A stretch of DNA of 64,000 nt from Halorubrum lacusprofundi ATCC 49239 (GTDB lineage Archaea > Halobacteriota > Halobacteria > Halobacteriales > Haloferacaceae), in the NCBI RefSeq assembly GCF_000022205.1, contig NC_012029.1:2170001-2234000 (forward strand). Reading direction: 5' to 3'. Position numbers and translations under genes: made by a program. Shown piece after piece: positions 1-64,000 of the stretch (positions are counted from its first letter, which is position 1; every line of letters starts with the position of its first letter). The notes below the pieces were generated by a model. It saw only the letters and a program-made list of their open reading frames with translations, made no database searches and had not been told where the DNA came from.

Positions 1-1249
1 TCCCGATCCGCTCACCCTCGATCAGCGCGCCGAGGAGGCTGTCGACGGTCATCCCCGCGACGCCCGCGAGGACGACGATCCCCCCGCCGGCGATCGCGTC
101 GCCAATCGGCATCCCGAACGCAGCAAGGCCGGCGACAAGGAGCGCGCCCGCGAGCCCGGCCAGTTCGCCCTGCCACGTCACCGCGCCGTCGGTGCCCGGC
201 TCGACTCGGCTCAGGGTCGTCACCAGCCGAGGACCGTCGTAGAGCCCGCCGATCTCCGAGGAGAGCGTGTCCGCCATCGCGGTCGCGGTCGCGCCGGCGA
301 ACGCGAAGCCGAAGAGCGCACCCGGTACGCCGACGTGGGCGGTCGCCGCGTAGCCGACGACGGCGACGAGCGCGACCGCGGAGTTCGCCAGCACGTTCCC
401 GGTGCCCCGGGCGCCCTCGTTCTCCTGTGCGACGCCTCGGTCCGCCTTCTCGTCGAAGCGGTACTTCGACGCCAACCCGCCGATCGCGTAAAACGACATG
501 AGCGTGGCGAACCAGCCGACGCCGCCGAGGACGACGGCCAGCAGCGCGGACAACACGCCCGTCAGCATACCGGGGACAGAGGCCGTGCCGAGCGCGAACG
601 AGACGTAGCCGAGCGCGCCGGTCACCGCCAGCCCGAAGGCGACGAGGGAGGCGGTGACCGCCGGGTCCAGCGCGACGAATCCCCAGACGGCGAACGCAAC
701 GAGGATGACCGTGATGTGGGCGTCTCGGTCGAACACGAGCGATCTGACGAGCGCCGCCGTGAGCGCAGCCACGGCCGCAAGGAAGACGAGTTCGGGAAGG
801 CCGTCGACGAGGCCCGCCCTGTCGGTCTGGAGCAGCACGCCGACCTGTCCCGCGAGAGCGCCGAGCGTCCCGCCGGCGACGTATCCCGCCACGAGGGGGA
901 ACTCGTCGGTGGCGCGTCCGGCGACGACTGTACGACCGAGGCGACCGCCGCCGACCGCGAGCGTTGCCGCGGCGAAGGCCTCGTACGGGAGCGGGGCGCG
1001 GGGGAGGGAGGCGAACAGCGCGAGACCGGCAGCGGCGAGCGCGAACGCGACAAATCCGTAGAGGCGCTCTTCCTCGCGGTCACCGCGCAAAGCAAGCGTT
1101 TCAAACCATCTGCCGTCGCGGACCCCGAAGAAGGCGAGGCCGGCGGCGGCGAGGAACGGCACGGCGGCGGCGTCGCCGAGTGCCGGCGCGAGGACGGCGA
1201 CCGCGGCCACCGCGGCAAAGATACTCGCCCGTCGAAGCCTCCGTATCAC
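1..1249 (-). CDS. DUF92 family integral membrane protein (3' end outside the window)
   Basis: The reading frame stays open from a GTG at 1249 down to the left edge, so the C-terminus is missing. The visible product (about 416 residues) is almost entirely hydrophobic, with roughly ten predicted membrane segments. The segment ASKYRFDEKADRG followed by GARGTGNVLANSA, and later AGMTVDSLLGA, match the conserved blocks of the DUF92 (TIGR00297) family. Plant and cyanobacterial members include phytyl-phosphate kinases of the VTE6 type, so an isoprenoid-phosphate kinase role in archaeal lipid salvage is possible but only inferred. There is no in-frame ATG upstream of the GTG before the divergent spacer, which is why I chose it. 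The opposite-strand frames over this gene are GC-driven shadows. Confidence 0.85.
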   Translation of the reverse strand, partial: MIRRLRRASIFAAVAAVAVLAPALGDAAAVPFLAAAGLAFFGVRDGRWFETLALRGDREEERLYGFVAFALAAAGLALFASLPRAPLPYEAFAAATLAVGGGRLGRTVVAGRATDEFPLVAGYVAGGTLGALAGQVGVLLQTDRAGLVDGLPELVFLAAVAALTAALVRSLVFDRDAHITVILVAFAVWGFVALDPAVTASLVAFGLAVTGALGYVSFALGTASVPGMLTGVLSALLAVVLGGVGWFATLMSFYAIGGLASKYRFDEKADRGVAQENEGARGTGNVLANSAVALVAVVGYAATAHVGVPGALFGFAFAGATATAMADTLSSEIGGLYDGPRLVTTLSRVEPGTDGAVTWQGELAGLAGALLVAGLAAFGMPIGDAIAGGGIVVLAGVAGMTVDSLLGALIEGERIG

Positions 1250-1351
1250 ACCCTCGGATACCTGGGACGCGCACTTAACGGTCCCGACACTGCCCCGTCG
1301 CCGTCGGGGAACGCTCGCCGCGGTCGCGCAGCCGTTCGGTAACTCGACGAA

Positions 1352-1465
1352 TCAGTAGCGGTACTCGTTGAACTGCACTGCGTGTCCCTCGATCACGCGA
1401 ACGGCCTGCTCCGGGTCCTCCTCGTCGTCTCCCGTCTCGTTCTCGTGTGAGGTAACCTCTCTCAT
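1352..1465 (-). CDS. Small acidic protein, 37 aa, unknown function
   Basis: A short ORF reads MREVTSHENETGDDEEDP and ends in FNEYRY. It is strongly acidic, with no membrane segment and no cysteines. Support comes from a good TATA box (TTTATATT, complement of 1488-1495) centred about 26 nt before the ATG, the spacing expected for a leaderless haloarchaeal mRNA. A longer frame running through it from 1744 is the antisense of the HAD gene and is not credible. Function is unknown and I recognise no family. Confidence 0.55.
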   Translation of the reverse strand: MREVTSHENETGDDEEDPEQAVRVIEGHAVQFNEYRY

Positions 1466-1487
1466 ACTTTGATGGAAGCAACTATTC

Positions 1488-1495
1488 AATATAAA
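1488..1495 (-). promoter_or_regulatory. TATA box of the 37-aa gene
   Basis: TTTATATT on the minus strand lies about 26 nt upstream of the ATG at 1465, which would put transcription start at or near the start codon. Confidence 0.55.
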
Positions 1496-1569
1496 TGTTA
1501 CCCGTGAGGCGGAAGTGGTCGACGCCGCGATCAACACCTGAGGGGTCGGCCGTGTCGATGTGCCCACTC

Positions 1570-2349
1570 TCAGCCGATGACGCGGTCGATATCCCCGAGA
1601 TCGTCGAGCACGTAGTCCGGCGAGACGCTCGCGTCCGCGACGGCCGCCTCGTTCGTGACGCCGGACAGCACCAGTGCGGTGGTCATCCCGGCGCGTTCGC
1701 CGAGCGCGATGTCGGTGTTGAGCCGATCCCCGACGACGAGACACTCTTCGGGGGGGTACGGCAGTCGCTCGCGGACCATCTCGATCGCTGTTTCCGAGGG
1801 CTTCCCGAGGACCGCGTCCGGCTCGCGCTCGGCGACGCCCGCGATCGCGTTGATCACGGCCCCGGAACCCGGCACGTCGCGCTCGGGAGCCGGGATGACC
1901 ACGTCGGGGTCGGTGCCGATGAAGGGGATGTCACGGTCGAGTGCCCACAGCGCCGTACAGAGGTCGTCGTAATCGAACTCTCGATCGATCGAGGCCACGA
2001 GCGCGTCCGCGGCGTCGACGTCGTCGGTCGTCGCGAGCCCGGCCGCCTCGAACTGGTCGAGCAGCCCCGAGCTGCCGATACACAGCAGCTCGTCGTCCGC
2101 GTGGCGCTCGCGCAGGTACCGCGTCGTCACGGTTCCGGCCGTGAACACCTGGTCCGGATTGATCTCGTAGCCCGCGGTTCCGAGCCGGTCGACGTACGCC
2201 GGCGGGGTCTTCGTCGGGTTGTTCGAGACAAACAGCGTCTCGACCCCGGCCTCGCGGAGCCGCCGGTAACCCGCCGGCGCGCCGGGGATCGGATCGTTGC
2301 CTCGTACGACCGTACCGTCCACGTCGAGGACGGCGCCGCTGAACTTCAT
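1570..2349 (-). CDS. HAD-superfamily phosphatase, NagD-like (class IIA)
   Basis: The 259-residue product has all four HAD motifs: DVDGTVV near residue 9 (nucleophile and acid/base aspartates), SNNPTKTP near 43 (motif II), the lysine in LGKPSE near 183, and GDRLNTD near 209 (metal-binding acidic pair). The cap between motifs II and III and the length fit the NagD / p-nitrophenyl-phosphatase group, cytosolic enzymes that hydrolyse sugar phosphates, nucleotides or 2-phosphoglycolate. The exact substrate cannot be read from sequence. I start at the ATG at 2349 (MKFSGAVLDVDG) because the family begins a few residues before motif I; the 34-residue upstream extension is arginine-rich and does not fit the family. 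Confidence 0.9.
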   Translation of the reverse strand: MKFSGAVLDVDGTVVRGNDPIPGAPAGYRRLREAGVETLFVSNNPTKTPPAYVDRLGTAGYEINPDQVFTAGTVTTRYLRERHADDELLCIGSSGLLDQFEAAGLATTDDVDAADALVASIDREFDYDDLCTALWALDRDIPFIGTDPDVVIPAPERDVPGSGAVINAIAGVAEREPDAVLGKPSETAIEMVRERLPYPPEECLVVGDRLNTDIALGERAGMTTALVLSGVTNEAAVADASVSPDYVLDDLGDIDRVIG

Positions 2350-2548
2350 GCGACGGCTCAGGGCGCCACAATGGTAGGGGTTGCGCCGCTTCCTCTTCCG
2401 CATCGCTCTCGCCCTATCCGCATCGCGCTCGCCCTTCCGCCTCACCCCCACCCTTTCGACTCGATCACCGTTATTTCACATCCGGTACCCGTTCCATCTT
2501 CGGGATAACGGAAGCGTAAAGCGGGGTCGTTCCCAATCGGGAATCACT

Positions 2549-3322
2549 GTGACGACGACTCAGGTGACGCTGATCCAGATCGACAACTACGGGCCGTGGA
2601 CGGTGACGCCGGAGCCGCGCCGGGAAATGGATCTCCAATCCCTCCAGTCGCGGCTCTTCGCCGACATCGCCCAGTTCATGGGTCCGCGGGACGCCTACGT
2701 CTTCTCCACCCGCTACGACAACATGATCGCCGTGACGAACGGGCTCGACGGCGCGGCCCACGCGGCGCTCCAGGAGTCGATCGGGAACCGCTACCCGGTG
2801 AGCGTCAGCCTCGGGACCGGGGTCTCAGAGCGTCCGATCGACGCCCTGGAGGCGGCGAACCGCCTGCTCCAAACCGAAGGGAGCGCGCAAGACGAGAGCC
2901 GAACCGAGGTGCTCGCCGGCGACTACCTCACCGAGACGGCTCCGTCGGACCTCCAGATTGCCCACTTCGACGTGGTGAACGTGACCGGGAAGTACACCGA
3001 CCGCCTCAACGAGTTCGACACGTTCCTCAACATCGAGCGTGCCTACGGCTCGCTGACGCGATACCTCCGAGAATCCCACGGCGCCCTCTCGTTTTTCGTC
3101 GGCGGCGACAACGTCGTCGCCGTCTGTCCGGACCTCCCCGAGGGGGCGTTCGCCGACACGGTCGCGCACGTGGCCGACGACGTCGACATCGAACTGCAGG
3201 TCGGCGTCGGTCGCGGTGCCTCCGCCCACGAGGCAGGATTCGCGGCCAAACACGCGCTCGAAGCGTGCCGAAACGACGGAACGAGCGTCGAACTGTCAGT
3301 CGCTCCGGCACTCAGCGACTGA
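2549..3322 (+). CDS. arfA: GTP cyclohydrolase III (archaeal, formylamino-pyrimidine forming)
   Basis: The 257-residue product matches archaeal GTP cyclohydrolase III (EC 3.5.4.29), which opens the guanine ring of GTP to 2-amino-5-formylamino-6-ribosylamino-pyrimidinone phosphate, the entry step to archaeal riboflavin and the deazaflavin of F420. Recognisable blocks are the N-terminal QVTLIQIDNYGPWTVTPEPRRE, then FSTRYDNM, FFVGGDN and the C-terminal VGVGRG. The family has two ferredoxin-like half-domains, and both halves are visible. I chose the GTG at 2549 because family members begin TxxQVTLIQIDNYGPW; the upstream extension to 2381 is low-complexity. It is divergent from the HAD phosphatase across about 200 bp. 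Confidence 0.92.
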   Translation: MTTTQVTLIQIDNYGPWTVTPEPRREMDLQSLQSRLFADIAQFMGPRDAYVFSTRYDNMIAVTNGLDGAAHAALQESIGNRYPVSVSLGTGVSERPIDALEAANRLLQTEGSAQDESRTEVLAGDYLTETAPSDLQIAHFDVVNVTGKYTDRLNEFDTFLNIERAYGSLTRYLRESHGALSFFVGGDNVVAVCPDLPEGAFADTVAHVADDVDIELQVGVGRGASAHEAGFAAKHALEACRNDGTSVELSVAPALSD

Positions 3323-3394
3323 GCGTCGGGTCTGCGGAAGTCGTCTTTTCGACGCTCCCGAAGGATTATCACTCCAGATAATTTGGTTGTGACG

Positions 3395-3402
3395 TTTTTA
3401 TA
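3395..3402 (+). promoter_or_regulatory. TATA box before the 76-aa gene
   Basis: TTTTTATA is centred about 29 nt upstream of the ATG at 3428, implying a leader of only a few bases. Confidence 0.5.
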
Positions 3403-3427
3403 GGCCCGGTCGGAACACTCGGTCAAC

Positions 3428-3658
3428 ATGTCCGATGACATAGTGTTCGTCTGCACGGCGGACAACTGCGACGAGGGGCCGTGGGAGGGGTCTCACGACG
3501 CGATGGCCCACTGCGCCGAACACCCGGACCACGGTTACACCGGGCGTCCGCTCGATGAGGTCGACAAAGTCATTCCCGCGACGGCAACGCGAAAGCGCGA
3601 TAATCGAAATCTCCAGCACAAGGGGCATCCAAAGGGTGCGCTCGCGCAGGACGACTGA
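3428..3658 (+). CDS. Small Cys/His protein, 76 aa, unknown function
   Basis: The product begins MSDDIVFVCTADNCDEGPW. It has a C-x4-C pair near residues 9-14, followed by histidines and a third cysteine (HDAMAHCAEHPDHGY), a spacing compatible with a small zinc-binding fold. The C-terminal third is basic (KRDNRNLQHKGHPKG). It has its own TATA box. No family is recognised, and a nucleic-acid-binding role would be a guess. Real-gene support: good promoter spacing, GC-rich third positions and lack of a better frame. Confidence 0.6.
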   Translation: MSDDIVFVCTADNCDEGPWEGSHDAMAHCAEHPDHGYTGRPLDEVDKVIPATATRKRDNRNLQHKGHPKGALAQDD

Positions 3659-3834
3659 CCGCGCCCGCGAACGGACCGCCCGCGGGACTCGCGTTTGCGG
3701 CCGGGGGCGGCTCCCGGCGATCCGCGTCTCGCGGCCCCGCGACGATTGACGAGCGCTCCGCGACACCTCCCATCTCTGATGGGTCGTTCTCGCGGTTTTC
3801 GCCGTTTCTGCGTTTCTCGTCTCCGCGTTCCCCG

Positions 3835-4041
3835 TCAGGCTTCGTCGAAGAGTCCGAGGTCCTCTGCAACGAGGTCTGCGAGCTGGTCTTTCAGCGCGGG
3901 GTCGACCTCCGCAATCTCCTCTCCGTCGTGTTTCCCGTCGTTGTGTTTGGCGAGCGCGTCCGCCACGTCGGACAGCGGCACGCTGGTTTCCGTCTCGCAG
4001 TCGGTACACACGATTGGGACGGACGGTTCGTCGGTGGACAT
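3835..4041 (-). CDS. Small CxxC protein, 68 aa, unknown function
   Basis: The product starts MSTDEPSVPIVCTDCETET: a single CxxC knuckle near residues 12-15, then an amphipathic acidic helix-rich region (DVADALAKHNDGKHDGEE, DPALKDQLADLVAEDLGLFDEA). One knuckle alone may bind zinc as a dimer or with the following histidines. It is tail-to-tail with the 76-aa gene and downstream of the PadR gene on the same strand (89 bp gap). The longer frame from 4305 is antisense to the PadR tail. Function unknown. Confidence 0.6.
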   Translation of the reverse strand: MSTDEPSVPIVCTDCETETSVPLSDVADALAKHNDGKHDGEEIAEVDPALKDQLADLVAEDLGLFDEA

Positions 4042-4129
4042 TGTCCGGATAGACACGGGTGACCCGTATAGACTTTCGGGACGGGGGCGGCCGGCGGGGT
4101 CCGTTCCGGGGGAGGGGGCGCGTGCTCCG

Positions 4130-4762
4130 TTAGTCCACCGCTCCGGACGACGCGGACTCGGGGTCCTCAGAATCGTCCGTGTTCGACTCCTCGCCGTCCG
4201 CAGCGCCGCCTTCGGCTCCCTCGGTCGCTTCGTCACTCGCTTCCTCTCGCTCGTCGCGTTCCGCTGCCGCGGAGAACTCCTCCGGCGTGGCGTCGATCCG
4301 CTCAAACGCCCCGAAATCGCGCTCGTGATGGCGGATTATCTGCTCGACGATCCACGCGCTGTAGCGCTCGGAGTACGCCCACTCGCCCTCGGCGTCGTCC
4401 ACCTCGAACCGGTCGTCGGTGGCGAGCGCGGCGTACAGGTGGTAGAAGCCGAGCACCACGTCGCCGAACTCCTTCGCCTCGGCACCGATCTCGCGGCGTT
4501 TCTCGACGAGTTCCTCGCGGCCCGCGTCGGTGAGCGCGAAGTACTTGCGGTCGGGCTCGTCGGCGCGCTCGACGCGCTCGGCGACGCCCTCCTCCTCGAA
4601 CTTGTAGAGGATCGGGTACACCGACCCGTACGAAGGCTCCCAGTGGCCGCCGCTGATTTCGGTGATATCGCCCAGCAGCTCGTATCCGTATCGGGGTCGC
4701 TCGGCGAGTAGCTCCAACACGAGATACGAGATCAGTCCTTTCGGCGGCCCGCTTTTCCGCAT
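4130..4762 (-). CDS. PadR-family transcriptional regulator
   Basis: This 210-residue protein has a PadR winged helix at residues 1-85: KGLISYLVLELLAERPRYGYEL, then GSVYPILYKFEEEGV (recognition helix region) and a wing ending RKYFALTDAGREEL. A middle helical dimerisation region follows, and the tail after about residue 165 is disordered and acid-rich (EEASDEATEG, ESNTDDSEDPES), typical of halophile proteins. PadR proteins usually repress detoxification, membrane or transport genes. It lies 84 bp downstream of the UbiA/cyclase-domain fusion on the same strand, so cotranscription and control of that membrane enzyme are plausible but inferred. Confidence 0.88.
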   Translation of the reverse strand: MRKSGPPKGLISYLVLELLAERPRYGYELLGDITEISGGHWEPSYGSVYPILYKFEEEGVAERVERADEPDRKYFALTDAGREELVEKRREIGAEAKEFGDVVLGFYHLYAALATDDRFEVDDAEGEWAYSERYSAWIVEQIIRHHERDFGAFERIDATPEEFSAAAERDEREEASDEATEGAEGGAADGEESNTDDSEDPESASSGAVD

Positions 4763-4846
4763 CGTCCCTACGTTTCTGAGTCGTCGTGAAAGGGTTTCGG
4801 TCGCGGCGATCGGTAGTCGAACTGCGAGGTCGAACCGCGAGCGTGT

Positions 4847-6043
4847 TCACCTGTGAGTATCGCTTCGAGACGCGTCGTCCGACTCGGCCGAGAGCGTCCG
4901 GATGGTCTCGTGAATGCCGAGGACAAGTGCCGGCACGACGATCATGAAGAGGTGCTCCTCGATCGGGATCCCGAACAGGTCGTATCCGGTGCGCATCGTG
5001 ATCTCGAAGACGCCGATCTCCAGCGTGTACCAGTCCCAGAGGTACGCGATCGGATACAGGGCGGCGATCGTCCGGGCCGACTGACGGAGCGCGCCGGCGT
5101 AGCGGAGCAGGCCGAACGCGAGCGCGCCGAAGACGATCTCGGTGGCGAGGTACGTGTACGACCCGAGAACGGTGATGTCCGGAAGCGGGGTGCCGGACAG
5201 CGGTCGAAACCAGACGGCCACGATCAGGACGGCCAGGAAGACGTAGGCGCCACGGATCAGTAGCATCGTCGCGATCGTCGGGCGGGCCCGTCTGGCCACC
5301 AGTGCTATCGGGGCGAACGCGAGCGCCGCGGCCGGCGCCGACGGGGGAAACAGTCCGTCGACTGTCCCCCAGAGAACGCCGACGAGCCCGGCCATCAGCA
5401 GAGAGAACGCCAGCGTCCGGGCTCGGGGTCGGCCGAGCAGTACCGAGACGGTCCGTTTGTCGATCGATCTGTCGTACGCGTAGTCCTGTTCGTCGTCGAT
5501 GATCTTCACCCCGGCGAGTGTCACGAGGAAGACGAGCGCGAATCCGAGTATCGCCGCGGTCATCTCGGTCGTCTGGACGTAGAACCCGCCGAGCAGCGCG
5601 AGCGCGATGCCGCTCGGGTACCCCAGCGTCGTGGTGAGCGGATTCGTATCGAGCTGTGGCGCGTGGAGATACCCGATGAACCAGGTCGGAAGGGTGACGA
5701 GCGCGGCGCCCGGGCCGACGAATACTCCGAGCGTGAGCGTACAGACGGCGAAGCCGACGCCGGCGGCGAGAAGGGAGAGGCGACAGCCGCGGATCGTCAT
5801 CGGATGGTCGTCGTCCTCGCCGCGCCGATGGAAGTCGACGTAGCCGTCCTTCACGTGTGCCGTATACACCGCGAAGAAGATCGCGGTCATGTGAATCGCG
5901 CCCACCGAGAGCGCGAACTCGCCGGCGACGGCCGCACCGAACCACGAGGCCGCAAGCGGCGGCAACATGAACACCGGGTGGACCTGCGAGAGCAACGCCC
6001 GCAGGTCAGCCTGTAGTCCGTGTTCGTGCCGAGCGATGGCCAT
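4847..6043 (-). CDS. UbiA-type prenyltransferase fused to a lycopene-cyclase-type (CrtY) domain
   Basis: This 398-residue, highly hydrophobic protein has two parts. Residues about 10-280 look like a UbiA prenyltransferase with 7-9 membrane helices and a second acidic motif IIDDEQDYAYDRSIDKRT, close to the UbiA D-x3-D-x3-D pattern before a K-T. The first acidic motif is degenerate (HVKDGYVDFHRRGEDDDH in place of NDxxDxxxD). Residues about 290-385 contain a carotenoid-cyclase domain: WDWYTLEIGVFEI, then TGYDLFGIPIEEHLFM, matching the GxPIEExLFF signature of CrtY/CarR half-domains. Only one cyclase half-domain is present, whereas active lycopene cyclases have two. A role in C40/C50 carotenoid modification (elongation with end-group cyclisation or hydration) is inferred. 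It is divergent from pitA and upstream of a PadR regulator. Confidence 0.8.
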   Translation of the reverse strand: MAIARHEHGLQADLRALLSQVHPVFMLPPLAASWFGAAVAGEFALSVGAIHMTAIFFAVYTAHVKDGYVDFHRRGEDDDHPMTIRGCRLSLLAAGVGFAVCTLTLGVFVGPGAALVTLPTWFIGYLHAPQLDTNPLTTTLGYPSGIALALLGGFYVQTTEMTAAILGFALVFLVTLAGVKIIDDEQDYAYDRSIDKRTVSVLLGRPRARTLAFSLLMAGLVGVLWGTVDGLFPPSAPAAALAFAPIALVARRARPTIATMLLIRGAYVFLAVLIVAVWFRPLSGTPLPDITVLGSYTYLATEIVFGALAFGLLRYAGALRQSARTIAALYPIAYLWDWYTLEIGVFEITMRTGYDLFGIPIEEHLFMIVVPALVLGIHETIRTLSAESDDASRSDTHR

Positions 6044-6185
6044 GCGTCACCAACGCGCTAATCATGATTAATCTTGTTGGCGGTTTCACACGTGTGGCTA
6101 CTCGACTCACCGAGACGACTTCGGTCCCGGAGACGCGACGGCGACGACTCGCAAACCCCTAAGTCCCGGCGACCCAAGTCGGCGT

Positions 6186-7748
6186 ATGGTCGAGGCACCA
6201 CAGACCGAGGAGGGGTGGTTCGCGCTGCACGACTTCCGCTCTATCGACTGGGACGCGTGGCGAGACGCCCCCGAGCGAGAGCGGAAACGGGCGATCGAGG
6301 AGGGCAAGGCCTTCCTGAAACACCGGGAGCTGGTCGCCGACGCCGACGAGGGCGACTCCGGGCTGTTCTCCGTTCTCGGGCACAAGGCCGACCTGCTGTT
6401 CGTCCACTTCCGCCCCACGCTCGACGACCTCTCGTCGATCGAGCGCCGGTTCGAGGACACTGCGCTCGCGAACTTCACCGAGCGGACGACCTCCTACGTC
6501 TCCGTCACCGAGGTCTCCGGCTACGTCTCCGACGAGTTCTTCGAGGACCCCGAATCGGTCGATACGGGGCTCAAACGCTACATCGAGGGGAAAATGACGC
6601 CGGAGATCCCCGACGACGAGTACGTCTGCTTCTACCCGATGAGCAAGCGCCGCGGCGAGGAGTACAACTGGTACGACCTCTCCTTTGAGGACCGCGCCGA
6701 CCTCATGGCCGACCACGGCGAGGTCGGCAAGGAGTACGCCGGCAAGATCAAGCAGGTGATCGCCTCCTCCGTCGGCTTCGACAGCCACGAGTGGGGCGTT
6801 ACCCTGTTCGGCTCGGACCCGACCGACATCAAGGACATCGTCTACGAGATGCGCTTCGACCCCGCCTCCTCGCGATACGGCGAGTTCGGCGAGTTCTACA
6901 TCGGTCGCCGGTTCCCGCCCGAGGATCTGGGCGCGTACTTCGCGGGCGAGACGGTGCCGACGCCAGCGGGCGACGGCGATACCGGAGATACCGAGGACGG
7001 GCACGGACACGCTCACGGCGAGGGCCACGACCATGCCGGTTCCGGCGGCGGATCCGCACACGGCGACCACCCCCACGGCGAGGAGGAGACGAGCGGCGAG
7101 GGCGACCACCCGCATTCGGGTGAGGAGGGCGGACACGGCGGCGAGGATGGTGACGACCCCTCCGACGCCGATATCCGCGGCGAGCTCGCGGATCTCAACA
7201 TCTACGCCGGTAAACCCAGCGGCGAGGACGTGTACGCGACTGTGCTCTACAGCGAGGCCGACGTCGACGAGTTGTTCGACGAGGTCGAGGGGCTCCGCGG
7301 CAACTTCGACCACTACGGCACCCACGTGAAGACGGCGGTGTACGAGGGTCGCGTGACCGATCGCGCCGCGGTCGTCTCCATCTGGGACACGGCCTCCGCC
7401 GCCGAGACCGCGGCCGGCTTCCTCTCGGAGCTACCGGAGGTCGTCGCCCGCGCCGGCGAGGAGTCCGGATTCGGCACGATGGGGATGTTCTACACCGTCA
7501 AGCCGGAACATCAGGAGGACTTCACCGACACCTTCGACGACGTCGGGGAGATACTCGCGGAGATGGACGGCCACGTCGAGACCGACCTGATGATGAACGT
7601 CGAAGACGAGAACGACATGTTCATCGCGAGCCAGTGGCACGCCAAGGAGGACGCGATGGCGTTCTTCGGCTCCGACGAGTTCCGCGAGACGGTCCAGTGG
7701 GGCCGAGAGGTGCTGGCCGACCGGCCGCGTCACGTCTTCCTGGCGTAA
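6186..7748 (+). CDS. pitA: PitA heme-binding protein: chlorite-dismutase/HemQ-like domain, His-rich linker, monooxygenase-like domain
   Basis: This 520-residue fusion protein is typical of haloarchaea. Residues about 1-245 are a chlorite-dismutase/coproheme-decarboxylase-like domain (FRSIDWDAW, CFYPMSKRRGEEYNWYDLSFEDRADLM, then SVGFDSHEWGVTLFG). Residues about 255-325 form a Gly/Asp/His-rich linker with a dozen or so histidines, likely metal or heme binding. Residues about 330-520 hold two ferredoxin-like segments of the antibiotic-biosynthesis-monooxygenase type. The Haloferax homologue binds heme. A role in heme synthesis or heme/iron handling is inferred from the Cld/HemQ family. The ATG at 6186 directly precedes the conserved EGWFALHDFR segment. 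It is transcribed away from the carotenoid fusion gene. Confidence 0.92.
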   Translation: MVEAPQTEEGWFALHDFRSIDWDAWRDAPERERKRAIEEGKAFLKHRELVADADEGDSGLFSVLGHKADLLFVHFRPTLDDLSSIERRFEDTALANFTERTTSYVSVTEVSGYVSDEFFEDPESVDTGLKRYIEGKMTPEIPDDEYVCFYPMSKRRGEEYNWYDLSFEDRADLMADHGEVGKEYAGKIKQVIASSVGFDSHEWGVTLFGSDPTDIKDIVYEMRFDPASSRYGEFGEFYIGRRFPPEDLGAYFAGETVPTPAGDGDTGDTEDGHGHAHGEGHDHAGSGGGSAHGDHPHGEEETSGEGDHPHSGEEGGHGGEDGDDPSDADIRGELADLNIYAGKPSGEDVYATVLYSEADVDELFDEVEGLRGNFDHYGTHVKTAVYEGRVTDRAAVVSIWDTASAAETAAGFLSELPEVVARAGEESGFGTMGMFYTVKPEHQEDFTDTFDDVGEILAEMDGHVETDLMMNVEDENDMFIASQWHAKEDAMAFFGSDEFRETVQWGREVLADRPRHVFLA

Positions 7749-7907
7749 GTCGGGGCATACGCGGAGCGGTATTTATAAGCGGTTTTCCGCGCGGTTAATC
7801 GCTTATAAGCGACTTTATAATCGATCAACAGCGCCGACAGCAGCAGTACAGCCACGGAAGAGTTACTCGAGAAAGCCGAGACTACTCGGCTAGACCAGTT
7901 AGAAACC

Positions 7908-7920
7908 GCACCGGCCGAGA
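7908..7920 (+). repeat. 13-bp copy of the tRNA-Gly 3' end (att-like direct repeat)
   Basis: GCACCGGCCGAGA here is identical to 8095-8107, which is the 3' acceptor and T-arm end of the tRNA-Gly gene (that gene reads on the minus strand). The two copies are 187 bp apart. Copies of a tRNA 3' end beside the intact tRNA are the usual scar of tyrosine-recombinase integration. No integrase gene lies between them, so this could be a decayed or collapsed insertion, or chance. Confidence 0.5.
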
Positions 7921-7934
7921 CTCCCCGCGAGCAG

Positions 7935-7982
7935 AGAGGGACCGATGGTCCCTCTTGCAGCCGGCGCGTAGCGCCGGCGACG
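7935..7982 (+). repeat. Double-hairpin intergenic repeat, copy 1
   Basis: Two adjacent perfect hairpins: AGAGGGACC-GAT-GGTCCCTCT (7935-7955), then GCCGGCGC-GTA-GCGCCGGC starting at 7960. The second hairpin and its flanks (7957-7982) match 29727-29752 at 25 of 26 positions. The first hairpin differs in sequence but is conserved as a hairpin. The whole stretch 7749-8093 has no credible gene. It also carries several TTATAAGC motifs (about 7788-7830). Confidence 0.7.
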
Positions 7983-8093
7983 AAGCGAACGAGGAGTCTG
8001 GGCGGTGCACGACCGAAGGGAGTTACTGAACGAAGTGAGACAAACGTCGACTGACGCAGTTACTCGGTGATTTCTCTCACTATGTTCGAGAAA

Positions 8094-8164
8094 TGCACCG
8101 GCCGAGATTTGAACTCGGGTTGCAACCATGGCAAGGTTGCGTGATACCACTACACTACCGGTGC
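8094..8164 (-). tRNA. tRNA-Gly (GCC)
   Basis: On the minus strand the gene begins GCACCGG and ends CCGGTGC plus discriminator A. The anticodon loop CTTGCCA carries GCC. The T arm has the GTTCAAATC core. Length is 71 nt without an encoded CCA, as usual in haloarchaea. No intron. All four stems can be drawn. Confidence 0.97.
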
Positions 8165-8227
8165 GTGCTTCGCATCCACTGATTGGATGGAGGGTTACTT
8201 AAATCTGTCACATCCGACCGACTCGAC

Positions 8228-8923
8228 TCACCTCCGGCGCTCTGCCGCGATGTCGTCGGCGTATGTACGCACGAGGTCGGCGAACGCGGTCGCCTCCGCG
8301 CGCTCCTGCGTCTCGTCCTCGCGCCGGTCACGTATCCGGCGTTTGATCACGTGGAGCGCGTCCGGCTCGCCGCTCGCGATCGCGTCCGCGACCGATCGCG
8401 GGTCGTCGACGACCCGAGAGACGAGCCCGGTCCGAAGCGCCTCGTCGGCGTCGAGCACGCGCCCCGACAGTGCGAAGTCGAGCGCGTCTCCCTCGCGCAT
8501 CACCCGCGGGAGGCGGACGGTTCCGCCCCACGCGCCGAACAGCCCGAACTCGACGCCCGGCTCCGCGAACGTCGCGGCGGGCGTGGCCACCCGGAGGTCC
8601 GCCGCGAGCGCAAGCTCGACGCCGCCGCCGCGAGCCGCGCCGTCAATCCCGCAGACCACGACCGTCTCCGCGTCCGCGATCGCCGCGGCCGTCCGCTGGC
8701 CCGCGCGGGCGAACAATGCCGGATCGTCGAGGTTGGCGACGACATCGAGGTCGGCGCCGGCACAGAACGCCTCGCCGGCACCGCAGAGGTACGTCACCGG
8801 CGCGTCGGTATCGGTGACAGCCGTGCGAAGCGCGGTCAGGTCCTCGGGCCGGAGGGCGTTCCGGTGCGCCGGTCGGTCGATCGTCACCACGCGGACCGCG
8901 TCGTCGTCTCGGGTGCGGATCAC
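8228..8923 (-). CDS. Enoyl-CoA hydratase/isomerase family protein
   Basis: The 231-residue product has the crotonase fold. RPAHRNALRPEDL occurs near residue 17. GAGEAFCAGADLDVVANL is the first oxyanion-hole loop, and GIDGAARGGGVELALAADLRVA is the second oxyanion loop with the GGG turn. FAEPGVEFGLFGAWGGTVRLPR follows, the helix that carries the second catalytic acid in classical hydratases. The family adds water to, or isomerises, 2-enoyl-CoA esters in fatty acid or amino acid breakdown. It is short for the family (about 260) and the C-terminal helical domain is trimmed. The specific substrate is unknown. It stands alone between tRNA-Gly and a divergent gene. Confidence 0.9.
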   Translation of the reverse strand: MIRTRDDDAVRVVTIDRPAHRNALRPEDLTALRTAVTDTDAPVTYLCGAGEAFCAGADLDVVANLDDPALFARAGQRTAAAIADAETVVVCGIDGAARGGGVELALAADLRVATPAATFAEPGVEFGLFGAWGGTVRLPRVMREGDALDFALSGRVLDADEALRTGLVSRVVDDPRSVADAIASGEPDALHVIKRRIRDRREDETQERAEATAFADLVRTYADDIAAERRR

Positions 8924-8982
8924 GTCCGCGTATCCCGTTCGTTTCCAAAGGTCTTTGCCCCTCGATCGACTACCAATACATA

Positions 8983-9648
8983 ATGGACGATGCCGCGCGA
9001 GCGCGTGACGCCGCGTGTGAGGCGCTCGCCGACGTCGAGCCCGATCAGCTGCGTGAGGCCCTCGAAGACCGGATCGCGAACGCCGCCGTGACCCCCGGCG
9101 TGCTGGTACTAGTCACCGCTCGGGCGGTCGACCCCACGGTCGATCCTGACACGGTGGTCGATCGGGCAGCCGGCGTGCAGCTCATCTACGAAGGGCTCCG
9201 GCTTACCCGGTCGGTGGCCCACGAGGAGCCGTGGGTGACCGCGGCCACGCAGGAGTCGGACATCGACGCCGACATGGACGTGCTCACTGCTGACGTGCTC
9301 GTCGCGCGTGGATTCGCCCTACTTGCATGCACCGACGCCGCCGCAGCCGCGGTCGAGGTCGTGCGCGCGTTCGGCCGCGACCAGACGCTCCGAGAGCGCG
9401 AGGGGACCGACCCCGCCGCGGCGACCGCGCTCGACCGGAACCTGGAGATCGACGCTCTCGAACTCGCCGTCGTCGCCGGCACCACCGCGGTCGGCGGCGA
9501 CCCGCCCGAAGAGCTGTTGACGTACGCCCGCGATCTGGCGGCCGACTACGACGGCGAGTTTCCGCCGCCGGGCCGCGCGCTCCCCGAGACGACCGCCGAC
9601 CGGATCGCCGACATCTCCGATCGCGCCGTGAGTGCGACCGATCGGTGA
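8983..9648 (+). CDS. Conserved haloarchaeal helical protein, possibly a degenerate polyprenyl-synthetase fold
   Basis: This 221-residue, all-helical, acidic protein is rich in alanine. Segments GVQLIYEGLRLTRSVAHEEPW and DMDVLTADVLVARGFALLACTDAA resemble, in order and spacing, the helices of trans-isoprenyl diphosphate synthases, where DDxxD motifs normally sit. No DDxxD pair is present here, so it is unlikely to make prenyl diphosphates. It may be a regulatory or structural paralogue of that fold, as in heteromeric synthases, but this is inference. It is divergent from the enoyl-CoA hydratase gene (59 bp apart). Confidence 0.6.
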   Translation: MDDAARARDAACEALADVEPDQLREALEDRIANAAVTPGVLVLVTARAVDPTVDPDTVVDRAAGVQLIYEGLRLTRSVAHEEPWVTAATQESDIDADMDVLTADVLVARGFALLACTDAAAAAVEVVRAFGRDQTLREREGTDPAAATALDRNLEIDALELAVVAGTTAVGGDPPEELLTYARDLAADYDGEFPPPGRALPETTADRIADISDRAVSATDR

Positions 9649-9742
9649 GGTCGCCCGACGGCAGTGGAGTGGTGTGTGTCTCTGTGTCGGGACGCCCCCG
9701 AATCGAAACCCATAAAGTCGAATCCGGTCAACGATTGATTGC

Positions 9743-9814
9743 GCCTGGGTAGCTTAGCGGTAAAGCGCGTCCTTGGTAAGGACGAGACCCCGAGTTCAAA
9801 TCTCGGCCTAGGCT
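9743..9814 (+). tRNA. tRNA-Thr (GGT)
   Basis: Acceptor GCCTGGG pairs with CCTAGGC (one G-T pair), discriminator T. The anticodon loop CTTGGTA carries GGT. The T arm contains GTTCAAATC. Intronless, 72 nt. Confidence 0.96.
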
Positions 9815-9942
9815 TCCTTTGCGATACAACGCTTCGAGAGCGACCTATCTCCAAATCCACCATCGGTGAGAATCGTCTCAAGAACGGCCGGTATCGCCAA
9901 CTCTCGGATTCGGGGCGTCTACGGCGTCTCACCTCGTGTGGC

Positions 9943-11214
9943 TCACTCGACACCGAGTGCGGCCGCGACGTCGAGGCGGCCGTAGCCCTGTTCGTCCTCG
10001 CGCAGGCCCACGTCGGCCGCGGTCTCCCGGAGACGCTCGCGGGCCTCAACGTTCGAGAGGCCGACATCGCTCATTAACAGTGCGCCCGCGCCGGCGACGT
10101 GTGGGGCCGCGAAAGAGGTCCCAGACAGTTCGATGTAGCGGTTGAACGGCTCCTCCACGTTCGAGTAGATGTTGATCGGCAGGGCCGTGGACAGCACGTC
10201 CGTGCCGGGGGCGGCGAGTTCGACCTCCGGACCGACCGAGGAGAACGCCGCGAGGTCGTCGTTCCGGTCGGTCGCGCCAACGGCGATGACTTCCTCGAAG
10301 GCCGCCGGGTAGGAAACCGCCGATTCTCCGTCACTCGCGGGCGGGTCGTTTTCGAGGAGGCCATCGTTTCCGGCCGCCGCCACGAGGAGGACTCCGCGCT
10401 CGTAGGCGTCCGCTACCGCGTCCGCGAGCACGTCGACCCGTCCGGTCTCCCCTAAGCTGAGGTTTGCGACATCCCATCCCTGATCAGCCACGAACTCCAC
10501 GCCCGCCGCGATGCCGGCCGCCGAGCCGCCGCCGAGCACGCCGATAAGGACTTTCACGGCGTGGAGAGTCGCCGCGGGACTGACACCGACGATACCGGTG
10601 TCGTTGTCGTTCGCGCCGACCACGCCGGCGACGTGCGTGCCGTGCGAGACGAGGATGTCGTCGTCCTGGCCGGCCGGGAAGTCGAACTCCTCGATGTCGC
10701 TGACGCTCGGGACGAACGCGGCCCCTCTCCCCCGGTTCGTCGCGAGGTCGGGGTGCGTGCTGTCGATACCGGTGTCGAGTACCGCGACGTTCGCTCCGCT
10801 ACCGGTGTAGCCGTGTTCCGCGGCCACGTCGGCCCCCGTCACGGCGACGCCGTACGGGACGCGCTGTCCGTCGACCTGACGGCGGGGTTGCCTCCGCGGC
10901 GTAACGATACCGCCGAGAGCGCGGTCCTCCTCGACGTACCGGATCTCGCGTTGGGCCGCCAGCGCGTCGGTCTCCGACTCGGGCATCTGGGCTGTGAGCG
11001 CGTCGAAGCCGAACTCGTGGTCCACCGCCGACGCGCGAGACAGCGCGGCGCTCCGGCCGCTCTCCGACGCGTATCCAACGTTGACGGTCACGGTTTCGTC
11101 GGCGGTTCGCGTCGCCGCGCCCGTTCCGGTCCCGAGCGTCGCGAGCGATCCGACCGCGGATCCACTCCCGATCGTTCGGAGCACGCCACGACGGGTGTAG
11201 GCTGGCTCTGTCAT
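9943..11214 (-). CDS. Tat-exported subtilisin-like serine protease (S8)
   Basis: The 423-residue precursor carries an N-terminal twin-arginine signal (TRRGVLRTIGSG, residues 7-18, followed by a small hydrophobic stretch), so it is predicted to be exported folded. A propeptide of the inhibitor-I9 type follows (to about residue 105). The mature catalytic domain has the triad blocks VAVLDTGIDSTHPD (Asp), VSHGTHVAGVVGAND (His) and LSGTSFAAPHVAGAGALL (Ser), plus AAAGND for the oxyanion Asn. It ends soon after the catalytic domain, so it lacks the C-terminal extension found in some halolysins. It probably acts as an extracellular protease. It is a monocistronic unit. Confidence 0.93.
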   Translation of the reverse strand: MTEPAYTRRGVLRTIGSGSAVGSLATLGTGTGAATRTADETVTVNVGYASESGRSAALSRASAVDHEFGFDALTAQMPESETDALAAQREIRYVEEDRALGGIVTPRRQPRRQVDGQRVPYGVAVTGADVAAEHGYTGSGANVAVLDTGIDSTHPDLATNRGRGAAFVPSVSDIEEFDFPAGQDDDILVSHGTHVAGVVGANDNDTGIVGVSPAATLHAVKVLIGVLGGGSAAGIAAGVEFVADQGWDVANLSLGETGRVDVLADAVADAYERGVLLVAAAGNDGLLENDPPASDGESAVSYPAAFEEVIAVGATDRNDDLAAFSSVGPEVELAAPGTDVLSTALPINIYSNVEEPFNRYIELSGTSFAAPHVAGAGALLMSDVGLSNVEARERLRETAADVGLREDEQGYGRLDVAAALGVE

Positions 11215-11405
11215 GGGAGAGCGACACCACGAGAGCGCTTTGCTATGCGCAGCCTACGGAAGCGTAACCCCAGGCAACCGCACGCTCGGAGAGCGTGGTC
11301 GGCGCCACTCACGGCGAGAGAGCGATGCGCCGCCACCGCATTCTCGCTCCTCGTGCACACCGATCTCGGCCAAACACTATCCCGGCACGGACCGTACCCG
11401 CGCTC

Positions 11406-11552
11406 ATGCGCTCCGAAGACGAGGTTCGCGAGCAGTACGAGTTCCTCCGCGAGCAGTTGGACGACGAAGAGATGCACCACCGCGGTGTCGAGGAACTGTT
11501 CACCCACTACAAGCGCGCGCTCGGCTGGGTGTTAGAAGAAGAACACATGTAG
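11406..11552 (+). CDS. Small acidic helical protein, 48 aa
   Basis: The product begins MRSEDEVREQYEFLREQLDDEEMHHRG and continues through FTHYKRALGWVLEE. It is a highly charged amphipathic helix with no cysteines or membrane segment. Codons are GC-ending, and the preceding frame from 11295 is basic and does not look coding. Proteins like this are common in haloarchaea but have no assigned function. Confidence 0.6.
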   Translation: MRSEDEVREQYEFLREQLDDEEMHHRGVEELFTHYKRALGWVLEEEHM

Positions 11553-11596
11553 CGCGCGCTCGTTAGGTTTATCAGTCGGTACCCTCTACAAACAGG

Positions 11597-11626
11597 TGAC
11601 GCTTCGTCTGGAGGGCCGAAGCGTCA
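11597..11626. repeat. Inverted repeat (10-bp stem, 10-nt loop)
   Basis: TGACGCTTCG pairs perfectly with CGAAGCGTCA. It lies 45 bp after the 48-aa gene stop and 17 bp before a second, stronger hairpin. Confidence 0.65.
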
Positions 11627-11643
11627 GCGGGGACCAACGGCAG

Positions 11644-11672
11644 GCCCGACGCGGCTTTTTTCCGCGTCGGGC
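11644..11672. terminator. Strong 11-bp hairpin with T-rich loop
   Basis: GCCCGACGCGG and CCGCGTCGGGC flank a CTTTTTT loop. The Ts lie in the loop and not after the stem, so this is not a standard intrinsic terminator. Archaeal termination can occur at T runs, so it might still stop transcription of the 48-aa gene. It could also be part of a small RNA. Confidence 0.4.
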
Positions 11673-11966
11673 GTGCCTCTTTCCGACCTGATGACAACAT
11701 CGAAGAGCGACAGCGTCGTCGCCGTCGGCGCGTTCGACAAGATCGAGTCGCTCGGAGATCGTCGAAGGGCGCTTCAGGCGTTTGATCGACGCTCTTGACG
11801 CCGTCCGTTGGCCGCTCGATCCGCTGCACGTATCAGAGGGCCGGAATGAGTTTGCTGCGGCTCGACGACGACGGGATCCGAGAGATAGTTGATCCGCTGA
11901 CACAACTGATCCCGTGATATCCACGGATTACGCGGGGTGACAGAAGGATAGGCGTCTCTTATAACG

Positions 11967-11976
11967 GTATATTTAT
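11967..11976 (+). promoter_or_regulatory. TATA box of the PadR-like gene at 12008
   Basis: GGTATATTTA lies roughly 36 nt upstream of the ATG, giving a short leader of about 10 nt. Confidence 0.5.
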
Positions 11977-12007
11977 TTATTCAGGATGGGTATGTACGAA
12001 CCGTTGC

Positions 12008-12283
12008 ATGTACGACCTCACAGGTTTCCAGCGTGACCTGCTCTACGTGATCGCCGGCTTAGACGAGCCCCACGGACTCGCCATCAAGGAGGAGCTCGAA
12101 GACTACTACGAAAAGGAGATCCACCACGGCCGACTCTATCCCAACCTCGACACGCTCGTCGAGAAGGGGCTCGTCGAGAAGGGCCAACGCGACCGGCGTA
12201 CGAACTACTACACGCTGACCCGTCGCGGTCGACGCGAGATCGACGCGCGGACCGAGTGGGAAGCGCAGTACGTCGACCACTGA
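12008..12283 (+). CDS. PadR-like winged-helix transcriptional regulator, 91 aa
   Basis: A compact winged helix makes up the whole protein. LTGFQRDLLYVIAGLDEPHGLAIKEELEDYY forms helices 1-2, HHGRLYPNLDTLVEKGLVEKG the recognition helix, and RRTNYYTLTRRGRREI the wing. This is the short PadR form found in haloarchaea and haloarchaeal viruses, without the C-terminal dimer domain of the 210-aa PadR protein at 4130-4762. DNA-binding activity is a family inference and the target is unknown. It has its own TATA box and stands alone. Confidence 0.88.
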   Translation: MYDLTGFQRDLLYVIAGLDEPHGLAIKEELEDYYEKEIHHGRLYPNLDTLVEKGLVEKGQRDRRTNYYTLTRRGRREIDARTEWEAQYVDH

Positions 12284-12525
12284 TCGATCGATCCCGCCGA
12301 CGGATCGACGGTCCATAGCGATTGGTCCTCGCCTCTACCACTTTTCCGTCTCCGGTTCTCTTCTCCGCTGGAGTCGCGCGCCTTTTTCAACTCTTCCCCT
12401 CGTTCGGCCAGCCCGTTTCGTCCGTCTTTTGTCCGCGTCTGGGCGCTCCGCATCGAGAGTTGGACGTTTCTCCAACTCGATCGAGGACGCCTGTACTTTA
12501 TTCTCTCGGGGTGCCACACGACCGC

Positions 12526-13866
12526 ATGGATCGCGATACCGCCGCGCCCGACGTGACTGACCTCCCGGGCGACCGCGCACGAGAGTGGGTGGAGTACCAC
12601 CACGAGTCGGCCGCGCCGAGCACGTACGTCTACGAGTTCGTCTGGGACCGCACCGCGCCCGCCGAAGGACCGTTCTGCACCGACGTCGACGGCAACGTCC
12701 TCATGGACTTCACGAGCCACGTCGCCGCCGCGCCGCTGGGGTACAACAACCCGAAGATTATGGAGCCGCTCGCGGAGTTCGACCTCGTCGACCCGCTGAA
12801 GATCGCGGGCCAGGACTTCTACGTCGCCGGCGGCGAGTCGCCCGGCGACGGGCTTCCGGGTTCGTCCGGGTTGATGGAACGGCTCACTGAGATCACCGCC
12901 CACTACGACATGGACACCGTCTTCCTCTCGAACTCGGGGGCAGAGGCGGTCGAGAACGCGATCAAGATCGCGTACGACGACTCCGGCGGCGCCAAACACG
13001 CGATCACGTTCGACGGCGCGTTCCACGGGCGGACGCTCGGCGCGCTCTCGCTCAACCGCTCGAAATCCGTGTATCGCCGCGATTTCCCGGAGATCAGCGG
13101 GATTCACGACGCACCCTTCTGCGACGACCGGAACTGCACCGCCGAGACCTGCTCGTGCGGCTTCTTCGTCGACGGCGCGTCGCAACTCCGACGCAAGCTC
13201 GACCCCGAGCGCGGTCACATCGACCCCGACGACGTAGCGTACCTCATCTTAGAGCCGATCCAAGGGGAAGGGGGATACCGGTTCCCCTCCGACGCGTTCA
13301 CCGACGAGATCGCCGCCTTGGTCGACGAACACGACATCACGCTGATCGCCGACGAGATCCAGTCGGGCGTCGGTCGCACCGGCGAGATGTGGGGCTCGGA
13401 CCACTACGCGCTCGAACCCGACGTGATCACCAGCGCGAAGGGACTCCGTGTCGGCGCCACGATCTCCCGCTCGGACGTGTTTCCCGAGGAAAAGAGCCGG
13501 CTCTCCTCGACGTGGGGGGCGGGCGACATCATCGCTTCCGCGCAGGGCGCGCTCACGCTCGACGCGATCCGTGAGCACGACCTGATGGACAACGCCACGG
13601 TTCGAGGGCGACAGTTCAAAGAGACGATGCGCGACGCCGACCTCCCGGGCGTCGACGACGTGCGCGGGAAGGGGCTGCTGCTCGCGGTCGAGTTCGACTC
13701 GAAGGAGCGCCGCGACGCGGTCCAGAAAGGCGCGTTCTCCCGGGGCCTGCTCACGCTGGCGTGCGGCCACGACGTACTCCGCGTCCTCCCGCCGCTCGAC
13801 GTCACCGAACGCGAGATCGAGCTCGGCTGCGACCTCCTCACGAGCGCGATCGCCGACGCGGCGTAG
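12526..13866 (+). CDS. Class III PLP aminotransferase (4-aminobutyrate/ornithine type) with a four-cysteine insert
   Basis: The 446-residue product shows class III landmarks. FLSNSGAEAVENAIKIA is the phosphate/aldimine loop, FDGAFHGRTLGALSLN follows, and LIADEIQSGVGRTGEMWG contains the Asp that holds the PLP ring nitrogen. ITSAKGLRVGATISR contains the Schiff-base lysine. The family moves amino groups from omega-amino acids to 2-oxoglutarate. An insert near residues 200-215 reads FCDDRNCTAETCSCGFF, four cysteines that could bind a metal. The ATG at 12526 is preferred because a TTTATT box lies 27 nt upstream; a GTG at 12511 would be too close to it. Substrate uncertain. Confidence 0.88.
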   Translation: MDRDTAAPDVTDLPGDRAREWVEYHHESAAPSTYVYEFVWDRTAPAEGPFCTDVDGNVLMDFTSHVAAAPLGYNNPKIMEPLAEFDLVDPLKIAGQDFYVAGGESPGDGLPGSSGLMERLTEITAHYDMDTVFLSNSGAEAVENAIKIAYDDSGGAKHAITFDGAFHGRTLGALSLNRSKSVYRRDFPEISGIHDAPFCDDRNCTAETCSCGFFVDGASQLRRKLDPERGHIDPDDVAYLILEPIQGEGGYRFPSDAFTDEIAALVDEHDITLIADEIQSGVGRTGEMWGSDHYALEPDVITSAKGLRVGATISRSDVFPEEKSRLSSTWGAGDIIASAQGALTLDAIREHDLMDNATVRGRQFKETMRDADLPGVDDVRGKGLLLAVEFDSKERRDAVQKGAFSRGLLTLACGHDVLRVLPPLDVTEREIELGCDLLTSAIADAA

Positions 13867-13894
13867 TGGAACAGTCGCGCGCGCGACGACCTAG

Positions 13895-13948
13895 CGGTCC
13901 GTGTACCACTCAGCGAACTTACCGGTCCGCGTACCACTCAGCGAACTT
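13895..13948. repeat. Tandem duplication (26-bp units, 28-bp period) at the end of the ITPase-like gene
   Basis: Units 13895-13920 and 13923-13948 differ at one base. Read on the minus strand both encode FAEWYxDR, the end of the ITPase-like protein. The first-read unit is followed by a TAA created at the junction. The second unit is followed by a TAG and now lies outside the gene. Confidence 0.85.
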
Positions 13949-14581
13949 CTCTAACGCGCGACCGCGGTGCGACACGGCGTTTTTCCGGTCGGTGTCCATC
14001 TCGGCAAACGTCTCGCCGTCGTGTTCGAAGATCGGGTCGTAGCCGAACCCGCCCTCCCCGCGCGGCGCGACGATCCGGCCGGGGACGTACCCCTCGAACA
14101 GTTTGACCGGGAGTGTCTCGACATCGCCGCGCTCGACTCCACCGTCTTCACCGTCCCGTCCACCCTCACCGTCCGGCCCCGCCGCCGCGGCCGCGTCGCG
14201 GTCCCCGCGGTCGACCGGGTCCGGACTCGCGGCGAACCCGTCGCCGTCGCAGTAGCCGAGCACGCACCGGAACGCGGCGCGGCGGTCGGCGAGGTCGGCG
14301 GCGATGTCGTGAACGCGCTCGATCCCCAGCGTCTCCTCGACGTACGAGGAGTAGGGACCGGGGAACCCGTCGAGCCCCTCGACGAACATTCCCGCGTCGT
14401 CGACGAGAACCGGCTCGCCGGCGTGACGGTACGCCTCGCGAGCGCCCTGCGCGGCGATCGGTCCGAGTTCCGCCGCCTGAATCTCCGGATAATCGAAGTC
14501 GAGACGCTCCACCGAGCCGTCCGGGAGGTAGCGCTCCGCCTCGCGCACCTTCCCGGGGTTCGTCGTCACGTATCTGAGCAC
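13919..14581 (-). CDS. Non-canonical purine NTP pyrophosphatase, RdgB/HAM1 family
   Basis: This enzyme hydrolyses ITP, dITP and XTP to monophosphates and cleans the nucleotide pool. The 220-residue product starts VLRYVTTNPGKVREAERYL (the family TxNxxK nucleotide loop). VLVDDAGMFVEGLDGFPGPYSSY contains the catalytic acid and substrate loop, GGFGYDPIF follows, and the tail SHRGRALEKFAEWY has the purine-recognition SHR. I start at the GTG at 14581, which matches the family N-terminus. A 35-residue Asp/Gly/Ala-rich insertion (residues about 145-180) makes it longer than the usual 190. Its last codons are tandemly duplicated downstream. Confidence 0.92.
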   Translation of the reverse strand: MLRYVTTNPGKVREAERYLPDGSVERLDFDYPEIQAAELGPIAAQGAREAYRHAGEPVLVDDAGMFVEGLDGFPGPYSSYVEETLGIERVHDIAADLADRRAAFRCVLGYCDGDGFAASPDPVDRGDRDAAAAAGPDGEGGRDGEDGGVERGDVETLPVKLFEGYVPGRIVAPRGEGGFGYDPIFEHDGETFAEMDTDRKNAVSHRGRALEKFAEWYADR

Positions 14582-14698
14582 GGATCCAGATGCGGGTGGG
14601 CGGAACGAATAGCCGTCGGTCGCGGGCGACACACCGCTCTCGGAAGCCCGCCTTGAACGAACACCCTCTTAAGAGCCGACCGTCAGGAACGGACGGAC

Positions 14699-16024
14699 AT
14701 GCTGATCGCCGGAACCGTCATCGCCGACCCCGAGACCGTGATCCCCGACGGCGCCGTCGTCGTCGAGGGCGAGACGATCGCCGCGGTCGGCGACGCCGAG
14801 ATCCTCCGCGAGGCGTACCCCGACCACGAGCGACGCGATATCGACATCGTCGCCCCCGGGCTGGTCGGCGGCCACGTGCACTCGGTGCAGTCGCTCGGCC
14901 GCGGGATCGCCGACGACGCCGCCCTCCTCGACTGGCTGTTCGACGCCGTGCTCCCGATGGAGGCCGCGATGGACGCCGGCGCGACCCGGGCCGCCGCCGA
15001 ACTCGGATACCTCGAATGCCTCGAATCGGGAACGACGACGGTCGTCGACCACCTCTCCGTCAACCACGCAGAGGAGGCGTTCGAGGCCGCGATCGAGACG
15101 GGGATCCGCGCACGACTCGGAAAGGTGCTGATGGACCGCGACTCGCCCGAGGGGCTGCTGGAGGACACCGACGCCGCGCTCGCCGAGAGCGAGGCGCTGA
15201 TCGAGGAGTATCACGGCGCCGCCGACGGCCGGGTGCGGTACGCGGTGACACCCCGGTTTGCCGTCACCTGCTCGGAGGCGTGTTTGCGGGGCTGTCGCGA
15301 CCTCGTCGACCGCCACGACGGGGTGACGATCCACACCCACGCCAGCGAGAACGAGGACGAGATCGAAACGGTGGAGGCCGACACCGGGAAGCGGAACGTC
15401 CTCTGGCTCGACGAGGTCGGGCTGACGGGGCCGGACGTGACGCTCGCGCACTGCGTCCACACCGACGAGCGCGAGCGCGAGGTGCTCGCCGAGACCGACA
15501 CGGTCGTCACCCACTGCCCCTCGTCGAACATGAAGCTCGCGTCCGGGATCGCTCCGGTTCAGGACTACCTCGACCGCGGAATCACCGTCGCGCTCGGCAA
15601 CGACGGACCGCCCTGCAACAACACGCTCGACCCGTTCACCGAGATGCGGCAGGCGAGCCTCCTGGGGAAGGTCGACGCCCGCGACCCGACTCGACTCCCG
15701 GCCTCGACGGTGTTGGAGATGGCGACGACGAACGGGGCGCACGCCGCCGGCTTCGACCGTCTCGGCACCCTTCGGGAGGGTCAGCGCGCCGACGTGATCG
15801 GGATCACCACCGACCGCACCCGCGCCACCCCGCTTCACGACCCGCTCTCGCATCTGGTGTACGCCGCCCACGGCGACGATGTGGTGTTCACCATGGTCGA
15901 CGGCCGGATCCGGTACGACGACGGCGAGCACGTCGGGATCGACGCCGACGCGGTCCGCGAGCGCGCCACGCGCCACGCGAAGCGGGTCGTCGAGGAAGCG
16001 GGTATCGACACGGCCGAGTCGTAA
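14699..16024 (+). CDS. Metal-dependent amidohydrolase, deaminase type (5'-deoxyadenosine/S-adenosylhomocysteine/atrazine-chlorohydrolase group)
   Basis: This 441-residue enzyme of the amidohydrolase superfamily has metal ligands in GGHVHSVQS (HxH near residue 60), HTHASENEDEIE (His), LAHCVHTDERE (His) and GNDGPPCNN (Asp). The small beta-sandwich at both ends and GTLREGQRADVIGI near the C-terminus match the SsnA/TrzN/DadD cluster that deaminates purines or related compounds. DadD-type 5'-deoxyadenosine deamination, salvaging the by-product of radical SAM enzymes, is a reasonable guess. It follows the divergent ITPase-like gene, so two purine-related genes sit back to back. Confidence 0.85.
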   Translation: MLIAGTVIADPETVIPDGAVVVEGETIAAVGDAEILREAYPDHERRDIDIVAPGLVGGHVHSVQSLGRGIADDAALLDWLFDAVLPMEAAMDAGATRAAAELGYLECLESGTTTVVDHLSVNHAEEAFEAAIETGIRARLGKVLMDRDSPEGLLEDTDAALAESEALIEEYHGAADGRVRYAVTPRFAVTCSEACLRGCRDLVDRHDGVTIHTHASENEDEIETVEADTGKRNVLWLDEVGLTGPDVTLAHCVHTDEREREVLAETDTVVTHCPSSNMKLASGIAPVQDYLDRGITVALGNDGPPCNNTLDPFTEMRQASLLGKVDARDPTRLPASTVLEMATTNGAHAAGFDRLGTLREGQRADVIGITTDRTRATPLHDPLSHLVYAAHGDDVVFTMVDGRIRYDDGEHVGIDADAVRERATRHAKRVVEEAGIDTAES

Positions 16025-16129
16025 TCGTCGACGGAGCAATCGCCCGCCCACTTATAAAGAACCGAGAAGAACCCCCGCAAAACGGGCTTGATTCACACTA
16101 ATTCGGATAGAGGATCTTCCTTATATACC

Positions 16130-16138
16130 CGTGCAGAG
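16130..16138 (+). promoter_or_regulatory. TATA box of the acidic lipoprotein gene
   Basis: CTTATATAC lies about 24 nt upstream of the ATG at 16157, consistent with a leaderless transcript. Confidence 0.55.
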
Positions 16139-16156
16139 CGCGTTCGGTGAATCACC

Positions 16157-17296
<1,140 letters not shown>

Positions 17297-17391
17297 TCGA
17301 GACTGACAGCGGGAGCGTGAGCGGGGGCCGAACGCGGCACAGCACACCGATCATGCGGTCGATTTTTGACGAGGCGGACCCGACAGAGCGT

Positions 17392-17715
17392 ATGACCATC
17401 GATCCGGCGGAGATCGCAGACCTCATCGAGGACGGAATTCCGGATGCCGTCGCCCGGGTGACGACCCCGCGCGTCCACGACGACGAGGACGAGGACGCCC
17501 ACTTCGCGGCGTGGGTCGTCTCGCCCGCCTTCGAGGGGGAGTCGCTCGTCGACCAGCACCAGCGCGTGTACGACGCCGTCGGCGACCACATGACTCGGTC
17601 GGTCCACGCCTTAGAGATCAAGACGTACACCCCCGAAGACTACGCGGAACACGGCGACGGGGCCCTCAACGACGACCTCCGGGAAGCAGGGTTGTTCCCG
17701 ATCGAGGGAGAGTGA
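17392..17715 (+). CDS. BolA-family protein
   Basis: This 107-residue protein has the BolA/KH-like fold: MTIDPAEIADLIEDGIPDA forms helix 1. AHFAAWVVSPAFEGESLVDQHQRVYDAVGDHM contains the family H-F and the QRxVYDALG-like helix. IHALELKTYTPEEY-like ending is present as VHALEIKTYTPEDY. BolA proteins partner with monothiol glutaredoxins in Fe-S or redox handling. The ATG at 17392 matches the usual family start; an ATG at 17353 would add an unconserved segment. The converging codons run straight into a pseudogene 10 bp downstream. Confidence 0.88.
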   Translation: MTIDPAEIADLIEDGIPDAVARVTTPRVHDDEDEDAHFAAWVVSPAFEGESLVDQHQRVYDAVGDHMTRSVHALEIKTYTPEDYAEHGDGALNDDLREAGLFPIEGE

Positions 17716-17725
17716 GGCCGGACCG

Positions 17726-18139
17726 GTGAACCACGTCGTCGGACTCGCGCTGATCGGCGCGGTCGCGTAGGGGTTCTGGGCGGTGTTGGCGGACGTGGCG
17801 ACGCGCTCGATGGCGCCGGAGGCGGCGATGATCGTCTCCTACACGGTCGGGATCGGCGTCGCCGGACTGTACGTTCTCCACCGGGGGACGACGGTCCTCG
17901 GGAACGACCCGACCGCGATCGGGATCGCGGCGCTCGCGGGCGTCGCCTCCGGGATCGGCGCAGTCGCGTACTACGGGGCGCTGCAGGCCGGCGCGGCGGG
18001 GATCGCGACGACGATCACGGCGATGTACTTCGTCGTGGCCGCGGCGCTCGGCGTCGTCGTGCTCGGCGACTCGCTCGCCGCCACCGACATCGCCGGTATC
18101 GGTGCCGCGGTCGTCGCGGTCGTGCTGATCGCGTACTGA
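17726..18139 (+). pseudogene. EamA/DMT-type transporter gene interrupted by an in-frame TAG
   Basis: From the GTG at 17726 the frame encodes VNHVVGLALIGAVA, then a TAG at 17768-17770, then continues without a shift as GFWAVLADVATRSMAPEAAMIVSYTVG through to ALGVVVLGDSLAATDIAGIGAAVVAVVLIAY. The whole reads as a single EamA domain of about 137 residues with 4-5 membrane helices (drug/metabolite transporter superfamily). The stop falls inside the first helix, where TAC (Tyr) or TGG would be expected, so a point mutation is the likely cause. Restart at the TTG at 17783 would lack helix 1. There is no pyrrolysine machinery in the window to support readthrough. Confidence 0.75.
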
Positions 18140-18234
18140 GCGATCGGCGGAGCCGACGGCGCTCGCACCCGTTCGGATCTCCCTCCCGGCCCGCTTCCAG
18201 TAGCTTTTACCCGGTCTCGCGGGAACGCGCACGT

Positions 18235-19644
18235 ATGAGTGAGGACTACCGCACGGAGGAGGACAGCCTCGGAGAGATGCAGGTACCGGCGGACGCCTAC
18301 TGGGGCGCACAGACCCAGCGCGCCGTCGAGAACTTCCCCATCTCTGGGATCCCGATGAGCCGCCGGTTCATCCGCGCGCTCGGCGTCGTCAAGAAGGCCG
18401 CCGCGCAGGCCAACCGCGATCTGGGCCTCATCGATGACGACACCGCCGACGCGATCGTCGCTGCCGCCGACGAAGTCATCGCCGGCGACCACGACGACCA
18501 GTTCCCGGTCGACGTGTTCCAGACAGGCTCCGGCACCTCTTCGAACATGAACGCAAACGAGGTCATCGCCAACCGCGCCGCCGAGATCGCGGGCGCGGAG
18601 ATCGGCGACCGCGTCGTCCACCCGAACGACCACGTCAACTACGGCCAGTCGAGCAACGACGTGATCCCGACCGCGATGCACGTCGCGGCGCTCGAAGCCG
18701 TCGAGAAGGACCTGGTCCCTGCCCTTGAGACCCTTCACACCGAACTCGAAGCCAAGGAGACCGAGTTCGACGGCGTCGTCAAAACCGGTCGCACCCACCT
18801 CCAGGACGCCACCCCGATCCGACTCGGCCAGGAATTCAGCGGCTACCGCACCCAGACCGCCAAGGGGATCGAGCGCGCCGAAACCGTCCAGTCGAACCTC
18901 CGCGAACTCGCCTTGGGCGGCACCGCCGTCGGCACCGGGCTCAACACGCACCCCGACTTCCCCGAGCTCGCCGCCGAGTACATCTCCGACGAGACAGGCA
19001 CCGAGTTCCGCGAGGCCGACAACCACTTCGAGGCGCAAGCCGCCCACGACGCCATGGCCGAAGCGCACGGCGCGCTCCGCACCATCGCGGGCAGCCTCAA
19101 CAAGATGGCCAACGACCTGCGTCTGCTCGCCTCGGGCCCGCGAAACGGCCTCGGCGAGATCGAACAGCCCGAGAACCAGCCCGGCTCCTCGATCATGCCC
19201 GGCAAAATCAACCCGGTCGTCGCCGAGTCGGTCAATCAGGTCCACAAGCAGGTCGTCGGCAACGACGCCGCGATCTCCGCCGGCGCCGCGCGCGGCGAGA
19301 TCGACTTGAACCTCTACAAGCCCGTCATCGCGCACAACTTCCTCGAGTCCGCCGAGCTGCTCTCGAACGCCGCGGCGACGTTCGGCGAGCGCTTCGTCGC
19401 GAAACTCGAAGCCAACGAGGAGCACTGCGAGACGCGCGTCGAGCAGTCGATGGCGCTGGCGACCGCACTCAACCCCGCGATCGGCTACGACAAGGCCTCG
19501 AAGGTCGCGAAGACGGCTCTCAAAGAGGGCAAGAGCGTCCGCGAGGCCGCGGTCGACGCCGGCTACCTCACCGAGGAGGAGGCCGACGAGGTGCTCGACC
19601 CCGAAGCGATGACGCACCGAGTCATCCTCGGCGACGACGACTGA
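18235..19644 (+). CDS. fumC: Class II fumarate hydratase
   Basis: This 469-residue homotetrameric TCA-cycle enzyme interconverts fumarate and L-malate. The signature GSSIMPGKINPV (near residue 320) identifies the fumarase/aspartase superfamily. FQTGSGTSSNMNANEVIANRA and VHPNDHVNYGQSSNDVIPTAMH are the fumarase-type active-site blocks, and GRTHLQDATPIRLGQEFSGY contains the substrate His. The C-terminal domain is complete. Length equals the family norm. It stands in its own unit, about 2 kb upstream of the succinyl-CoA synthetase operon, so two TCA steps are close together. Confidence 0.97.
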   Translation: MSEDYRTEEDSLGEMQVPADAYWGAQTQRAVENFPISGIPMSRRFIRALGVVKKAAAQANRDLGLIDDDTADAIVAAADEVIAGDHDDQFPVDVFQTGSGTSSNMNANEVIANRAAEIAGAEIGDRVVHPNDHVNYGQSSNDVIPTAMHVAALEAVEKDLVPALETLHTELEAKETEFDGVVKTGRTHLQDATPIRLGQEFSGYRTQTAKGIERAETVQSNLRELALGGTAVGTGLNTHPDFPELAAEYISDETGTEFREADNHFEAQAAHDAMAEAHGALRTIAGSLNKMANDLRLLASGPRNGLGEIEQPENQPGSSIMPGKINPVVAESVNQVHKQVVGNDAAISAGAARGEIDLNLYKPVIAHNFLESAELLSNAAATFGERFVAKLEANEEHCETRVEQSMALATALNPAIGYDKASKVAKTALKEGKSVREAAVDAGYLTEEEADEVLDPEAMTHRVILGDDD

Positions 19645-19727
19645 GGACGCCGAGAGGGAGACGGCAAGAGGGGACCAGCGACCGAGGTCGGCAGAACACT
19701 TTTTGTGAACGCGAGTGAGTGCCACAC

Positions 19728-20234
19728 ATGGCTGAGAGTGACTTGCAAGACGATCAGGAACCGCTGAAGAGAGAGTACGACGAGAACCCCGAGGCGGCCC
19801 AGATAACGCTGTCAGCGACCGGAGAAGAGCAAGACGACGCTCGGTCGTGTAGCGTGGACATCGGTCGGGCGATCTACGAGGCGGAGTTACACGAGGGCGC
19901 CGGCGGCCCCGGCGGGGGCGCCTGCTCGGGCGACCTCCTGCTGGGCGCGCTGGCCGCTTGCTCCCAGTTGACCGCACAGGCCGTCGCCGAGAGCTTCGGC
20001 GTCGACGCCGACATCAGCGTCGACGCCAGCGGCGACCTCGATCTCCGCGGGACGATGGGCGTCGACGACGAGGCTCCGGTCGGGTTCGAGGACCTCCGTC
20101 TCGACGTCACCGTCGACGGCGACATCGACGAGGACACCCGCTCGGCGCTTCGGAAGTACACCGAGAAGTACTGCGTCGTCTACCAGACGCTGGCGGATCC
20201 CCCGGACGTCGAGACGAACTGGACGTTCGACTGA
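19728..20234 (+). CDS. OsmC/Ohr-family peroxiredoxin-like protein
   Basis: The 168-residue product contains GGGACSGDLLLGALAACSQLTAQAVAESFG, the central helix of OsmC proteins with the reactive Cys, and TEKYCVVYQTL with the second Cys near the C-terminus. These two cysteines reduce organic hydroperoxides in the family. The first 45 residues are acidic and less conserved. The ATG at 19728 is chosen over a GTG three codons upstream. It lies between fumC and sucC, each with its own spacer, so it is probably monocistronic. Confidence 0.85.
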   Translation: MAESDLQDDQEPLKREYDENPEAAQITLSATGEEQDDARSCSVDIGRAIYEAELHEGAGGPGGGACSGDLLLGALAACSQLTAQAVAESFGVDADISVDASGDLDLRGTMGVDDEAPVGFEDLRLDVTVDGDIDEDTRSALRKYTEKYCVVYQTLADPPDVETNWTFD

Positions 20235-20337
20235 GGGAACACGCCCCGCACTCGGCGGCGTCCGTCGAGCGACGCCAGCCAGCCGTGCGAGCCGAATCGG
20301 CACCATTTAAGCCGCAGTCGACCCGGGTTGAAAACGG

Positions 20338-21483
20338 ATGAAACTACACGAACATCAAGCGAAGACTATCTTCGCCGACGCCGGGATCCCGGTACCGGAC
20401 TCCCGGCTCGCGACGACCGTCGACGAGGCGCTCGACGCGGTCGACGAGATCGGCTACCCGGCCGCGATCAAGGCGCAGGTCCACGTTGGCGGCCGCGGCA
20501 AGGCCGGCGGGATCAAGATCGCGACCGACCGCGACGAGGCCGAGCAGTACGCCGAGGAGATCCTCGGGATGGATCTGAAGGGGTACACCGTCGATCAGAT
20601 CCTCGTCGAACAGGGCGTCGACTTCGTCGACGAACTGTACGTCGGCGTCACGATGGACCGGGGCGAGGGACAGCCGGTTCTGATGGTCTCGACCGAGGGC
20701 GGCGTGAACATCGAGGAGGTCGCCGAGGAGAACCCCGACGCGATCGCGCGCGAGCACGTCGACCCCGCGTTCGGGCTCCACCCGTATCAGGCCCGCAAGG
20801 TCGTCTACGAGGCCGGCGTCGACGCCGACGTGGCGCTGGACGTGGCCTCGATCCTCACGACGCTGTACGACCTCTACGAGGAGAACGACGCCTCGGAGAT
20901 TGAGGTCAACCCCGTGATGATCACGAGCGACCGCGACGTGATCGCCGCGGACGCCGTGATGAACATCGACGAGGACGCGCTGTTCCGCCACCCCGACCTC
21001 GCCGAGATGGCCGAGGAGTCCTACGAGGACGACTTAGAGCGGAAGGCCGGCGAGTACGGCTTCGACTACGTCCGCCTCTCCGGGAACGTCGGCATCATCG
21101 GCAACGGCGCCGGGCTCGTGATGACGACCCTCGATCTGGTCGACTACTACGGCGGCAAGCCCGCCAACTTCCTCGACATCGGCGGCGGCGCGAAGGCCGA
21201 GCGCGTCACGAAGGCGCTCGACATGGTCTTCTCCGACGAGAACGTCGATGCCGTCGTGTTCAACATCTTCGGCGGGATCACTCGCGGCGACGAGGTCGCC
21301 AAGGGGATCAACGAGGCCCTAGAGCAGTTCGACGAGATTCCCAAGAAGGTGGTCGTCCGGCTCGCCGGCACGAACGCCGAGGAGGGGATGGAGATCCTGA
21401 ACACGGATCTCGTGGAAGTCGAGGAGACGCTTGAGGACGCGGTCCAGCGCGCGGTGAAGAACGCAGAGGAGGTGACCCAATGA
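20338..21483 (+). CDS. sucC: Succinyl-CoA synthetase (ADP/GDP-forming) beta subunit
   Basis: The 381-residue subunit starts [20 protein letters not shown]. An ATP-grasp domain follows ([19 protein letters not shown] binds nucleotide; EIEVNPVMI carries Mg ligands). The C-terminal CoA-ligase domain has [31 protein letters not shown] and [14 protein letters not shown]. With SucD it converts succinyl-CoA, phosphate and NDP to succinate and NTP in the TCA cycle. The stop overlaps the sucD start by 4 nt (ATGA), so the subunits are translationally coupled. A TTTAA box lies about 30 nt before the ATG. Confidence 0.97.
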
Positions 21484-22349
21484 GCATTTTCGTCGACGAC
21501 GACACGCGCGTCGTGGTACAGGGGATCACCGGCGGGGAAGGCAAGTTCCACGCCGGCCAGATGATCGAGTACGGCACCAACGTCGTCGCCGGCGCGGTGC
21601 CCGGCAAGGGCGGTCAGGAGGTCGAAGGCGTCCCCGTCTACGACACCGTCGACGAGGCCGTCGAGGCGGAGAACGCGGACGCCTCCGTCATCTTCGTGCC
21701 GCCGGCGTTCGCCGCCGACGCGATCTTCGAGTCGCTCGACACGGACCTCGATCTGGCGGTCGCGATCACCGAGGGGATCCCGACGCAGGACATGGCGAAG
21801 GTAAACAAGCGCCTGAGCGAGGTTGACACCCGCCTCATCGGCCCCAACTGTCCCGGGATCATCACCCCCGGCGAGGCGAAGCTCGGCATCCTCCCCGGCA
21901 ACATCTTCTCGGACGGGAACGTCGGGCTCGTCTCCCGCTCCGGTACCCTGACGTACCAGGTCGTCGACAACCTCACCGAGCGCGGGCTCGGCCAGTCGAC
22001 CGCCATCGGTATCGGCGGCGACCCGATCATCGGCACCTCCTTCATCGACGCCCTCGACGCGTTCGAGGCCGACGACGACACCGATGCCGTCGTGATGTGC
22101 GGCGAGATCGGCGGCGAGGACGAAGAGCAGGCCGCCCGCTTCATCGGCGAGCACATGGACACGCCGGTCGCCGGCTTCATCGCCGGTCGCACGGCCCCGC
22201 CGGGCAAGCGCATGGGCCACGCGGGCGCCATCGTCTCCGGCTCCGGCACGGGCACGGCGCAGTCGAAGATCGACGCGCTCAACGACGCGGGCGTCCCCGT
22301 CGGCGACACCCCCGAGGAAGTCGCCGACCACGTCGAAGACTTCCTGTAG
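21480..22349 (+). CDS. sucD: Succinyl-CoA synthetase alpha subunit
   Basis: This 289-residue subunit has an N-terminal CoA-binding Rossmann domain ([23 protein letters not shown]). [17 protein letters not shown] carries the substrate loop. The active-site histidine that is phosphorylated is in [36 protein letters not shown] and [12 protein letters not shown] are typical alpha-subunit blocks. It follows sucC with a 4-nt overlap in a two-gene operon. Confidence 0.97.
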
Positions 22350-22710
22350 AACGGCCGGGCGGTTCACCCCGCCGCTTCCGCCTCGCTTTCAGTGCCACCG
22401 TTCAGATTTCTAGGTTCAGTTTCGGACATCTGTGTGAAAAGTGAAATTACCCGTAGTCAGGTGTGGCGATGAATACCGGTCCCACTGGCGATCGGGACGG
22501 ACCGGCGGTCGACGCCTTTCGGGATCGAAGCCGGCCGGAGGGGTATCGCGGCGGGTGCTCGTCGTCGACGGCGCGTGGTTCGAGTTCTGGACCGACCGTT
22601 GACGGGGTGCCACCGCGGTGCGGAACGGTATATATAAAACGGTCGTGGACGTGCGGCGGCGGCGCACACCCGGGCCACGGTTATGGTCGACTCGACCGTG
22701 TGTACCGGGT
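22350..22710. other. Intergenic region, 361 bp, no gene seen
   Basis: No frame here has coding character. The only clear signal is a strong TATA box (TATATATAA, about 22629-22637) that would start transcription near 22660 and leave a leader of about 50 nt before the HTH gene at 22711, unusual in a window where most mRNAs look leaderless. Confidence 0.6.
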
Positions 22711-23028
22711 ATGGACGAAGGTACCCGCGAGCTGCTCGAGCCGCTCCCGCCGAGCGCCAAACTGGTCTACTACGTCCTCGACGAGGAGGGCCGGTTCGAC
22801 CAGACCGGGCTCGCCGAGGAGACCCGGCTCTCGACCCGAACCGTCCGGTTCGCGGTCGAGAAACTCACCGAGGTCGGGCTCGTCGAGGAGGGGCTCTGCC
22901 CCAAGGACGCGCGCCGGTCAGTGTACACTCCCGTCCCCGAGTCGGAGCGGTCGACCGGCTCCGAGCCAGAGGCCGCCTCCGAGCCTGACGCGGAGGCGCC
23001 GACGGCGACCGCGGTCGCCGAGGACTGA
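22711..23028 (+). CDS. Winged-helix (MarR/TrmB-like) DNA-binding protein, 105 aa
   Basis: Residues 1-75 form a winged helix: PLPPSAKLVYYVLDEEGRFDQTGLAEETRLSTRTVRFAVEKLTEVGLVEEG, with TRTVRFAVEKL as the recognition helix, then DARRSVYTP as wing. The tail is disordered and Glu/Ala/Pro-rich. The pattern TQTGLAxxTxLxxRTVRxAL resembles haloarchaeal MarR-type or Sugar-specific TrmB N-domains without an effector domain. The upstream in-frame extension is arginine-rich and rejected. It may be cotranscribed with the downstream tRNA-modification gene (69 bp gap). Confidence 0.82.
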   Translation: MDEGTRELLEPLPPSAKLVYYVLDEEGRFDQTGLAEETRLSTRTVRFAVEKLTEVGLVEEGLCPKDARRSVYTPVPESERSTGSEPEAASEPDAEAPTATAVAED

Positions 23029-23097
23029 AGCCACCAGAATTTCTCCCTCCCCGATCCGTCGCGTTTTTGCCCGCGCGACCGGTAGTGAGCCCACTCG

Positions 23098-24402
23098 ATG
23101 GCGACGTATCACATCGAAACGTACGGCTGTAGTTCCAACCGGGGCGAGAGCCGGGAGATAGAGCGGGCGCTACGCGACGGCGGCCACCGCCCGGCCGACG
23201 GTCCCGAAGACGCGGATGTCGCCATCCTCAACACCTGTACGGTCGTCGAGAAAACGGAGCGGAACATGCTCCGGCGCGCCGAGGAGCTGGAAGACGTAAC
23301 CGCAGAGCTCGTCGTCACCGGCTGCATGGCGCTCGCGCAGGGCGACGCTTTCCGCGAGGCCGGCGTCGACGCCGAGATCCTCCACTGGGACGAGGTGCCC
23401 TCGCACGTGCTCAACGGCGAGTGCCCGACGGTCACCCCAGACGCCGAGCCCGTCTTAGACGGCGTCGTCGGTATCCTCCCCATCGCGCGCGGCTGCATGA
23501 GCAACTGCTCGTACTGTATCACGAAGTTCGCGACCGGTCGGGTCGATTCTCCCACTGTCGAAGAGAACGTCGAGAAGGCCCGCGCGCTGGTCCACGCCGG
23601 CGCCAAGGAGATTCGGGTGACCGGACAGGACACCGGGGTCTACGGCTGGGACAACGGCGATCGGAAGCTGCCGGAGCTGCTCGACCGGATCTGCGACATC
23701 GACGGTGACTTCCGAGTTCGACTCGGGATGGCCAACCCCGGCGGTATCCACGGCATCCACGAGGAGCTGGCCGAGGTGTTCGCCGACAACGAGGAGCTGT
23801 ACGACTTCATCCACGCACCGGTCCAGTCCGGCTCCGACGACGTACTCGAAGACATGCGCCGCCAGCACCGCGTCGAGAAGTTCCGCGAGGTCGTGGAGAC
23901 CTTCGACGACCGGCTCGACCACTGGACACTGTCGACCGACTTCATCGTCGGCTTCCCGACCGAGACCGAGGCCGACCACGAGCGCTCGATGGACCTGCTC
24001 GCCGAGGTCCGCCCGGAGAAGATCAACGTCACCCGCTTCTCGAAGCGCCCCGGTACCGACGCCGCCGACATGAAGGGGCTCGGCGGGACGATCAAGAAGG
24101 AGCGCTCGAAGGCGATGTCCGAGCTGAAGATGGAGGTCGTCGGCGACGCCTACGAGTCGATGGTCGGCGAGACCTTCGAGGTCCTCGTCGTCGAGGAGGG
24201 CACCGGCGACTCCGTGAAGTGTCGCGACGGCGCTTACCGGCAAATTATCGTCCAGAACGCGGCGGAGCGCGGCGTCGCAGTGGGTGACTTCCTGGAGGTG
24301 GAGGTGACCGGTCACAACACCGTCTACGCGTTCGGCGAGCCGACTGATGGCGGTCGACCCGTCGACGAGGACCCCGCCGAGTCGACCCCGTCGTCGGCGT
24401 AA
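23098..24402 (+). CDS. tRNA N6-threonylcarbamoyladenosine (t6A37) methylthiotransferase, CDKAL1/MtaB type
   Basis: This 434-residue radical SAM enzyme of the MiaB/RimO family adds a methylthio group to t6A37 in tRNAs reading ANN codons. The N-terminal UPF0004 domain has the three cysteines for the auxiliary cluster (ETYGCSSNRGES, NTCTVVEKTE, VTGCMALAQG). The radical SAM motif is RGCMSNCSYCITKFATG near residues 134-150 (C-x3-C-x2-C). DTGVYGWDNG follows, and the C-terminal TRAM domain ends with VEVTGHNTVYAFGEP, probably binding RNA. The archaeal members resemble eukaryotic CDKAL1. Length and domain order are complete. Confidence 0.92.
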   Translation: MATYHIETYGCSSNRGESREIERALRDGGHRPADGPEDADVAILNTCTVVEKTERNMLRRAEELEDVTAELVVTGCMALAQGDAFREAGVDAEILHWDEVPSHVLNGECPTVTPDAEPVLDGVVGILPIARGCMSNCSYCITKFATGRVDSPTVEENVEKARALVHAGAKEIRVTGQDTGVYGWDNGDRKLPELLDRICDIDGDFRVRLGMANPGGIHGIHEELAEVFADNEELYDFIHAPVQSGSDDVLEDMRRQHRVEKFREVVETFDDRLDHWTLSTDFIVGFPTETEADHERSMDLLAEVRPEKINVTRFSKRPGTDAADMKGLGGTIKKERSKAMSELKMEVVGDAYESMVGETFEVLVVEEGTGDSVKCRDGAYRQIIVQNAAERGVAVGDFLEVEVTGHNTVYAFGEPTDGGRPVDEDPAESTPSSA

Positions 24403-24468
24403 GCTGTCGCCGCGCACGCCGGAATGCACCTCCGATCGGTGGCTGGAATGTCAATTCGACGGAATCTA

Positions 24469-24475
24469 TTTATAT
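24469..24475 (+). promoter_or_regulatory. TATA box that fixes the start of the 63-aa membrane protein
   Basis: TTTATAT is centred 24 nt before the GTG at 24496. The upstream ATG at 24448 would precede the box, so it is excluded. Confidence 0.55.
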
Positions 24476-24495
24476 CTCACACGAGTGTTAGAAAT

Positions 24496-24687
24496 GTGAA
24501 ACCAAAGGCCGAACGGCGGTGTCACCTGCTGCTGGCCGTCTCGTTAGTTCTCCTGACCGTCGGCATCGGGTACGATCTGGTCTTCGGCACCAAGTTGGCC
24601 GATTTCATGGTCATCATCGCGGGGCTGCTTTTCGGCTGGATCGCGTTCCTCTACTGTTTGGGGAGCACCGAGCTGTGGAGGGAATAA
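24496..24687 (+). CDS. Small two-helix membrane protein, 63 aa
   Basis: The product starts VKPKAERRCHLLLAVSLVLL. It has two membrane helices (residues about 9-28 and 33-56) joined by YDLVFGTKLAD, with a short acidic C-terminal tail (GSTELWRE). The start is set by promoter spacing. Small proteins of this shape are common in haloarchaea; no function is known. It ends 25 bp from the convergent acyl-CoA synthetase gene. Confidence 0.7.
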   Translation: MKPKAERRCHLLLAVSLVLLTVGIGYDLVFGTKLADFMVIIAGLLFGWIAFLYCLGSTELWRE

Positions 24688-24712
24688 GTCGGCCGCCGCC
24701 GTCGGTTTTCGG

Positions 24713-26770
24713 CTACGCGTCCTCGTAAATGATCTCGATCTCGTCGCCGAACCGATCCAAGATGTTACGCCGCTTCTTTTTCATCGTCGGGGTGAGAAGG
24801 TCGTTCTCCTCGGTGAACTCCTCCTTGACGAGCCGGAACCGCTTGATCTGCTCGTACGACTCGAACTCCTCGTTGACGCGGTCGACCTCCACTTGGATCC
24901 GCTCGCGGACCCGGTCGTCGCGACAGATCCCCGTGGGGTCCTCGGGGATATCGATCCCGCGGGTGTCGGCCCACGCCGCCAGCTTCTCGAAGTTCGGGAC
25001 GATCAGCGCGGAGACGAACTTCCGGCCGTCGCCGAGCACGACGCACTGTTCGACGAACTCGTTGGCGGCAAACCGGTCTTCGATCGGACCGGGCGCGACG
25101 TTCTTCCCGGTCGAGAGCACGAGCAGCTGCTTGGCGCGCTCGCGGAACGCGATGTACCCGTCCGGTCGGAGCTGGACGATGTCGCCGGTGCGGAACCAGG
25201 GGTCGTCCGGGTCGCCGCCGCGCTCCTCGGGCGGGTCGCCCGCCACGACCGCGTCCTCCGGGAGCCGGTCCGGGTCGGTGAACGCCTCGGCGGTCGCGTC
25301 CGGGCGGTTCCAGTAGCCGTCGGTCACCTGTGGACCGCGAACCAGCAGTTCGCCGACGTCGCCGGGCAGATCGGCGACCTCCTCGCCGACGACCGCGCCG
25401 TCGATCGCGACCTCGGTGTCGACCACCGGCGGACCGATGGTGCCGACCTTCGGCTCCTCGGGCGGGTTGACGCTGATGACGGGGGAGGTCTCCGTCAGCC
25501 CGTACCCCTCCAGGATCGGCAGATCCATCGCGTGGTACAGCGCGCACAGCTCCGCCGACAGCGACCCGCCGCCGGAGATGAAGAAGTCGATGTTACCGCC
25601 GATCGCCTCGCGAACCGACGAGAAGACGAGCCGGTCGGCGACCGCGCACTTGGCGTTGAGTACGGCGCCCGGTTCGTCGGCCTCGTGGTGGGCCTTCCCC
25701 ACGCCGACTGCCCACTCGAAGATCCGCTCTTTCACGGGAGACTCGCCTGCCTGCTCGCGGATCGCGTCGTACAGCTTCTCGTAGACGCGCGGGACGCTCG
25801 TGGTCGTCGTCGGGCGTACCAGCCCGAAGTCCTCCCGAAGGGTGTCGGGGCTCTCGGCGTAGCCGACGGTCGCGCCCGCCGCGAACATCATGTAGTGGCC
25901 CGCCATCCGCTCGAAGACGTGCGCGAGGGGGAGAAACGAGAGCGTCGTCGACTCGGCGCTGATCCCCGGTACGTCGCTGTCGCGGTCCGGGCGATCCGCG
26001 AAGCGCCGGTAACACTGCGAGACGTTCTCCCTGAAGTTGGCGTGAGTGAGCCGGACGCCCTTGGGCTGGCCCGTGGTCCCGGAGGTGTAGATGAGGCTCG
26101 CAAGATCTCCGACGTCGACCGCGTCGATCCACGACTGGTAGGCGTCCTCGTCGAACGCCTCGTCGCCGAGGGCGTGGACCTCACCGAGGGTGTACACGTC
26201 GTCGGTGGACAGGTTCTCTGAATCGGTACCGATCTCCGCGTCGAGGTCGGTCGTGTCCACGTCGTCGAACGTCACGATCGCGTCGAGTTCGTGTTCGAGG
26301 TCGTCGACAACCGCGAACACCTCGTCGAGCAACTCGCGATTCTCCGCGACCACGACGGTCGCCTCCGGGTCCTCGATCAGGTAGCGGACCTGGTTCGGCG
26401 AGGAGGAGGCGTACACGGTCGTGACCGTCGCGCCCGCGGCCAGCACGGCGAAGTCGGTCTGGGCCCACTCCATCCGAGTCTGCGCGTATAGGGCGACGCG
26501 GGTGTCGTCGTCGACGCCGAGTTCGCGGAACCCGGCGGCGAGCCGCCGGACGATTGCGCGCATCTCGGCGTAGGTCACGTCGGCGTATTCGCCCTCCGAG
26601 GCGGGCGGGAGCACCCCGCTAGAGACCAGCGAGCGGTCGTAGATACCGCCTTTGTACCGCTGGGCAAGCCGGTCCGCGTTGCGCTCGGCGGACCGCTCGA
26701 ACATGCGCGGGAGCGTCTCCCGGACGACCACGTCGTCCGCGAACTCCCGCTCCGCCTCTTGCCAGTTCAT
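24713..26770 (-). CDS. Long-chain fatty-acid/AMP-dependent acyl-CoA synthetase (FadD/FAA type)
   Basis: This 685-residue ANL-superfamily enzyme activates a carboxylate with ATP to an acyl-AMP, then to acyl-CoA. Key blocks are LIYTSGTTGQPKGVRLTH (P-loop-like AMP motif), LEGYGLTETSPVISVNPP (A5), WFRTGDIVQLRPDGYIAF (A7-A8) and LSTGKNVAPGPIEDRF, the long-chain synthetase signature around the hinge. TPTMKKKRRNILDRFGDEI at the end is typical of the long-chain group. The N-terminal LPRMFERSAERNADRLAQRY is the usual substrate-domain entry. Substrate chain length is inferred only from family. Confidence 0.93.
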   Translation of the reverse strand: MNWQEAEREFADDVVVRETLPRMFERSAERNADRLAQRYKGGIYDRSLVSSGVLPPASEGEYADVTYAEMRAIVRRLAAGFRELGVDDDTRVALYAQTRMEWAQTDFAVLAAGATVTTVYASSSPNQVRYLIEDPEATVVVAENRELLDEVFAVVDDLEHELDAIVTFDDVDTTDLDAEIGTDSENLSTDDVYTLGEVHALGDEAFDEDAYQSWIDAVDVGDLASLIYTSGTTGQPKGVRLTHANFRENVSQCYRRFADRPDRDSDVPGISAESTTLSFLPLAHVFERMAGHYMMFAAGATVGYAESPDTLREDFGLVRPTTTTSVPRVYEKLYDAIREQAGESPVKERIFEWAVGVGKAHHEADEPGAVLNAKCAVADRLVFSSVREAIGGNIDFFISGGGSLSAELCALYHAMDLPILEGYGLTETSPVISVNPPEEPKVGTIGPPVVDTEVAIDGAVVGEEVADLPGDVGELLVRGPQVTDGYWNRPDATAEAFTDPDRLPEDAVVAGDPPEERGGDPDDPWFRTGDIVQLRPDGYIAFRERAKQLLVLSTGKNVAPGPIEDRFAANEFVEQCVVLGDGRKFVSALIVPNFEKLAAWADTRGIDIPEDPTGICRDDRVRERIQVEVDRVNEEFESYEQIKRFRLVKEEFTEENDLLTPTMKKKRRNILDRFGDEIEIIYEDA

Positions 26771-26904
26771 ACCACGACCTTCCGCCGAACCCTCATAAAC
26801 GATACGGTAGTTCTCTGTTTACTTCGCGGCGCGGTCGCCGGTTCGGCCGGCAGCCGACCGCCATCAAGCGAGGGTTTAATTCCGCGAGCGCGCCAGTGGC
26901 AGTC

Positions 26905-28830
26905 GTGGACCCCGATCGGATCCCCGCCGAGTTCCCCGCCCCGAGCTTTCGAGGGGCACAGGAGCAGGCGCTCGCGGACATCCGCGACGCGTTCGCCGCC
27001 GACAACGATGTGGTGTTGGTGCGTGCGCCGACCGGCAGCGGCAAGTCCCTGCTCGCGCGGGCCATCATGGGCGCGTCGGCCACCGTCGACGAGACGGCCC
27101 CGAGCGAGGCGACCGGCGCCTACTACACGACCCCGCAGGTGTCGCAGATCGACGACGTAGAGGCGGATGACCTGCTCGACGACTTGGCGGTCATTCGGGG
27201 AAAATCGAACTACGACTGCATCCTCCCCGGCGAGCACGACACGCCGGTCAACCGCGCCCCCTGCGTCCGTCAGCAGGGGTTCGACTGCTCCGTGAAACAC
27301 CGGTGTCCGTACTTCTCCGACCGCGCCATCGCCTCCGGGAACCGCTACGCCGCCATGACCCTCGCGTACTTCATGCGGACCGCCGGCTCGGAGGTGTTCC
27401 GCAAGCGCGACGTGGTCGTGATCGACGAGGCCCACGGGCTCGCGGAGTGGGCGGAGATGTACGCGACGATCGAGCTCTCGCCCGGCCGCGTGCCGGTGTG
27501 GGACGAGGTTGGCGTCCCCGACGTGGCGGCCGACGCCGGCCCCGAGGAGGATGCGCTCGACCGCACCGCCCGATTCGCCGCGTCGCTTCGCGACACCGCC
27601 AAGCGGGCGAAAGACGAGCTGACCGGCCGGCCAGAGCTCGACCGCGAGGAGGTCGCACGCCGGGACCGCCTGCAGGAGCTTATCTCGGAGCTCGGCTGGT
27701 TCTTAGAGGACTACCGCGACTCGCAGTCGCCGACGACGTGGGTCGTCGACCAGCCCGACGGCGAGGGATCTGCGCTCGCGATCAAGCCGCTGGACCCGGC
27801 CCGCTACCTCCAACACACCGTGTGGGACCGTGGGAACAAATTCGCGCTGCTGTCCGCCACCATCCTCTCGAAGGAGGCGTTCTGCCGCGGAGTCGGTCTC
27901 AACCCCGCGAACGTCGCCCTCGTCGACGTCGAGCACACGTTCCCGCTCTCGCACCGGCCACTGTACGACGTGACGCAGGGATCGATGACCTACGAACACC
28001 GCGACGAGACGGTCCCGAAGATCGCCCGCCTGATCGTCCGATTGATGGCAGAACACCCGGACGAGAAGGGGTTGATCCACGCGCACTCGTACGACATCGC
28101 CGGTCGGCTCACCGAGTTGCTCGGCGAGTTCGGCGTCGCCGCGCGAGTCCGGCGGCACGACCGAGCGAACCGGGACGCGGAGCTGGCGGCGTGGAAGGCG
28201 AGCGACGATCCGGAGGTGTTCGTCTCGGTGAAGATGGAGGAGGCGCTCGATCTGAAAGGCGACCTCTGTCGCTGGCAAGTGGTGTGTAAGGCGCCGTACC
28301 GCAACACCAACGACTCTCGGGTCGCTCGACGACTCGCCGACGACCAGTGGGCGTGGTACCACCGGACCGCGCTCCGGACCGTCATTCAGGCGTGCGGGCG
28401 GGTCGTCCGCGCGCCCGACGACTACGGCGCGACGTACCTCGCGGACGACTCACTGTTAGACCTCTTCGACCGCGCGAAGGCCGACACCCCGCCCTGGTTC
28501 CGCGACCAGATCGACGCGATGACGACGCCGACGCTGCCCGACTTCGATCCCACCGCCGCGCTCGCCGGGATCGACGCCGAGCCGAGCGGTCCGTCACGGG
28601 CGGCCCGTCGTGGAGGAACGGCCCTCGGTGGAGGGTCGGCCGGGAGCGGCTTGGGCGGAAGCGGGAGCCTCAAGGGCGGCGGCTCGCATGCGGGCGACTC
28701 GACCGCGTCCGGCGAGGCGGAGACGGCCGACGGGACGAACGACGGGGGCGGAACGACGCGTACGCGCTCGGAGGCGGACGCCGAGCGCCGGGAGAACCAC
28801 CCGCTCTCCGATATCTGGGGCGACGGCTAG
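26905..28830 (+). CDS. XPD/Rad3/DinG-like Fe-S superfamily 2 helicase
   Basis: This 641-residue helicase has Walker A APTGSGKS at residues 41-48. Four cysteines (DCIL, PCVR, DCSV, RCPY, residues about 107-140) are spaced as in the XPD 4Fe-4S cluster. VVVIDEAHGLAEWAEM is the DEAH box. C-terminal motifs include KFALLSATILSKEAF, GLIHAHSYDIAG, VSVKMEEALDLKGD and VIQACGRVVRAPDDYG (motif VI). Such enzymes unwind DNA 5' to 3' in repair. The tail after about residue 560 is Gly/Ser-rich and disordered. A TTTAA box favours the GTG at 26905 over the one at 26896. It is divergent from the acyl-CoA synthetase gene. Confidence 0.92.
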   Translation: MDPDRIPAEFPAPSFRGAQEQALADIRDAFAADNDVVLVRAPTGSGKSLLARAIMGASATVDETAPSEATGAYYTTPQVSQIDDVEADDLLDDLAVIRGKSNYDCILPGEHDTPVNRAPCVRQQGFDCSVKHRCPYFSDRAIASGNRYAAMTLAYFMRTAGSEVFRKRDVVVIDEAHGLAEWAEMYATIELSPGRVPVWDEVGVPDVAADAGPEEDALDRTARFAASLRDTAKRAKDELTGRPELDREEVARRDRLQELISELGWFLEDYRDSQSPTTWVVDQPDGEGSALAIKPLDPARYLQHTVWDRGNKFALLSATILSKEAFCRGVGLNPANVALVDVEHTFPLSHRPLYDVTQGSMTYEHRDETVPKIARLIVRLMAEHPDEKGLIHAHSYDIAGRLTELLGEFGVAARVRRHDRANRDAELAAWKASDDPEVFVSVKMEEALDLKGDLCRWQVVCKAPYRNTNDSRVARRLADDQWAWYHRTALRTVIQACGRVVRAPDDYGATYLADDSLLDLFDRAKADTPPWFRDQIDAMTTPTLPDFDPTAALAGIDAEPSGPSRAARRGGTALGGGSAGSGLGGSGSLKGGGSHAGDSTASGEAETADGTNDGGGTTRTRSEADAERRENHPLSDIWGDG

Positions 28831-28909
28831 GGACCGTCGGCGAGGAGAGTCGAAAGCGGTACCGGCCCTCGATCTGGACCGCGACCGTCTGACCGGTTCC
28901 GTTCGGTGC

Positions 28910-28999
28910 TTACAGGAACGCGAACGAGACGCCCCATACCACCATGGAGCTGACCATGAGGAAGGCGAAGAACAGCGCGAACAGCTGTGATCTGTCCAT
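28910..28999 (-). CDS. 29-residue single-helix membrane protein
   Basis: ATG at 28999 to TAA at 28910 encodes a hydrophobic helix starting MDRSQLFALFFAFLMVSSM and ending FAFL. It has one charged N-terminal cap and no other charged residues. Very short membrane proteins with a MDRxQLFAL-type start recur in haloarchaea, from memory, and the frame has GC-ending codons, so I think it is real. Function unknown; candidates include a subunit of a membrane complex. It is convergent with the helicase gene. Confidence 0.65.
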   Translation of the reverse strand: MDRSQLFALFFAFLMVSSMVVWGVSFAFL

Positions 29000-29179
29000 G
29001 CATCGCGTACGACCGCAGAGCGTGATAACTCCTGCGGGCGCGAGTCGATATCGGTCGACGCTGACCGGCGCCGCTCACCGATCGAGAGACCACCCGAAAC
29101 ACATTATATTCTCGCGGACTGATCAACTGTCAATATATATCGTATAAGGTGTATCAGGAACCTCAATCAATTAGTAACC

Positions 29180-29188
29180 TTCATAAAC
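29180..29188 (+). promoter_or_regulatory. TATA-like box before the 63-aa gene at 29210
   Basis: TTCATAAAC is centred 26 nt before the ATG, fitting a leaderless start. Two further AT-rich boxes lie at about 29104 and 29134. Confidence 0.45.
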
Positions 29189-29209
29189 CATCACGTTGGT
29201 ACTGTAGGT

Positions 29210-29401
29210 ATGGCTACGAACGGGCTGTCGACCGCGCTGACGCTGTACGGTGCGCGAACGCTGACACTCTCTCAGGCCGCCGCGCAGGCCGGCCTCAGCG
29301 AGGCGGAGTTCGTCGAGCAGTTGGAGCGCCGCGGCATCGAGGTGACCGATTCGGAGCGCGCCGCCGCGCTCGGGAACGAACAGCCCGCCCGCGCCGACTG
29401 A
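29210..29401 (+). CDS. Small HTH-like protein, 63 aa
   Basis: The product has a predicted helix-turn-helix: ALTLYGARTLTLSQAAAQAGLSEAEFVEQLERRGIEV, where LSQAAAQAGLS and EAEFVEQLERRG look like the two HTH helices, as in UPF0175-type antitoxin-like proteins. No toxin gene is next to it, and a regulatory role is inference. Good promoter, GC-ending codons. Confidence 0.7.
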   Translation: MATNGLSTALTLYGARTLTLSQAAAQAGLSEAEFVEQLERRGIEVTDSERAAALGNEQPARAD

Positions 29402-29826
29402 TCGACGGCGACACGCGGTGGTGCGGATTTTTGATCGTTCGGCGCTGTCGAAGTCTACTCTTCAGACATCGTTTCGTTCGAAACGGCTGGCCGCTGAACG
29501 GTTCTTCGGGATCGATAGCGGGAGTACGTGACGCAGATCGGCGGAGTGGTTGTTTATCCGTGATCGAGTGGGTTACTGGCGGACATTTATAAGCGATCGA
29601 CGACTTCGCGGCTGCCCCTTTGAGTCCCTCCCCGCACAGCACCATCCCACACCTCACGCCTCTCCAGCCTCGCGGTTCGCGCTCTCCGAGCGCTCACCGC
29701 GTCCAGCGAGAATCGAAGATTCTCTGGCAGCCGGTGCGTAGCGCCGGCGACGCCATCGCCCAGTTCTTTATAAGCGAGCGTCGCAGTCGCTCACTGGCTT
29801 TTAAATACCGCATCGCTCCCGACGGA
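29402..29826. other. Intergenic region, 425 bp, with repeat sequence and no gene
   Basis: Short frames here are arginine/serine-rich and not credible. TTTATAAGC motifs occur at about 29587 and 29769 in the same orientation, bounding a 180-bp stretch that contains the second double-hairpin repeat. A TTTTAAATA box at about 29800 could serve transcription in either direction. Confidence 0.55.
29708..29752 (+). repeat. Double-hairpin intergenic repeat, copy 2
   Basis: GAGAATC-GAA-GATTCTC (29708-29724) followed by GCCGGTGC-GTA-GCGCCGGC, with flanks 29727-29752 matching 7957-7982 except one base (C to T, giving a G-T pair). The first hairpin has a different sequence from copy 1 but the same place and a perfect stem. 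Confidence 0.7.
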
Positions 29827-30933
29827 CTACTCTTCGGGGACGAGGTGGACCTTTCCGCCGTGTTCGAACGCGAGCACCGAGTCGGCGTCGCCGTCGACGA
29901 AGTCCGGGTTCGGGACCGTCTTCGCCTCGTAGGTGACCGGGTCGAGCACCTGGATCGCGTTCTCGTCTTCCACCGTCACCACGGTCGTCTCCGCGGCGTC
30001 GTCCCGGCGCCCGAGCCGGGTCGCGTCGGGGGCCGCTGCGTCCTCGAACTCGGAGGTGTACTCCGCACCCGTGACGAGGCGGACGCCCCGAAGCCGGCCG
30101 GAGACGCTCGTGACGAGCACGGGGCCGTCGCCGTCCTCGGGGTCGATGACCTCGCCCGCGGCGTAGCGCGGGAGCCGGACCGCAAAGGTCACCCGGTACA
30201 CCTCGTTGCCGTCGCCGTCCTCGGTGACGAGCGTCGGGTACGACTCGAAGCTCCCGCCGAGCGCCTCCGTGATCCGCGTCGCGACGTTCTGCGCGAGCCG
30301 GTTCGAGGAGAGCTTGATGTCCGGCCCGTCGTCGGTCTCTTTGACCTCCGTGATGAACGCCTCGCGGTCGCCGTCGGCCTCCTGGTCGGCGACGTACGTC
30401 TCGGCGATGTCGAGTGCCTCGGCGCGCTCCGCGGGCGTCAGATCACGTTCGTCCGCGCGCACCTGCACGATCCCGGCGTAGTAGCCGCCGGCGATCCGAC
30501 CGCAGCGGTCGCAGGTCCCTCGTGAGATCTTCACGGGGACCGTCACCTCCGCGGAGCGGAGCGTCCCGCGGACGATCCCCGAGAAGCGGCAGTGCATCCG
30601 GACGTTGTTCTCGTCGACCTGCTCGGGCTCGACGCCCCACTCGACGTCTTCGGCGTCGACGTGGACCCCGAGCGCCTCCGCGACCTCGTCGACGGCGACG
30701 TCGGTGTAGTCGCGTGCACCCACGTCCCGCCACGACTCGCCGCGGCGGACCGCGCCGCAGCCGGAACAGACCAGCACCTCGATCCGGTCGGGCGCGTCGA
30801 CCAGCTCGAAGTCCTCGAAGTAGCAGTCGTCACACAGCAGCGCGTCCCGTCCGCCGGGGTCGCCGGGAAGCGGCTCGCGCCGCTCCGGGACGGTGTCGCC
30901 ACACCGGGGACAGAACTCTCGCGACTCGCTCAT
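29827..30933 (-). CDS. NMD3-family protein (archaeal 60S/50S export or assembly factor homologue)
   Basis: The 368-residue product has the NMD3 N-terminal zinc domain with four CxxC knuckles: [26 protein letters not shown] and [24 protein letters not shown]-like and [24 protein letters not shown] match the central eIF5A-like/KH-like part, and [16 protein letters not shown] the later beta region. In eukaryotes NMD3 binds the 60S joining face; archaea have no nucleus, so a role in large-subunit assembly or anti-association is inferred. It is divergent from pdcd5 (124 bp). Confidence 0.92.
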
Positions 30934-31057
30934 TACCGGCGGCTACGCCGAGGAGGCGTTTAAGCGGCGCGGACCGGCCCTCGTTCGGCACTGCTTGGGC
31001 CCCCTCAACACAGATCCCTCCGAAATCGTTTTTCGCGCGGACCGAGAACGGGTGCAT

Positions 31058-31411
31058 ATGAGTGAGAACCCCGACGACGAACGGCTCGAAGAGCTGCGAG
31101 AGAAGAAGATGCAGGAGCTTCGCGAGCGCGAACAGGGCGGCGGCGCCGACGCCGAGGCGCAACAGGAGGCCCAACAGCGCGCCGAGGCGCAACAGGAGGC
31201 CGTGCTCAAACAGTACCTCACCGACGGCGCGCGCCAGCGGCTCAACGCGGTCGCGATGTCGAAGCCGGAGTTCGGTGATAAGGTGAAACAGCAGGTCGCG
31301 GCACTCGCACAGAGCGGCCGGATCCAGGGACAGATCGACGAAGACCAGATGCGCGACCTCCTGAAGGAACTCCAACCCGACCAGCAGAGCTTCGACATTC
31401 GGCGGCGATAG
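31058..31411 (+). CDS. PDCD5-family DNA-binding protein
   Basis: The 117-residue product begins [21 protein letters not shown] and has a Gln/Ala/Glu-rich helix ([17 protein letters not shown]). The core [54 protein letters not shown] matches the PDCD5/TFAR19 three-helix bundle. Archaeal homologues (MTH1615 type) bind DNA weakly. The upstream in-frame extension is antisense to NMD3 and rejected. Its stop abuts the next ATG with zero spacing, so it forms an operon with the PP-loop gene. Confidence 0.93.
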
Positions 31412-32005
31412 ATGGAGCTCGCGCTGCTGTACAGCGGGGGGAAAGACTCCTCGCTCGCCGCCCACCTGCTCGACCGGTTCTACGACGTGCGCTGCGTCAC
31501 CGGCAGCTTCGGGCTCACGGACGACTGGAAGCACGCCGAGCGCGCGGCCGCGGAGCTGGGCTTCCCCTTCGAGCGCGTCGAGCTCGACCGCGGCGTCGCC
31601 GAGGAGGCGATCCAGACGATGATCGACGACGGCTACCCCCGAAACGGGATCCAGCGCGTCCACGAGCACGCCTTAGAGACGATCGCGAGCCGCGACGCTG
31701 ACGCGATTGCCGACGGCACGCGCCGCGACGACCGGGTCCCCACGGTGTCGCGCGCGCAAGCGCAGAGCCTGGAGGATCGCCACGCCGTCGACTACATCTC
31801 CCCGCTTTCGGGGTTCGGTCGCCACGCCGTCGACCGCCTCGTCGAGGAGACGTTCGACGTCCAGCAGGGGCCGAGCGAGGAGGTTCCCAAGGCCGACTAC
31901 GAGGACGAGCTCCGGACGCTCATCGCCGACGAACACGGTGAGGAGACCGTCAGCGAGGTGTTCCCGGACCACAACCAGACGTACGTACACGGCCGGAACG
32001 ACTGA
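31412..32005 (+). CDS. PP-loop ATPase (adenine-nucleotide alpha-hydrolase-like), unknown substrate
   Basis: The 197-residue protein starts MELALLYSGGKDSSLAAHLL, the PP-loop SGGKDS motif that forms adenylates in tRNA thiolases, NAD synthase and Asn synthase. Later blocks DAIADGTRRDDRVPTVSR and DYISPLSGFGRHAVDRLV fit the same fold. There is no zinc-ribbon or RNA-binding domain, so the adenylated substrate is unknown. It begins directly after the pdcd5 stop, an arrangement I believe is common in haloarchaea, hinting at a shared translation or ribosome-related role. Confidence 0.85.
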   Translation: MELALLYSGGKDSSLAAHLLDRFYDVRCVTGSFGLTDDWKHAERAAAELGFPFERVELDRGVAEEAIQTMIDDGYPRNGIQRVHEHALETIASRDADAIADGTRRDDRVPTVSRAQAQSLEDRHAVDYISPLSGFGRHAVDRLVEETFDVQQGPSEEVPKADYEDELRTLIADEHGEETVSEVFPDHNQTYVHGRND

Positions 32006-32099
32006 TCGATCCGCGCGTCGATCCGGCACGCGACCGACAAGTTCTCGTGACCTCGGGACCGCCGGAACGACTTTTGGCCCCGCGCTCGTAGGGTCGAGT

Positions 32100-32555
32100 A
32101 TGTCATCTGAACGAGTCGTCGAGCTGCTCAAAACGGCGTACGCCGATGAGATCGAGACCGTGATGAACTACCAGACAAACGCCATCGTCCTCGACGGCGT
32201 CCGCGCCGAGGAGATCAAAGAGAGTCTGAAACAGGATGTCCAAGAGGAGCTCGGACACGCCGAACAGCTGGGGCAGCGGCTCAAACAGCTCGATGCGCGG
32301 CCCCCGGGATCGGCCGAGTTCACGGCCAAGCAGGACTCGCTACAGCCGCCCGAGGACTCGACCGACGTACTGGCGGTTATCAACGGCGTGCTCGACGCCG
32401 AGGAGGGCGCGATCGCGACGTACCACGATCTGATCGACGCCGCCGAGGACGCGGACGATCCGGTCTCCGAGGACCTCGCCGTGACGCTCCTCTCCGACGA
32501 GGAGGCCCATCGGACCGAGTTCCGCGGATTCCAGAAGGAGTACCAACAGGACTAG
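32100..32555 (+). CDS. Ferritin-like diiron-fold protein
   Basis: The 151-residue four-helix protein carries E/H patterns typical of ferritin-like domains: YADEIETVMNYQTNAIVLDG in helix 1, LKQDVQEELGHAEQLGQRL in helix 2 (ExxH), VLDAEEGAIATYHDLIDAAE in helix 3 and LLSDEEAHRTEFRGFQKEY in helix 4 (ExxH). The ligand set E, ExxH, E, ExxH is present, so a dinuclear metal site is likely. It could act in iron storage or oxidative protection. The ATG at 32100 opens the conserved region. Confidence 0.83.
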   Translation: MSSERVVELLKTAYADEIETVMNYQTNAIVLDGVRAEEIKESLKQDVQEELGHAEQLGQRLKQLDARPPGSAEFTAKQDSLQPPEDSTDVLAVINGVLDAEEGAIATYHDLIDAAEDADDPVSEDLAVTLLSDEEAHRTEFRGFQKEYQQD

Positions 32556-32656
32556 ACGAGGGAGCCGCGTCTCGTCGAGCGCGATCCGCGCATCAGCGAC
32601 CGCGGCCCCCGCCCCGAAAGGATGCTTTCAAGCGGGCGCTCGCCGAACCGACGTGC

Positions 32657-33985
32657 ATGTACGACGGCCTCAAGGGATTCCGCGATTTCTACCCCGGCGA
32701 GCAGTCGGCCCGCCGCGAGGTGACGGACGCGATCGAGGACGCCGCGAGTCGGTACGGCTTCCGAGAGATCGCCACCCCCGCGCTCGAACGGACAGAAATG
32801 TACGTCGACAAGTCCGGCGAGGAGATCGTCGAGGAGCTGTACGCCTTCGAGGATAAGGGCGGCCGCGGCGTCTCGATGACCCCGGAGCTCACGCCGACCG
32901 TCGCCCGGATGGTGGTCGCGAAGGGCCAAGAGCTCTCGAAGCCCATCAAGTGGATGTCCACCCGCCCGTTCTGGCGCTACGAACAGGTCCAACAGGGTCG
33001 GTTCCGCGAGTTCTACCAGACGAACATCGACGTGTTCGGCTCGTCGGCGCCCGAGGCCGACGCCGAGGTGCTGGCGGTGGCTGCCGATGCGCTCACGGAT
33101 CTGGGGCTCACCAATGACGACTTCGAGTTCCGCGTCTCCCACCGCGACATCCTCGGTGGGCTGGTTCGGGCGCTCGCGGCCGACCCCGACGCGGTCGACA
33201 CGAAGGCCGCGATCCGCGCGGTCGACAAGCGCGCGAAGGTCGACGACGGCGAGTACCTCGGGCTCCTCTCAGATGCCGGGCTGGACCGCGCGACCGCCCA
33301 GGAGTTCGACGACCTCATCTCGGACGTGGAGACCGTCGACGACCTTGACGCGGTCGCCGAGGCCGGCGGCGAGGATGTCGAGGCGGCAGTCGAGAACCTC
33401 CGGAACGTGCTCGCCGCCGCCGACGACTTCGGCGCCGGAGCGTTCTGTGAGGTCTCGCTGACGACCGCCCGCGGGCTCGACTACTACACCGGCGTCGTCT
33501 TCGAATGCTTCGACTCCACCGGCGAGGTGTCCCGCTCCGTCTTCGGCGGCGGGCGCTACGACGACCTCATCGAGAGCTTCGGCGGCCAACCCACCCCCGC
33601 GGTCGGGGTCGCGCCCGGTCACGCCCCCCTCTCGTTGCTCTGTCAGCGCGCCGGCGTGTGGCCCGACGAGGAGCTGACGACCGACTACTACGTGCTCAGC
33701 GTGGGCGACACGCGCTCGGAGGCGACCGCGCTCGCACGCGATCTCCGCGCGCTCGGCGACGACGTGGTCGTCGAACAGGACGTCTCCGGCCGGTCGTTCG
33801 GCGCGCAGCTCGGTTACGCCGACTCGATCAACGCGGAGACGGTGGTCGTCGTCGGTGAGCGCGACTTGGAGAACGGCGAGTACACCGTGAAGGACATGGC
33901 GAGCGGCGACGAGACGACCGTTCCGGTCGAGGAGTTCCCGCCCGAAGGGGGAGAGGAGCTCCCGACCTACGAGGACTACGAGTAG
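32657..33985 (+). CDS. hisS: Histidyl-tRNA synthetase
   Basis: This 442-residue class II synthetase charges tRNA-His. It has MYDGLKGFRDFYPGEQSARR (motif 1 region preceded by the family G-T/F-x-D pattern), motif 2 FWRYEQVQQGRFREFYQTNIDVFG, the histidine-specific AxxGGRYDxL as VFGGGRYDDLIESFGG, and GLDYYTGVVFE. Motif 3 arginine is in AVGVAPGHAPL (variant of GxGxxR). A C-terminal anticodon-binding domain starts about residue 350 (YYVLSVGDTRSEA). It has its own promoter region after the ferritin-like gene. Confidence 0.95.
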   Translation: MYDGLKGFRDFYPGEQSARREVTDAIEDAASRYGFREIATPALERTEMYVDKSGEEIVEELYAFEDKGGRGVSMTPELTPTVARMVVAKGQELSKPIKWMSTRPFWRYEQVQQGRFREFYQTNIDVFGSSAPEADAEVLAVAADALTDLGLTNDDFEFRVSHRDILGGLVRALAADPDAVDTKAAIRAVDKRAKVDDGEYLGLLSDAGLDRATAQEFDDLISDVETVDDLDAVAEAGGEDVEAAVENLRNVLAAADDFGAGAFCEVSLTTARGLDYYTGVVFECFDSTGEVSRSVFGGGRYDDLIESFGGQPTPAVGVAPGHAPLSLLCQRAGVWPDEELTTDYYVLSVGDTRSEATALARDLRALGDDVVVEQDVSGRSFGAQLGYADSINAETVVVVGERDLENGEYTVKDMASGDETTVPVEEFPPEGGEELPTYEDYE

Positions 33986-34069
33986 CGCTCCGGCGCGCCA
34001 GTCCGCCTCCCCGACCGCCGGTCGGCCGGCCTCAACAATTTTTAACCACACAGTGGGACCGTGGAGACG

Positions 34070-35146
34070 ATGGTCCCGCCCGTGACAGCGATTCCTCCCG
34101 GCGAGATCGCCCTCCGCGTCGCCGCCGGCGTCGCCCTCATCCTGATCAACGCGTACTTCGTGGCGATCGAGTTCGGGCTGACGCGGCTCCGTCAGTATCC
34201 CGAGTCGGAGATGGACACGCCCGGACTGCGGCGCGCCTGGGAGATGACGGACGACCTGGAGTTCTACCTGACGACCTGTCAGGTGTGGATCTCCGGGACC
34301 AGCATCGCGCTCGGTATCGTCGCGGAGCCGGGGATCGCGGCGCTGTTCGCCCCGCTCGTCGAGAATACGACGTTCGCGTCCGCCGGCGCGGGCTCGCTGT
34401 TGGCGTTCCTGCTCATCAACATGGCCCACCTCACGCACGGCGAGCAGACGCCGACGTACCTCGGCGTCGAACGCTCGAAGCAGGTGGCCCAGTACGGCGC
34501 CCGGCCGCTGTACTGGTTCGCGTGGCTCATCTCGCCGGTGATCAAGTTCGGCGACTGGGTCGCGAAGGCGACGCTCCGGCTGTTCGGCGTCGAGATGACC
34601 GGCTCGTGGACCGAGACCGAAGGCGAGGTGTTGGAGACCCGCACCCAGCTTCGCGCCCGCCTCGGGTCGATGATGAAAGAGGTCGATCTTCCCGAGGAGC
34701 GCCGCGAGGAAGTCCTCAACGCGCTCGACGTCGACGAGCTCGCCGTGCGGGAGGTGCTGACGCCGGCCGACGAGATCGTCTCGCTGTCGACGGCGGCGTC
34801 AGTCGAAGAGAATCTCGACCGGATCCGCGACACCCCGCACAGTCGCTTCCCGCTCGTGGGCGACGAGATGACCGACTTCGAGGGGATCGTCTACGCTCCC
34901 TCGATCATCTCCAACTTCGAGGCGCTCCGGCGAGAAGAGACGACCTTCGCCGAACTCGCCGCCCCACCGATGGCGATTTCGGCGATGACGAGCGTTAGCG
35001 ACGCCTTCGACCAGTTCCAGGCGGAGTCGCAGGAGCTCGCACTCGTCATCGAGGACGGCGAGGTGGTCGGGCTGATCACCGCGACCGACGCCATGGAGGC
35101 GGTGATGGGACAGCTCGAAGACCCGCTGGACGCGGACAATTTATAA
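34070..35146 (+). CDS. CNNM/DUF21-CBS membrane protein (hemolysin-C/CorC-like transporter)
   Basis: The 358-residue protein has an N-terminal CNNM/DUF21 transmembrane domain of about 190 residues (INAYFVAIEFGLTRLRQ, TTCQVWISGTSIALGIVAEP, ERSKQVAQYGARPLYWFAWLISPVIK). Two CBS domains follow (AVREVLTPADEIVSL and AISAMTSVSDAFDQFQ to VVGLITATDAMEAVM), which in relatives bind adenosine nucleotides and gate Mg or other cation export. No C-terminal CorC_HlyC domain is present. A TTTTTAA box supports the ATG at 34070 over a GTG at 34061. Confidence 0.9.
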   Translation: MVPPVTAIPPGEIALRVAAGVALILINAYFVAIEFGLTRLRQYPESEMDTPGLRRAWEMTDDLEFYLTTCQVWISGTSIALGIVAEPGIAALFAPLVENTTFASAGAGSLLAFLLINMAHLTHGEQTPTYLGVERSKQVAQYGARPLYWFAWLISPVIKFGDWVAKATLRLFGVEMTGSWTETEGEVLETRTQLRARLGSMMKEVDLPEERREEVLNALDVDELAVREVLTPADEIVSLSTAASVEENLDRIRDTPHSRFPLVGDEMTDFEGIVYAPSIISNFEALRREETTFAELAAPPMAISAMTSVSDAFDQFQAESQELALVIEDGEVVGLITATDAMEAVMGQLEDPLDADNL

Positions 35147-35175
35147 GTAGTCCGGCGGCCGGCGGGTCGACGCCC

Positions 35176-35583
35176 TCACTTGAACGCCTCCCGGAGGAAC
35201 ACGAGCGCACCGCCTAACATCGCGAGGTTGCCGAAGAAGGCGAGCCGCTCGCCGCTTTTGTCGTCCTCGTCGGCGTTCCAGAAGTCGTGCATCGTCGCCG
35301 TCACCACCGTTAGGAAGGCGACGGCCGCACCGGTCGCGACTCGCGGGAGCCGCCAGAGGGCGATACCGACGCCCGCGGCCACCATCATCCCGGATGCGAA
35401 CGGGGCCGCGAGGTCGGGCTCCGGCACCCCCGCCGACTCCGCGTACTCGATCGTGTCCTCCATGTCGCGGAAGTCCTCCGAGGCCTGCGCGGCGAGGCCG
35501 ACTCCGAGCAGGACGCGGCCGATCCGCGAGGGCGCGCCGCGGTCGATCCGCTCCGTCTCCTCCGTGGTTTCGTCGTCGCTCAT
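35176..35583 (-). CDS. DoxX-family membrane protein, 135 aa
   Basis: Four membrane helices are seen: RIGRVLLGVGLAAQASEDF, the ASGMMVAAGVGIALW segment, GAAVAFLTVVTATMHDFW and AFFGNLAMLGGALVFLRE. HDFWN and FFGNLAMLGG are DoxX marks. The N-terminal 25 residues are acidic. DoxX proteins relate to quinone or thiosulfate redox systems, but function here is unknown. Start ATG 35583 is supported by a TATA-like box about 29 nt upstream (minus CTTTTTATGG). It ends 29 bp from the convergent CNNM gene. Confidence 0.83.
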   Translation of the reverse strand: MSDDETTEETERIDRGAPSRIGRVLLGVGLAAQASEDFRDMEDTIEYAESAGVPEPDLAAPFASGMMVAAGVGIALWRLPRVATGAAVAFLTVVTATMHDFWNADEDDKSGERLAFFGNLAMLGGALVFLREAFK

Positions 35584-35659
35584 GGGTCGATCAACGGTAG
35601 CATGCACCATAAAAAGCGGTGCGGCCGGCGGCGACGGATGACTGCCACCGGAGAATCGG

Positions 35660-36253
35660 TCAGTCCGCGGTCGCGGCGGGCGCGTCATGCTCAATCTCGG
35701 TGCCGAGAAGGTCGAGGAACTGCGCGATCCACTCGGGGTGGTCGGGCCACGCCTGCCCGGTGACGAGGTTCCCGTCGGTGGTCACGCCGTCGACCCACGA
35801 GCAGCCCGCGGCCTCGACCTCGGGCCTGACCGCGGGGTACGCCGTCATCTCGTAGCCGTCGAGCACGCCGGCCGCCGCGAGGATCTGCGGACCGTGACAG
35901 ATCGACGCGACCGGCTTATCGGCCTCGAAGAAGTGCCGCACTGTGTCGAGCACCTCGTCGTAGCCGCGGAGGTACTCGGGGGCGCGTCCGCCGGGAACGA
36001 CGAGCGCGTCGTAGTCGGCCGGGTCGATCTCGTCGAACCCGTGCGTGAGCGCGAAGTCGTGGCCGCGAGTCTCCAGATACGTCTGGTCGCCCCGAAAGTC
36101 GTGGATCGCGGTCTTGACCGTCTCTCCGTCCTCCTTCTCCGGGCAGACCGCGTGGACCTCGTGGCCGACCGCCTGCAGCGCCTGAAACGGGACCATGATC
36201 TCGTAGTCCTCGCCGAAGTCGCCGACGATCATCAGTATCTGTTGTCCTGTCAT
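35660..36253 (-). CDS. DJ-1/PfpI family protein
   Basis: The 197-residue product begins [23 protein letters not shown], with the family glutamate in GDFGEDYE. The nucleophile elbow is [16 protein letters not shown] (Cys, followed by His), and [18 protein letters not shown] is the preceding signature. Members are stress proteins, deglycase/glyoxalase-like or peptidase-like. The extra length and [22 protein letters not shown] match the PfpI branch. The region 36254-36389 upstream carries no gene. Start chosen to match the family N-terminus. Confidence 0.9.
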
Positions 36254-36389
36254 GTATACAACACCACAGGAACGTACGCTTCGCGGACAGATAACGATAC
36301 TGGCGAGCGGTACCACACGTCACGAACATCGGCGGAACGCGCGCGAGGAGGACGCGATCGCCTTCGTCGATCCGCTTATAAACCCATAT

Positions 36390-37298
36390 TTAAACGCCGC
36401 GGCCCTGCAGCTTCTCCTCGTCGGGCAGGTCCTCGTTCGACTGGCCCTTCATCCCCTTGCCGATGCCGGAGGCGATGTCGGCGAGCTCGTCGGGGTCGTC
36501 CCAGTTGTTGACGGCCTCGACGATCGCCGTGCCCATCGCCTCGGGGTCCTCCGCGCCGAAAATGCCGGACCCGACGAAGATGCCGTCACAGCCGTGGTAC
36601 ATCATCAGCGCGGCGTCGGCGGGCGTCGCGATGCCGCCGGCCGCGAAGTTGACGACCGGGAGGCGACCGGCCTCGGCGGTCTCGTGGACCAGGTCACGGG
36701 GGGCGCCGTGTTCGCGGGCCCACTTCTCGCGCTCCTCGTGGTTGAGGCCGGTGAGCGTCCGGATCTGAGTTTTGATGGTGCGCTGGTGTTTGACGGCCTG
36801 ATTCACGTCGCCGGTGCCGGCCTCGCCCTTCGTCCGGATCATCGCCGCGCCCTCGCGGATGCGCCGGAGCGCCTCGGGGAGGTCGCGTGCGCCGCAGACG
36901 AACGGGGACGCGAAGTCGCGTTTGTCGGTGTGGTACTCGTCGTCGGCGGGCGTGAGCACCTCCGACTCGTCGATCATGTCGACGCCGAGCGACTCCAGGA
37001 TCTCCGCCTCCTTTCGGTGGCCGATCCGGGATTTCCCCATCACCGGGATCGACACTTCGTCGATGATCTCGGTGACGTTCTCGGGGTCGGGCATCCGCGC
37101 GACGCCGCCGCGCTTGCGGATATCGGCCGGGACGGCCTCGAGCGCCATCACCGCGACCGCACCGGTATCCTCCGCGATTCGGGCCTGCTCGCGCGTGACG
37201 ACGTCCATGATGACCCCACCTTTTTGCATCCGCGCGAAGCCGCGCTTGACCAGGTCGGTTCCCCGCTTCAGCTCCTCCAGATCCGTGGCCTCTGGCAT
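36390..37298 (-). CDS. pdxS: Pyridoxal 5'-phosphate synthase lyase subunit
   Basis: The 302-residue product is the (beta/alpha)8 synthase that makes PLP from ribose 5-phosphate, glyceraldehyde 3-phosphate and ammonia supplied by PdxT. Marks are [18 protein letters not shown] (catalytic Lys region), [37 protein letters not shown], and [10 protein letters not shown], then [31 protein letters not shown]. Length is typical. No pdxT glutaminase is adjacent in this window. TTATAAACCC and ATTTAAACG motifs follow its stop. Confidence 0.96.
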
Positions 37299-37471
37299 GT
37301 CCGATCGGTGGACCGCCGACCACTTAACGGGTCGCTTTACCGGAGGTTACGGCGCTACGGGGATCGAAAACGGGGCGCTTCGCTCGCGGTTTCCATCCCG
37401 GTCGCTGTCTCGACGACCACTCTGCTTGACCGACCGCAACCGCGAAGTCCCTCGGCACCGAGAGACGACCC

Positions 37472-38161
37472 GTGACCACCGGAGCCATCCTCGCCGGGGG
37501 GCGCTCGACGCGCTTCGGCGACCGAGACAAGGCCGTCGCCCCGCTTGCGGGGGTTCCGATGATCCGCCGCGTCGCAGACCGACTGGCCGGCGACGACGAT
37601 CCCGTCCCGCCGGGCGCCGAGCGCGCCGCCGGCGGCGACCCGGTCGTCGACGAATTCGTGATAAATTGTCGGCCCGATCAGCGAGAAGCGATCGGAGACG
37701 CGCTCGACGGCCTCCCGCTTCCGCTCCGCTGGGCGGTCGACGACGAGCCCGACCTCGGACCGGTCGCGGGCATTCGGAACGCCTGTCGAGCCGCCTCGGG
37801 CGAGTACGTCGCCGTCGTCGCCTGCGACATGCCGTTCGTCGACCCGAGTTTTCTGGCGGGGCTCGCCGCCGACGCCGCGGGCCACGAGGCGGCGATCGCC
37901 CGGCTCGACGACCGCTGGCTCCAGACGACACAGGCGGTCTACCGCGCAGAGCCGATGGCGGCCGCCTGCGATCGGGCCCTCGCCCGCGGCGACCGGAAGG
38001 TGCTGGCGCCGCTCGACGACCTCGACTGCGTCGTCGTCGGCGACGCGGAGATCCGCGAGCGCACCACGGCACACACGTTCACGAACGTCAACACGCAAGC
38101 GGAGCTTGCGGAGGCGGAGACCGCGATCGGGGAGGCGCTCGACGATGCCGACGCCCGGTGA
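37472..38161 (+). CDS. mobA: Molybdenum cofactor guanylyltransferase (MobA type)
   Basis: The 229-residue nucleotidyltransferase starts VTTGAILAGGRSTRFGDRDKAVAPLAG, the LAGGxSxRFGxxDK signature that binds GTP and Mg. VAVVACDMPFVDPSFL supplies the metal Asp, and FTNVNTQAELAEAE is the typical end. It would attach GMP to molybdopterin to make bis-MGD or MGD, needed by nitrate or DMSO reductases. A haloarchaeal insertion near residues 48-62 is Pro/Gly/Ala-rich. GTG start at 37472 directly precedes the motif. Confidence 0.9.
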   Translation: MTTGAILAGGRSTRFGDRDKAVAPLAGVPMIRRVADRLAGDDDPVPPGAERAAGGDPVVDEFVINCRPDQREAIGDALDGLPLPLRWAVDDEPDLGPVAGIRNACRAASGEYVAVVACDMPFVDPSFLAGLAADAAGHEAAIARLDDRWLQTTQAVYRAEPMAAACDRALARGDRKVLAPLDDLDCVVVGDAEIRERTTAHTFTNVNTQAELAEAETAIGEALDDADAR

Positions 38162-38198
38162 TCGAAGGCCGGAGAAGTGAACTCGCGGAGGGCCGCGA

Positions 38199-38774
38199 TC
38201 AGTTCGTCAACAGCTCGTACGCCTCGTTCAGCTCCTTGAACGCCGTCTCGTCGCCGTCCTCCCCGTCTGGATGGAGCCGCTTCGCCCGCTCTCGGTAGGT
38301 GGACCGGATCGTCTCTCGATCGGCGGTCCGGTTGAGCCCGAGCGTCTCGTAGGCCTCGCGTTCGGACATCCCGCTCGTCGGCGGGGCGCGATCGCGGGGG
38401 TCGCCGGCACCGCCGCCGGCTCCTCCGGCCCCAGCCGCCGACCGAGCCCTGCGACCACGGGCATTTCCCGCCGCCCCGCGGCCGAATCTATCGCCCGTCG
38501 CACCGGCCGACCGGTACGCCGACCGGCGGTGTTCGGCGGCTCTCGCCCGCTGGCGGGCCCGAGCGCGCTCTCCGGGTCCCGCTCGCGCGGCCTCGCGTTG
38601 AACGCGATCACGGAGCCGGCCGCTGGCGTGATACCACAGGAAGTACGCGACGATACCGAACGGAACGGCGACCGCCAACAGGACGGGGGAGACGACGACT
38701 CCGGCGACCAGCAACAGGGCCGTCAGCCCGATGAACGTCGCTGCCATGCCGACGACGATCGCGCGATTTGTCAC
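38199..38774 (-). CDS. Membrane-anchored J-domain protein
   Basis: The 191-residue protein has two N-terminal membrane helices ([22 protein letters not shown] and [21 protein letters not shown]), a long basic, low-complexity Arg/Ala/Gly linker, and a C-terminal J-domain: [36 protein letters not shown]. The canonical HPD loop is present (LHPDG), so it should stimulate a DnaK ATPase at the membrane. The J-domain is at the C-terminus, the reverse of DnaJ. The GTG at 38774 follows the family length; the upstream frame is shared with the mutS leader. Confidence 0.87.
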
Positions 38775-38884
38775 GGGTTCTCTCGGGGTTCCAGCGTTGT
38801 AAGCGCTCGGGCGCGGCGGGTGGTTCGGCGCGGGAACCGACCGCCTCCGCACCGTTTATCCCCACGGGCGACCGGACTCGTGGT

Positions 38885-41755
38885 ATGCCGACTGCGGACC
38901 ACGAGACGGTGACCGGGCTCCCGCCGGGGATCGCCGCCGCCCGCGAGGAGCTGACACCGATGCTCTCGCAGTACGCCGACCTGTGTGCAGCCCACGAGGA
39001 CGCCCTCGTGTTGTTCCAGGTCGGCGACTTCTACGAGGCGTTCTGCGAGGCGGCCGAGGCGGTCGCCGGCGTCTGCGAGGTGACGCTGACGGAGCGCTCC
39101 GACTCCACCGGCGACTACCCGATGGCCGGGATCCCCATCGACAACGCCGCGCCCTACCTCGGATCGCTCCTCGATGCCGGCTACCGCGTCGCCCTCGGCG
39201 ATCAGGTCGAAGACGCCGAGCAGGCGTCCGGGCTCGTCGACCGCGCCGTCACCGAGGTGATCACTCCCGGGACCGTCGTCGAAGACGAGCTGCTGGAGGC
39301 GGGGACGACGAACTACGTGGCGGCGGTGGCGGGCGGAGGCGAGGACGGCGAGAGCGACGACGCCCCCGAGCCGGCCCCCGTCGGCCTCGCCGCCGTCGAC
39401 GTCTCGACCGGCGAGTGTCTCGTCACCGCGGGCGACCGCGACACGGTCGCGGAGGAGCTCGACCGGATCGCACCCGCCGAGCTGATCGCGGGACCGGACA
39501 CCCCCGACTTCAAGCCGGCCGACGCCGAGCGCGGCTGGACGGTCCACGAGTACGATTCCGGCGTTTTCGAGCGGCGAGCCGCGATCGAACGACTGGAGCC
39601 GTACCTCCCCGCGCCCGACCGCCGGTTTGACGGCGACGCCGAGCTACGTGCGGCTGGCGCCGTGCTCGCGTACGCCGAGTACACGCAGGGCGACGACGGC
39701 CCGCTCTCGTACGTTACCCGGATCCGGCGGTACGACCCGCGCGACCGGCTCCGGCTCGACGCGGCGGCCCAGCGCAGCCTCGAACTGTTCGAGAACCGCG
39801 GACTGGGCGCGAGCGACACCCTGTTCGACGCGCTCGACGAGACGAGGTGCGCGCTCGGCCGGCGGTGTTTAGAACGGTGGCTCCGTCGCCCGCTCGTCGA
39901 CGCCGACGCGATCCGGAGCCGCCACGACGCGGTCGGCGAGCTGGCCGATCGCACCCTCGTCCGTGAGGGAGTCGCCGACGCGCTCGCGGCCGCCTACGAC
40001 CTCGAACGCCTCGTCGGACGGATCTCCCGCGGACGGGCCGACGCTCGCGACCTGCGCTCGCTGCACGCGACGCTCGCGGTCGTGCCGGATCTGAAGGCGA
40101 CGCTGGCGGGGGGGAACGGTGGGGACGATAGAGAGGGCGGAACCGACGCCGACCGCCCCCGCACCGACCACCTCCGCGACCTCCGCGACCGCCTCGACGA
40201 GCTGACCGAGGTCCGCGAGCTGATCGACGACGCTATCGCCGCAAACCCCCCGCCGGAGATCACCGAGGGCGGCGTGATCGGCGAGGGGTTCGACGACGAC
40301 CTCGACGCCCTCCGCGCCACCGAGCGCGAGGGGCGCGAGTGGGTCGCAGACTTGGAGGCGAGCGAGCGCGAGCGCACCGGGATCGACTCGCTGTCGGTCG
40401 GCCACAATCAGGTCCACGGCTACTACATCGAGGTGACCGACGCCAACCTCGACCGCGTCCCCGACGACTACCGCCGCCGACAGACGCTGAAGAACAGCGA
40501 GCGCTACTACACGCCCGAACTGAAGGAGCGCGAAGAGGAGATCGTCGGCGCCGCGGAGCGCGCGGACGCCTTGGAGTACGAGCTGTTCGTCGACGTGCGC
40601 GAGCGCGTCGGGAGCGAGACGGAACGGATACAGGGGCTCGCGGACGCGATCGCCGAGATCGACGCGCTCCGCTCGCTGGCGACCGTCGCCGTCGAGTACG
40701 ACTACGTCCGCCCGGAGATCGTCGACGAACCCGCTTCCGATACGAACGCCGGCGTCGAGATCGAAGGGGGCCGCCACCCGGTCGTCGAGCGCGCCGAGGA
40801 GTCGTTCGTCCCGAACGACGCGGACCTCCCGCGCGGGTCGATCGCGGTTATCACGGGGCCGAACATGAGCGGGAAGTCAACGTACATGCGGTCGGTCGCG
40901 CTCGCGGTCGTGTTAGCGCAGACCGGCTCGTTCGTCCCCGCGCAGGCGGCCTCGCTCCCCGTCTTCGACCGGCTGTTCACCCGCGTCGGCGCCTCCGACG
41001 ACATCGCCGGCGGCCAGTCGACGTTCATGCGCGAGATGAGCGAGCTGACCGAGATCCTCCACGACGCCGGCCCGGACTCCCTCGTCCTCCTCGACGAGGT
41101 GGGCCGCGGTACCGCCACGACCGACGGGCGGGCCATCGCCCGCGCGGCCGCCGAGTTCATCCACGACGAGCTCGGCGCGACCGCCATCTTTGCCACCCAC
41201 TACCACGACCTGACCGACCTCGCGGCTGAGCGCGAGCGCGTCTTCAACCTCCACTTCACGGCGACCCGCGAGGACGGCGACGTGACGTTCCTCCACCGGA
41301 TCGTCCCCGGCGCCTCCTCTTCCTCGTACGGCGTCGAGGTCGCCGAACTCGCCGGCGTGCCGGCGCCCGTCGTCGAGCGGTCCCGTTCGCTGGTGACCGC
41401 CGACACTGCGGGTGGCTCCCCTGACAGCGAAGCCGCGTCGGAGGACGACGAGTCGGATGGGCGGGACGCACCGGCCGAGGAGGAGAAGCCGGACAGCGTT
41501 TCGCTCCGCGAGTTCCTCGCCGAGGAGAGCGCGGGCGACGACGCCGACGACACCCCGAGCGCGAGCGACGACGTTCCAAACGCGAGCGACACGGACGGCA
41601 ATATCGACACCCCGACCGCAGACGATCGGGCCGGAGTCGACGCCGAAAGCGACCTGACCGCCGATCTCCGCGATCTCGACCTCGCCCGGATGACGCCAAT
41701 AGAGGCGCTGAACGCCCTCCACGACCTCCAGTCGCGAGCCGACGATGACGGGTGA
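38885..41755 (+). CDS. mutS: DNA mismatch repair protein MutS
   Basis: The 956-residue product has the MutS1 domain order. The N-terminal mismatch-binding domain carries [14 protein letters not shown] (the Phe-x-Glu equivalent). Connector and lever regions follow, then the clamp. The ATPase has Walker [10 protein letters not shown] near residue 658, Walker [12 protein letters not shown] near 735, and [11 protein letters not shown]. An acidic low-complexity linker occupies about residues 840-930. The C-terminal end has [14 protein letters not shown], the MutS tetramerisation/HTH-type ending. ATG 38885 matches the family start. It overlaps mutL by 11 nt, so the pair is an operon. Confidence 0.97.
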
Positions 41756-43499
41756 GGAGCGCACTGCCGGCGGGGGAGCGGGAACCCCGGACCGCGTCCG
41801 CCGGCTCGATCCCGCCACCGTCGACCGGATCGCCGCCGGCGAGGTAGTCACTCGTCCCGCCCGAGTCGTCGGCGAACTGATCGACAACGCGCTCGACGCC
41901 GGCGCCTCGCGGGTCGAGGTCGCGGTCGAGGGCGACGGCACCGACCGGATCCGGGTCGACGACGACGGCCGCGGAATGAGTCGCGAGGACGCCCGACTCG
42001 CCGTCGAGCGCCACGCGACGAGCAAGCTCGCACCCGACGGCGACCCGGTCGGCGTCGGCTCGCTCGGCTTCCGCGGCGAGGCGCTGGCGGCGATCGCCGA
42101 GGCCGCGCGGCTCGAACTCGTCACCAGCGACGGCGACCCGGTCGGGACGCGGGTGGTCGTCGGCGGGGCGGCGAGCGACCTCGATTCGGACGGTCCCGCC
42201 GTCACCGACGCCGGACGCGCCCGCGGCACCACCGTCGTCGTCGAGGATCTGTTCGCGACCCGACCCGCGCGTCGGGAGTCGCTGGCGGGGTCGGCGGCCG
42301 AGTTCGCGCGGGTCTCCTCGCTGGTCGCTGACTACGCGCTCGCGAACCCCGGAGTGGCGTTCACGCTGGATCACGACGGGTCGCGGACGCTGTCGACGCC
42401 CGGGTCCGGGATCACGGAGGCGCTGCTCGGCGTGTACGACCGCGAGACCGCGAGCCGCTCGACGGAGATCGCGGCGAGCGTCGAGATCGAGAGAGAGGGG
42501 GGAGGCGTCGGAGGAGACGGGGCCGCGTCGACCGCGGTCGAGGTCGCCGGCGCCCTCGCGTATCCCTCGGTAACGCGTTCTTCTCGGGACCACGTTCGAG
42601 TCTCGGTGAACGGGCGCCCGGTCCGGAACGACCGGCTCGCGGCCGCGGTCCGAGCGGGATACGGCCGCCTGCTCCCTGACGGCCGCGAGCCGGTGGCAAC
42701 CATCGACGTGTCGCTGCAGCCCGCCCGCGTGGACCCGAACGTTCACCCGGCGAAGCGGGAGGTCGGGCTCCGCGACGCCGACGCGGTCGCGGACGCTGTC
42801 GAGTCGGTCGTCGCCGACGCGCTCACGGGTGCCGACCTCCGGCGGAAAGCCGAGGTCGAGACGGGACTCGACGGGGCGTTAGAGCCGGTCGGTGGCGAGG
42901 AGGGCGAGCGCCTGGCGACGTTTGCGGACGCGGACCCGATCGGGACGTTCTGCGACCTCTACCTCCTCGTCGAGGCCGGCGACGAGCTGCTCGTGGTCGA
43001 CGGCCACGCCGCCCACGAGCGCGTGAACTACGAGTGGCTCGCCCGGGCGTTCGATGGCGAGGCGGTGCCGACCGCCGACCTCGACCCGCCGGTGGCCGTC
43101 TCGCTGTCGGCCGACGAGGCGGCGGCCGCGGAGGCGCACGCCGACGCCCTCGCCGCACTCGGGTTCGAGACGGAGCCGTTCGGCGGGGGGACCGTCAGGC
43201 TCCGGACCGTCCCGGCGCCGTTCGGGCACGCGGTCGACGCGACCGCGTTCCGCGATGCGCTCGCGACCCTCTCAGGCGGGGCGTCGCCGCGGGACGCCCG
43301 CGAAACGCTGCTCGCCGATCTGGCGTGTCACCCGTCGCTGAAGCGCGGCGAGATCGGGGATCTTGATGCGGAGGAGCTGCGATCGCTGCTCGATCGGCTC
43401 GGCGAGTGCGACCGCCCGTACGCGTGTCCGCACGGTCGGCCGACCGTTCTTTCGGTGGACGAAGCGACGTTCGCAGCCGGGTTCGGGCGAGACCGATAG
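41745..43499 (+). CDS. mutL: DNA mismatch repair protein MutL
   Basis: The 584-residue product has a GHKL ATPase domain: [27 protein letters not shown] (near residue 30), [24 protein letters not shown] and [23 protein letters not shown] and VNGRPVRND mark the transducer domain. The C-terminal domain holds the putative endonuclease metal site: [12 protein letters not shown] near residue 420 (the DQHAxxExxxxE motif with Gln replaced by Gly), [11 protein letters not shown] and CPHGRPT. It is therefore probably a nicking-type MutL, like Bacillus MutL and human PMS2. It is translationally coupled to mutS. Confidence 0.96.
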
Positions 43500-43592
43500 C
43501 GGAACCGGCTTGGTTCGGGGACGACGTCGCACTCGGTCGATTCGGAATTGTCGACCGGTATCTATTAACACGACCGGAGCAGGAGTGTTCGC

Positions 43593-44111
43593 ATGGACGA
43601 GCCGATCGAGCCGACCCGAGGGTCGCTGCCGCGCGAGCGGTCCGGCGGTCGGTTCGCGGCGCCGGACGGCCTCCGTGACCTCGTCAAGCGACTCCTCGAC
43701 TGGCTCCGGAGTCGAGCGGGGTCGGACTTGGAGGCCGTCTCGACGGCTACGACGATGCGAAACGTCGTCGACACGGACGCGCTCGACGACCGGACGCCGC
43801 CGAAGTGGGACGTGCAACACGACATGGTCACCTACGGGAGCGACACGCTCACCGACGTGCTCGTCTTCCGGCACGGCCCCACCAGACAGGAGTTAGTGGT
43901 GATGCCGGAGCGGAACACCGATCCGGAAGGAGAGATCAGCTTCTATCACACCGACCGCAACCGAGGCGCCCGCCACCTGCTGTCGATCGGCGCGGACTCG
44001 CTCACCGCGGCGCTCGGCTACATCCTCCAACGCATTGACCGGTTCGAGCAGCTGTTCGCCGGGCGAGGCGTCGAACTGCCGAGCGGCTACACCGACTCCT
44101 CAGAGCTGTAG
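43593..44111 (+). CDS. Conserved haloarchaeal protein of unknown function, 172 aa
   Basis: The product is soluble and mildly acidic, and has no cysteines. The N-terminal 60 residues are variable. The C-terminal part (WDVQHDMVTYGSDTLTDVLVFRHGPTRQELVVMPERNTDPEGEISFYHTDRN, then GADSLTAALGYILQRIDRFEQLF) looks like a small alpha/beta domain. A TCTATTAAC box lies about 28 nt before the ATG. It follows mutL by 93 bp with its own promoter, so no link to repair is implied. Confidence 0.7.
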   Translation: MDEPIEPTRGSLPRERSGGRFAAPDGLRDLVKRLLDWLRSRAGSDLEAVSTATTMRNVVDTDALDDRTPPKWDVQHDMVTYGSDTLTDVLVFRHGPTRQELVVMPERNTDPEGEISFYHTDRNRGARHLLSIGADSLTAALGYILQRIDRFEQLFAGRGVELPSGYTDSSEL

Positions 44112-44145
44112 CCCTCCGAAGGGCCGGTTCCGGGCGGCACTGCCC

Positions 44146-45366
44146 TCAGGCGGGACGGTTGTCCACCCGCCCCTTGCCGTTCGCCGAGCGCTCGACACGC
44201 TCGACGGTCTCGTCTGTCTCCGCCGTCTCCGGCGGGTACGAGACGGTCCGCTGCGGGTACGGGATGGAGATGTCCGCGTCCGCGAAGCGGCGCTGGATCG
44301 CCTCAACGGCGGTCGCCTTCGAGCGCCACCGCGCCTGCGGGGTCGGCGGGTCGATCCAGAAACGGAGGTCGAGCAAGATTGCGGAGTCGCCGAAGCCGGA
44401 GGGGATCACGTACGGCTTCGGGTTGTTGGCGATGGTGTCGATCTCGTCTAACACTTCCTTGGCGATCTCGCTCGCCTCTTCGGGGTCGTCGTCGTAGCCG
44501 ATTCCGACCTCCATGTGGATCCGAAGCCGACCCTCGCGGCTCCGGTTCGTGATCGCCTGGTTGGTGACTAGGTCGTTGGGCACCACGACGTACTCGCCGT
44601 CGAAGTTCCGCATGTGGGTGTTCATGATCGTGATCTCGGTGACGAGCCCCTCCTGATCGCCGATCTCCACCCAGTCGCCGATCTCGAACGGGCGTGCGAA
44701 CATCAGCACGAAGCCGGCGATCAGCGATCCGAGCGTCTGGCGGGCCGCCATCCCGAGCACGATCCCGAGGAACCCGGCGCCGACGAGGAGGCCGCCGAGG
44801 TTCACGCCCCAGATCCCGAGAACGGTTATCCCTGCGATCACCAGCACCCCCACCTGCATGATTCGACTGAGCAGTTGCTCTTGGTGGGCGGTGATGCGGT
44901 CGCTGTCGGCCGAGAGGTCCTCGACGTACTCCTCTAACACGTCGCTCCCGACGTAGGCGGCGCCGAGAAGCACCGCGGAGAGGAGCGCCTGTGCGCCGAT
45001 AGTGAGCGCGTTCTCCGCGACCGGAAGCACCGCGACCACGACCGCGAACTGCCCCCACAACGCCAAGATTGCAACGGCCGCAATCGCGAACAGCACAAGC
45101 TGGAGGAGCCCGACGAACAGCCGCAGCCCGAACGAGACCGGGACGGCCTCCTGTAGCGTCTCGATCGAACTCTCGGCCCGTCCGTCGAGGAACCGTTCCA
45201 GCCAGTGCGTCACGACCCGCTCTGCGGCCCGGACGCCCCGCGGGAGGAGCAGCCAGCCGACGGCGAGCGTCACGAGCAAGATTCCGGCGGTCACCGCGAG
45301 GCGGGCCTCCGTGGTCGCGACGCTCCCCAACAGCGCGTCGAGTCGCATTCCGAGTTGTGCGGTCAC
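44146..45366 (-). CDS. MscS-type small-conductance mechanosensitive channel
   Basis: The 406-residue protein has about five membrane helices before the MscS core: the last is GVNLGGLLVGAGFLGIVLGMAARQTLGSLIAGFVLMFARPFEIGDWVEIG, the pore-lining TM3 with its Gly/Ala pattern. The beta domain follows (EGLVTEITIMNTHMRNFDGEYVVVPNDLVTNQAITNRSREG) and then the alpha/beta cage. It would release solutes upon hypo-osmotic shock. A TTTTTAAAC box on the minus strand lies 26 nt before the GTG at 45366, so I prefer it to the ATG at 45348. Acidic tail follows after about residue 385. Confidence 0.9.
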   Translation of the reverse strand: MTAQLGMRLDALLGSVATTEARLAVTAGILLVTLAVGWLLLPRGVRAAERVVTHWLERFLDGRAESSIETLQEAVPVSFGLRLFVGLLQLVLFAIAAVAILALWGQFAVVVAVLPVAENALTIGAQALLSAVLLGAAYVGSDVLEEYVEDLSADSDRITAHQEQLLSRIMQVGVLVIAGITVLGIWGVNLGGLLVGAGFLGIVLGMAARQTLGSLIAGFVLMFARPFEIGDWVEIGDQEGLVTEITIMNTHMRNFDGEYVVVPNDLVTNQAITNRSREGRLRIHMEVGIGYDDDPEEASEIAKEVLDEIDTIANNPKPYVIPSGFGDSAILLDLRFWIDPPTPQARWRSKATAVEAIQRRFADADISIPYPQRTVSYPPETAETDETVERVERSANGKGRVDNRPA

Positions 45367-45472
45367 TGTCCGACGGTTCTCCCTCGCGTTTAAAAATGGT
45401 CCCCTGCGGCTATCGCCCAAGAGAACGGGGCGCAAAGCCCGGAGTCACCGATCCCGGAGTCACCGATCCCGG

Positions 45473-46834
45473 TCAGCGACCGCGCCGGAGCTCCTCGATC
45501 AGCTGTTCGATGAGCGCGGACTGTCTGTCGAGGCGTTCAGACTGCTGTTCGACAGTGTGACGCAGTTCGGCTACCTCCGTCGCGAGGTCCTCACCCTCAA
45601 CGCCGGCGCTCTCGAACGGCGAGCCGTCGAAGGCGTCTGCGTCGACCGGATCGGCGTGGTCGACGTGGTCGGCCGGCGCGGTCGTGTCTTGGGATTCGGT
45701 CGCGTCGGTCGGAGCGATCTCCTCCCCCGTCGCCTCGCCCGTGGCGTCGCTCGCGAAGTCGGTCTCGGACCGCGCCGTCGGATCGGCGTCGACGGCCCGA
45801 CCCGAAGCCGGATCCGCGTTCTGGTCGTCTGAGAGCGGATCGTCGGCGAGCGGATCGTCTGAGAGCGGATCGTTGGCGTCGACCGCGTGGCCGTCGACGG
45901 GCTCCTTGACGGACTCCGCGTTCGGAGCGGTCTCGGTGTCTTCCGCGACCGACGAGGCTGACCCTCCGCCGCGCGTCAGCCGCTCGTTGGCCATCGTCTC
46001 GCCTCCCGACTCCGCGTTCGGCGCCGACTCGCCCTCGGTCCCCGCCTCCGCTTCGGCTTCCGCGTCAGCGACCGGCGAGGCCGACAGCGGGTCGGGCCCT
46101 TCACCGAAGTCGGTGGTGCTCCCGCCGTCGTCTCCGGCGGCTACACCCCCGCTATCGTCGTCGCCCTGATCGGCGACGGTCACGCGGAACTCTTCGAGGC
46201 TGTCGACGCCGTGGTACGCGCAGACGGCGTCGACGAGCGTCTCCCGGACGGCCCGGGCGGACTCGTTGGGGGCTTTAAACCGCTCGGAGCGCCCGCCGTG
46301 GGTCAACACGACCGCGGTTGCAACGGTCCCCTCCTCGAAGTCGAGGTCGGTGATGTCGGCGTAGGCGAACTCCTCGAACTCCTCGTCCCAGACCGCGGAG
46401 CCGACGTGTTTGACGAGCCGCTCGCTGGTGACGACGAGCGTGAGCTCGGAGAAGCGGAAGGTTTGGATGACGGACTCGCCGGGATCGGTGACGCCCGTCG
46501 CGGAGAGGACGCCCGCGAGGACCGGGTGGAGCACGTCGTCGGCGCGTTTGGTCGGTACCGAGATTGTCTCGTCGCCGTTGAGGCCGTAGCCGAGGGTGAG
46601 TTTCGCCTTGCGGCGACCCGTCGAGACCGCGATGCGCTCGACGTCGTGGGAGTACTCCGCGACCGACTCGTCCGACAGCAGGCCGTCGCCGCGATAGACG
46701 AGCGTCCGCGTCGGCGTGACCGCGAGTCGGTCGGCTCCCCCGAGCGGGACCTCGGCCACGACCTCCTCGTCGCCGACGGTCCCCGCGAGCAGTTCGGGAA
46801 GGCTCATATCGCGGATATCCGACCCGTCGGCCAT
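45473..46834 (-). CDS. Haloarchaeal PH-like domain protein with long acidic tail and C-terminal coiled coil
   Basis: The 453-residue protein has two PH-like/GRAM-like beta domains in the first 210 residues (VTPTRTLVYRGDGLLSDESVAEYSHDVERIAVSTGRRKAKLTLGYG and VTSERLVKHVGSAVWDEEFEEFAYADITDLDFEEG), each followed by a short helix. Residues about 230-400 are disordered and rich in Asp, Glu, Ser and Pro. A C-terminal coiled coil closes the protein (VAELRHTVEQQSERLDRQSALIEQLIEEL). This looks like an adaptor that would oligomerise by its tail. Domain families of this type are called DUF7115-like in haloarchaea, from memory. Function unknown. Confidence 0.7.
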   Translation of the reverse strand: MADGSDIRDMSLPELLAGTVGDEEVVAEVPLGGADRLAVTPTRTLVYRGDGLLSDESVAEYSHDVERIAVSTGRRKAKLTLGYGLNGDETISVPTKRADDVLHPVLAGVLSATGVTDPGESVIQTFRFSELTLVVTSERLVKHVGSAVWDEEFEEFAYADITDLDFEEGTVATAVVLTHGGRSERFKAPNESARAVRETLVDAVCAYHGVDSLEEFRVTVADQGDDDSGGVAAGDDGGSTTDFGEGPDPLSASPVADAEAEAEAGTEGESAPNAESGGETMANERLTRGGGSASSVAEDTETAPNAESVKEPVDGHAVDANDPLSDDPLADDPLSDDQNADPASGRAVDADPTARSETDFASDATGEATGEEIAPTDATESQDTTAPADHVDHADPVDADAFDGSPFESAGVEGEDLATEVAELRHTVEQQSERLDRQSALIEQLIEELRRGR

Positions 46835-46966
46835 AAATCCGCAGGGTCCGCGTCGGCGACTACAGCGACCGAGCCGGAACCGATCGCCCGCGAGACTCTG
46901 TCACGGGTTCGCAACCCTCCGGCGGATGGGAAGGTTAAAGGGTTTCATCGCGGTACGGAAGAGTGA

Positions 46967-47120
46967 GGCCGGGTGGCTTAGCTGGACATAGCGCCGCACT
47001 CATAGGGTTCGGAGATTCGGTGCGGTGACGCCTTGGAAGCGTCCGCGTCCTTCCCGTGGCTCCGCCGAGCCTCGGACCTGGGACATGCGGAGATCGTGGG
47101 TTCGGAGCCCACCCCGGCCA
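46967..47120 (+). tRNA. tRNA-Met (CAT, elongator) with an 80-nt intron
   Basis: The acceptor arm GGCCGGG pairs with CCCGGCC, and the T arm is GTGGG-TTCGGAG-CCCAC. The anticodon loop CTCATAA is split after the A that follows the anticodon (position 37/38). The intron spans about 47005-47084, the place typical for haloarchaeal elongator tRNA-Met introns spliced at a bulge-helix-bulge motif. Mature length is 74 nt plus CCA. The exact splice bases were assigned by eye. Confidence 0.9.
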
Positions 47121-47212
47121 TCTTCTTTCCGTCGCGACCGAAATAATTGGACAGCGGCAGCGGTGCAAACCGCGGTTTGCACAGCCGTCGACGAACGCGC
47201 ACAGTATCCCGA

Positions 47213-47482
47213 TCACCGCAGTCTGACCGCCGACAGCGCCGCCAGAATGACCGGAAACACGACGAAAAAGGCGATGACGCCGGCGAACGTGCGTAGGGCG
47301 ATAAACGCCGCGTCGCGCCAGTCGAGGGCGGCGAGACGACCATCGGAGAAGAGGATGACTGCGGTCACGGAGAGAAACGCGAGCGTCCACAGCACCGCCC
47401 CGAGTCTGCGGAGGTGCGCCTCGTCGACGCTTGCGGCGGGACCGGTGATCGGGTCACCACCGTGGAACTGCGCATCGTCCAT
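47213..47482 (-). CDS. Small two- to three-helix membrane protein, 89 aa
   Basis: MDDAQFHGGDPITGPAASV precedes a membrane helix (LGAVLWTLAFLSVTAVILF), a short loop (SDGRLAALDWRDA) and one or two more helices (FIALRTFAGVIAFFVVFPVILAALS). No family is recognised. A TATA-like ATATG box about 27 nt upstream of the ATG (minus TATATGTCAG) supports the start. It is convergent with tRNA-Met and divergent from the CBS gene. Confidence 0.7.
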   Translation of the reverse strand: MDDAQFHGGDPITGPAASVDEAHLRRLGAVLWTLAFLSVTAVILFSDGRLAALDWRDAAFIALRTFAGVIAFFVVFPVILAALSAVRLR

Positions 47483-47608
47483 ACCGGATAATCATTTCGA
47501 ACTGACATATACTGATCCGTTTGTTAACAGGATTATCGTCCGGATTCATCTCCGATCGCCGCGTGCCGGGTCGAAACGCCTACGGATCCCGGCCGCGACG
47601 GCGACCGT

Positions 47609-48103
47609 ATGCAAGCGCGTGAGCTGATGGAATCCGACGTGAAGACGGTCGCCCCCGACGACGACGTGGCGGACGCGTTCAAGAAGTTCGCTCGCTACCC
47701 GTTCAGCGGGTTCCCCGTCGTCGACGAGGAGGATCGCGTGGTCGGCGTCGTCACCGAGTCCGACCTCGTGGACCTGTTCGAGCCGGACGACGAGACGCTG
47801 TGGATCCCGATCGGACTCCCGCCGTTCGTCGACACGCTCACTTATCAGGTGAAGGCCCCGTGGGCCGACCTCGATCTGGGCGTCGACATGGTCCGGAACG
47901 CCGACCGCTTGATCTCGGACGTGATGAGCACCGACGTGGCGACGGTGACGCCCGACACCGATGTCGACGAGGTACTCGATCTACTCTCCGGCGACGATCC
48001 GAACATCAACCGTGTGCCGGTCGTCGACGACGATGGACGGCTCGTCGGCATCATCGCCCGTCAGGACGTTATTCGGGCGTTCCGAGACAAGCGGCTGGCG
48101 TGA
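47609..48103 (+). CDS. CBS-pair protein
   Basis: The 164-residue protein is two CBS motifs: MQARELMESDVKTVAPDDDVADAFKKFARYPFSGFPVVDEEDRVVGVVTESDLVDLF, and VMSTDVATVTPDTDVDEVLDLL to VVDDDGRLVGIIARQDVIRAF. Between them lies a loop with GLPPFVDTLTYQVKAPWADLDLGVD. CBS pairs bind adenosine nucleotides and regulate partners. This is a stand-alone pair, so its target is unknown. It is followed by the terminal-repeat element. Confidence 0.9.
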   Translation: MQARELMESDVKTVAPDDDVADAFKKFARYPFSGFPVVDEEDRVVGVVTESDLVDLFEPDDETLWIPIGLPPFVDTLTYQVKAPWADLDLGVDMVRNADRLISDVMSTDVATVTPDTDVDEVLDLLSGDDPNINRVPVVDDDGRLVGIIARQDVIRAFRDKRLA

Positions 48104-48147
48104 GTATCGGTGGTGCAGTCGAACCGCGGTGGAGTCTAAGCGGCTCG

Positions 48148-48243
48148 TTTATAAGTGATAGACTTCTCCGCGGTGAGCACCTCCAAAGTCCCAGTCGTCG
48201 GCGGCGAAGCCGCCGGCGACGCCGCTCCTCGTTCACTTATAAA
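48148..48243. repeat. 96-bp element with perfect 11-bp terminal inverted repeats (MITE-like)
   Basis: TTTATAAGTGA (48148-48158) and TCACTTATAAA (48233-48243) are perfect reverse complements. The core contains a GGCGGC-GAA-GCCGCC hairpin followed by GGCGACGCC. Adjacent bases do not show a clear target duplication by eye. No ORF. The TTTATAAG ends resemble motifs in the two double-hairpin loci. Confidence 0.55.
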
Positions 48244-48306
48244 TAGTCGTCGCTATCGCGGTTCGAATCGCTCACGTACTGAGAGTCGATCGATCGCCCG
48301 CCCCGT

Positions 48307-49407
48307 TCAGGGGTCGACTCGAACCAGCCACATGTCGGGATCCTCAAGCTCGGCGCTCGTCGGAAGGTTCTCGGGACGTTCCCAGACGGCGCCGGCCGCC
48401 TCGATCCCCCGGGCGTCGGCGACGTGTCGGAAGAAGGTGGCGCCGCGCTCGTACTGCCGGCGCTTCAGTCCGAGCCCGAGCAGCCGGCGCGCGAGCCGCT
48501 GGACCGGGCCGCCTCCGCCCCGACGCTCGTCAAGCTTCCGGCGGAGGTCGGCGTACTCGCCGTCGAAAGCACGGTCCATCAGCACCTCGGCGTACCCCTC
48601 GACCGCCGTCATCGCCGCCTGCAGCTCCGCAAACGGCTCGGTATCGAGCGCGTCGACCGGCAGCCCGCCCGCGGTCAGTCTGTCGCCGCCGGTGAGCCCC
48701 TTGATCCCGCGCTCAACCCGCGATTCGAGGTACTCGGGGAGCCACGGCGCCGCGCCGAACTCCGCCGCGTGCGTCACCTCGTGGAAAGCGATCCAGCGCC
48801 TGAACCGAGGGTACTCGACGTCGAGCGACGCCGCGACCGCGACGATGTTCGGGTGGACGAAGTAGAGCCCGTGGTCGGCGTCGGGCTCGTCGGCCAACAG
48901 GAGCGGGTCATACTGGCCGAGTACGTTGCGCGCTAAGAACCCGAGCGTGAACGCCATCGAGCCAGTGTTAGCGATCCGCGAGAGGTCCTGCGCGAACCCT
49001 CGCGTCAGGTCGCCGGTCGGGAAGCCCACGGGCCCGCCGGTCGGCTCGACGATCCCGCCGATCGGCTCCTCGCCGCCCCCGATCACCGCCCCCTCGTTGT
49101 CGGAATCGGTCGTCGCCGCCTCGATCGGCGCCATCACGTTCCGGAACGTGTCGACGCTGGCGTCGATCCAGTGGTGCCGGTTCTGCACCTCGATGCGGTC
49201 GGGCACGTCGAACTCGATACCGGCGACCTCGCGGAGACGGGAGCGCGCGTCGCGCACGTCGGCCGCGTACCCGGCTCGCTCCGCCTCGGTGAGGGCGATC
49301 GATCCGGAGTCGGTACTCGCCTTCGCGGCCGCCGCGGCCCGGTCCCAGTCGACGACGCCCGGCCCGCTGGCCTCGGAGACGGTCCGGAGGCTTCGGAGGA
49401 TGTCCAT
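48307..49407 (-). CDS. Zincin_2-family (DUF2342-like) zinc-dependent metalloprotease
   Basis: The 366-residue protein matches the zincin_2 family first noticed as F420-biosynthesis-associated: VDWDRAAAAAKAS near the N-terminus, GFLARNVLGQYDPLLL, VHPNIVAVAASLDVEYPRFRRWIAFHEVTHAAEFGAAPWL containing HExxH, then VEGYAEVLMDRAFDGEYADLRRKLDERR. The glycine-rich loop with EPIGGIVEPTGGPVGFPTG lies between the blocks. Substrates are unknown. The length is typical. Soluble. Confidence 0.88.
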   Translation of the reverse strand: MDILRSLRTVSEASGPGVVDWDRAAAAAKASTDSGSIALTEAERAGYAADVRDARSRLREVAGIEFDVPDRIEVQNRHHWIDASVDTFRNVMAPIEAATTDSDNEGAVIGGGEEPIGGIVEPTGGPVGFPTGDLTRGFAQDLSRIANTGSMAFTLGFLARNVLGQYDPLLLADEPDADHGLYFVHPNIVAVAASLDVEYPRFRRWIAFHEVTHAAEFGAAPWLPEYLESRVERGIKGLTGGDRLTAGGLPVDALDTEPFAELQAAMTAVEGYAEVLMDRAFDGEYADLRRKLDERRGGGGPVQRLARRLLGLGLKRRQYERGATFFRHVADARGIEAAGAVWERPENLPTSAELEDPDMWLVRVDP

Positions 49408-49555
49408 GCGGACCGGAAGGGAGCACGCCTCAAGTCCCTTGTGTCAGTGGCGATAGCGGTATCGGAGCGACCCTCCGCCCCGCCACCGTCCCGCCGTCGC
49501 CTCGCTGCCGTCCCGGTATCGGCGACTTCTTGCCGCTCGCCGGACAGCTACTGGT

Positions 49556-50620
49556 ATGCGTGACTCACAGCGAGCGTTCCTCAACGACCTACTCGCCACC
49601 GCTAGCCCCTCCGGCTTCGAGACGCCGAGCCAGCGAGTCTGGACCGACTACGTTCGCGGCTTCGCCGACGAGGTCTCCGTCGACGCCTACGGCAACGCCG
49701 TCGCCGTTCACGAGGGCGACCCCGACGCGCCCACCATCGCCCTGACCGGCCACGCCGACGAGATCGGATTCATCGTCCGCGACGTGCTCGACGACGGTTT
49801 CCTGCGGATCTCCCGGATCGGCGGCTCCGACCGCACCGTCTCGAAGGGCCAGCACGTCACCGTCCACGCCGACGAGCCGGTGCAGGGCGTGATCGGTCAG
49901 ACCGCGATCCACCTGCGGGACCGCTCGGAAGACGAGTACGAGAAGATCGCCGAGCAGTTCGTCGACATCGGCGCGGCTGACGCCGAAGAGGCGCGCGAGT
50001 GCGTCGAGATCGGCGATCCCGTCACATTCTCGACCGAGGTGGAAGAGCTGGTTGGCGACCGGATCGCCGCCCGCGGTATCGACAACCGGACCGGCACGTG
50101 GGCAGCCGCGGAAGGGCTCCGCCGCGCGACCGAGCGTGACATCGACGCCACCGTCTACGCCATTTCCACGGTACAGGAGGAGGTCGGGCTCCAGGGCGCC
50201 CAGATGGTCGGCGTCGACCTCGAGACGGTGGACGCGTTCGTCGCCGTCGACGTCACTCACGCCACCGATAACCCCGATGTCGACGGAGAACACCGAGGCC
50301 CGGTCGAGCTCGGCTCCGGACCCGTGATCGCCCGTGGCAGCGCGAACCACCCCGTCCTCGTCGACCTCGCGCGCGACGCCGCGGCCGCTGCCGACATCGA
50401 CGTACAGCTACAGGCGGCCGGCACGCGAACTGGTACCGACGCCGACGCCTTCTACACCGTTCAGGGCGGTGTCCCGTCGCTCAACGTCTCGATCCCGAAC
50501 CGCTACATGCACACCCCGGTCGAAGTGGTCGACATCGCCGACCTCGATGCCGTCGCCGATCTCCTCGCCGCGATCGCCGACGGCGCGGGCGACGCCACGC
50601 CCTTCGCCGTCGACGTGTGA
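49556..50620 (+). CDS. M42-family aminopeptidase (TET/DAP-like)
   Basis: The 354-residue metallo-aminopeptidase of the M42 family, which self-assembles into dodecameric TET particles, has all dinuclear metal ligands: TGHADEIGFIV (His), ARGIDNRTGTWA (Asp), STVQEEVGLQG (two Glu, the first being the general base), AVDVTHATDNPD (Asp) and NRYMHTPVEVVD (His). An N-terminal QRAFLNDLLATASPSGFET opens the catalytic domain and a PDZ-like insertion (VHADEPVQGVIGQTAIH) follows. It should trim peptides released by the proteasome. It has its own short spacer. Confidence 0.93.
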   Translation: MRDSQRAFLNDLLATASPSGFETPSQRVWTDYVRGFADEVSVDAYGNAVAVHEGDPDAPTIALTGHADEIGFIVRDVLDDGFLRISRIGGSDRTVSKGQHVTVHADEPVQGVIGQTAIHLRDRSEDEYEKIAEQFVDIGAADAEEARECVEIGDPVTFSTEVEELVGDRIAARGIDNRTGTWAAAEGLRRATERDIDATVYAISTVQEEVGLQGAQMVGVDLETVDAFVAVDVTHATDNPDVDGEHRGPVELGSGPVIARGSANHPVLVDLARDAAAAADIDVQLQAAGTRTGTDADAFYTVQGGVPSLNVSIPNRYMHTPVEVVDIADLDAVADLLAAIADGAGDATPFAVDV

Positions 50621-50741
50621 GCGACGCGTTACGCCGGTGAGAGCGCAACGGCTGGCCACGGTAAACCGAGGCATGGCGGGGGCAAAACGGAACTGTTTTA
50701 CAATATCCATCCATACCCGTAATTGCGTCAAAGAGACGTGC

Positions 50742-50816
50742 GCTCTGGTGGTGTAGTCCGGCCAATCATATCACCCTCTCACGGTGATGACCTGGGTTCG
50801 AATCCCAGCCGGAGCA
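50742..50816 (+). tRNA. tRNA-Glu (CTC)
   Basis: Acceptor GCTCTGG pairs with CCGGAGC, with one T-G pair and discriminator A. Anticodon loop CCTCTCA carries CTC. T arm GGGTTCGAATCCC. Intronless, 75 nt. Confidence 0.95.
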
Positions 50817-51315
50817 TTTCTGCGACGAACTGACCGTTGAGCGACAGCGTCTGCGACAGTCGTATTCTACCGCGACAGCGACGAGTGATCTCGCCGCGTC
50901 GATCAGATATCGGGTTCGGACGGCACGATAGCGAGCAATTACTAATCCCACATATATACAAGAATAGTGGTATGTTGGGCACAGAAAGTACTCCGTGGCT
51001 CAAATTGAGTGTCACGACACCGGTAGAGATCGTCTATCAGCGCGATTTCGACTCTCGCCATAGTTGAAAAGGCGTGATTCGGATCAGTTTAAAATCGAGT
51101 GAGTAAGTGTAGTACTAGTTATGAATAGAGTGTGAAATAGAGAGTATAAACACAGCACTTGCTTGTGCGGATATTCGTTCTTCGAACCGCAAGCCTGCGG
51201 TTGATCTACAAAAAATACCAGATCTCAATGATAAATAGTATTCTGATAGCTTGGCAGATAGACGATGCGTCGGGCGAGCTGTGGCGGTCATGTCGTGAAT
51301 CACCATTTCACCCAC
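50817..51315. other. AT-richer intergenic region, 499 bp
   Basis: No frame looks coding; a 76-codon plus frame and a 66-codon minus frame have mixed codon use and no recognisable product. The region is clearly AT-richer than its neighbours, as regions next to tRNA genes often are when foreign DNA has inserted. A short perfect hairpin AACCGCA-AGCC-TGCGGTT lies at 51185-51202. Stop-codon-rich tracts and TATA-like motifs are scattered through it. Confidence 0.6.
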
Positions 51316-51945
51316 TCACTCGTCGTCGGTCTCGGCCTCGCTCGTGCAGCCGCAGCCGCCCCGCCGGATCAGTTCCCCGACCGGCGCGTCGGTCCCGCAG
51401 TTCGGGCAGACAGCGCGCACGTCGACGAGCACGTCGTAATCGCCCCGATCCAGTTCTCCCGCGTTCGCGAGCGACGAGATGGCCGACTCGGCGACCGCCG
51501 AGACCCGTCCCTGAAGCTTCTCGATGGTCTCGACCTTTCGGTCGGCCATGTCGTCGTCCGCCGCTGGGAGGCTCGCCTCGCGCTCCTGCGTGAGATACGT
51601 GTGGATCGCCTGATGAGTGACGAAGTCCCCGGTCAGCTCGTCGACGTCGACGCCTTCGCGTTCGAGACGGCGACGCGCCCGTGTCGCCGCCGACCCGGAT
51701 TCGCCTCGCAGGGCCTCGTACGTGGTCGACACGTCGACGCTGAGCGACGAGATCCCGGACTCGCGGAGGGCCGCCTCCAGCACTGCCTCGTTGAACTCGT
51801 CGGCGAGGTCCCGCAGGCTCGTCCGCTCGCCCGCCTCGCCGGTCCACGCCGCCTCCAAGTTCGCGCCCATGCCGTCGAGGTCGTACTCCCGAATCACCCG
51901 TGCAACCTTTGTGTTCATGTTCGTGCCACTCGCTTCGGTGGTCAT
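51316..51945 (-). CDS. rdfA: Rod-determining factor RdfA-like protein
   Basis: The 209-residue product contains KVARVIREYDLDGMGANLEAAWTGEAGERTSLRDLADEFNEAVLEAAL, a block I recognise from haloarchaeal rod-determining factor RdfA proteins that influence rod versus plate cell shape. A second helical block TRARRRLEREGVDVDELTGDFVTHQAIHTYL follows. A C-terminal zinc knuckle VCPNCGTD and GGCGCTSE closes it. The mechanism is unknown; the family is often linked with SMC-like coiled-coil genes, one of which lies 10.5 kb away on the same strand. Start ATG 51945 is preferred, with ATG 51918 (MNTKV) an alternative. Confidence 0.8.
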   Translation of the reverse strand: MTTEASGTNMNTKVARVIREYDLDGMGANLEAAWTGEAGERTSLRDLADEFNEAVLEAALRESGISSLSVDVSTTYEALRGESGSAATRARRRLEREGVDVDELTGDFVTHQAIHTYLTQEREASLPAADDDMADRKVETIEKLQGRVSAVAESAISSLANAGELDRGDYDVLVDVRAVCPNCGTDAPVGELIRRGGCGCTSEAETDDE

Positions 51946-52252
51946 GCTCGGACTTCGACCCCGAGCGTGACAAAAACATCGGTGTGGCGACCCACCGAGC
52001 CGGCGTATCGATCCGTCGAATACCCGGAGCGCGATCGAGCTGGAACAGCCCTCGGAGAGGGCCGGCCGCCGCTGGTGGGATCCGAGATTCACGGCACCGA
52101 GTAGGAACGATTAATCGGCCGTTTGAATATATTAAATAGAATAGACAGTTCGAGATAACCATACGATATATTATATTCTTTGAGTGGGGGGGGGTTGAGC
52201 ATCCGTCGGCTATCTCCAACACGGTGACTGCCGCGCGGGTCCGGGTGGAACA

Positions 52253-52322
52253 GGGACGCCGCCCGCTCATATGTGCCGTCACACTGAGGGACGCCGCCCG
52301 CTCATGTGTGCCGTCACACTGC
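52253..52322 (+). repeat. Two tandem 35-bp units upstream of pckA
   Basis: Units 52253-52287 and 52288-52322 start GGGACGCCGCCCGCTCAT and end GTGCCGTCACACTG. They differ at only two positions. Their centre is about 145 bp before the pckA start, suitable for activator or repressor binding or for an upstream antisense signal. Confidence 0.8.
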
Positions 52323-52402
52323 GGCGGATCCAATCTCACCACCCGAGTGAATACCGGCGACGGGAGGCCAATTTCTGGACAGTGTTCCACCGTTCAGTAC
52401 GC

Positions 52403-52410
52403 TTATTATA
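52403..52410 (+). promoter_or_regulatory. TATA box that decides the pckA start
   Basis: TTATTATA is centred about 25 nt before the ATG at 52432 and only 16 nt before the ATG at 52423, so the downstream ATG is favoured. Confidence 0.55.
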
Positions 52411-52431
52411 CTCTCGCTCGGAATGCCGTAC

Positions 52432-53946
52432 ATGGCTTCTCATACGGTGGTTCCGGAACCCGCAGAATACCCGGATCCGGCGACAACGGACCACATCACG
52501 TACAACCCCTCGTTCGTGGAGTTACGCGAGCTATCGGCAGACGACGAAGTGACGACGGAGTACGGGTCACCGTCGTACGTGAGCGAGTATCGGTCGCGGA
52601 GTGCCGACGCGACGGCGAACGCCGTCGACGACGACTTCGGCGACGCGGATTACGACGTGTTCGATCGCGGGGTCGAGTGGGTCAACGATCCGAACAATGA
52701 CGTCGTCTGCGTCGACCGGGTCGTCGGTCGGCACGCGGAGACTTCGTACGTGTGCCGGCTGTACCTCCCTGCCGAATACGGACGGATCGCGCTCTCGTGG
52801 GCGAAGCTCCTTGAGCCGGCCCACGGCCAACCGCCGGAGTTCGTCACGGTACAGTTGCCCGATGCGACAGCCGATCCGCAGATCCGCGTTCATCCGGAAC
52901 ACGGCGTCACGACGGTCCTCGGCAGCGATTACACCGGTGAAGCGAAGAAGTCGTTCCTCCGGCTGTTCATGCACCGCGCGAAGCGACAGGGCGGGTTGGG
53001 CCTTCACGCGGGAAGCAAGCGCGTCACGCTCGCCGACGGAGACGACACCCGTGACGTGGGACAACTGTTCCTCGGCCTTTCTGGTACTGGAAAGTCGACG
53101 TTGACCAGCCACGGCCTTTGGCTCGACGATCCAGAGGGCGTCGAGATGATCCAAGACGACGTCTGCGCGCTCCTCCCCTCGGGGACGGTCACCGGGAGCG
53201 AGGGCGGCGGCCTCTACGTGAAGACGATCGGACTCGACGCGTCGGAACAGCCGGAGCTACACCGCGCTGCGACGAACGAAAGCGCCGTCTTAGAGAACGT
53301 CGCCGTTGATGACGACGGCACCGTCCACTTCGATGAGCCCCGCTACGGACGCAACGCGCGGGCGACCATCCGGCGGGACCAGCTGGAGAGTTCGGCGGAT
53401 GACATCGACCTGGACCGCGTGGATCAGGTGTTTTTCATCACCCGGAACCCACTCATGCCCCCGATCGCGCGCCTCAGCACCGAACAGGCCGCGATCGCGT
53501 TTATGCTCGGGGAGTCCGTCGAGACGAGCGCGGGCGACCCCTCGCGGGTGGGAGAGTCGATCCGGGTCGTGGGTACCAATCCGTTCATCGTCGGCTCCGA
53601 GGGCGAGGAGGGGAACCGGTTCCGCGACCTCATCGCTGACCTCGACATCGAGTGCTACGTCATCAACACGGGCGCGGTGGGGACCGACGATCCGATCGAC
53701 GTCGGCGTCGAAGAGACCGTCGCCGTGCTGGAGGGAGCCGCCCGGAACCGTATTGAGTGGGGGTACAACGACGATCTGGGGTTGACCGTCCCGAGCAGTG
53801 TCCCGGGCATCGACATCGGGCAGTTCTCCGTTGCCGATCGCGTCGACGACTTCGAGGCGGCCCGGGACGCGCTCCGTGACGACCGTCGCGACTACCTCGA
53901 CCGCTTCGCCGACCTCGACGACGAGATCCGCAACGCGATGTACTAG
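52432..53946 (+). CDS. pckA: ATP-dependent phosphoenolpyruvate carboxykinase
   Basis: The 504-residue product converts oxaloacetate and ATP to PEP and CO2, the entry step of gluconeogenesis. Key blocks are the kinase-1a P-loop GLSGTGKSTL, LFMHRAKRQGGLGLHAGSK and the kinase-2 Asp pair in MIQDDVCALLPSG. Later YVKTIGLDASEQPELHRA, RNPLMPPIARLSTEQAAIAFMLG and FIVGSEGEEGNRF match ATP-type PEPCK. It sits beside an IclR regulator and a sugar-acid cluster whose end product, 2-oxoglutarate, feeds the TCA cycle, so gluconeogenic drain of that carbon makes sense. Promoter spacing selects ATG 52432. Confidence 0.93.
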   Translation: MASHTVVPEPAEYPDPATTDHITYNPSFVELRELSADDEVTTEYGSPSYVSEYRSRSADATANAVDDDFGDADYDVFDRGVEWVNDPNNDVVCVDRVVGRHAETSYVCRLYLPAEYGRIALSWAKLLEPAHGQPPEFVTVQLPDATADPQIRVHPEHGVTTVLGSDYTGEAKKSFLRLFMHRAKRQGGLGLHAGSKRVTLADGDDTRDVGQLFLGLSGTGKSTLTSHGLWLDDPEGVEMIQDDVCALLPSGTVTGSEGGGLYVKTIGLDASEQPELHRAATNESAVLENVAVDDDGTVHFDEPRYGRNARATIRRDQLESSADDIDLDRVDQVFFITRNPLMPPIARLSTEQAAIAFMLGESVETSAGDPSRVGESIRVVGTNPFIVGSEGEEGNRFRDLIADLDIECYVINTGAVGTDDPIDVGVEETVAVLEGAARNRIEWGYNDDLGLTVPSSVPGIDIGQFSVADRVDDFEAARDALRDDRRDYLDRFADLDDEIRNAMY

Positions 53947-53995
53947 CGGGGCGCTTCGGGCGGCATCGGACGCGACGACGAAAGAGATCAGAGCA

Positions 53996-54097
53996 TCAGT
54001 CGGCGCCGTGTCGCAGCGTGCGGCCGCAGTTACGGCAGACGAGCGAGCCGTGGTCTCTCGCGACTGTATCGCTACACCGGGAGCATGTCCATCGCAT
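53996..54097 (-). CDS. 33-residue zinc-ribbon protein
   Basis: ATG at 54097 to TGA at 53996 encodes MRWTCSRCSDTVARDHGSL followed by VCRNCGRTLRHGAD. Two CxxC knuckles 16 residues apart are a classic single zinc ribbon, and nothing else is in the protein. It is too short for most gene finders. Codons are GC-ending and the Cys pattern would be unlikely by chance, so I consider it a real gene. It is convergent with pckA (49 bp). Confidence 0.7.
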   Translation of the reverse strand: MRWTCSRCSDTVARDHGSLVCRNCGRTLRHGAD

Positions 54098-54357
54098 ACC
54101 CAAACAGAGGTTCGGTAGACAGATAACTATTACCCGGCGATCGTCACGTTATGTCACGCTTACCACGACCGATCACGAATTACCACGGTGATAACTCGAA
54201 GATACCCTTCTACCTCACCGCCGACGACGCTCCCTTGGCGATCCTCGACGGACAGCTCGACGTGTGGCGGCCCGCGACGTGCCAGGCGGCCGTGCAATCC
54301 CGGTGCCTTTCTATCATTCAGAACATTTATGTTTGTTGTCTATATTGATCAATCAGG
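54098..54357. other. Short regulatory region before iclR
   Basis: A 65-codon plus-strand frame at 54151-54348 has no coding character. The last 50 bp are AT-rich (CATTTATG and CTATATTGATC), containing the iclR promoter elements about 25-35 nt before the ATG at 54358. Confidence 0.5.
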
Positions 54358-55113
54358 ATGGACACCAAACATCCGGTGCGAACGACCGAGAAGACCCTCG
54401 CGCTGGTGGAGGAGCTGATGGACCGTGGGCCGTGTGGGGTGACGGAGTTGGCAGAGGGCTTAGAGATGGGGAAAAGCGCGGTCCACAACCATCTCACGAC
54501 GCTCCAGAAGCACGGGTACGTGTTGAAGACCGGCGATACGTATCAGCTCGGGCTGAAGTTCCTCGAAGTCGGCGGCTCCACCCGAAAGTCGATGGAGTTC
54601 TATCAGGTGGCCGAGCCGGAGGTGAAATCGCTCGCAAACGAGACCGGCGAGCTCGCGAATCTCCTCGTCGAGGAGCAGGGAATGGGCGTGTACCTAATGC
54701 GATCGAAAGGCGAAGTCGCCGTCGACCTCGACACCTACGCCGGGCTCAGGACCCACCTCCACGCCACCGCACTCGGGAAATCCATCCTCGCGCACCTGCC
54801 CGGATCCCGCGTCGAGGAGATCATCGAGCGGCGCGGTCTGGAACGGAAGACTCCACGCAGCGTCGGCTCTCGGGAGGAGCTGTTCGAGGCGTTGGAGTGC
54901 GTTCGCGACCGAGGATACGCGATCGACGATGGGGAGCGGCTCGAAGGACTACGCTGTATCGCGGCCCCGGTCAAGAATTCCTCGGATGAGGTGCTGGGAG
55001 CGATCAGCGTGTCGGCGCCCGCCAGCCGCGTCAGCGACGACGACCTCCACGGCCGACTTCCCGAACGGGTGCTCAGCGCAGCCAACGTCGTCGAACTAAA
55101 CATCAACTACTGA
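54358..55113 (+). CDS. IclR-family transcriptional regulator
   Basis: The 251-residue protein has an N-terminal winged helix ([51 protein letters not shown]) and an IclR effector domain (residues about 80-250: [12 protein letters not shown]-like [17 protein letters not shown], then [43 protein letters not shown], and [12 protein letters not shown]). The pattern matches regulators of sugar and sugar-acid catabolism. A perfect 17-bp palindrome begins 7 bp after its stop, and a second lies 156 bp further. It likely senses a pathway intermediate and controls the downstream sugar cluster. Confidence 0.93.
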
Positions 55114-55119
55114 ATCGGC

Positions 55120-55136
55120 GTTCTGTAACACAGAAC
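55120..55136. promoter_or_regulatory. Perfect 17-bp palindrome, operator candidate 1
   Basis: GTTCTGTAACACAGAAC: 7-bp perfect arms around a 3-bp spacer. It starts 7 bp after the iclR stop codon. The arms are identical to those of the palindrome at 55276. Confidence 0.75.
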
Positions 55137-55275
55137 GCACCCCGGGCAGAATTTGAACACCGATACGAGGATTTTAAAGGCTCAGACGCCTGTTTCTGGC
55201 CGATCGCGATCGGTCTTGTGGACATGATTACATACTTATAGACGTAATGTAACTAGACAGACCTTCGGACAGTAC

Positions 55276-55292
55276 GTTCTGTAAAACAGAAC
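55276..55292. promoter_or_regulatory. Perfect 17-bp palindrome, operator candidate 2
   Basis: GTTCTGTAAAACAGAAC: the same GTTCTGT / ACAGAAC arms as the 55120 palindrome, 156 bp downstream. A TATA-like sequence (TACTTATAG) lies about 45 bp before it. Confidence 0.75.
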
Positions 55293-55551
55293 AATGAGGG
55301 TGCCATCCGGAACACAGACGCGATCGGCGTTCCATTCGATCGTCGCTCGACGAGGCGTGCAGTTCGCGACCCGAGCGCGAGTGTATCGTCGAGGCAGTGT
55401 CGGGATGATCGAGACCGCCACTGGTCGCCCGCACCCCAGCCGTACGCCTGCCAGTCGCCGTCGGCGTACCGGTGCCGCCGTCGTCCTCGATGGAGTCGGC
55501 GGCCTCGTCGTCGCGCTCCTGAAAGCGCGACCGTAATAGCTCGGACCGCGG

Positions 55552-56505
55552 CTACTCGTCGGTCTGTTCCAGCAAGCCCGTCATATACCCGATCGCGAAC
55601 AGCCGACCCATGTCGGTGTAGCCCGCCTGCGCCTCGTCGCGGTGGTCTTCGTCGAGCATCCGCGGGACGTGATCGGGGCGGATCGGCCCGTCGAAACCGG
55701 CCTCGCGGTACGCCTCTATCGCGGCGAGCATGTCTGTGGGCCCGTCGTCCTGCCACGTCTCGACGAACGACTCGGGTGTTCCGTCGACATCCCGGAAGTG
55801 TACGAAGTGGATCCGATCGCCGAACCGCCGGATCGTCTCGGGAATATCGGCGCCCATCGCGGCGTAGTTGCCCTGACAGAACGTCAGCCCGTGGTTCGGG
55901 CTGTCGTGGAGATCGAGGATGCGCTGGACGTTCTCCACGGAGTTGACCAGCCGCGGAACGCCCCGCACGGAGTCGACGGGCGGGTCGTCGGGATGAAGCG
56001 CGAGGTCGACGCCGGCCTCCTCGGCCACGGGGACGACCTCGTCGAGGAAGTATTCGAGGTTCTCCCAGAGCTCCGCTTCCGTCACGTCGACGGGGTAATC
56101 CGACGCGCGTTCCGATTGCTCGTGGTTGTAGGCCGTCGTTCGGGAGTCGCCGCGCAGCGGGACCTCGTCGGCGGTGCGCAGGACGCCGACCGGGTTCTCC
56201 GTCCAGACCCAACAGTAGACACCGATACCTGCTCGTCCCATGTTCCGGATGAGCCGCTTGACCGTCTCGATCTCCTCGTCGCGACCGTCTCGTCCGAGCA
56301 CGACATTCGTCATTGGGGGACGGTCTTCCACCACGTCCAGCGAGAGCCCGTGGTCCGCGAACCGGTTTTTGGTCCGGAGAAGCGAGTCGTACGTCCACCA
56401 CTCGTCTTCCCCCCAGAACCTGACGACGGCGGTCGAGACGCCGAGCTGACGCGCGAGGGTCCACCGACGGTCGGGACGCGGCGGCAGCATTATTGTCGTG
56501 TCCAT
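55552..56505 (-). CDS. uxuA: Mannonate-dehydratase-type (UxuA-family) TIM-barrel protein
   Basis: The 317-residue product has UxuA marks: VCVNVMNRYD-like replaced by YCWVWTENPVG (near residue 95), AEEAGVDLALHPDDPPVDSVRGVPRLV (HPDDPP metal/catalytic block), NHGLTFCQGNYAAMG (Cys metal ligand), HFVHFRDVDG and GFDGPIRPDHVPRM. UxuA dehydrates D-mannonate to 2-keto-3-deoxygluconate. It is shorter than the bacterial enzyme (about 390). In this pentose cluster its real substrate could be a pentonate or uronate-derived acid. It is in the same orientation as the ALDH gene, 128 bp apart. Confidence 0.85.
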   Translation of the reverse strand: MDTTIMLPPRPDRRWTLARQLGVSTAVVRFWGEDEWWTYDSLLRTKNRFADHGLSLDVVEDRPPMTNVVLGRDGRDEEIETVKRLIRNMGRAGIGVYCWVWTENPVGVLRTADEVPLRGDSRTTAYNHEQSERASDYPVDVTEAELWENLEYFLDEVVPVAEEAGVDLALHPDDPPVDSVRGVPRLVNSVENVQRILDLHDSPNHGLTFCQGNYAAMGADIPETIRRFGDRIHFVHFRDVDGTPESFVETWQDDGPTDMLAAIEAYREAGFDGPIRPDHVPRMLDEDHRDEAQAGYTDMGRLFAIGYMTGLLEQTDE

Positions 56506-56633
56506 ACGTCGCCTTCGCGGCCTATCGCAATAGCGGTTGCGCGAGCTCATCGAGGACCCGCCCCGTATGAAACTCGTCTCTTACCGAGAGAAGTCGGACG
56601 GTCGCCCGTGGGACAGACGGGACAGCGACCGGT

Positions 56634-58082
56634 TCAGTAGTTGTCGTAGACGGTCTTCTCGATCGTGTAGAACTCCATCCCTGCGTCGCCCTGCTCGCGC
56701 CAAGTCTCCGACGAGGAGCGCTTAAACCCGCCGAACGGCACGTGGAGTTCGAGCCCGGTCGTCTTCTCGTTGACCTTCACGACGCCGGCCTCTGCCTCGT
56801 CGATAAACCGGTTGGCCTCGGTGTGGTCGTCGGTGACCACACTGGCCGAGAGTCCGTACTCCACGTCGTTGGCGACGTTGAGTCCCTCGTCGAAGTCGCT
56901 GACCTCGATGACGGCGACCACCGGGCCGAACACTTCCTCACACGCGATCGTGTCGTCGTTGTCCACGTCGGTAAAGACGGTCGGCTCGACGAAGTGCCCG
57001 CTCTCGACCGCGTCGCCGGTGGGCTTCTCGCCGCCCGCCGCGACCGTCGCGCCCTCCTCGCGGGCTACGTCGATGTATTCGAGCGTCGACTCCAGTTCGT
57101 CGGCGCTGACCTGCGGCCCCATCTCGTGGTCGAGCCCGGGGCCGATGTCGATGGCCTCGGCCCGGTCGACGAGCTCGTCGACGAACTCGTCGTACACGTC
57201 CTCGTGAACGACGGCGCGGGAACACGCCGTACACGACTGGCCGGTCGTCCCGAAGCCGCCGGTCGCGACGATCTCGGCGGCTTCCGCGGGGTCGGCCGAA
57301 TCGGTGACCAGCGTGGGGTTCTTCCCGCCCATCTCGGTCTGCACCCGCTTGCCGGCGTCCGTGGCCTGATCGTAGACCATCTCGCCGACCTGTCCGCTGC
57401 CGGTGAAGGAGACGGCGTCGGTGCCCTCGTTCGTGATGAACTCGTTGCCGACCGAACTCCCCGGCCCGGTCACGACGTTGAGCACGCCGTCGGGGAGCCC
57501 CGCCTCGTCTAAGGCCTCCGTGACAGCGAACACGACGCCCGGCGCAGCGCTCGCGGGCTTGATGACCACGGAGTTGCCCGCCGCGAGCGCGGGGGCGAGC
57601 TTCCACACCGGGATGGCGATGGGGTAGTTCCACGGCGTGATCAGGGCCGCGACACCGACCGGCTCCTCGCGCGTGTAGAGGGTCGTATCGCGGCTGCTCG
57701 ACCCTTTCATCGTTCCACCGAGGTCCGAGGCCTTGCCCGCGAAGTAGTGGAAGATGTCGATCGCGCGCTGTACCTCGCCGGCCGCCTCGGGACGGGCCTT
57801 CCCCTCCTCCTCGACGAGCATCGCGGTGAGCTCGTCCTTCCGATCGGCGAGGATCGTCCCCGCCTTCCGGAGGATCCGACCGCGCTCTGGACCGGGCGTG
57901 GTCGCCCACTCATCCTGTGCGTCGGCCGCCGCCTCGACCGCCTCGGCGGCGTCCGCCGCGCTGGACTGTTGATAGCTCGCCACCGTCTCGTCGGGAGCCG
58001 CGGGATTGTGAACCTCGAACGTTTCTCCCGTCTCCGAGGAGACCCACTCTCCGCCGACGTAGTTCTGATTAAGGTCAGCCAC
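56634..58082 (-). CDS. Aldehyde dehydrogenase, 2-oxoglutarate-semialdehyde type
   Basis: The 482-residue NAD(P)-dependent ALDH has cofactor and active-site blocks LITPWNYPIAIPVWKLAPALAAGN, FTGSGQVGEMVY, TEMGGKNPTLV (general base Glu) and GQSCTACSRAVVHEDVYDEF (catalytic Cys). EEVFGPVVAVIEV and FKRSSSETWREQGDAGMEFYTIEKTVY complete it. Order and neighbours match alpha-ketoglutarate semialdehyde dehydrogenase (XacF type), the last step of the oxidative pentose pathway to 2-oxoglutarate. GTG at 58082 lies about 25 nt after a GTATAC box on the minus strand, supporting a leaderless start. Confidence 0.88.
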   Translation of the reverse strand: MADLNQNYVGGEWVSSETGETFEVHNPAAPDETVASYQQSSAADAAEAVEAAADAQDEWATTPGPERGRILRKAGTILADRKDELTAMLVEEEGKARPEAAGEVQRAIDIFHYFAGKASDLGGTMKGSSSRDTTLYTREEPVGVAALITPWNYPIAIPVWKLAPALAAGNSVVIKPASAAPGVVFAVTEALDEAGLPDGVLNVVTGPGSSVGNEFITNEGTDAVSFTGSGQVGEMVYDQATDAGKRVQTEMGGKNPTLVTDSADPAEAAEIVATGGFGTTGQSCTACSRAVVHEDVYDEFVDELVDRAEAIDIGPGLDHEMGPQVSADELESTLEYIDVAREEGATVAAGGEKPTGDAVESGHFVEPTVFTDVDNDDTIACEEVFGPVVAVIEVSDFDEGLNVANDVEYGLSASVVTDDHTEANRFIDEAEAGVVKVNEKTTGLELHVPFGGFKRSSSETWREQGDAGMEFYTIEKTVYDNY

Positions 58083-58103
58083 GTACCCGTCCTCGCGATC
58101 AAC

Positions 58104-58109
58104 GTATAC
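58104..58109 (-). promoter_or_regulatory. TATA-like box of the ALDH gene
   Basis: GTATAC on the minus strand, centred about 25 nt before the GTG at 58082. Confidence 0.45.
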
Positions 58110-58249
58110 TATTCTTACGGTTTCAGCGATCCAAGAGATGTCGCCAGAATCCGTCGAGAGACATCGCCGGCACTCGTCGAGAGTATCGCGGGTGCGTGCT
58201 GAGGGGTGTCGTCCAATACACTTTTGCAGATAGCTGCGAACGTCGAGTC

Positions 58250-59335
58250 ATGTCAGCCGCCGATTATCTCAAAACCGTCAGGGACCGGGACTGGGAGCAG
58301 TTGGAGTCGGGAACGCTCCGTATCGCGATTATCAGTCTCGGGTGGTGGACCCGCGAACAGGCGATCCCCGCGGTCGCCGACTCGAAGTTCTGTGAGACCA
58401 CGGTCCTCGTTAGCAGCAGCCGTGAAAAGGCGTCCGCGGCCGCCGAGGAGATACCGACCGTCGAGGCCGCGCTCACCTACGAGGAGTTCACGGACGCGGA
58501 AGCGACCGACGAGTACGACGCGGCCTACATCTGCACGCCGAACGCGCTCCACCTGCCGTACGCGGAGGCCGCCGCCGAACACGGGAAGGCCATACTCTGT
58601 GAGAAGCCCGTCGAGGCGACCCGCGAGCGCGCTGAACAGCTCGTCGAGGCCACCGAGAACATTCCGCTGATGGTCGCCTACCGGATGCAGACCGACCCGC
58701 AGGTCCGCCGGATGCGCGAGTTGATCGCGGAGGGCGCCATCGGCGACCCCGTGGCCGTTCACGGGAGCATGAGCCAGCAGATGCTCGACACCGTCTCCGA
58801 TGACACCGATCAGTGGCGCCTCGATCCCGACCTCGTCGGGTACGGCGCGAGCGTGATGGATCTGGGCATCTACCCGCTCAACACCGCGCGGTTCGTCCTC
58901 GATGCCGACCCCGTCAGCGTGACCGCCCAGATGCAGTCCGTCGACACCGCGTTCCGCAACGTGCCCGACCAACACACCGCCTTCACGATCCGGTTCGACG
59001 ACGGGACGCAGGCGGCCTGCACGGCCAGCCAGCACGCCGCGTACACGGGCCACTTCCGCGTCATCGGCACCGACGGCGAGCTGGTCCTCGAACCCGCCTT
59101 CCTCGGACAGCCCGAGCAGACGCTGACGCTCCACAGCGACGGCCGGCGTCTGGAGGTCGCCGACGGCCGGCGGGACGTGATGCAAGACGAGATGATCGAG
59201 GAGTTCGACTACTTCGCCGACCGCGTGATCCGCGAGGCACCGATCCACCCCGACGGCGACCACGCCCTCGTCGACATGCGCGCGCTCGAAGCGATCTACG
59301 ACGCCGCCGAAACCGGGACGACGGTGTCGGTGTAG
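58250..59335 (+). CDS. gfo6: GFO/IDH/MocA dehydrogenase, D-xylose 1-dehydrogenase (Gfo6) type
   Basis: The 361-residue oxidoreductase has a Rossmann start RIAIISLGWWTREQAIPAVADSKFCETTVLVSSSREKA, close to haloarchaeal D-xylose 1-dehydrogenase from memory. YDAAYICTPNALHLPYAEAAAEHGKAILCEKPVEA contains the catalytic EKP lysine. AYRMQTDPQVRRMRELIAEGAIGDPVAVHG is the next conserved block. It should oxidise D-xylose (or L-arabinose) to the lactone with NADP. It starts the plus-strand part of the cluster, upstream of xylonate dehydratase (199 bp). ATG 58250 is the first in the conserved frame. Confidence 0.87.
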   Translation: MSAADYLKTVRDRDWEQLESGTLRIAIISLGWWTREQAIPAVADSKFCETTVLVSSSREKASAAAEEIPTVEAALTYEEFTDAEATDEYDAAYICTPNALHLPYAEAAAEHGKAILCEKPVEATRERAEQLVEATENIPLMVAYRMQTDPQVRRMRELIAEGAIGDPVAVHGSMSQQMLDTVSDDTDQWRLDPDLVGYGASVMDLGIYPLNTARFVLDADPVSVTAQMQSVDTAFRNVPDQHTAFTIRFDDGTQAACTASQHAAYTGHFRVIGTDGELVLEPAFLGQPEQTLTLHSDGRRLEVADGRRDVMQDEMIEEFDYFADRVIREAPIHPDGDHALVDMRALEAIYDAAETGTTVSV

Positions 59336-59534
59336 GCTTCGCCGTCTCGATGGGCGGTCACACCGGCGCTACGCTGTCCAGCCCGCCCCGACTTTCTCTG
59401 CCCGTCGAGGATGTCCAGCACCTCGTTCGCGAACAGGACGATCGGAGCGACAGACCGTATCACCCCGCCCCCATGTCGTGCTCGCGAAGTTCCCCACAAA
59501 CTTTACTATCGGGTTCAGGAATATGTAGACGCTA

Positions 59535-60773
59535 ATGGTCGATCACGACAAGCTCCGCGACCCCAACGCGGAGTACACCATGCGGGACCTCTCGGCGGAG
59601 ACGATGGACATCACGAACTCGCGGGGCGGTGTCCGTGACGCCGAGATTACGGACGTACAGACGACGATGGTCGACGGCAACTACCCGTGGATCCTCGTCC
59701 GCGTCTACACCGACGCGGGCGTCGTCGGCACCGGGGAGTCCTACTGGGGCGGCGGCGACACCGCCATCATCGAGCGCATGAAACCGTTCATCGTCGGGGA
59801 GAACCCGCTCGATATCGACCGGCTGTACGAGCACCTCGTCCAGAAGATGTCGGGTGAGGGCTCGATCTCGGGGAAGGTCATCTCCGCCATCTCCGGTATC
59901 GAGATCGCGCTCCACGACGCCGCCGGGAAGCTCCTCGACGTGCCCGCCTACCAGCTCGTCGGCGGGAAGTACCGCGACGAGGTCCGGGTCTACTGCGACC
60001 TCCACACCGAGAACGAGGCCGACCCGCAGGCGTGCGCCGCCGAGGCCGAGCGCGTCGTCGAGAACTTCGGCTACGACGCCATCAAGTTCGACCTCGATGT
60101 GCCGTCCGGCCACGAGAAAGACCGCGCCAACCGCCACCTCCGCAACCCCGAGATCGATCACAAGGTCGACATCGTGGAGGCGACCACCGAGGCCGTCGGC
60201 GACAAGGCCGACGTGGCCTTCGACTGCCACTGGTCGTTCACCGGCGGCTCCGCGAAGCGCCTCGCGGAGGCCCTCGAGGAGTACGACGTGTGGTGGCTCG
60301 AAGACCCCGTGCCGCCGGAGAACCACGACGTGCAAGAGGAAGTGACGAAGTCGACGACGACGCCCATCGCGGTCGGCGAGAACGTCTATCGGAAGCACGG
60401 CCAGCGGACCCTCCTCGAACCGCAGGCCGTCGACATCGTCGCGCCCGACCTGCCGCGCGTCGGCGGGATGCGCGAGACCCGCAAGATCGCGGATCTGGCG
60501 GACATGTACTACATCCCGGTGGCGATGCACAACGTCTCCTCGCCGATTGGCACGATGGCGTCCGCGCACGTCGGCGCCGCCATTCCGAACTCGCTCGCAC
60601 TGGAGTACCACTCCTACGAGCTCGGCTGGTGGGAAGATCTGGTCGAAGAGGACAATCTCATCGAAGAGGGCCGTATGGAGATCCCGGAGGAACCCGGTCT
60701 CGGCCTGACGCTGAACCTTGACGCCGTCGGAGAGCACATGGTCGAAGGCGAGACGTTGTTCGACGAGGCGTGA
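59535..60773 (+). CDS. xacD: D-xylonate dehydratase, enolase superfamily
   Basis: The 412-residue enolase-superfamily enzyme begins VDHDKLRDPNAEYTMRDLSAETM and agrees closely with haloarchaeal D-xylonate dehydratase from memory. Active-site blocks: DAIKFDLDVPSG (catalytic Lys), VAFDCHW (metal Asp), WWLEDPVPPENHD (metal Glu), AVGENVYRKHG (metal Glu) and PVAMHNVSSPIGTMAS (general acid His). It removes water from pentonates to 2-keto-3-deoxypentonate. Its last codons (LFDEA) are the first part of a tandem array that continues for 3.3 units downstream. Confidence 0.9.
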   Translation: MVDHDKLRDPNAEYTMRDLSAETMDITNSRGGVRDAEITDVQTTMVDGNYPWILVRVYTDAGVVGTGESYWGGGDTAIIERMKPFIVGENPLDIDRLYEHLVQKMSGEGSISGKVISAISGIEIALHDAAGKLLDVPAYQLVGGKYRDEVRVYCDLHTENEADPQACAAEAERVVENFGYDAIKFDLDVPSGHEKDRANRHLRNPEIDHKVDIVEATTEAVGDKADVAFDCHWSFTGGSAKRLAEALEEYDVWWLEDPVPPENHDVQEEVTKSTTTPIAVGENVYRKHGQRTLLEPQAVDIVAPDLPRVGGMRETRKIADLADMYYIPVAMHNVSSPIGTMASAHVGAAIPNSLALEYHSYELGWWEDLVEEDNLIEEGRMEIPEEPGLGLTLNLDAVGEHMVEGETLFDEA

Positions 60774-60953
60774 GCCGGAGTCGAGCTCGATAGACGAGGG
60801 GAGCGAGTCTATCGGTGTTCGACGAGGCGTGAGCCGGAGTCGAGCTCGATAGACGAGGGGAGCGAGTCTATCGGTGTTCGACGAGGCGTGAGCCGGAGTC
60901 GAGCTCGATAGACGAGGGGAGCGAGTCTATCGGTGTTCGACGAGGCGTGAGCC
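60757..60953 (+). repeat. 59-bp tandem array, 3.3 copies, with a hairpin per unit
   Basis: Units start at 60757, 60816, 60875 and a 20-bp partial at 60934. They look identical. Unit 1 includes the last codons and stop of xacD. Each full unit has an 8-bp perfect hairpin CGATAGAC ... GTCTATCG around an 11-nt purine-rich loop. The units are in the spacer before the xacE promoter. Confidence 0.92.
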
Positions 60954-60996
60954 CGATCGGGGACAGCCGGGCTCAACGGTCGCGTTGGCGGTACTC

Positions 60997-61002
60997 TTAT
61001 AA
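60997..61002 (+). promoter_or_regulatory. TATA box of xacE
   Basis: TTATAA is centred about 26 nt before the ATG at 61026, fitting a leaderless transcript. It overlaps the ATG at 61002, ruling that upstream start out. Confidence 0.6.
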
Positions 61003-61025
61003 TGGCGTCTGCGCATCAACAGGGT

Positions 61026-61901
61026 ATGCGGTATTACCGACTCCCCGGCGGAGAGCACAGCGAGGGGTCCGGCTCGCTCGTCGTCGTCGACGACGGCGAC
61101 GCCTACGACCTGTCAACGGCATCAGACGATCTCGGGTCGTTCACCCAGCTCGCTCGCGCCGCGAACGCGTGCGACGAGTCCATCGATTCCATCGCTCGGG
61201 ACCGGATCTCCGACTCGGAGTCGGTGGCGTTCGACGACGACGACGTACTCCTGCCGGTGACGGCCGACGAGGTGTGGGCCGCGGGGGTCACGTACCAGAT
61301 CAGCGAACAGGCGCGCGAGGCCGAGAGCGGCAAGCCCGAGGTGTACATCGACGTCTACGACAGCGAGCGCCCGGAGCTGTTCTTGAAGGCGACGCCCTCG
61401 CGGACAGTCGGCCCCAACGAGGCCATCGGGATCCGCGGCGACTCCACGTGGGACGTGCCGGAGCCGGAGCTCGGCGTCGTGCTCCACCGCGAAGAGGTCG
61501 TTGGCTACACGATCGGCAACGACGTATCGAGCCGAGCCATCGAAGGCGAGAACCCGCTGTACCTCCCGCAGGCGAAGGTGTACGACCGATGCTGTTCGGT
61601 CGGCCCGTGCGTGGCGACAGCGGATGTCGTCGACGATCCCCACGACCTCGAGATGGCGCTCAGCATCGAGCGCGACGGCGAGGTCGTCTTCGAGGACTCG
61701 ACGTCGACGAACGAGATGGCGACCACCTGCGAAAACCTCGTTTCGTACCTCCGGCGGCACAACAACCTCCCGGAGACCGTCGTCCTGCTGACCGGCACCG
61801 CACTCGTGCCGCCGGAGTCGTTCACGCTCACCGAGGGTGACCAGGTCACGATCGACATCGACAAGATCGGACAGCTCGTCAACGACACTATCGTCGTCTG
61901 A
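61026..61901 (+). CDS. xacE: 2-keto-3-deoxy-pentonate dehydratase, FAH family
   Basis: The 291-residue product belongs to the fumarylacetoacetate-hydrolase family. Metal-binding glutamates lie in WDVPEPELGVVLHREE, and GYTIGNDVSSRAIEGEN and YLPQAKVYDRCCSVGPCV are the next conserved blocks, seen in haloarchaeal 2-keto-3-deoxyxylonate dehydratase (XacE). It would convert 2-keto-3-deoxypentonate to 2-oxoglutarate semialdehyde, the substrate of the ALDH in this cluster. Promoter position picks the ATG at 61026. The stop is directly followed by a minus-strand fragment that runs out into it. Confidence 0.87.
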   Translation: MRYYRLPGGEHSEGSGSLVVVDDGDAYDLSTASDDLGSFTQLARAANACDESIDSIARDRISDSESVAFDDDDVLLPVTADEVWAAGVTYQISEQAREAESGKPEVYIDVYDSERPELFLKATPSRTVGPNEAIGIRGDSTWDVPEPELGVVLHREEVVGYTIGNDVSSRAIEGENPLYLPQAKVYDRCCSVGPCVATADVVDDPHDLEMALSIERDGEVVFEDSTSTNEMATTCENLVSYLRRHNNLPETVVLLTGTALVPPESFTLTEGDQVTIDIDKIGQLVNDTIVV

Positions 61902-62422
61902 CGGCCCTCTAAATCGAACCGGAAGTACGCGTCGCCAGCGACCGGCATCCGATCGAGGAGCTCGTCGTCGCGGACCCTCTCGGCGACGCCGATGACAGAG
62001 TCGTTCTCGATATCAGAACAGATGTTCCGCTCGTCGATTCTCGACGTTTTGATATATCTCGTGTAAACCGTCCGATCGGAATTTCTCAGGCGTGCATAGA
62101 CATCTGTCCGAGTCGTAAAGATGGGACTTCTGTTCTGGAATAGAGAACACATGGTCTCGGCAGTGACGCGGCTCAGAGGGAGCGCCCCACACAGAGACTC
62201 GCCGTATCAGCCGAAAGCAGCCGCCGCAGTACGTCTAAACAGCGCCGACTCTCTACCCGCCCCCCGATCGACATCACTCGTTCTGACATTGCGAACGGAA
62301 ATCGTGTTACAAACGTATTGCTGTAATTCTACTATCTCCTCGGATGCTCCGGAAGGACGAGAAACAGAGAACGGGGAGCGTCGACCGCGGGTCCGAGACC
62401 GCGGCCGACAGTCGATCGGTCG
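61902..62422. other. Intergenic region, 521 bp, with a possible truncated minus-strand gene
   Basis: From about 62070 to 61905 the minus strand reads as coding-like sequence (for example GVAERVRDDELLDRMPVAG, then FRFDLEGR) with GC-ending codons, but it has no stop of its own and runs antisense into the xacE 3' end. I recognise no family. The rest (62150-62422) is AT-richer and without a gene. Confidence 0.5.
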
Positions 62423-64000
62423 TCAGTCGATGTTCTCGACGTAGGCGTACTCCTCGGGGAGGGCGTCGGCGTCCTCCGGCAGCAGCGCAGCGACGAGGTA
62501 GTCGGCGTGCGTCCGGAAGTAGTCGACGACGCGCGCGATTCGATCCGAGTCGATAGCCTCCAGTGAGTCGAGCAGGATGAATGGGACCGTCTCGTGAACG
62601 TCGTGGACGAGATATCCTGCGAGCGCGAACACGAGCCCCGTCACCTCCCGTTCGCTCTCCGAGAGGTGGTCCACGGTGTCCTCGTAGGCCGTTCCGTCCG
62701 GCGACGAGCGAACGATGTGGAGGTCGAATCGAGTCCGCATGACCTTGCGACGGCCCTCGCGGACCTCCGTCTCCCGGCGCTCGATCCAGATCCGGTCGAG
62801 GTTCTCGTACTCCAGAATGTCGAGGACGGTCCCCATGTGCTCGTTGAACTCTTCGACGGCGTTCTCCTCGATGCGGTCGACACGCGTCCGCAGCTCTGTC
62901 AGCCGGTCGGCGAGCTCCTCGCGCTCCGCCTTCAGGTCCTCGCGGCGTTCGATCGCGGCCTCCCGCTCATCGATCTCGTCGTCGATCTCGTCGATCTTGT
63001 CTTCGATCCGCTCGATCCGGAGCTCGATCCCGTTCGCCTCGCGGTGGAGCTCCAGCGCCTCGTCGTAGCCGTCGACGTCGATCGACTCGGCGTCCGCCTC
63101 CAGCTCCTCGATCTCCTCGCGCTTCGATGCGATCCGGTCTTCCAGATCCGCGATCCGCGACTCGGTCGATTCGATCTCGGTTTCGACCGCGTCGAGCCGC
63201 TCCTTAGCGCGCTCGATCTCGCGTTGGGCCTCGCGGATCGCCGACTGCTCGTCGGTGAGCTCCTGTATCTCAGCGCGGATCTCGTTGCGCTCGTCGAGCT
63301 TGTCGGAGCGGAGTTCCCGGAGTCGATCGAGGGTCGCCTCGATTTGATCGGTCTCGACCTCGGATCCGCAGGTCCAACAGACCGTCTGGTCGCCCGCGGT
63401 CAGCGCGTCGGTCGGTTCGTCAGTAGTCGGTTCCCCGTCGATGTCGATCCCCGAGCCGTCCACCATGTCCTCGTTGAAGCCGATGACGCTCCCGAGTTCG
63501 TTGACGTCGTCGTCGAGGGAGCGCTTCCGGCGGCGCAGCTCGTCTATGCGCCCGGCGAGGCGGTCCGGGTTCTCGTCGGGGTCTTCGGCCTCCTCGACCG
63601 TCTCCCGAAGCTCTTCGCGCTCCGACTTCAGCTCGGCGAGCGTCGAGCGCTCCGTTTCGAGGTCGAACTCGAGGTCGTCGAGGGCGGAACGGGCGTCGCG
63701 GACCCGCTGGAACGCCTCCTCCATCTCCTGTTTGCGCGTCCGGCTCTCCTCCACCCCGGTGTCGAGATCGTCGAGCTTCTCGCGTACCGACTGGAGGTCT
63801 TCTTCCGCCGCCTCCAGCTCCTCGACCTTCTCGCGGCGATCCGCTTCGAGGTTGGGCAGGTCGCGTTCGAGGCTGTCGAGTTTCTCGATCTCGGTCTCCA
63901 GATCGTCGCGCTCGCGCTTGCACTCGCGGATCTCCGCGTCGATCGAGTCGGTGTCGATCGGACGCATGATGATCTCGCGGAGGTCGTCACCGCGCGCAAC
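62423..64000 (-). CDS. Archaeal SMC/Rad50-like coiled-coil protein with CxxC hook (N-terminus outside the window)
   Basis: The frame is open to the right edge, so the N-terminal P-loop head is missing; the visible part is 525 residues. It begins VARGDDLREIIMRPIDTDSIDAEI and is two long coiled coils joined by a central VCWTCGSEVETD, a CxxC that could act as a Rad50-like zinc hook joining two molecules. The C-terminal head has SESEREVTGLVFALAGYLV (signature-like) and FILLDSLEAIDSDRIARVVDYF (Walker B-like, with Ser where Glu usually follows LLD). Archaea-specific SMC-related proteins (Sph-like) have this shape. It may function with RdfA in cell shape or chromosome organisation; inference. Confidence 0.85.
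   Translation of the reverse strand, partial: VARGDDLREIIMRPIDTDSIDAEIRECKRERDDLETEIEKLDSLERDLPNLEADRREKVEELEAAEEDLQSVREKLDDLDTGVEESRTRKQEMEEAFQRVRDARSALDDLEFDLETERSTLAELKSEREELRETVEEAEDPDENPDRLAGRIDELRRRKRSLDDDVNELGSVIGFNEDMVDGSGIDIDGEPTTDEPTDALTAGDQTVCWTCGSEVETDQIEATLDRLRELRSDKLDERNEIRAEIQELTDEQSAIREAQREIERAKERLDAVETEIESTESRIADLEDRIASKREEIEELEADAESIDVDGYDEALELHREANGIELRIERIEDKIDEIDDEIDEREAAIERREDLKAEREELADRLTELRTRVDRIEENAVEEFNEHMGTVLDILEYENLDRIWIERRETEVREGRRKVMRTRFDLHIVRSSPDGTAYEDTVDHLSESEREVTGLVFALAGYLVHDVHETVPFILLDSLEAIDSDRIARVVDYFRTHADYLVAALLPEDADALPEEYAYVENID

Follow-up and report, generated by a model that had tools for sequence, protein, structure and literature searches.

What reaction calls for a UbiA-type prenyltransferase with half of a carotenoid cyclase attached to its C-terminus? 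This question is raised by a gene in the window analyzed here, a stretch of 64,000 nucleotides from the Halorubrum lacusprofundi ATCC 49239 genome, in which both parts are encoded in a single ORF (Table 1). A preliminary description of this DNA had called the ORF, which is real, and had recognized a UbiA-like N-terminus followed by a CrtY/CarR half-domain with the motif GIPIEEHLF; both motifs that it quoted are present, and both domains are matched by domain models. A 547-aa ORF (4302-5945, minus strand) overlaps the fusion gene in a different frame of that strand; it is GC-rich and looks spurious.

Table 1. Features of the fusion gene and its immediate neighbors, with positions given in the window.
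Feature	Residues	Positions	Strand	Basis or remark
Fused UbiA prenyltransferase / single CarR half-cyclase gene		4847..6043	-	398 aa ORF
UbiA-type membrane prenyltransferase domain	1-284	5192..6043	-	PF01040, Foldseek, end of stand-alone orthologue
First Asp-rich motif KDGYVDFHRRGEDDDH	65-80	5804..5851	-	Each key residue present in 95 to 97 of the 97 clade members
Second Asp-rich motif DDEQDYAYDRSIDKRT	183-198	5450..5497	-	D183, D184, D187, D191 and K196 in 97 of 97 clade members
Single CarR/CrtYd-like half-cyclase domain	~284-385	4889..5194	-	TIGR03462/PF18916, start of stand-alone orthologue
GIPIEEHLF motif of the half-cyclase	358-366	4946..4972	-	I-P-x-E-E-H-x-F invariant in 22 half-domains
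PadR-family regulator, downstream neighbor		4130..4762	-	PF03551; neighbor only in Halorubrum
HemQ (chlorite-dismutase family) with C-terminal ABM domain fusion, divergent neighbor		6186..7748	+	Neighbor only in Halorubrum

The profile searches that the preliminary description had suggested gave a match above the cut-off for the N-terminal part. The Pfam model PF01040 matched residues 30-250 with 35.2 bits (E 1e-8, cut-off 34.2). An AlphaFold model built from 31 family members had a mean pLDDT of 88, and in a Foldseek search of the PDB every match with E <0.001 belonged to the UbiA family (DGGGP synthase, AfUbiA, UBIAD1, ApUbiA). With this profile match, a predicted helical membrane fold and two conserved Asp-rich motifs, the protein falls within the UbiA superfamily. 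The second motif, D183-D184-x-x-D187-x-x-x-D191 ... K196, is the one that had been called good, and it holds throughout the clade. The first does not follow the NDxxDxxxD consensus and had been called degenerate. Its pattern, K65-D66-G67-x-x-D70 ... R74-x-E76-D77-x-D79-H80-P81, is off-consensus but fixed in 97 of 97 clade members (D79 in 95 of 97); the motif is unusual, not decayed. When the other UbiA proteins of the same genome were scored against the clade profile, MenA reached 18.9 bits, DGGGPS 12.5 and LyeJ 8.3, and the domain does not appear to be specially LyeJ-like. In a tree that included these paralogues they could not be placed, branch lengths being at their limit.

For the C-terminal part the profile result was borderline in the fusion protein itself. 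TIGR03462 (CarR_dom_SF) gave 39.2 bits (E 7.4e-10) with the protein, against a cut-off of 39.4, and 43.4 bits, above that cut-off, when the locus was scored as a DNA stretch; PF18916 matched residues 296-380 with 20.1 bits (E 1e-3), below its cut-off of 27. A cyclase-half call made from the fusion sequence by itself would thus be borderline, but nearly all relatives pass the TIGR03462 cut-off. Three stretches, T-Y-L-x-x-E, Y-P-x-A-x-x-W-D-W-Y and I-P-x-E-E-H-x-F, are invariant in 22 half-domains, a pattern of conservation of the sort expected of a putative active site. Outside these 22, Ile replaces the Glu of TYLATE in the half-cyclases of genus g47 (L094, L099, L103), and Arg replaces the second Trp of WDWY in two others (L100, L102).

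The half-domain is homologous to the membrane half-domains of haloarchaeal CrtY. In profile comparison it lies closest to the second half of that enzyme (E 2.3e-7, versus 4.3e-3 for the first half). CrtY carries two different halves in one ORF beside Blh, whereas the half studied here is a single one, found both in genomes that have CrtY and in genomes that lack it. The fusion protein shows homology to the CarR domain and has one half only, not the two that CrtYcd/CarR cyclases combine within one chain or as a heterodimer. Structure prediction of the half-domain alone gave three helices with good confidence, and comparison with solved structures in the PDB returned no match by sequence or by fold.

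The two parts are not always joined. Full-length fused relatives were found in Halorubrum, Haloferax, Halobaculum, Halogeometricum, Halopenitus, Halovenus and other genera. Many other haloarchaea have a separate UbiA gene of ~283 aa, which ends at about residue 283, and a stand-alone half-cyclase of ~106 aa, which starts (MLPDI..) at the fusion junction. Stand-alone half-domain genes (57-70% identity) are present in most haloarchaea, and one such record is annotated as 'lycopene cyclase domain-containing'. Separated genes map to different contigs or are over 1 Mb from each other (e.g. G328, G245); in two genomes of one genus (G080, G379) they are side by side. Mapping the fused or split state onto the UbiA tree gave four changes, of which at least three are forced.

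Nearly four fifths of the haloarchaeal genomes surveyed carry both parts, whether fused or separate. Out of 391 genomes, 308 contained both parts and 81 neither, with a half only in one (G229) and a UbiA only in another (G182), giving 309 genomes for each part and a phi of 0.98; a Fisher P for this joint presence ignores kinship, related genomes not being independent, and is not to be read as a probability. Five genomes in which the UbiA match was only a distant relative (E ~1e-30 to 1e-37) do not enter the count for the clade UbiA, and all five are without the half-cyclase. A fused gene makes joint presence trivial; it is the lineages with split genes that are informative. In genus g26, for example, one genome (G018) is without both parts, and other members have both, unlinked. 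A profile search of the phylum outside the class Halobacteria returned only partial matches (~1e-9). It is well supported that the UbiA protein and the half-cyclase form a functional unit. Judged from sequence, the module is a real, conserved and haloarchaea-specific two-part membrane enzyme, with an activity that is predicted. In a literature search we found no description of the pair or of its product.

The preliminary description had suggested that a partner might supply the second half-domain. A search of 60 genomes with the CarR model detected CrtY together with the single half in 26, the single half only in 18, CrtY only in 9 and none in 7; at the sensitivity of TIGR03462, a second half in trans was not found in any of the 60. 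Because 18 of these genomes have no detected CarR domain other than the single half, it needs no CrtY and, at this sensitivity, has no other half to pair with, which goes against the suggested partner. If the half is a cyclase, self-pairing would be the simplest inference. A retinal-related step had also been considered; it was rejected, since the presence of the half is independent of CrtY and the H. lacusprofundi genome has its own CrtY-Blh.

The reading that we favor, with somewhat less than even confidence, is a haloarchaea-specific prenyltransferase coupled to a homo-oligomeric half-cyclase, which together would make a cyclized prenyl lipid other than a carotenoid. The N-terminal UbiA domain, with its two Asp motifs and Mg2+, would take the prenyl group of a prenyl diphosphate and attach it to an acceptor. 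The C-terminal CrtYd-like half would pair with itself, as two copies of one half in place of the usual two different halves, and the self-paired half would protonate and then cyclize the terminus of the prenyl chain. A non-carotenoid acceptor, aromatic or quinone-like, would be more likely than lycopene. Catalysis by each domain, the self-pairing, the cyclization chemistry and the nature of the acceptor are all what we infer. It is possible, though on the whole doubtful, that most haloarchaea use a UbiA protein and a self-paired single half in this way to make a cyclized prenyl lipid that has not been described, in which an aromatic or quinone-like compound is prenylated. If true, the self-paired half would break the rule that enzymes of the lycopene-cyclase class need two different halves.

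Hints at the acceptor came from gene neighborhoods. Haloarchaeal megaplasmids encode a sister subfamily of UbiA proteins, with 33-39% identity in the alignment (L116 8007-8906, L117 7953-8810, L118 7974-8849, L119 8028-8963). On all four plasmids examined its gene is divergent from an AMP-binding CoA-ligase gene; IclR, cupin and CoA-ligase genes are also found nearby. In the module clade itself, AMP-binding genes adjoin the UbiA gene at a few loci (L014, L121, L157, L040), which are a minority and differ in position, and a gene for a TPP enzyme adjoins it at four loci, the one scanned being benzoylformate-decarboxylase-like. The CoA-ligase and TPP neighbors weakly suggest an aromatic or acyl acceptor.

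A carotenoid product, the C40/C50 step of the preliminary description, appears unlikely. On this reading the protein would act like LbtBC or CrtEb-CrtYef: the UbiA domain would extend lycopene, or a different carotenoid, by C5 units and the half would close the end rings, giving a minor, overlooked cyclic C45 or C50 compound. The half-domain is clearly of the CrtYd kind, and actinobacteria have the same two activities fused or clustered (PMC6393565). The likeness to Dietzia drawn by the preliminary description holds: LbtBC of Dietzia sp. CQ4, which acts with LbtA in the synthesis of beta-cyclic C50 carotenoids, likewise joins a UbiA-type elongase, in one reading frame, with one cyclase subunit of the CrtYcd type (PMC6393565). 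LbtB, however, heterodimerizes with LbtA, whereas the haloarchaeal module has no second half that we could find; lbtABC is clustered with carotenoid genes, and the haloarchaeal module is not in a crt cluster; LbtC elongates lycopene, and the haloarchaeal UbiA domain is not specially elongase-like. The domain order also appears reversed, with the prenyltransferase preceding the cyclase here and the published name LbtBC implying the opposite.

The known carotenoid genes of H. lacusprofundi are accounted for separately, in a CrtID-LyeJ-CruF cluster (L080) and a CrtY-Blh cluster (L001). LyeJ is a membrane prenyltransferase of the same UbiA superfamily as the module, but it is a separate gene and matches the clade profile no better than MenA or DGGGPS do; conversely, the fusion protein gave no match to PRK12875/13595/13105, the elongase-type models that LyeJ matches best. 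A survey for crt genes, as the preliminary description had proposed, revealed no CrtID, LyeJ, CruF, CrtY, Blh or phytoene synthase in ~110 homologous neighborhoods. In Haloferax mediterranei, deletion of lyeJ left lycopene as the only carotenoid spot on TLC (PMC6282799). The reference strain of this species, ATCC 33500, carries an orthologous clade UbiA gene on pHME505 (L114). In so far as the engineered strain keeps this plasmid and the species also has the half-domain gene, the stop at lycopene argues against lycopene as the substrate; taken together, the evidence disfavors a carotenoid substrate for the fusion enzyme.

It is also rather improbable that the half-domain is a non-catalytic subunit, structural or channeling substrate, of an otherwise ordinary UbiA prenyltransferase. 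Such a subunit would be expected almost always to be paired with the clade UbiA, as the half is, and the presence of a single half with no partner found is consistent with this role. The invariance of the putatively catalytic P-x-E-E and of the WDWY stretch among the 22 halves is active-site-like and speaks against this role, as does the fact that many lineages encode the half apart from the UbiA gene and unlinked to it.

The UbiA domain finds its nearest named families, weakly, among the MenA/UbiA aromatic prenyltransferases, whose fold it shares (AfUbiA, ApUbiA, UBIAD1, DGGGPS), and from which it differs in its low similarity, its non-canonical but fixed first motif and its coupled half-cyclase. 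Its weak NCBIfam matches are led by PRK12884, followed by MenA models, and MenA was the top-scoring paralogue in its own genome. These matches could point to a variant menaquinone enzyme, such as an additional MenA equipped with an accessory domain, which would supply the usual haloarchaeal quinone. We regard this as very unlikely: the same genome encodes a bona fide MenA (391 bits, above the cut-off), and the whole module is missing from about one fifth of haloarchaea. Against TIGR00751, the MenA equivalog model, the fusion protein scored 24.5 bits, with a cut-off of 102, and its resemblance to MenA is weak and confined to the region of the second motif. The genome also encodes a DGGGP synthase. 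That an ordinary UbiA protein has been given a spurious cyclase match, as the single-sequence scores of the half-domain at or below curated cut-offs might have suggested, is refuted almost beyond doubt by the stand-alone halves of most haloarchaea and by scores that pass the cut-off in the majority of the genomes searched.

If the pair works as a unit, most haloarchaea carry an unassigned isoprenoid step, masked by the annotations 'UbiA family prenyltransferase' and 'lycopene cyclase domain-containing protein'. In many genomes the sole CarR domain is the single half, which lends itself to testing how two-half lycopene cyclases originated, since a self-pairing half can be assayed directly. Haloferax carries the fused gene and has genetic tools, making the question testable.

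The surroundings of the genes were also examined. The separate UbiA gene often lies between an aminotransferase gene (upstream) and YchF (downstream), which looks like housekeeping synteny. The stand-alone half-cyclase is usually divergent from a CBS-domain gene (L084, L087, L091-L093, L101 and others; L120 7998-8300). Inferring a function from the neighbors of the fusion gene was rejected, because HemQ and PadR adjoin it only in Halorubrum. Within that genus the fusion gene is present in a minority of genomes only, and on the UbiA tree the Halorubrum proteins are nested among sequences of Halovenus, Natronomonas and other Haloarculaceae-type organisms; lateral gain would be a likely source of this patchy presence.

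Two copies of the gene, one of them apparently disrupted, were present in one genome of Halobaculum litoreum (L027 and L041; G385). In addition to the UbiA proteins discussed above, the H. lacusprofundi genome encodes two CtaA-CtaB-like fusions (L076 1435-2886, minus strand; L077 898-2301, plus strand) and a 381-aa UbiA-family protein (L081 1387-2532, minus strand), the best match of which, a weak one, is the prenyltransferase model PRK13591.
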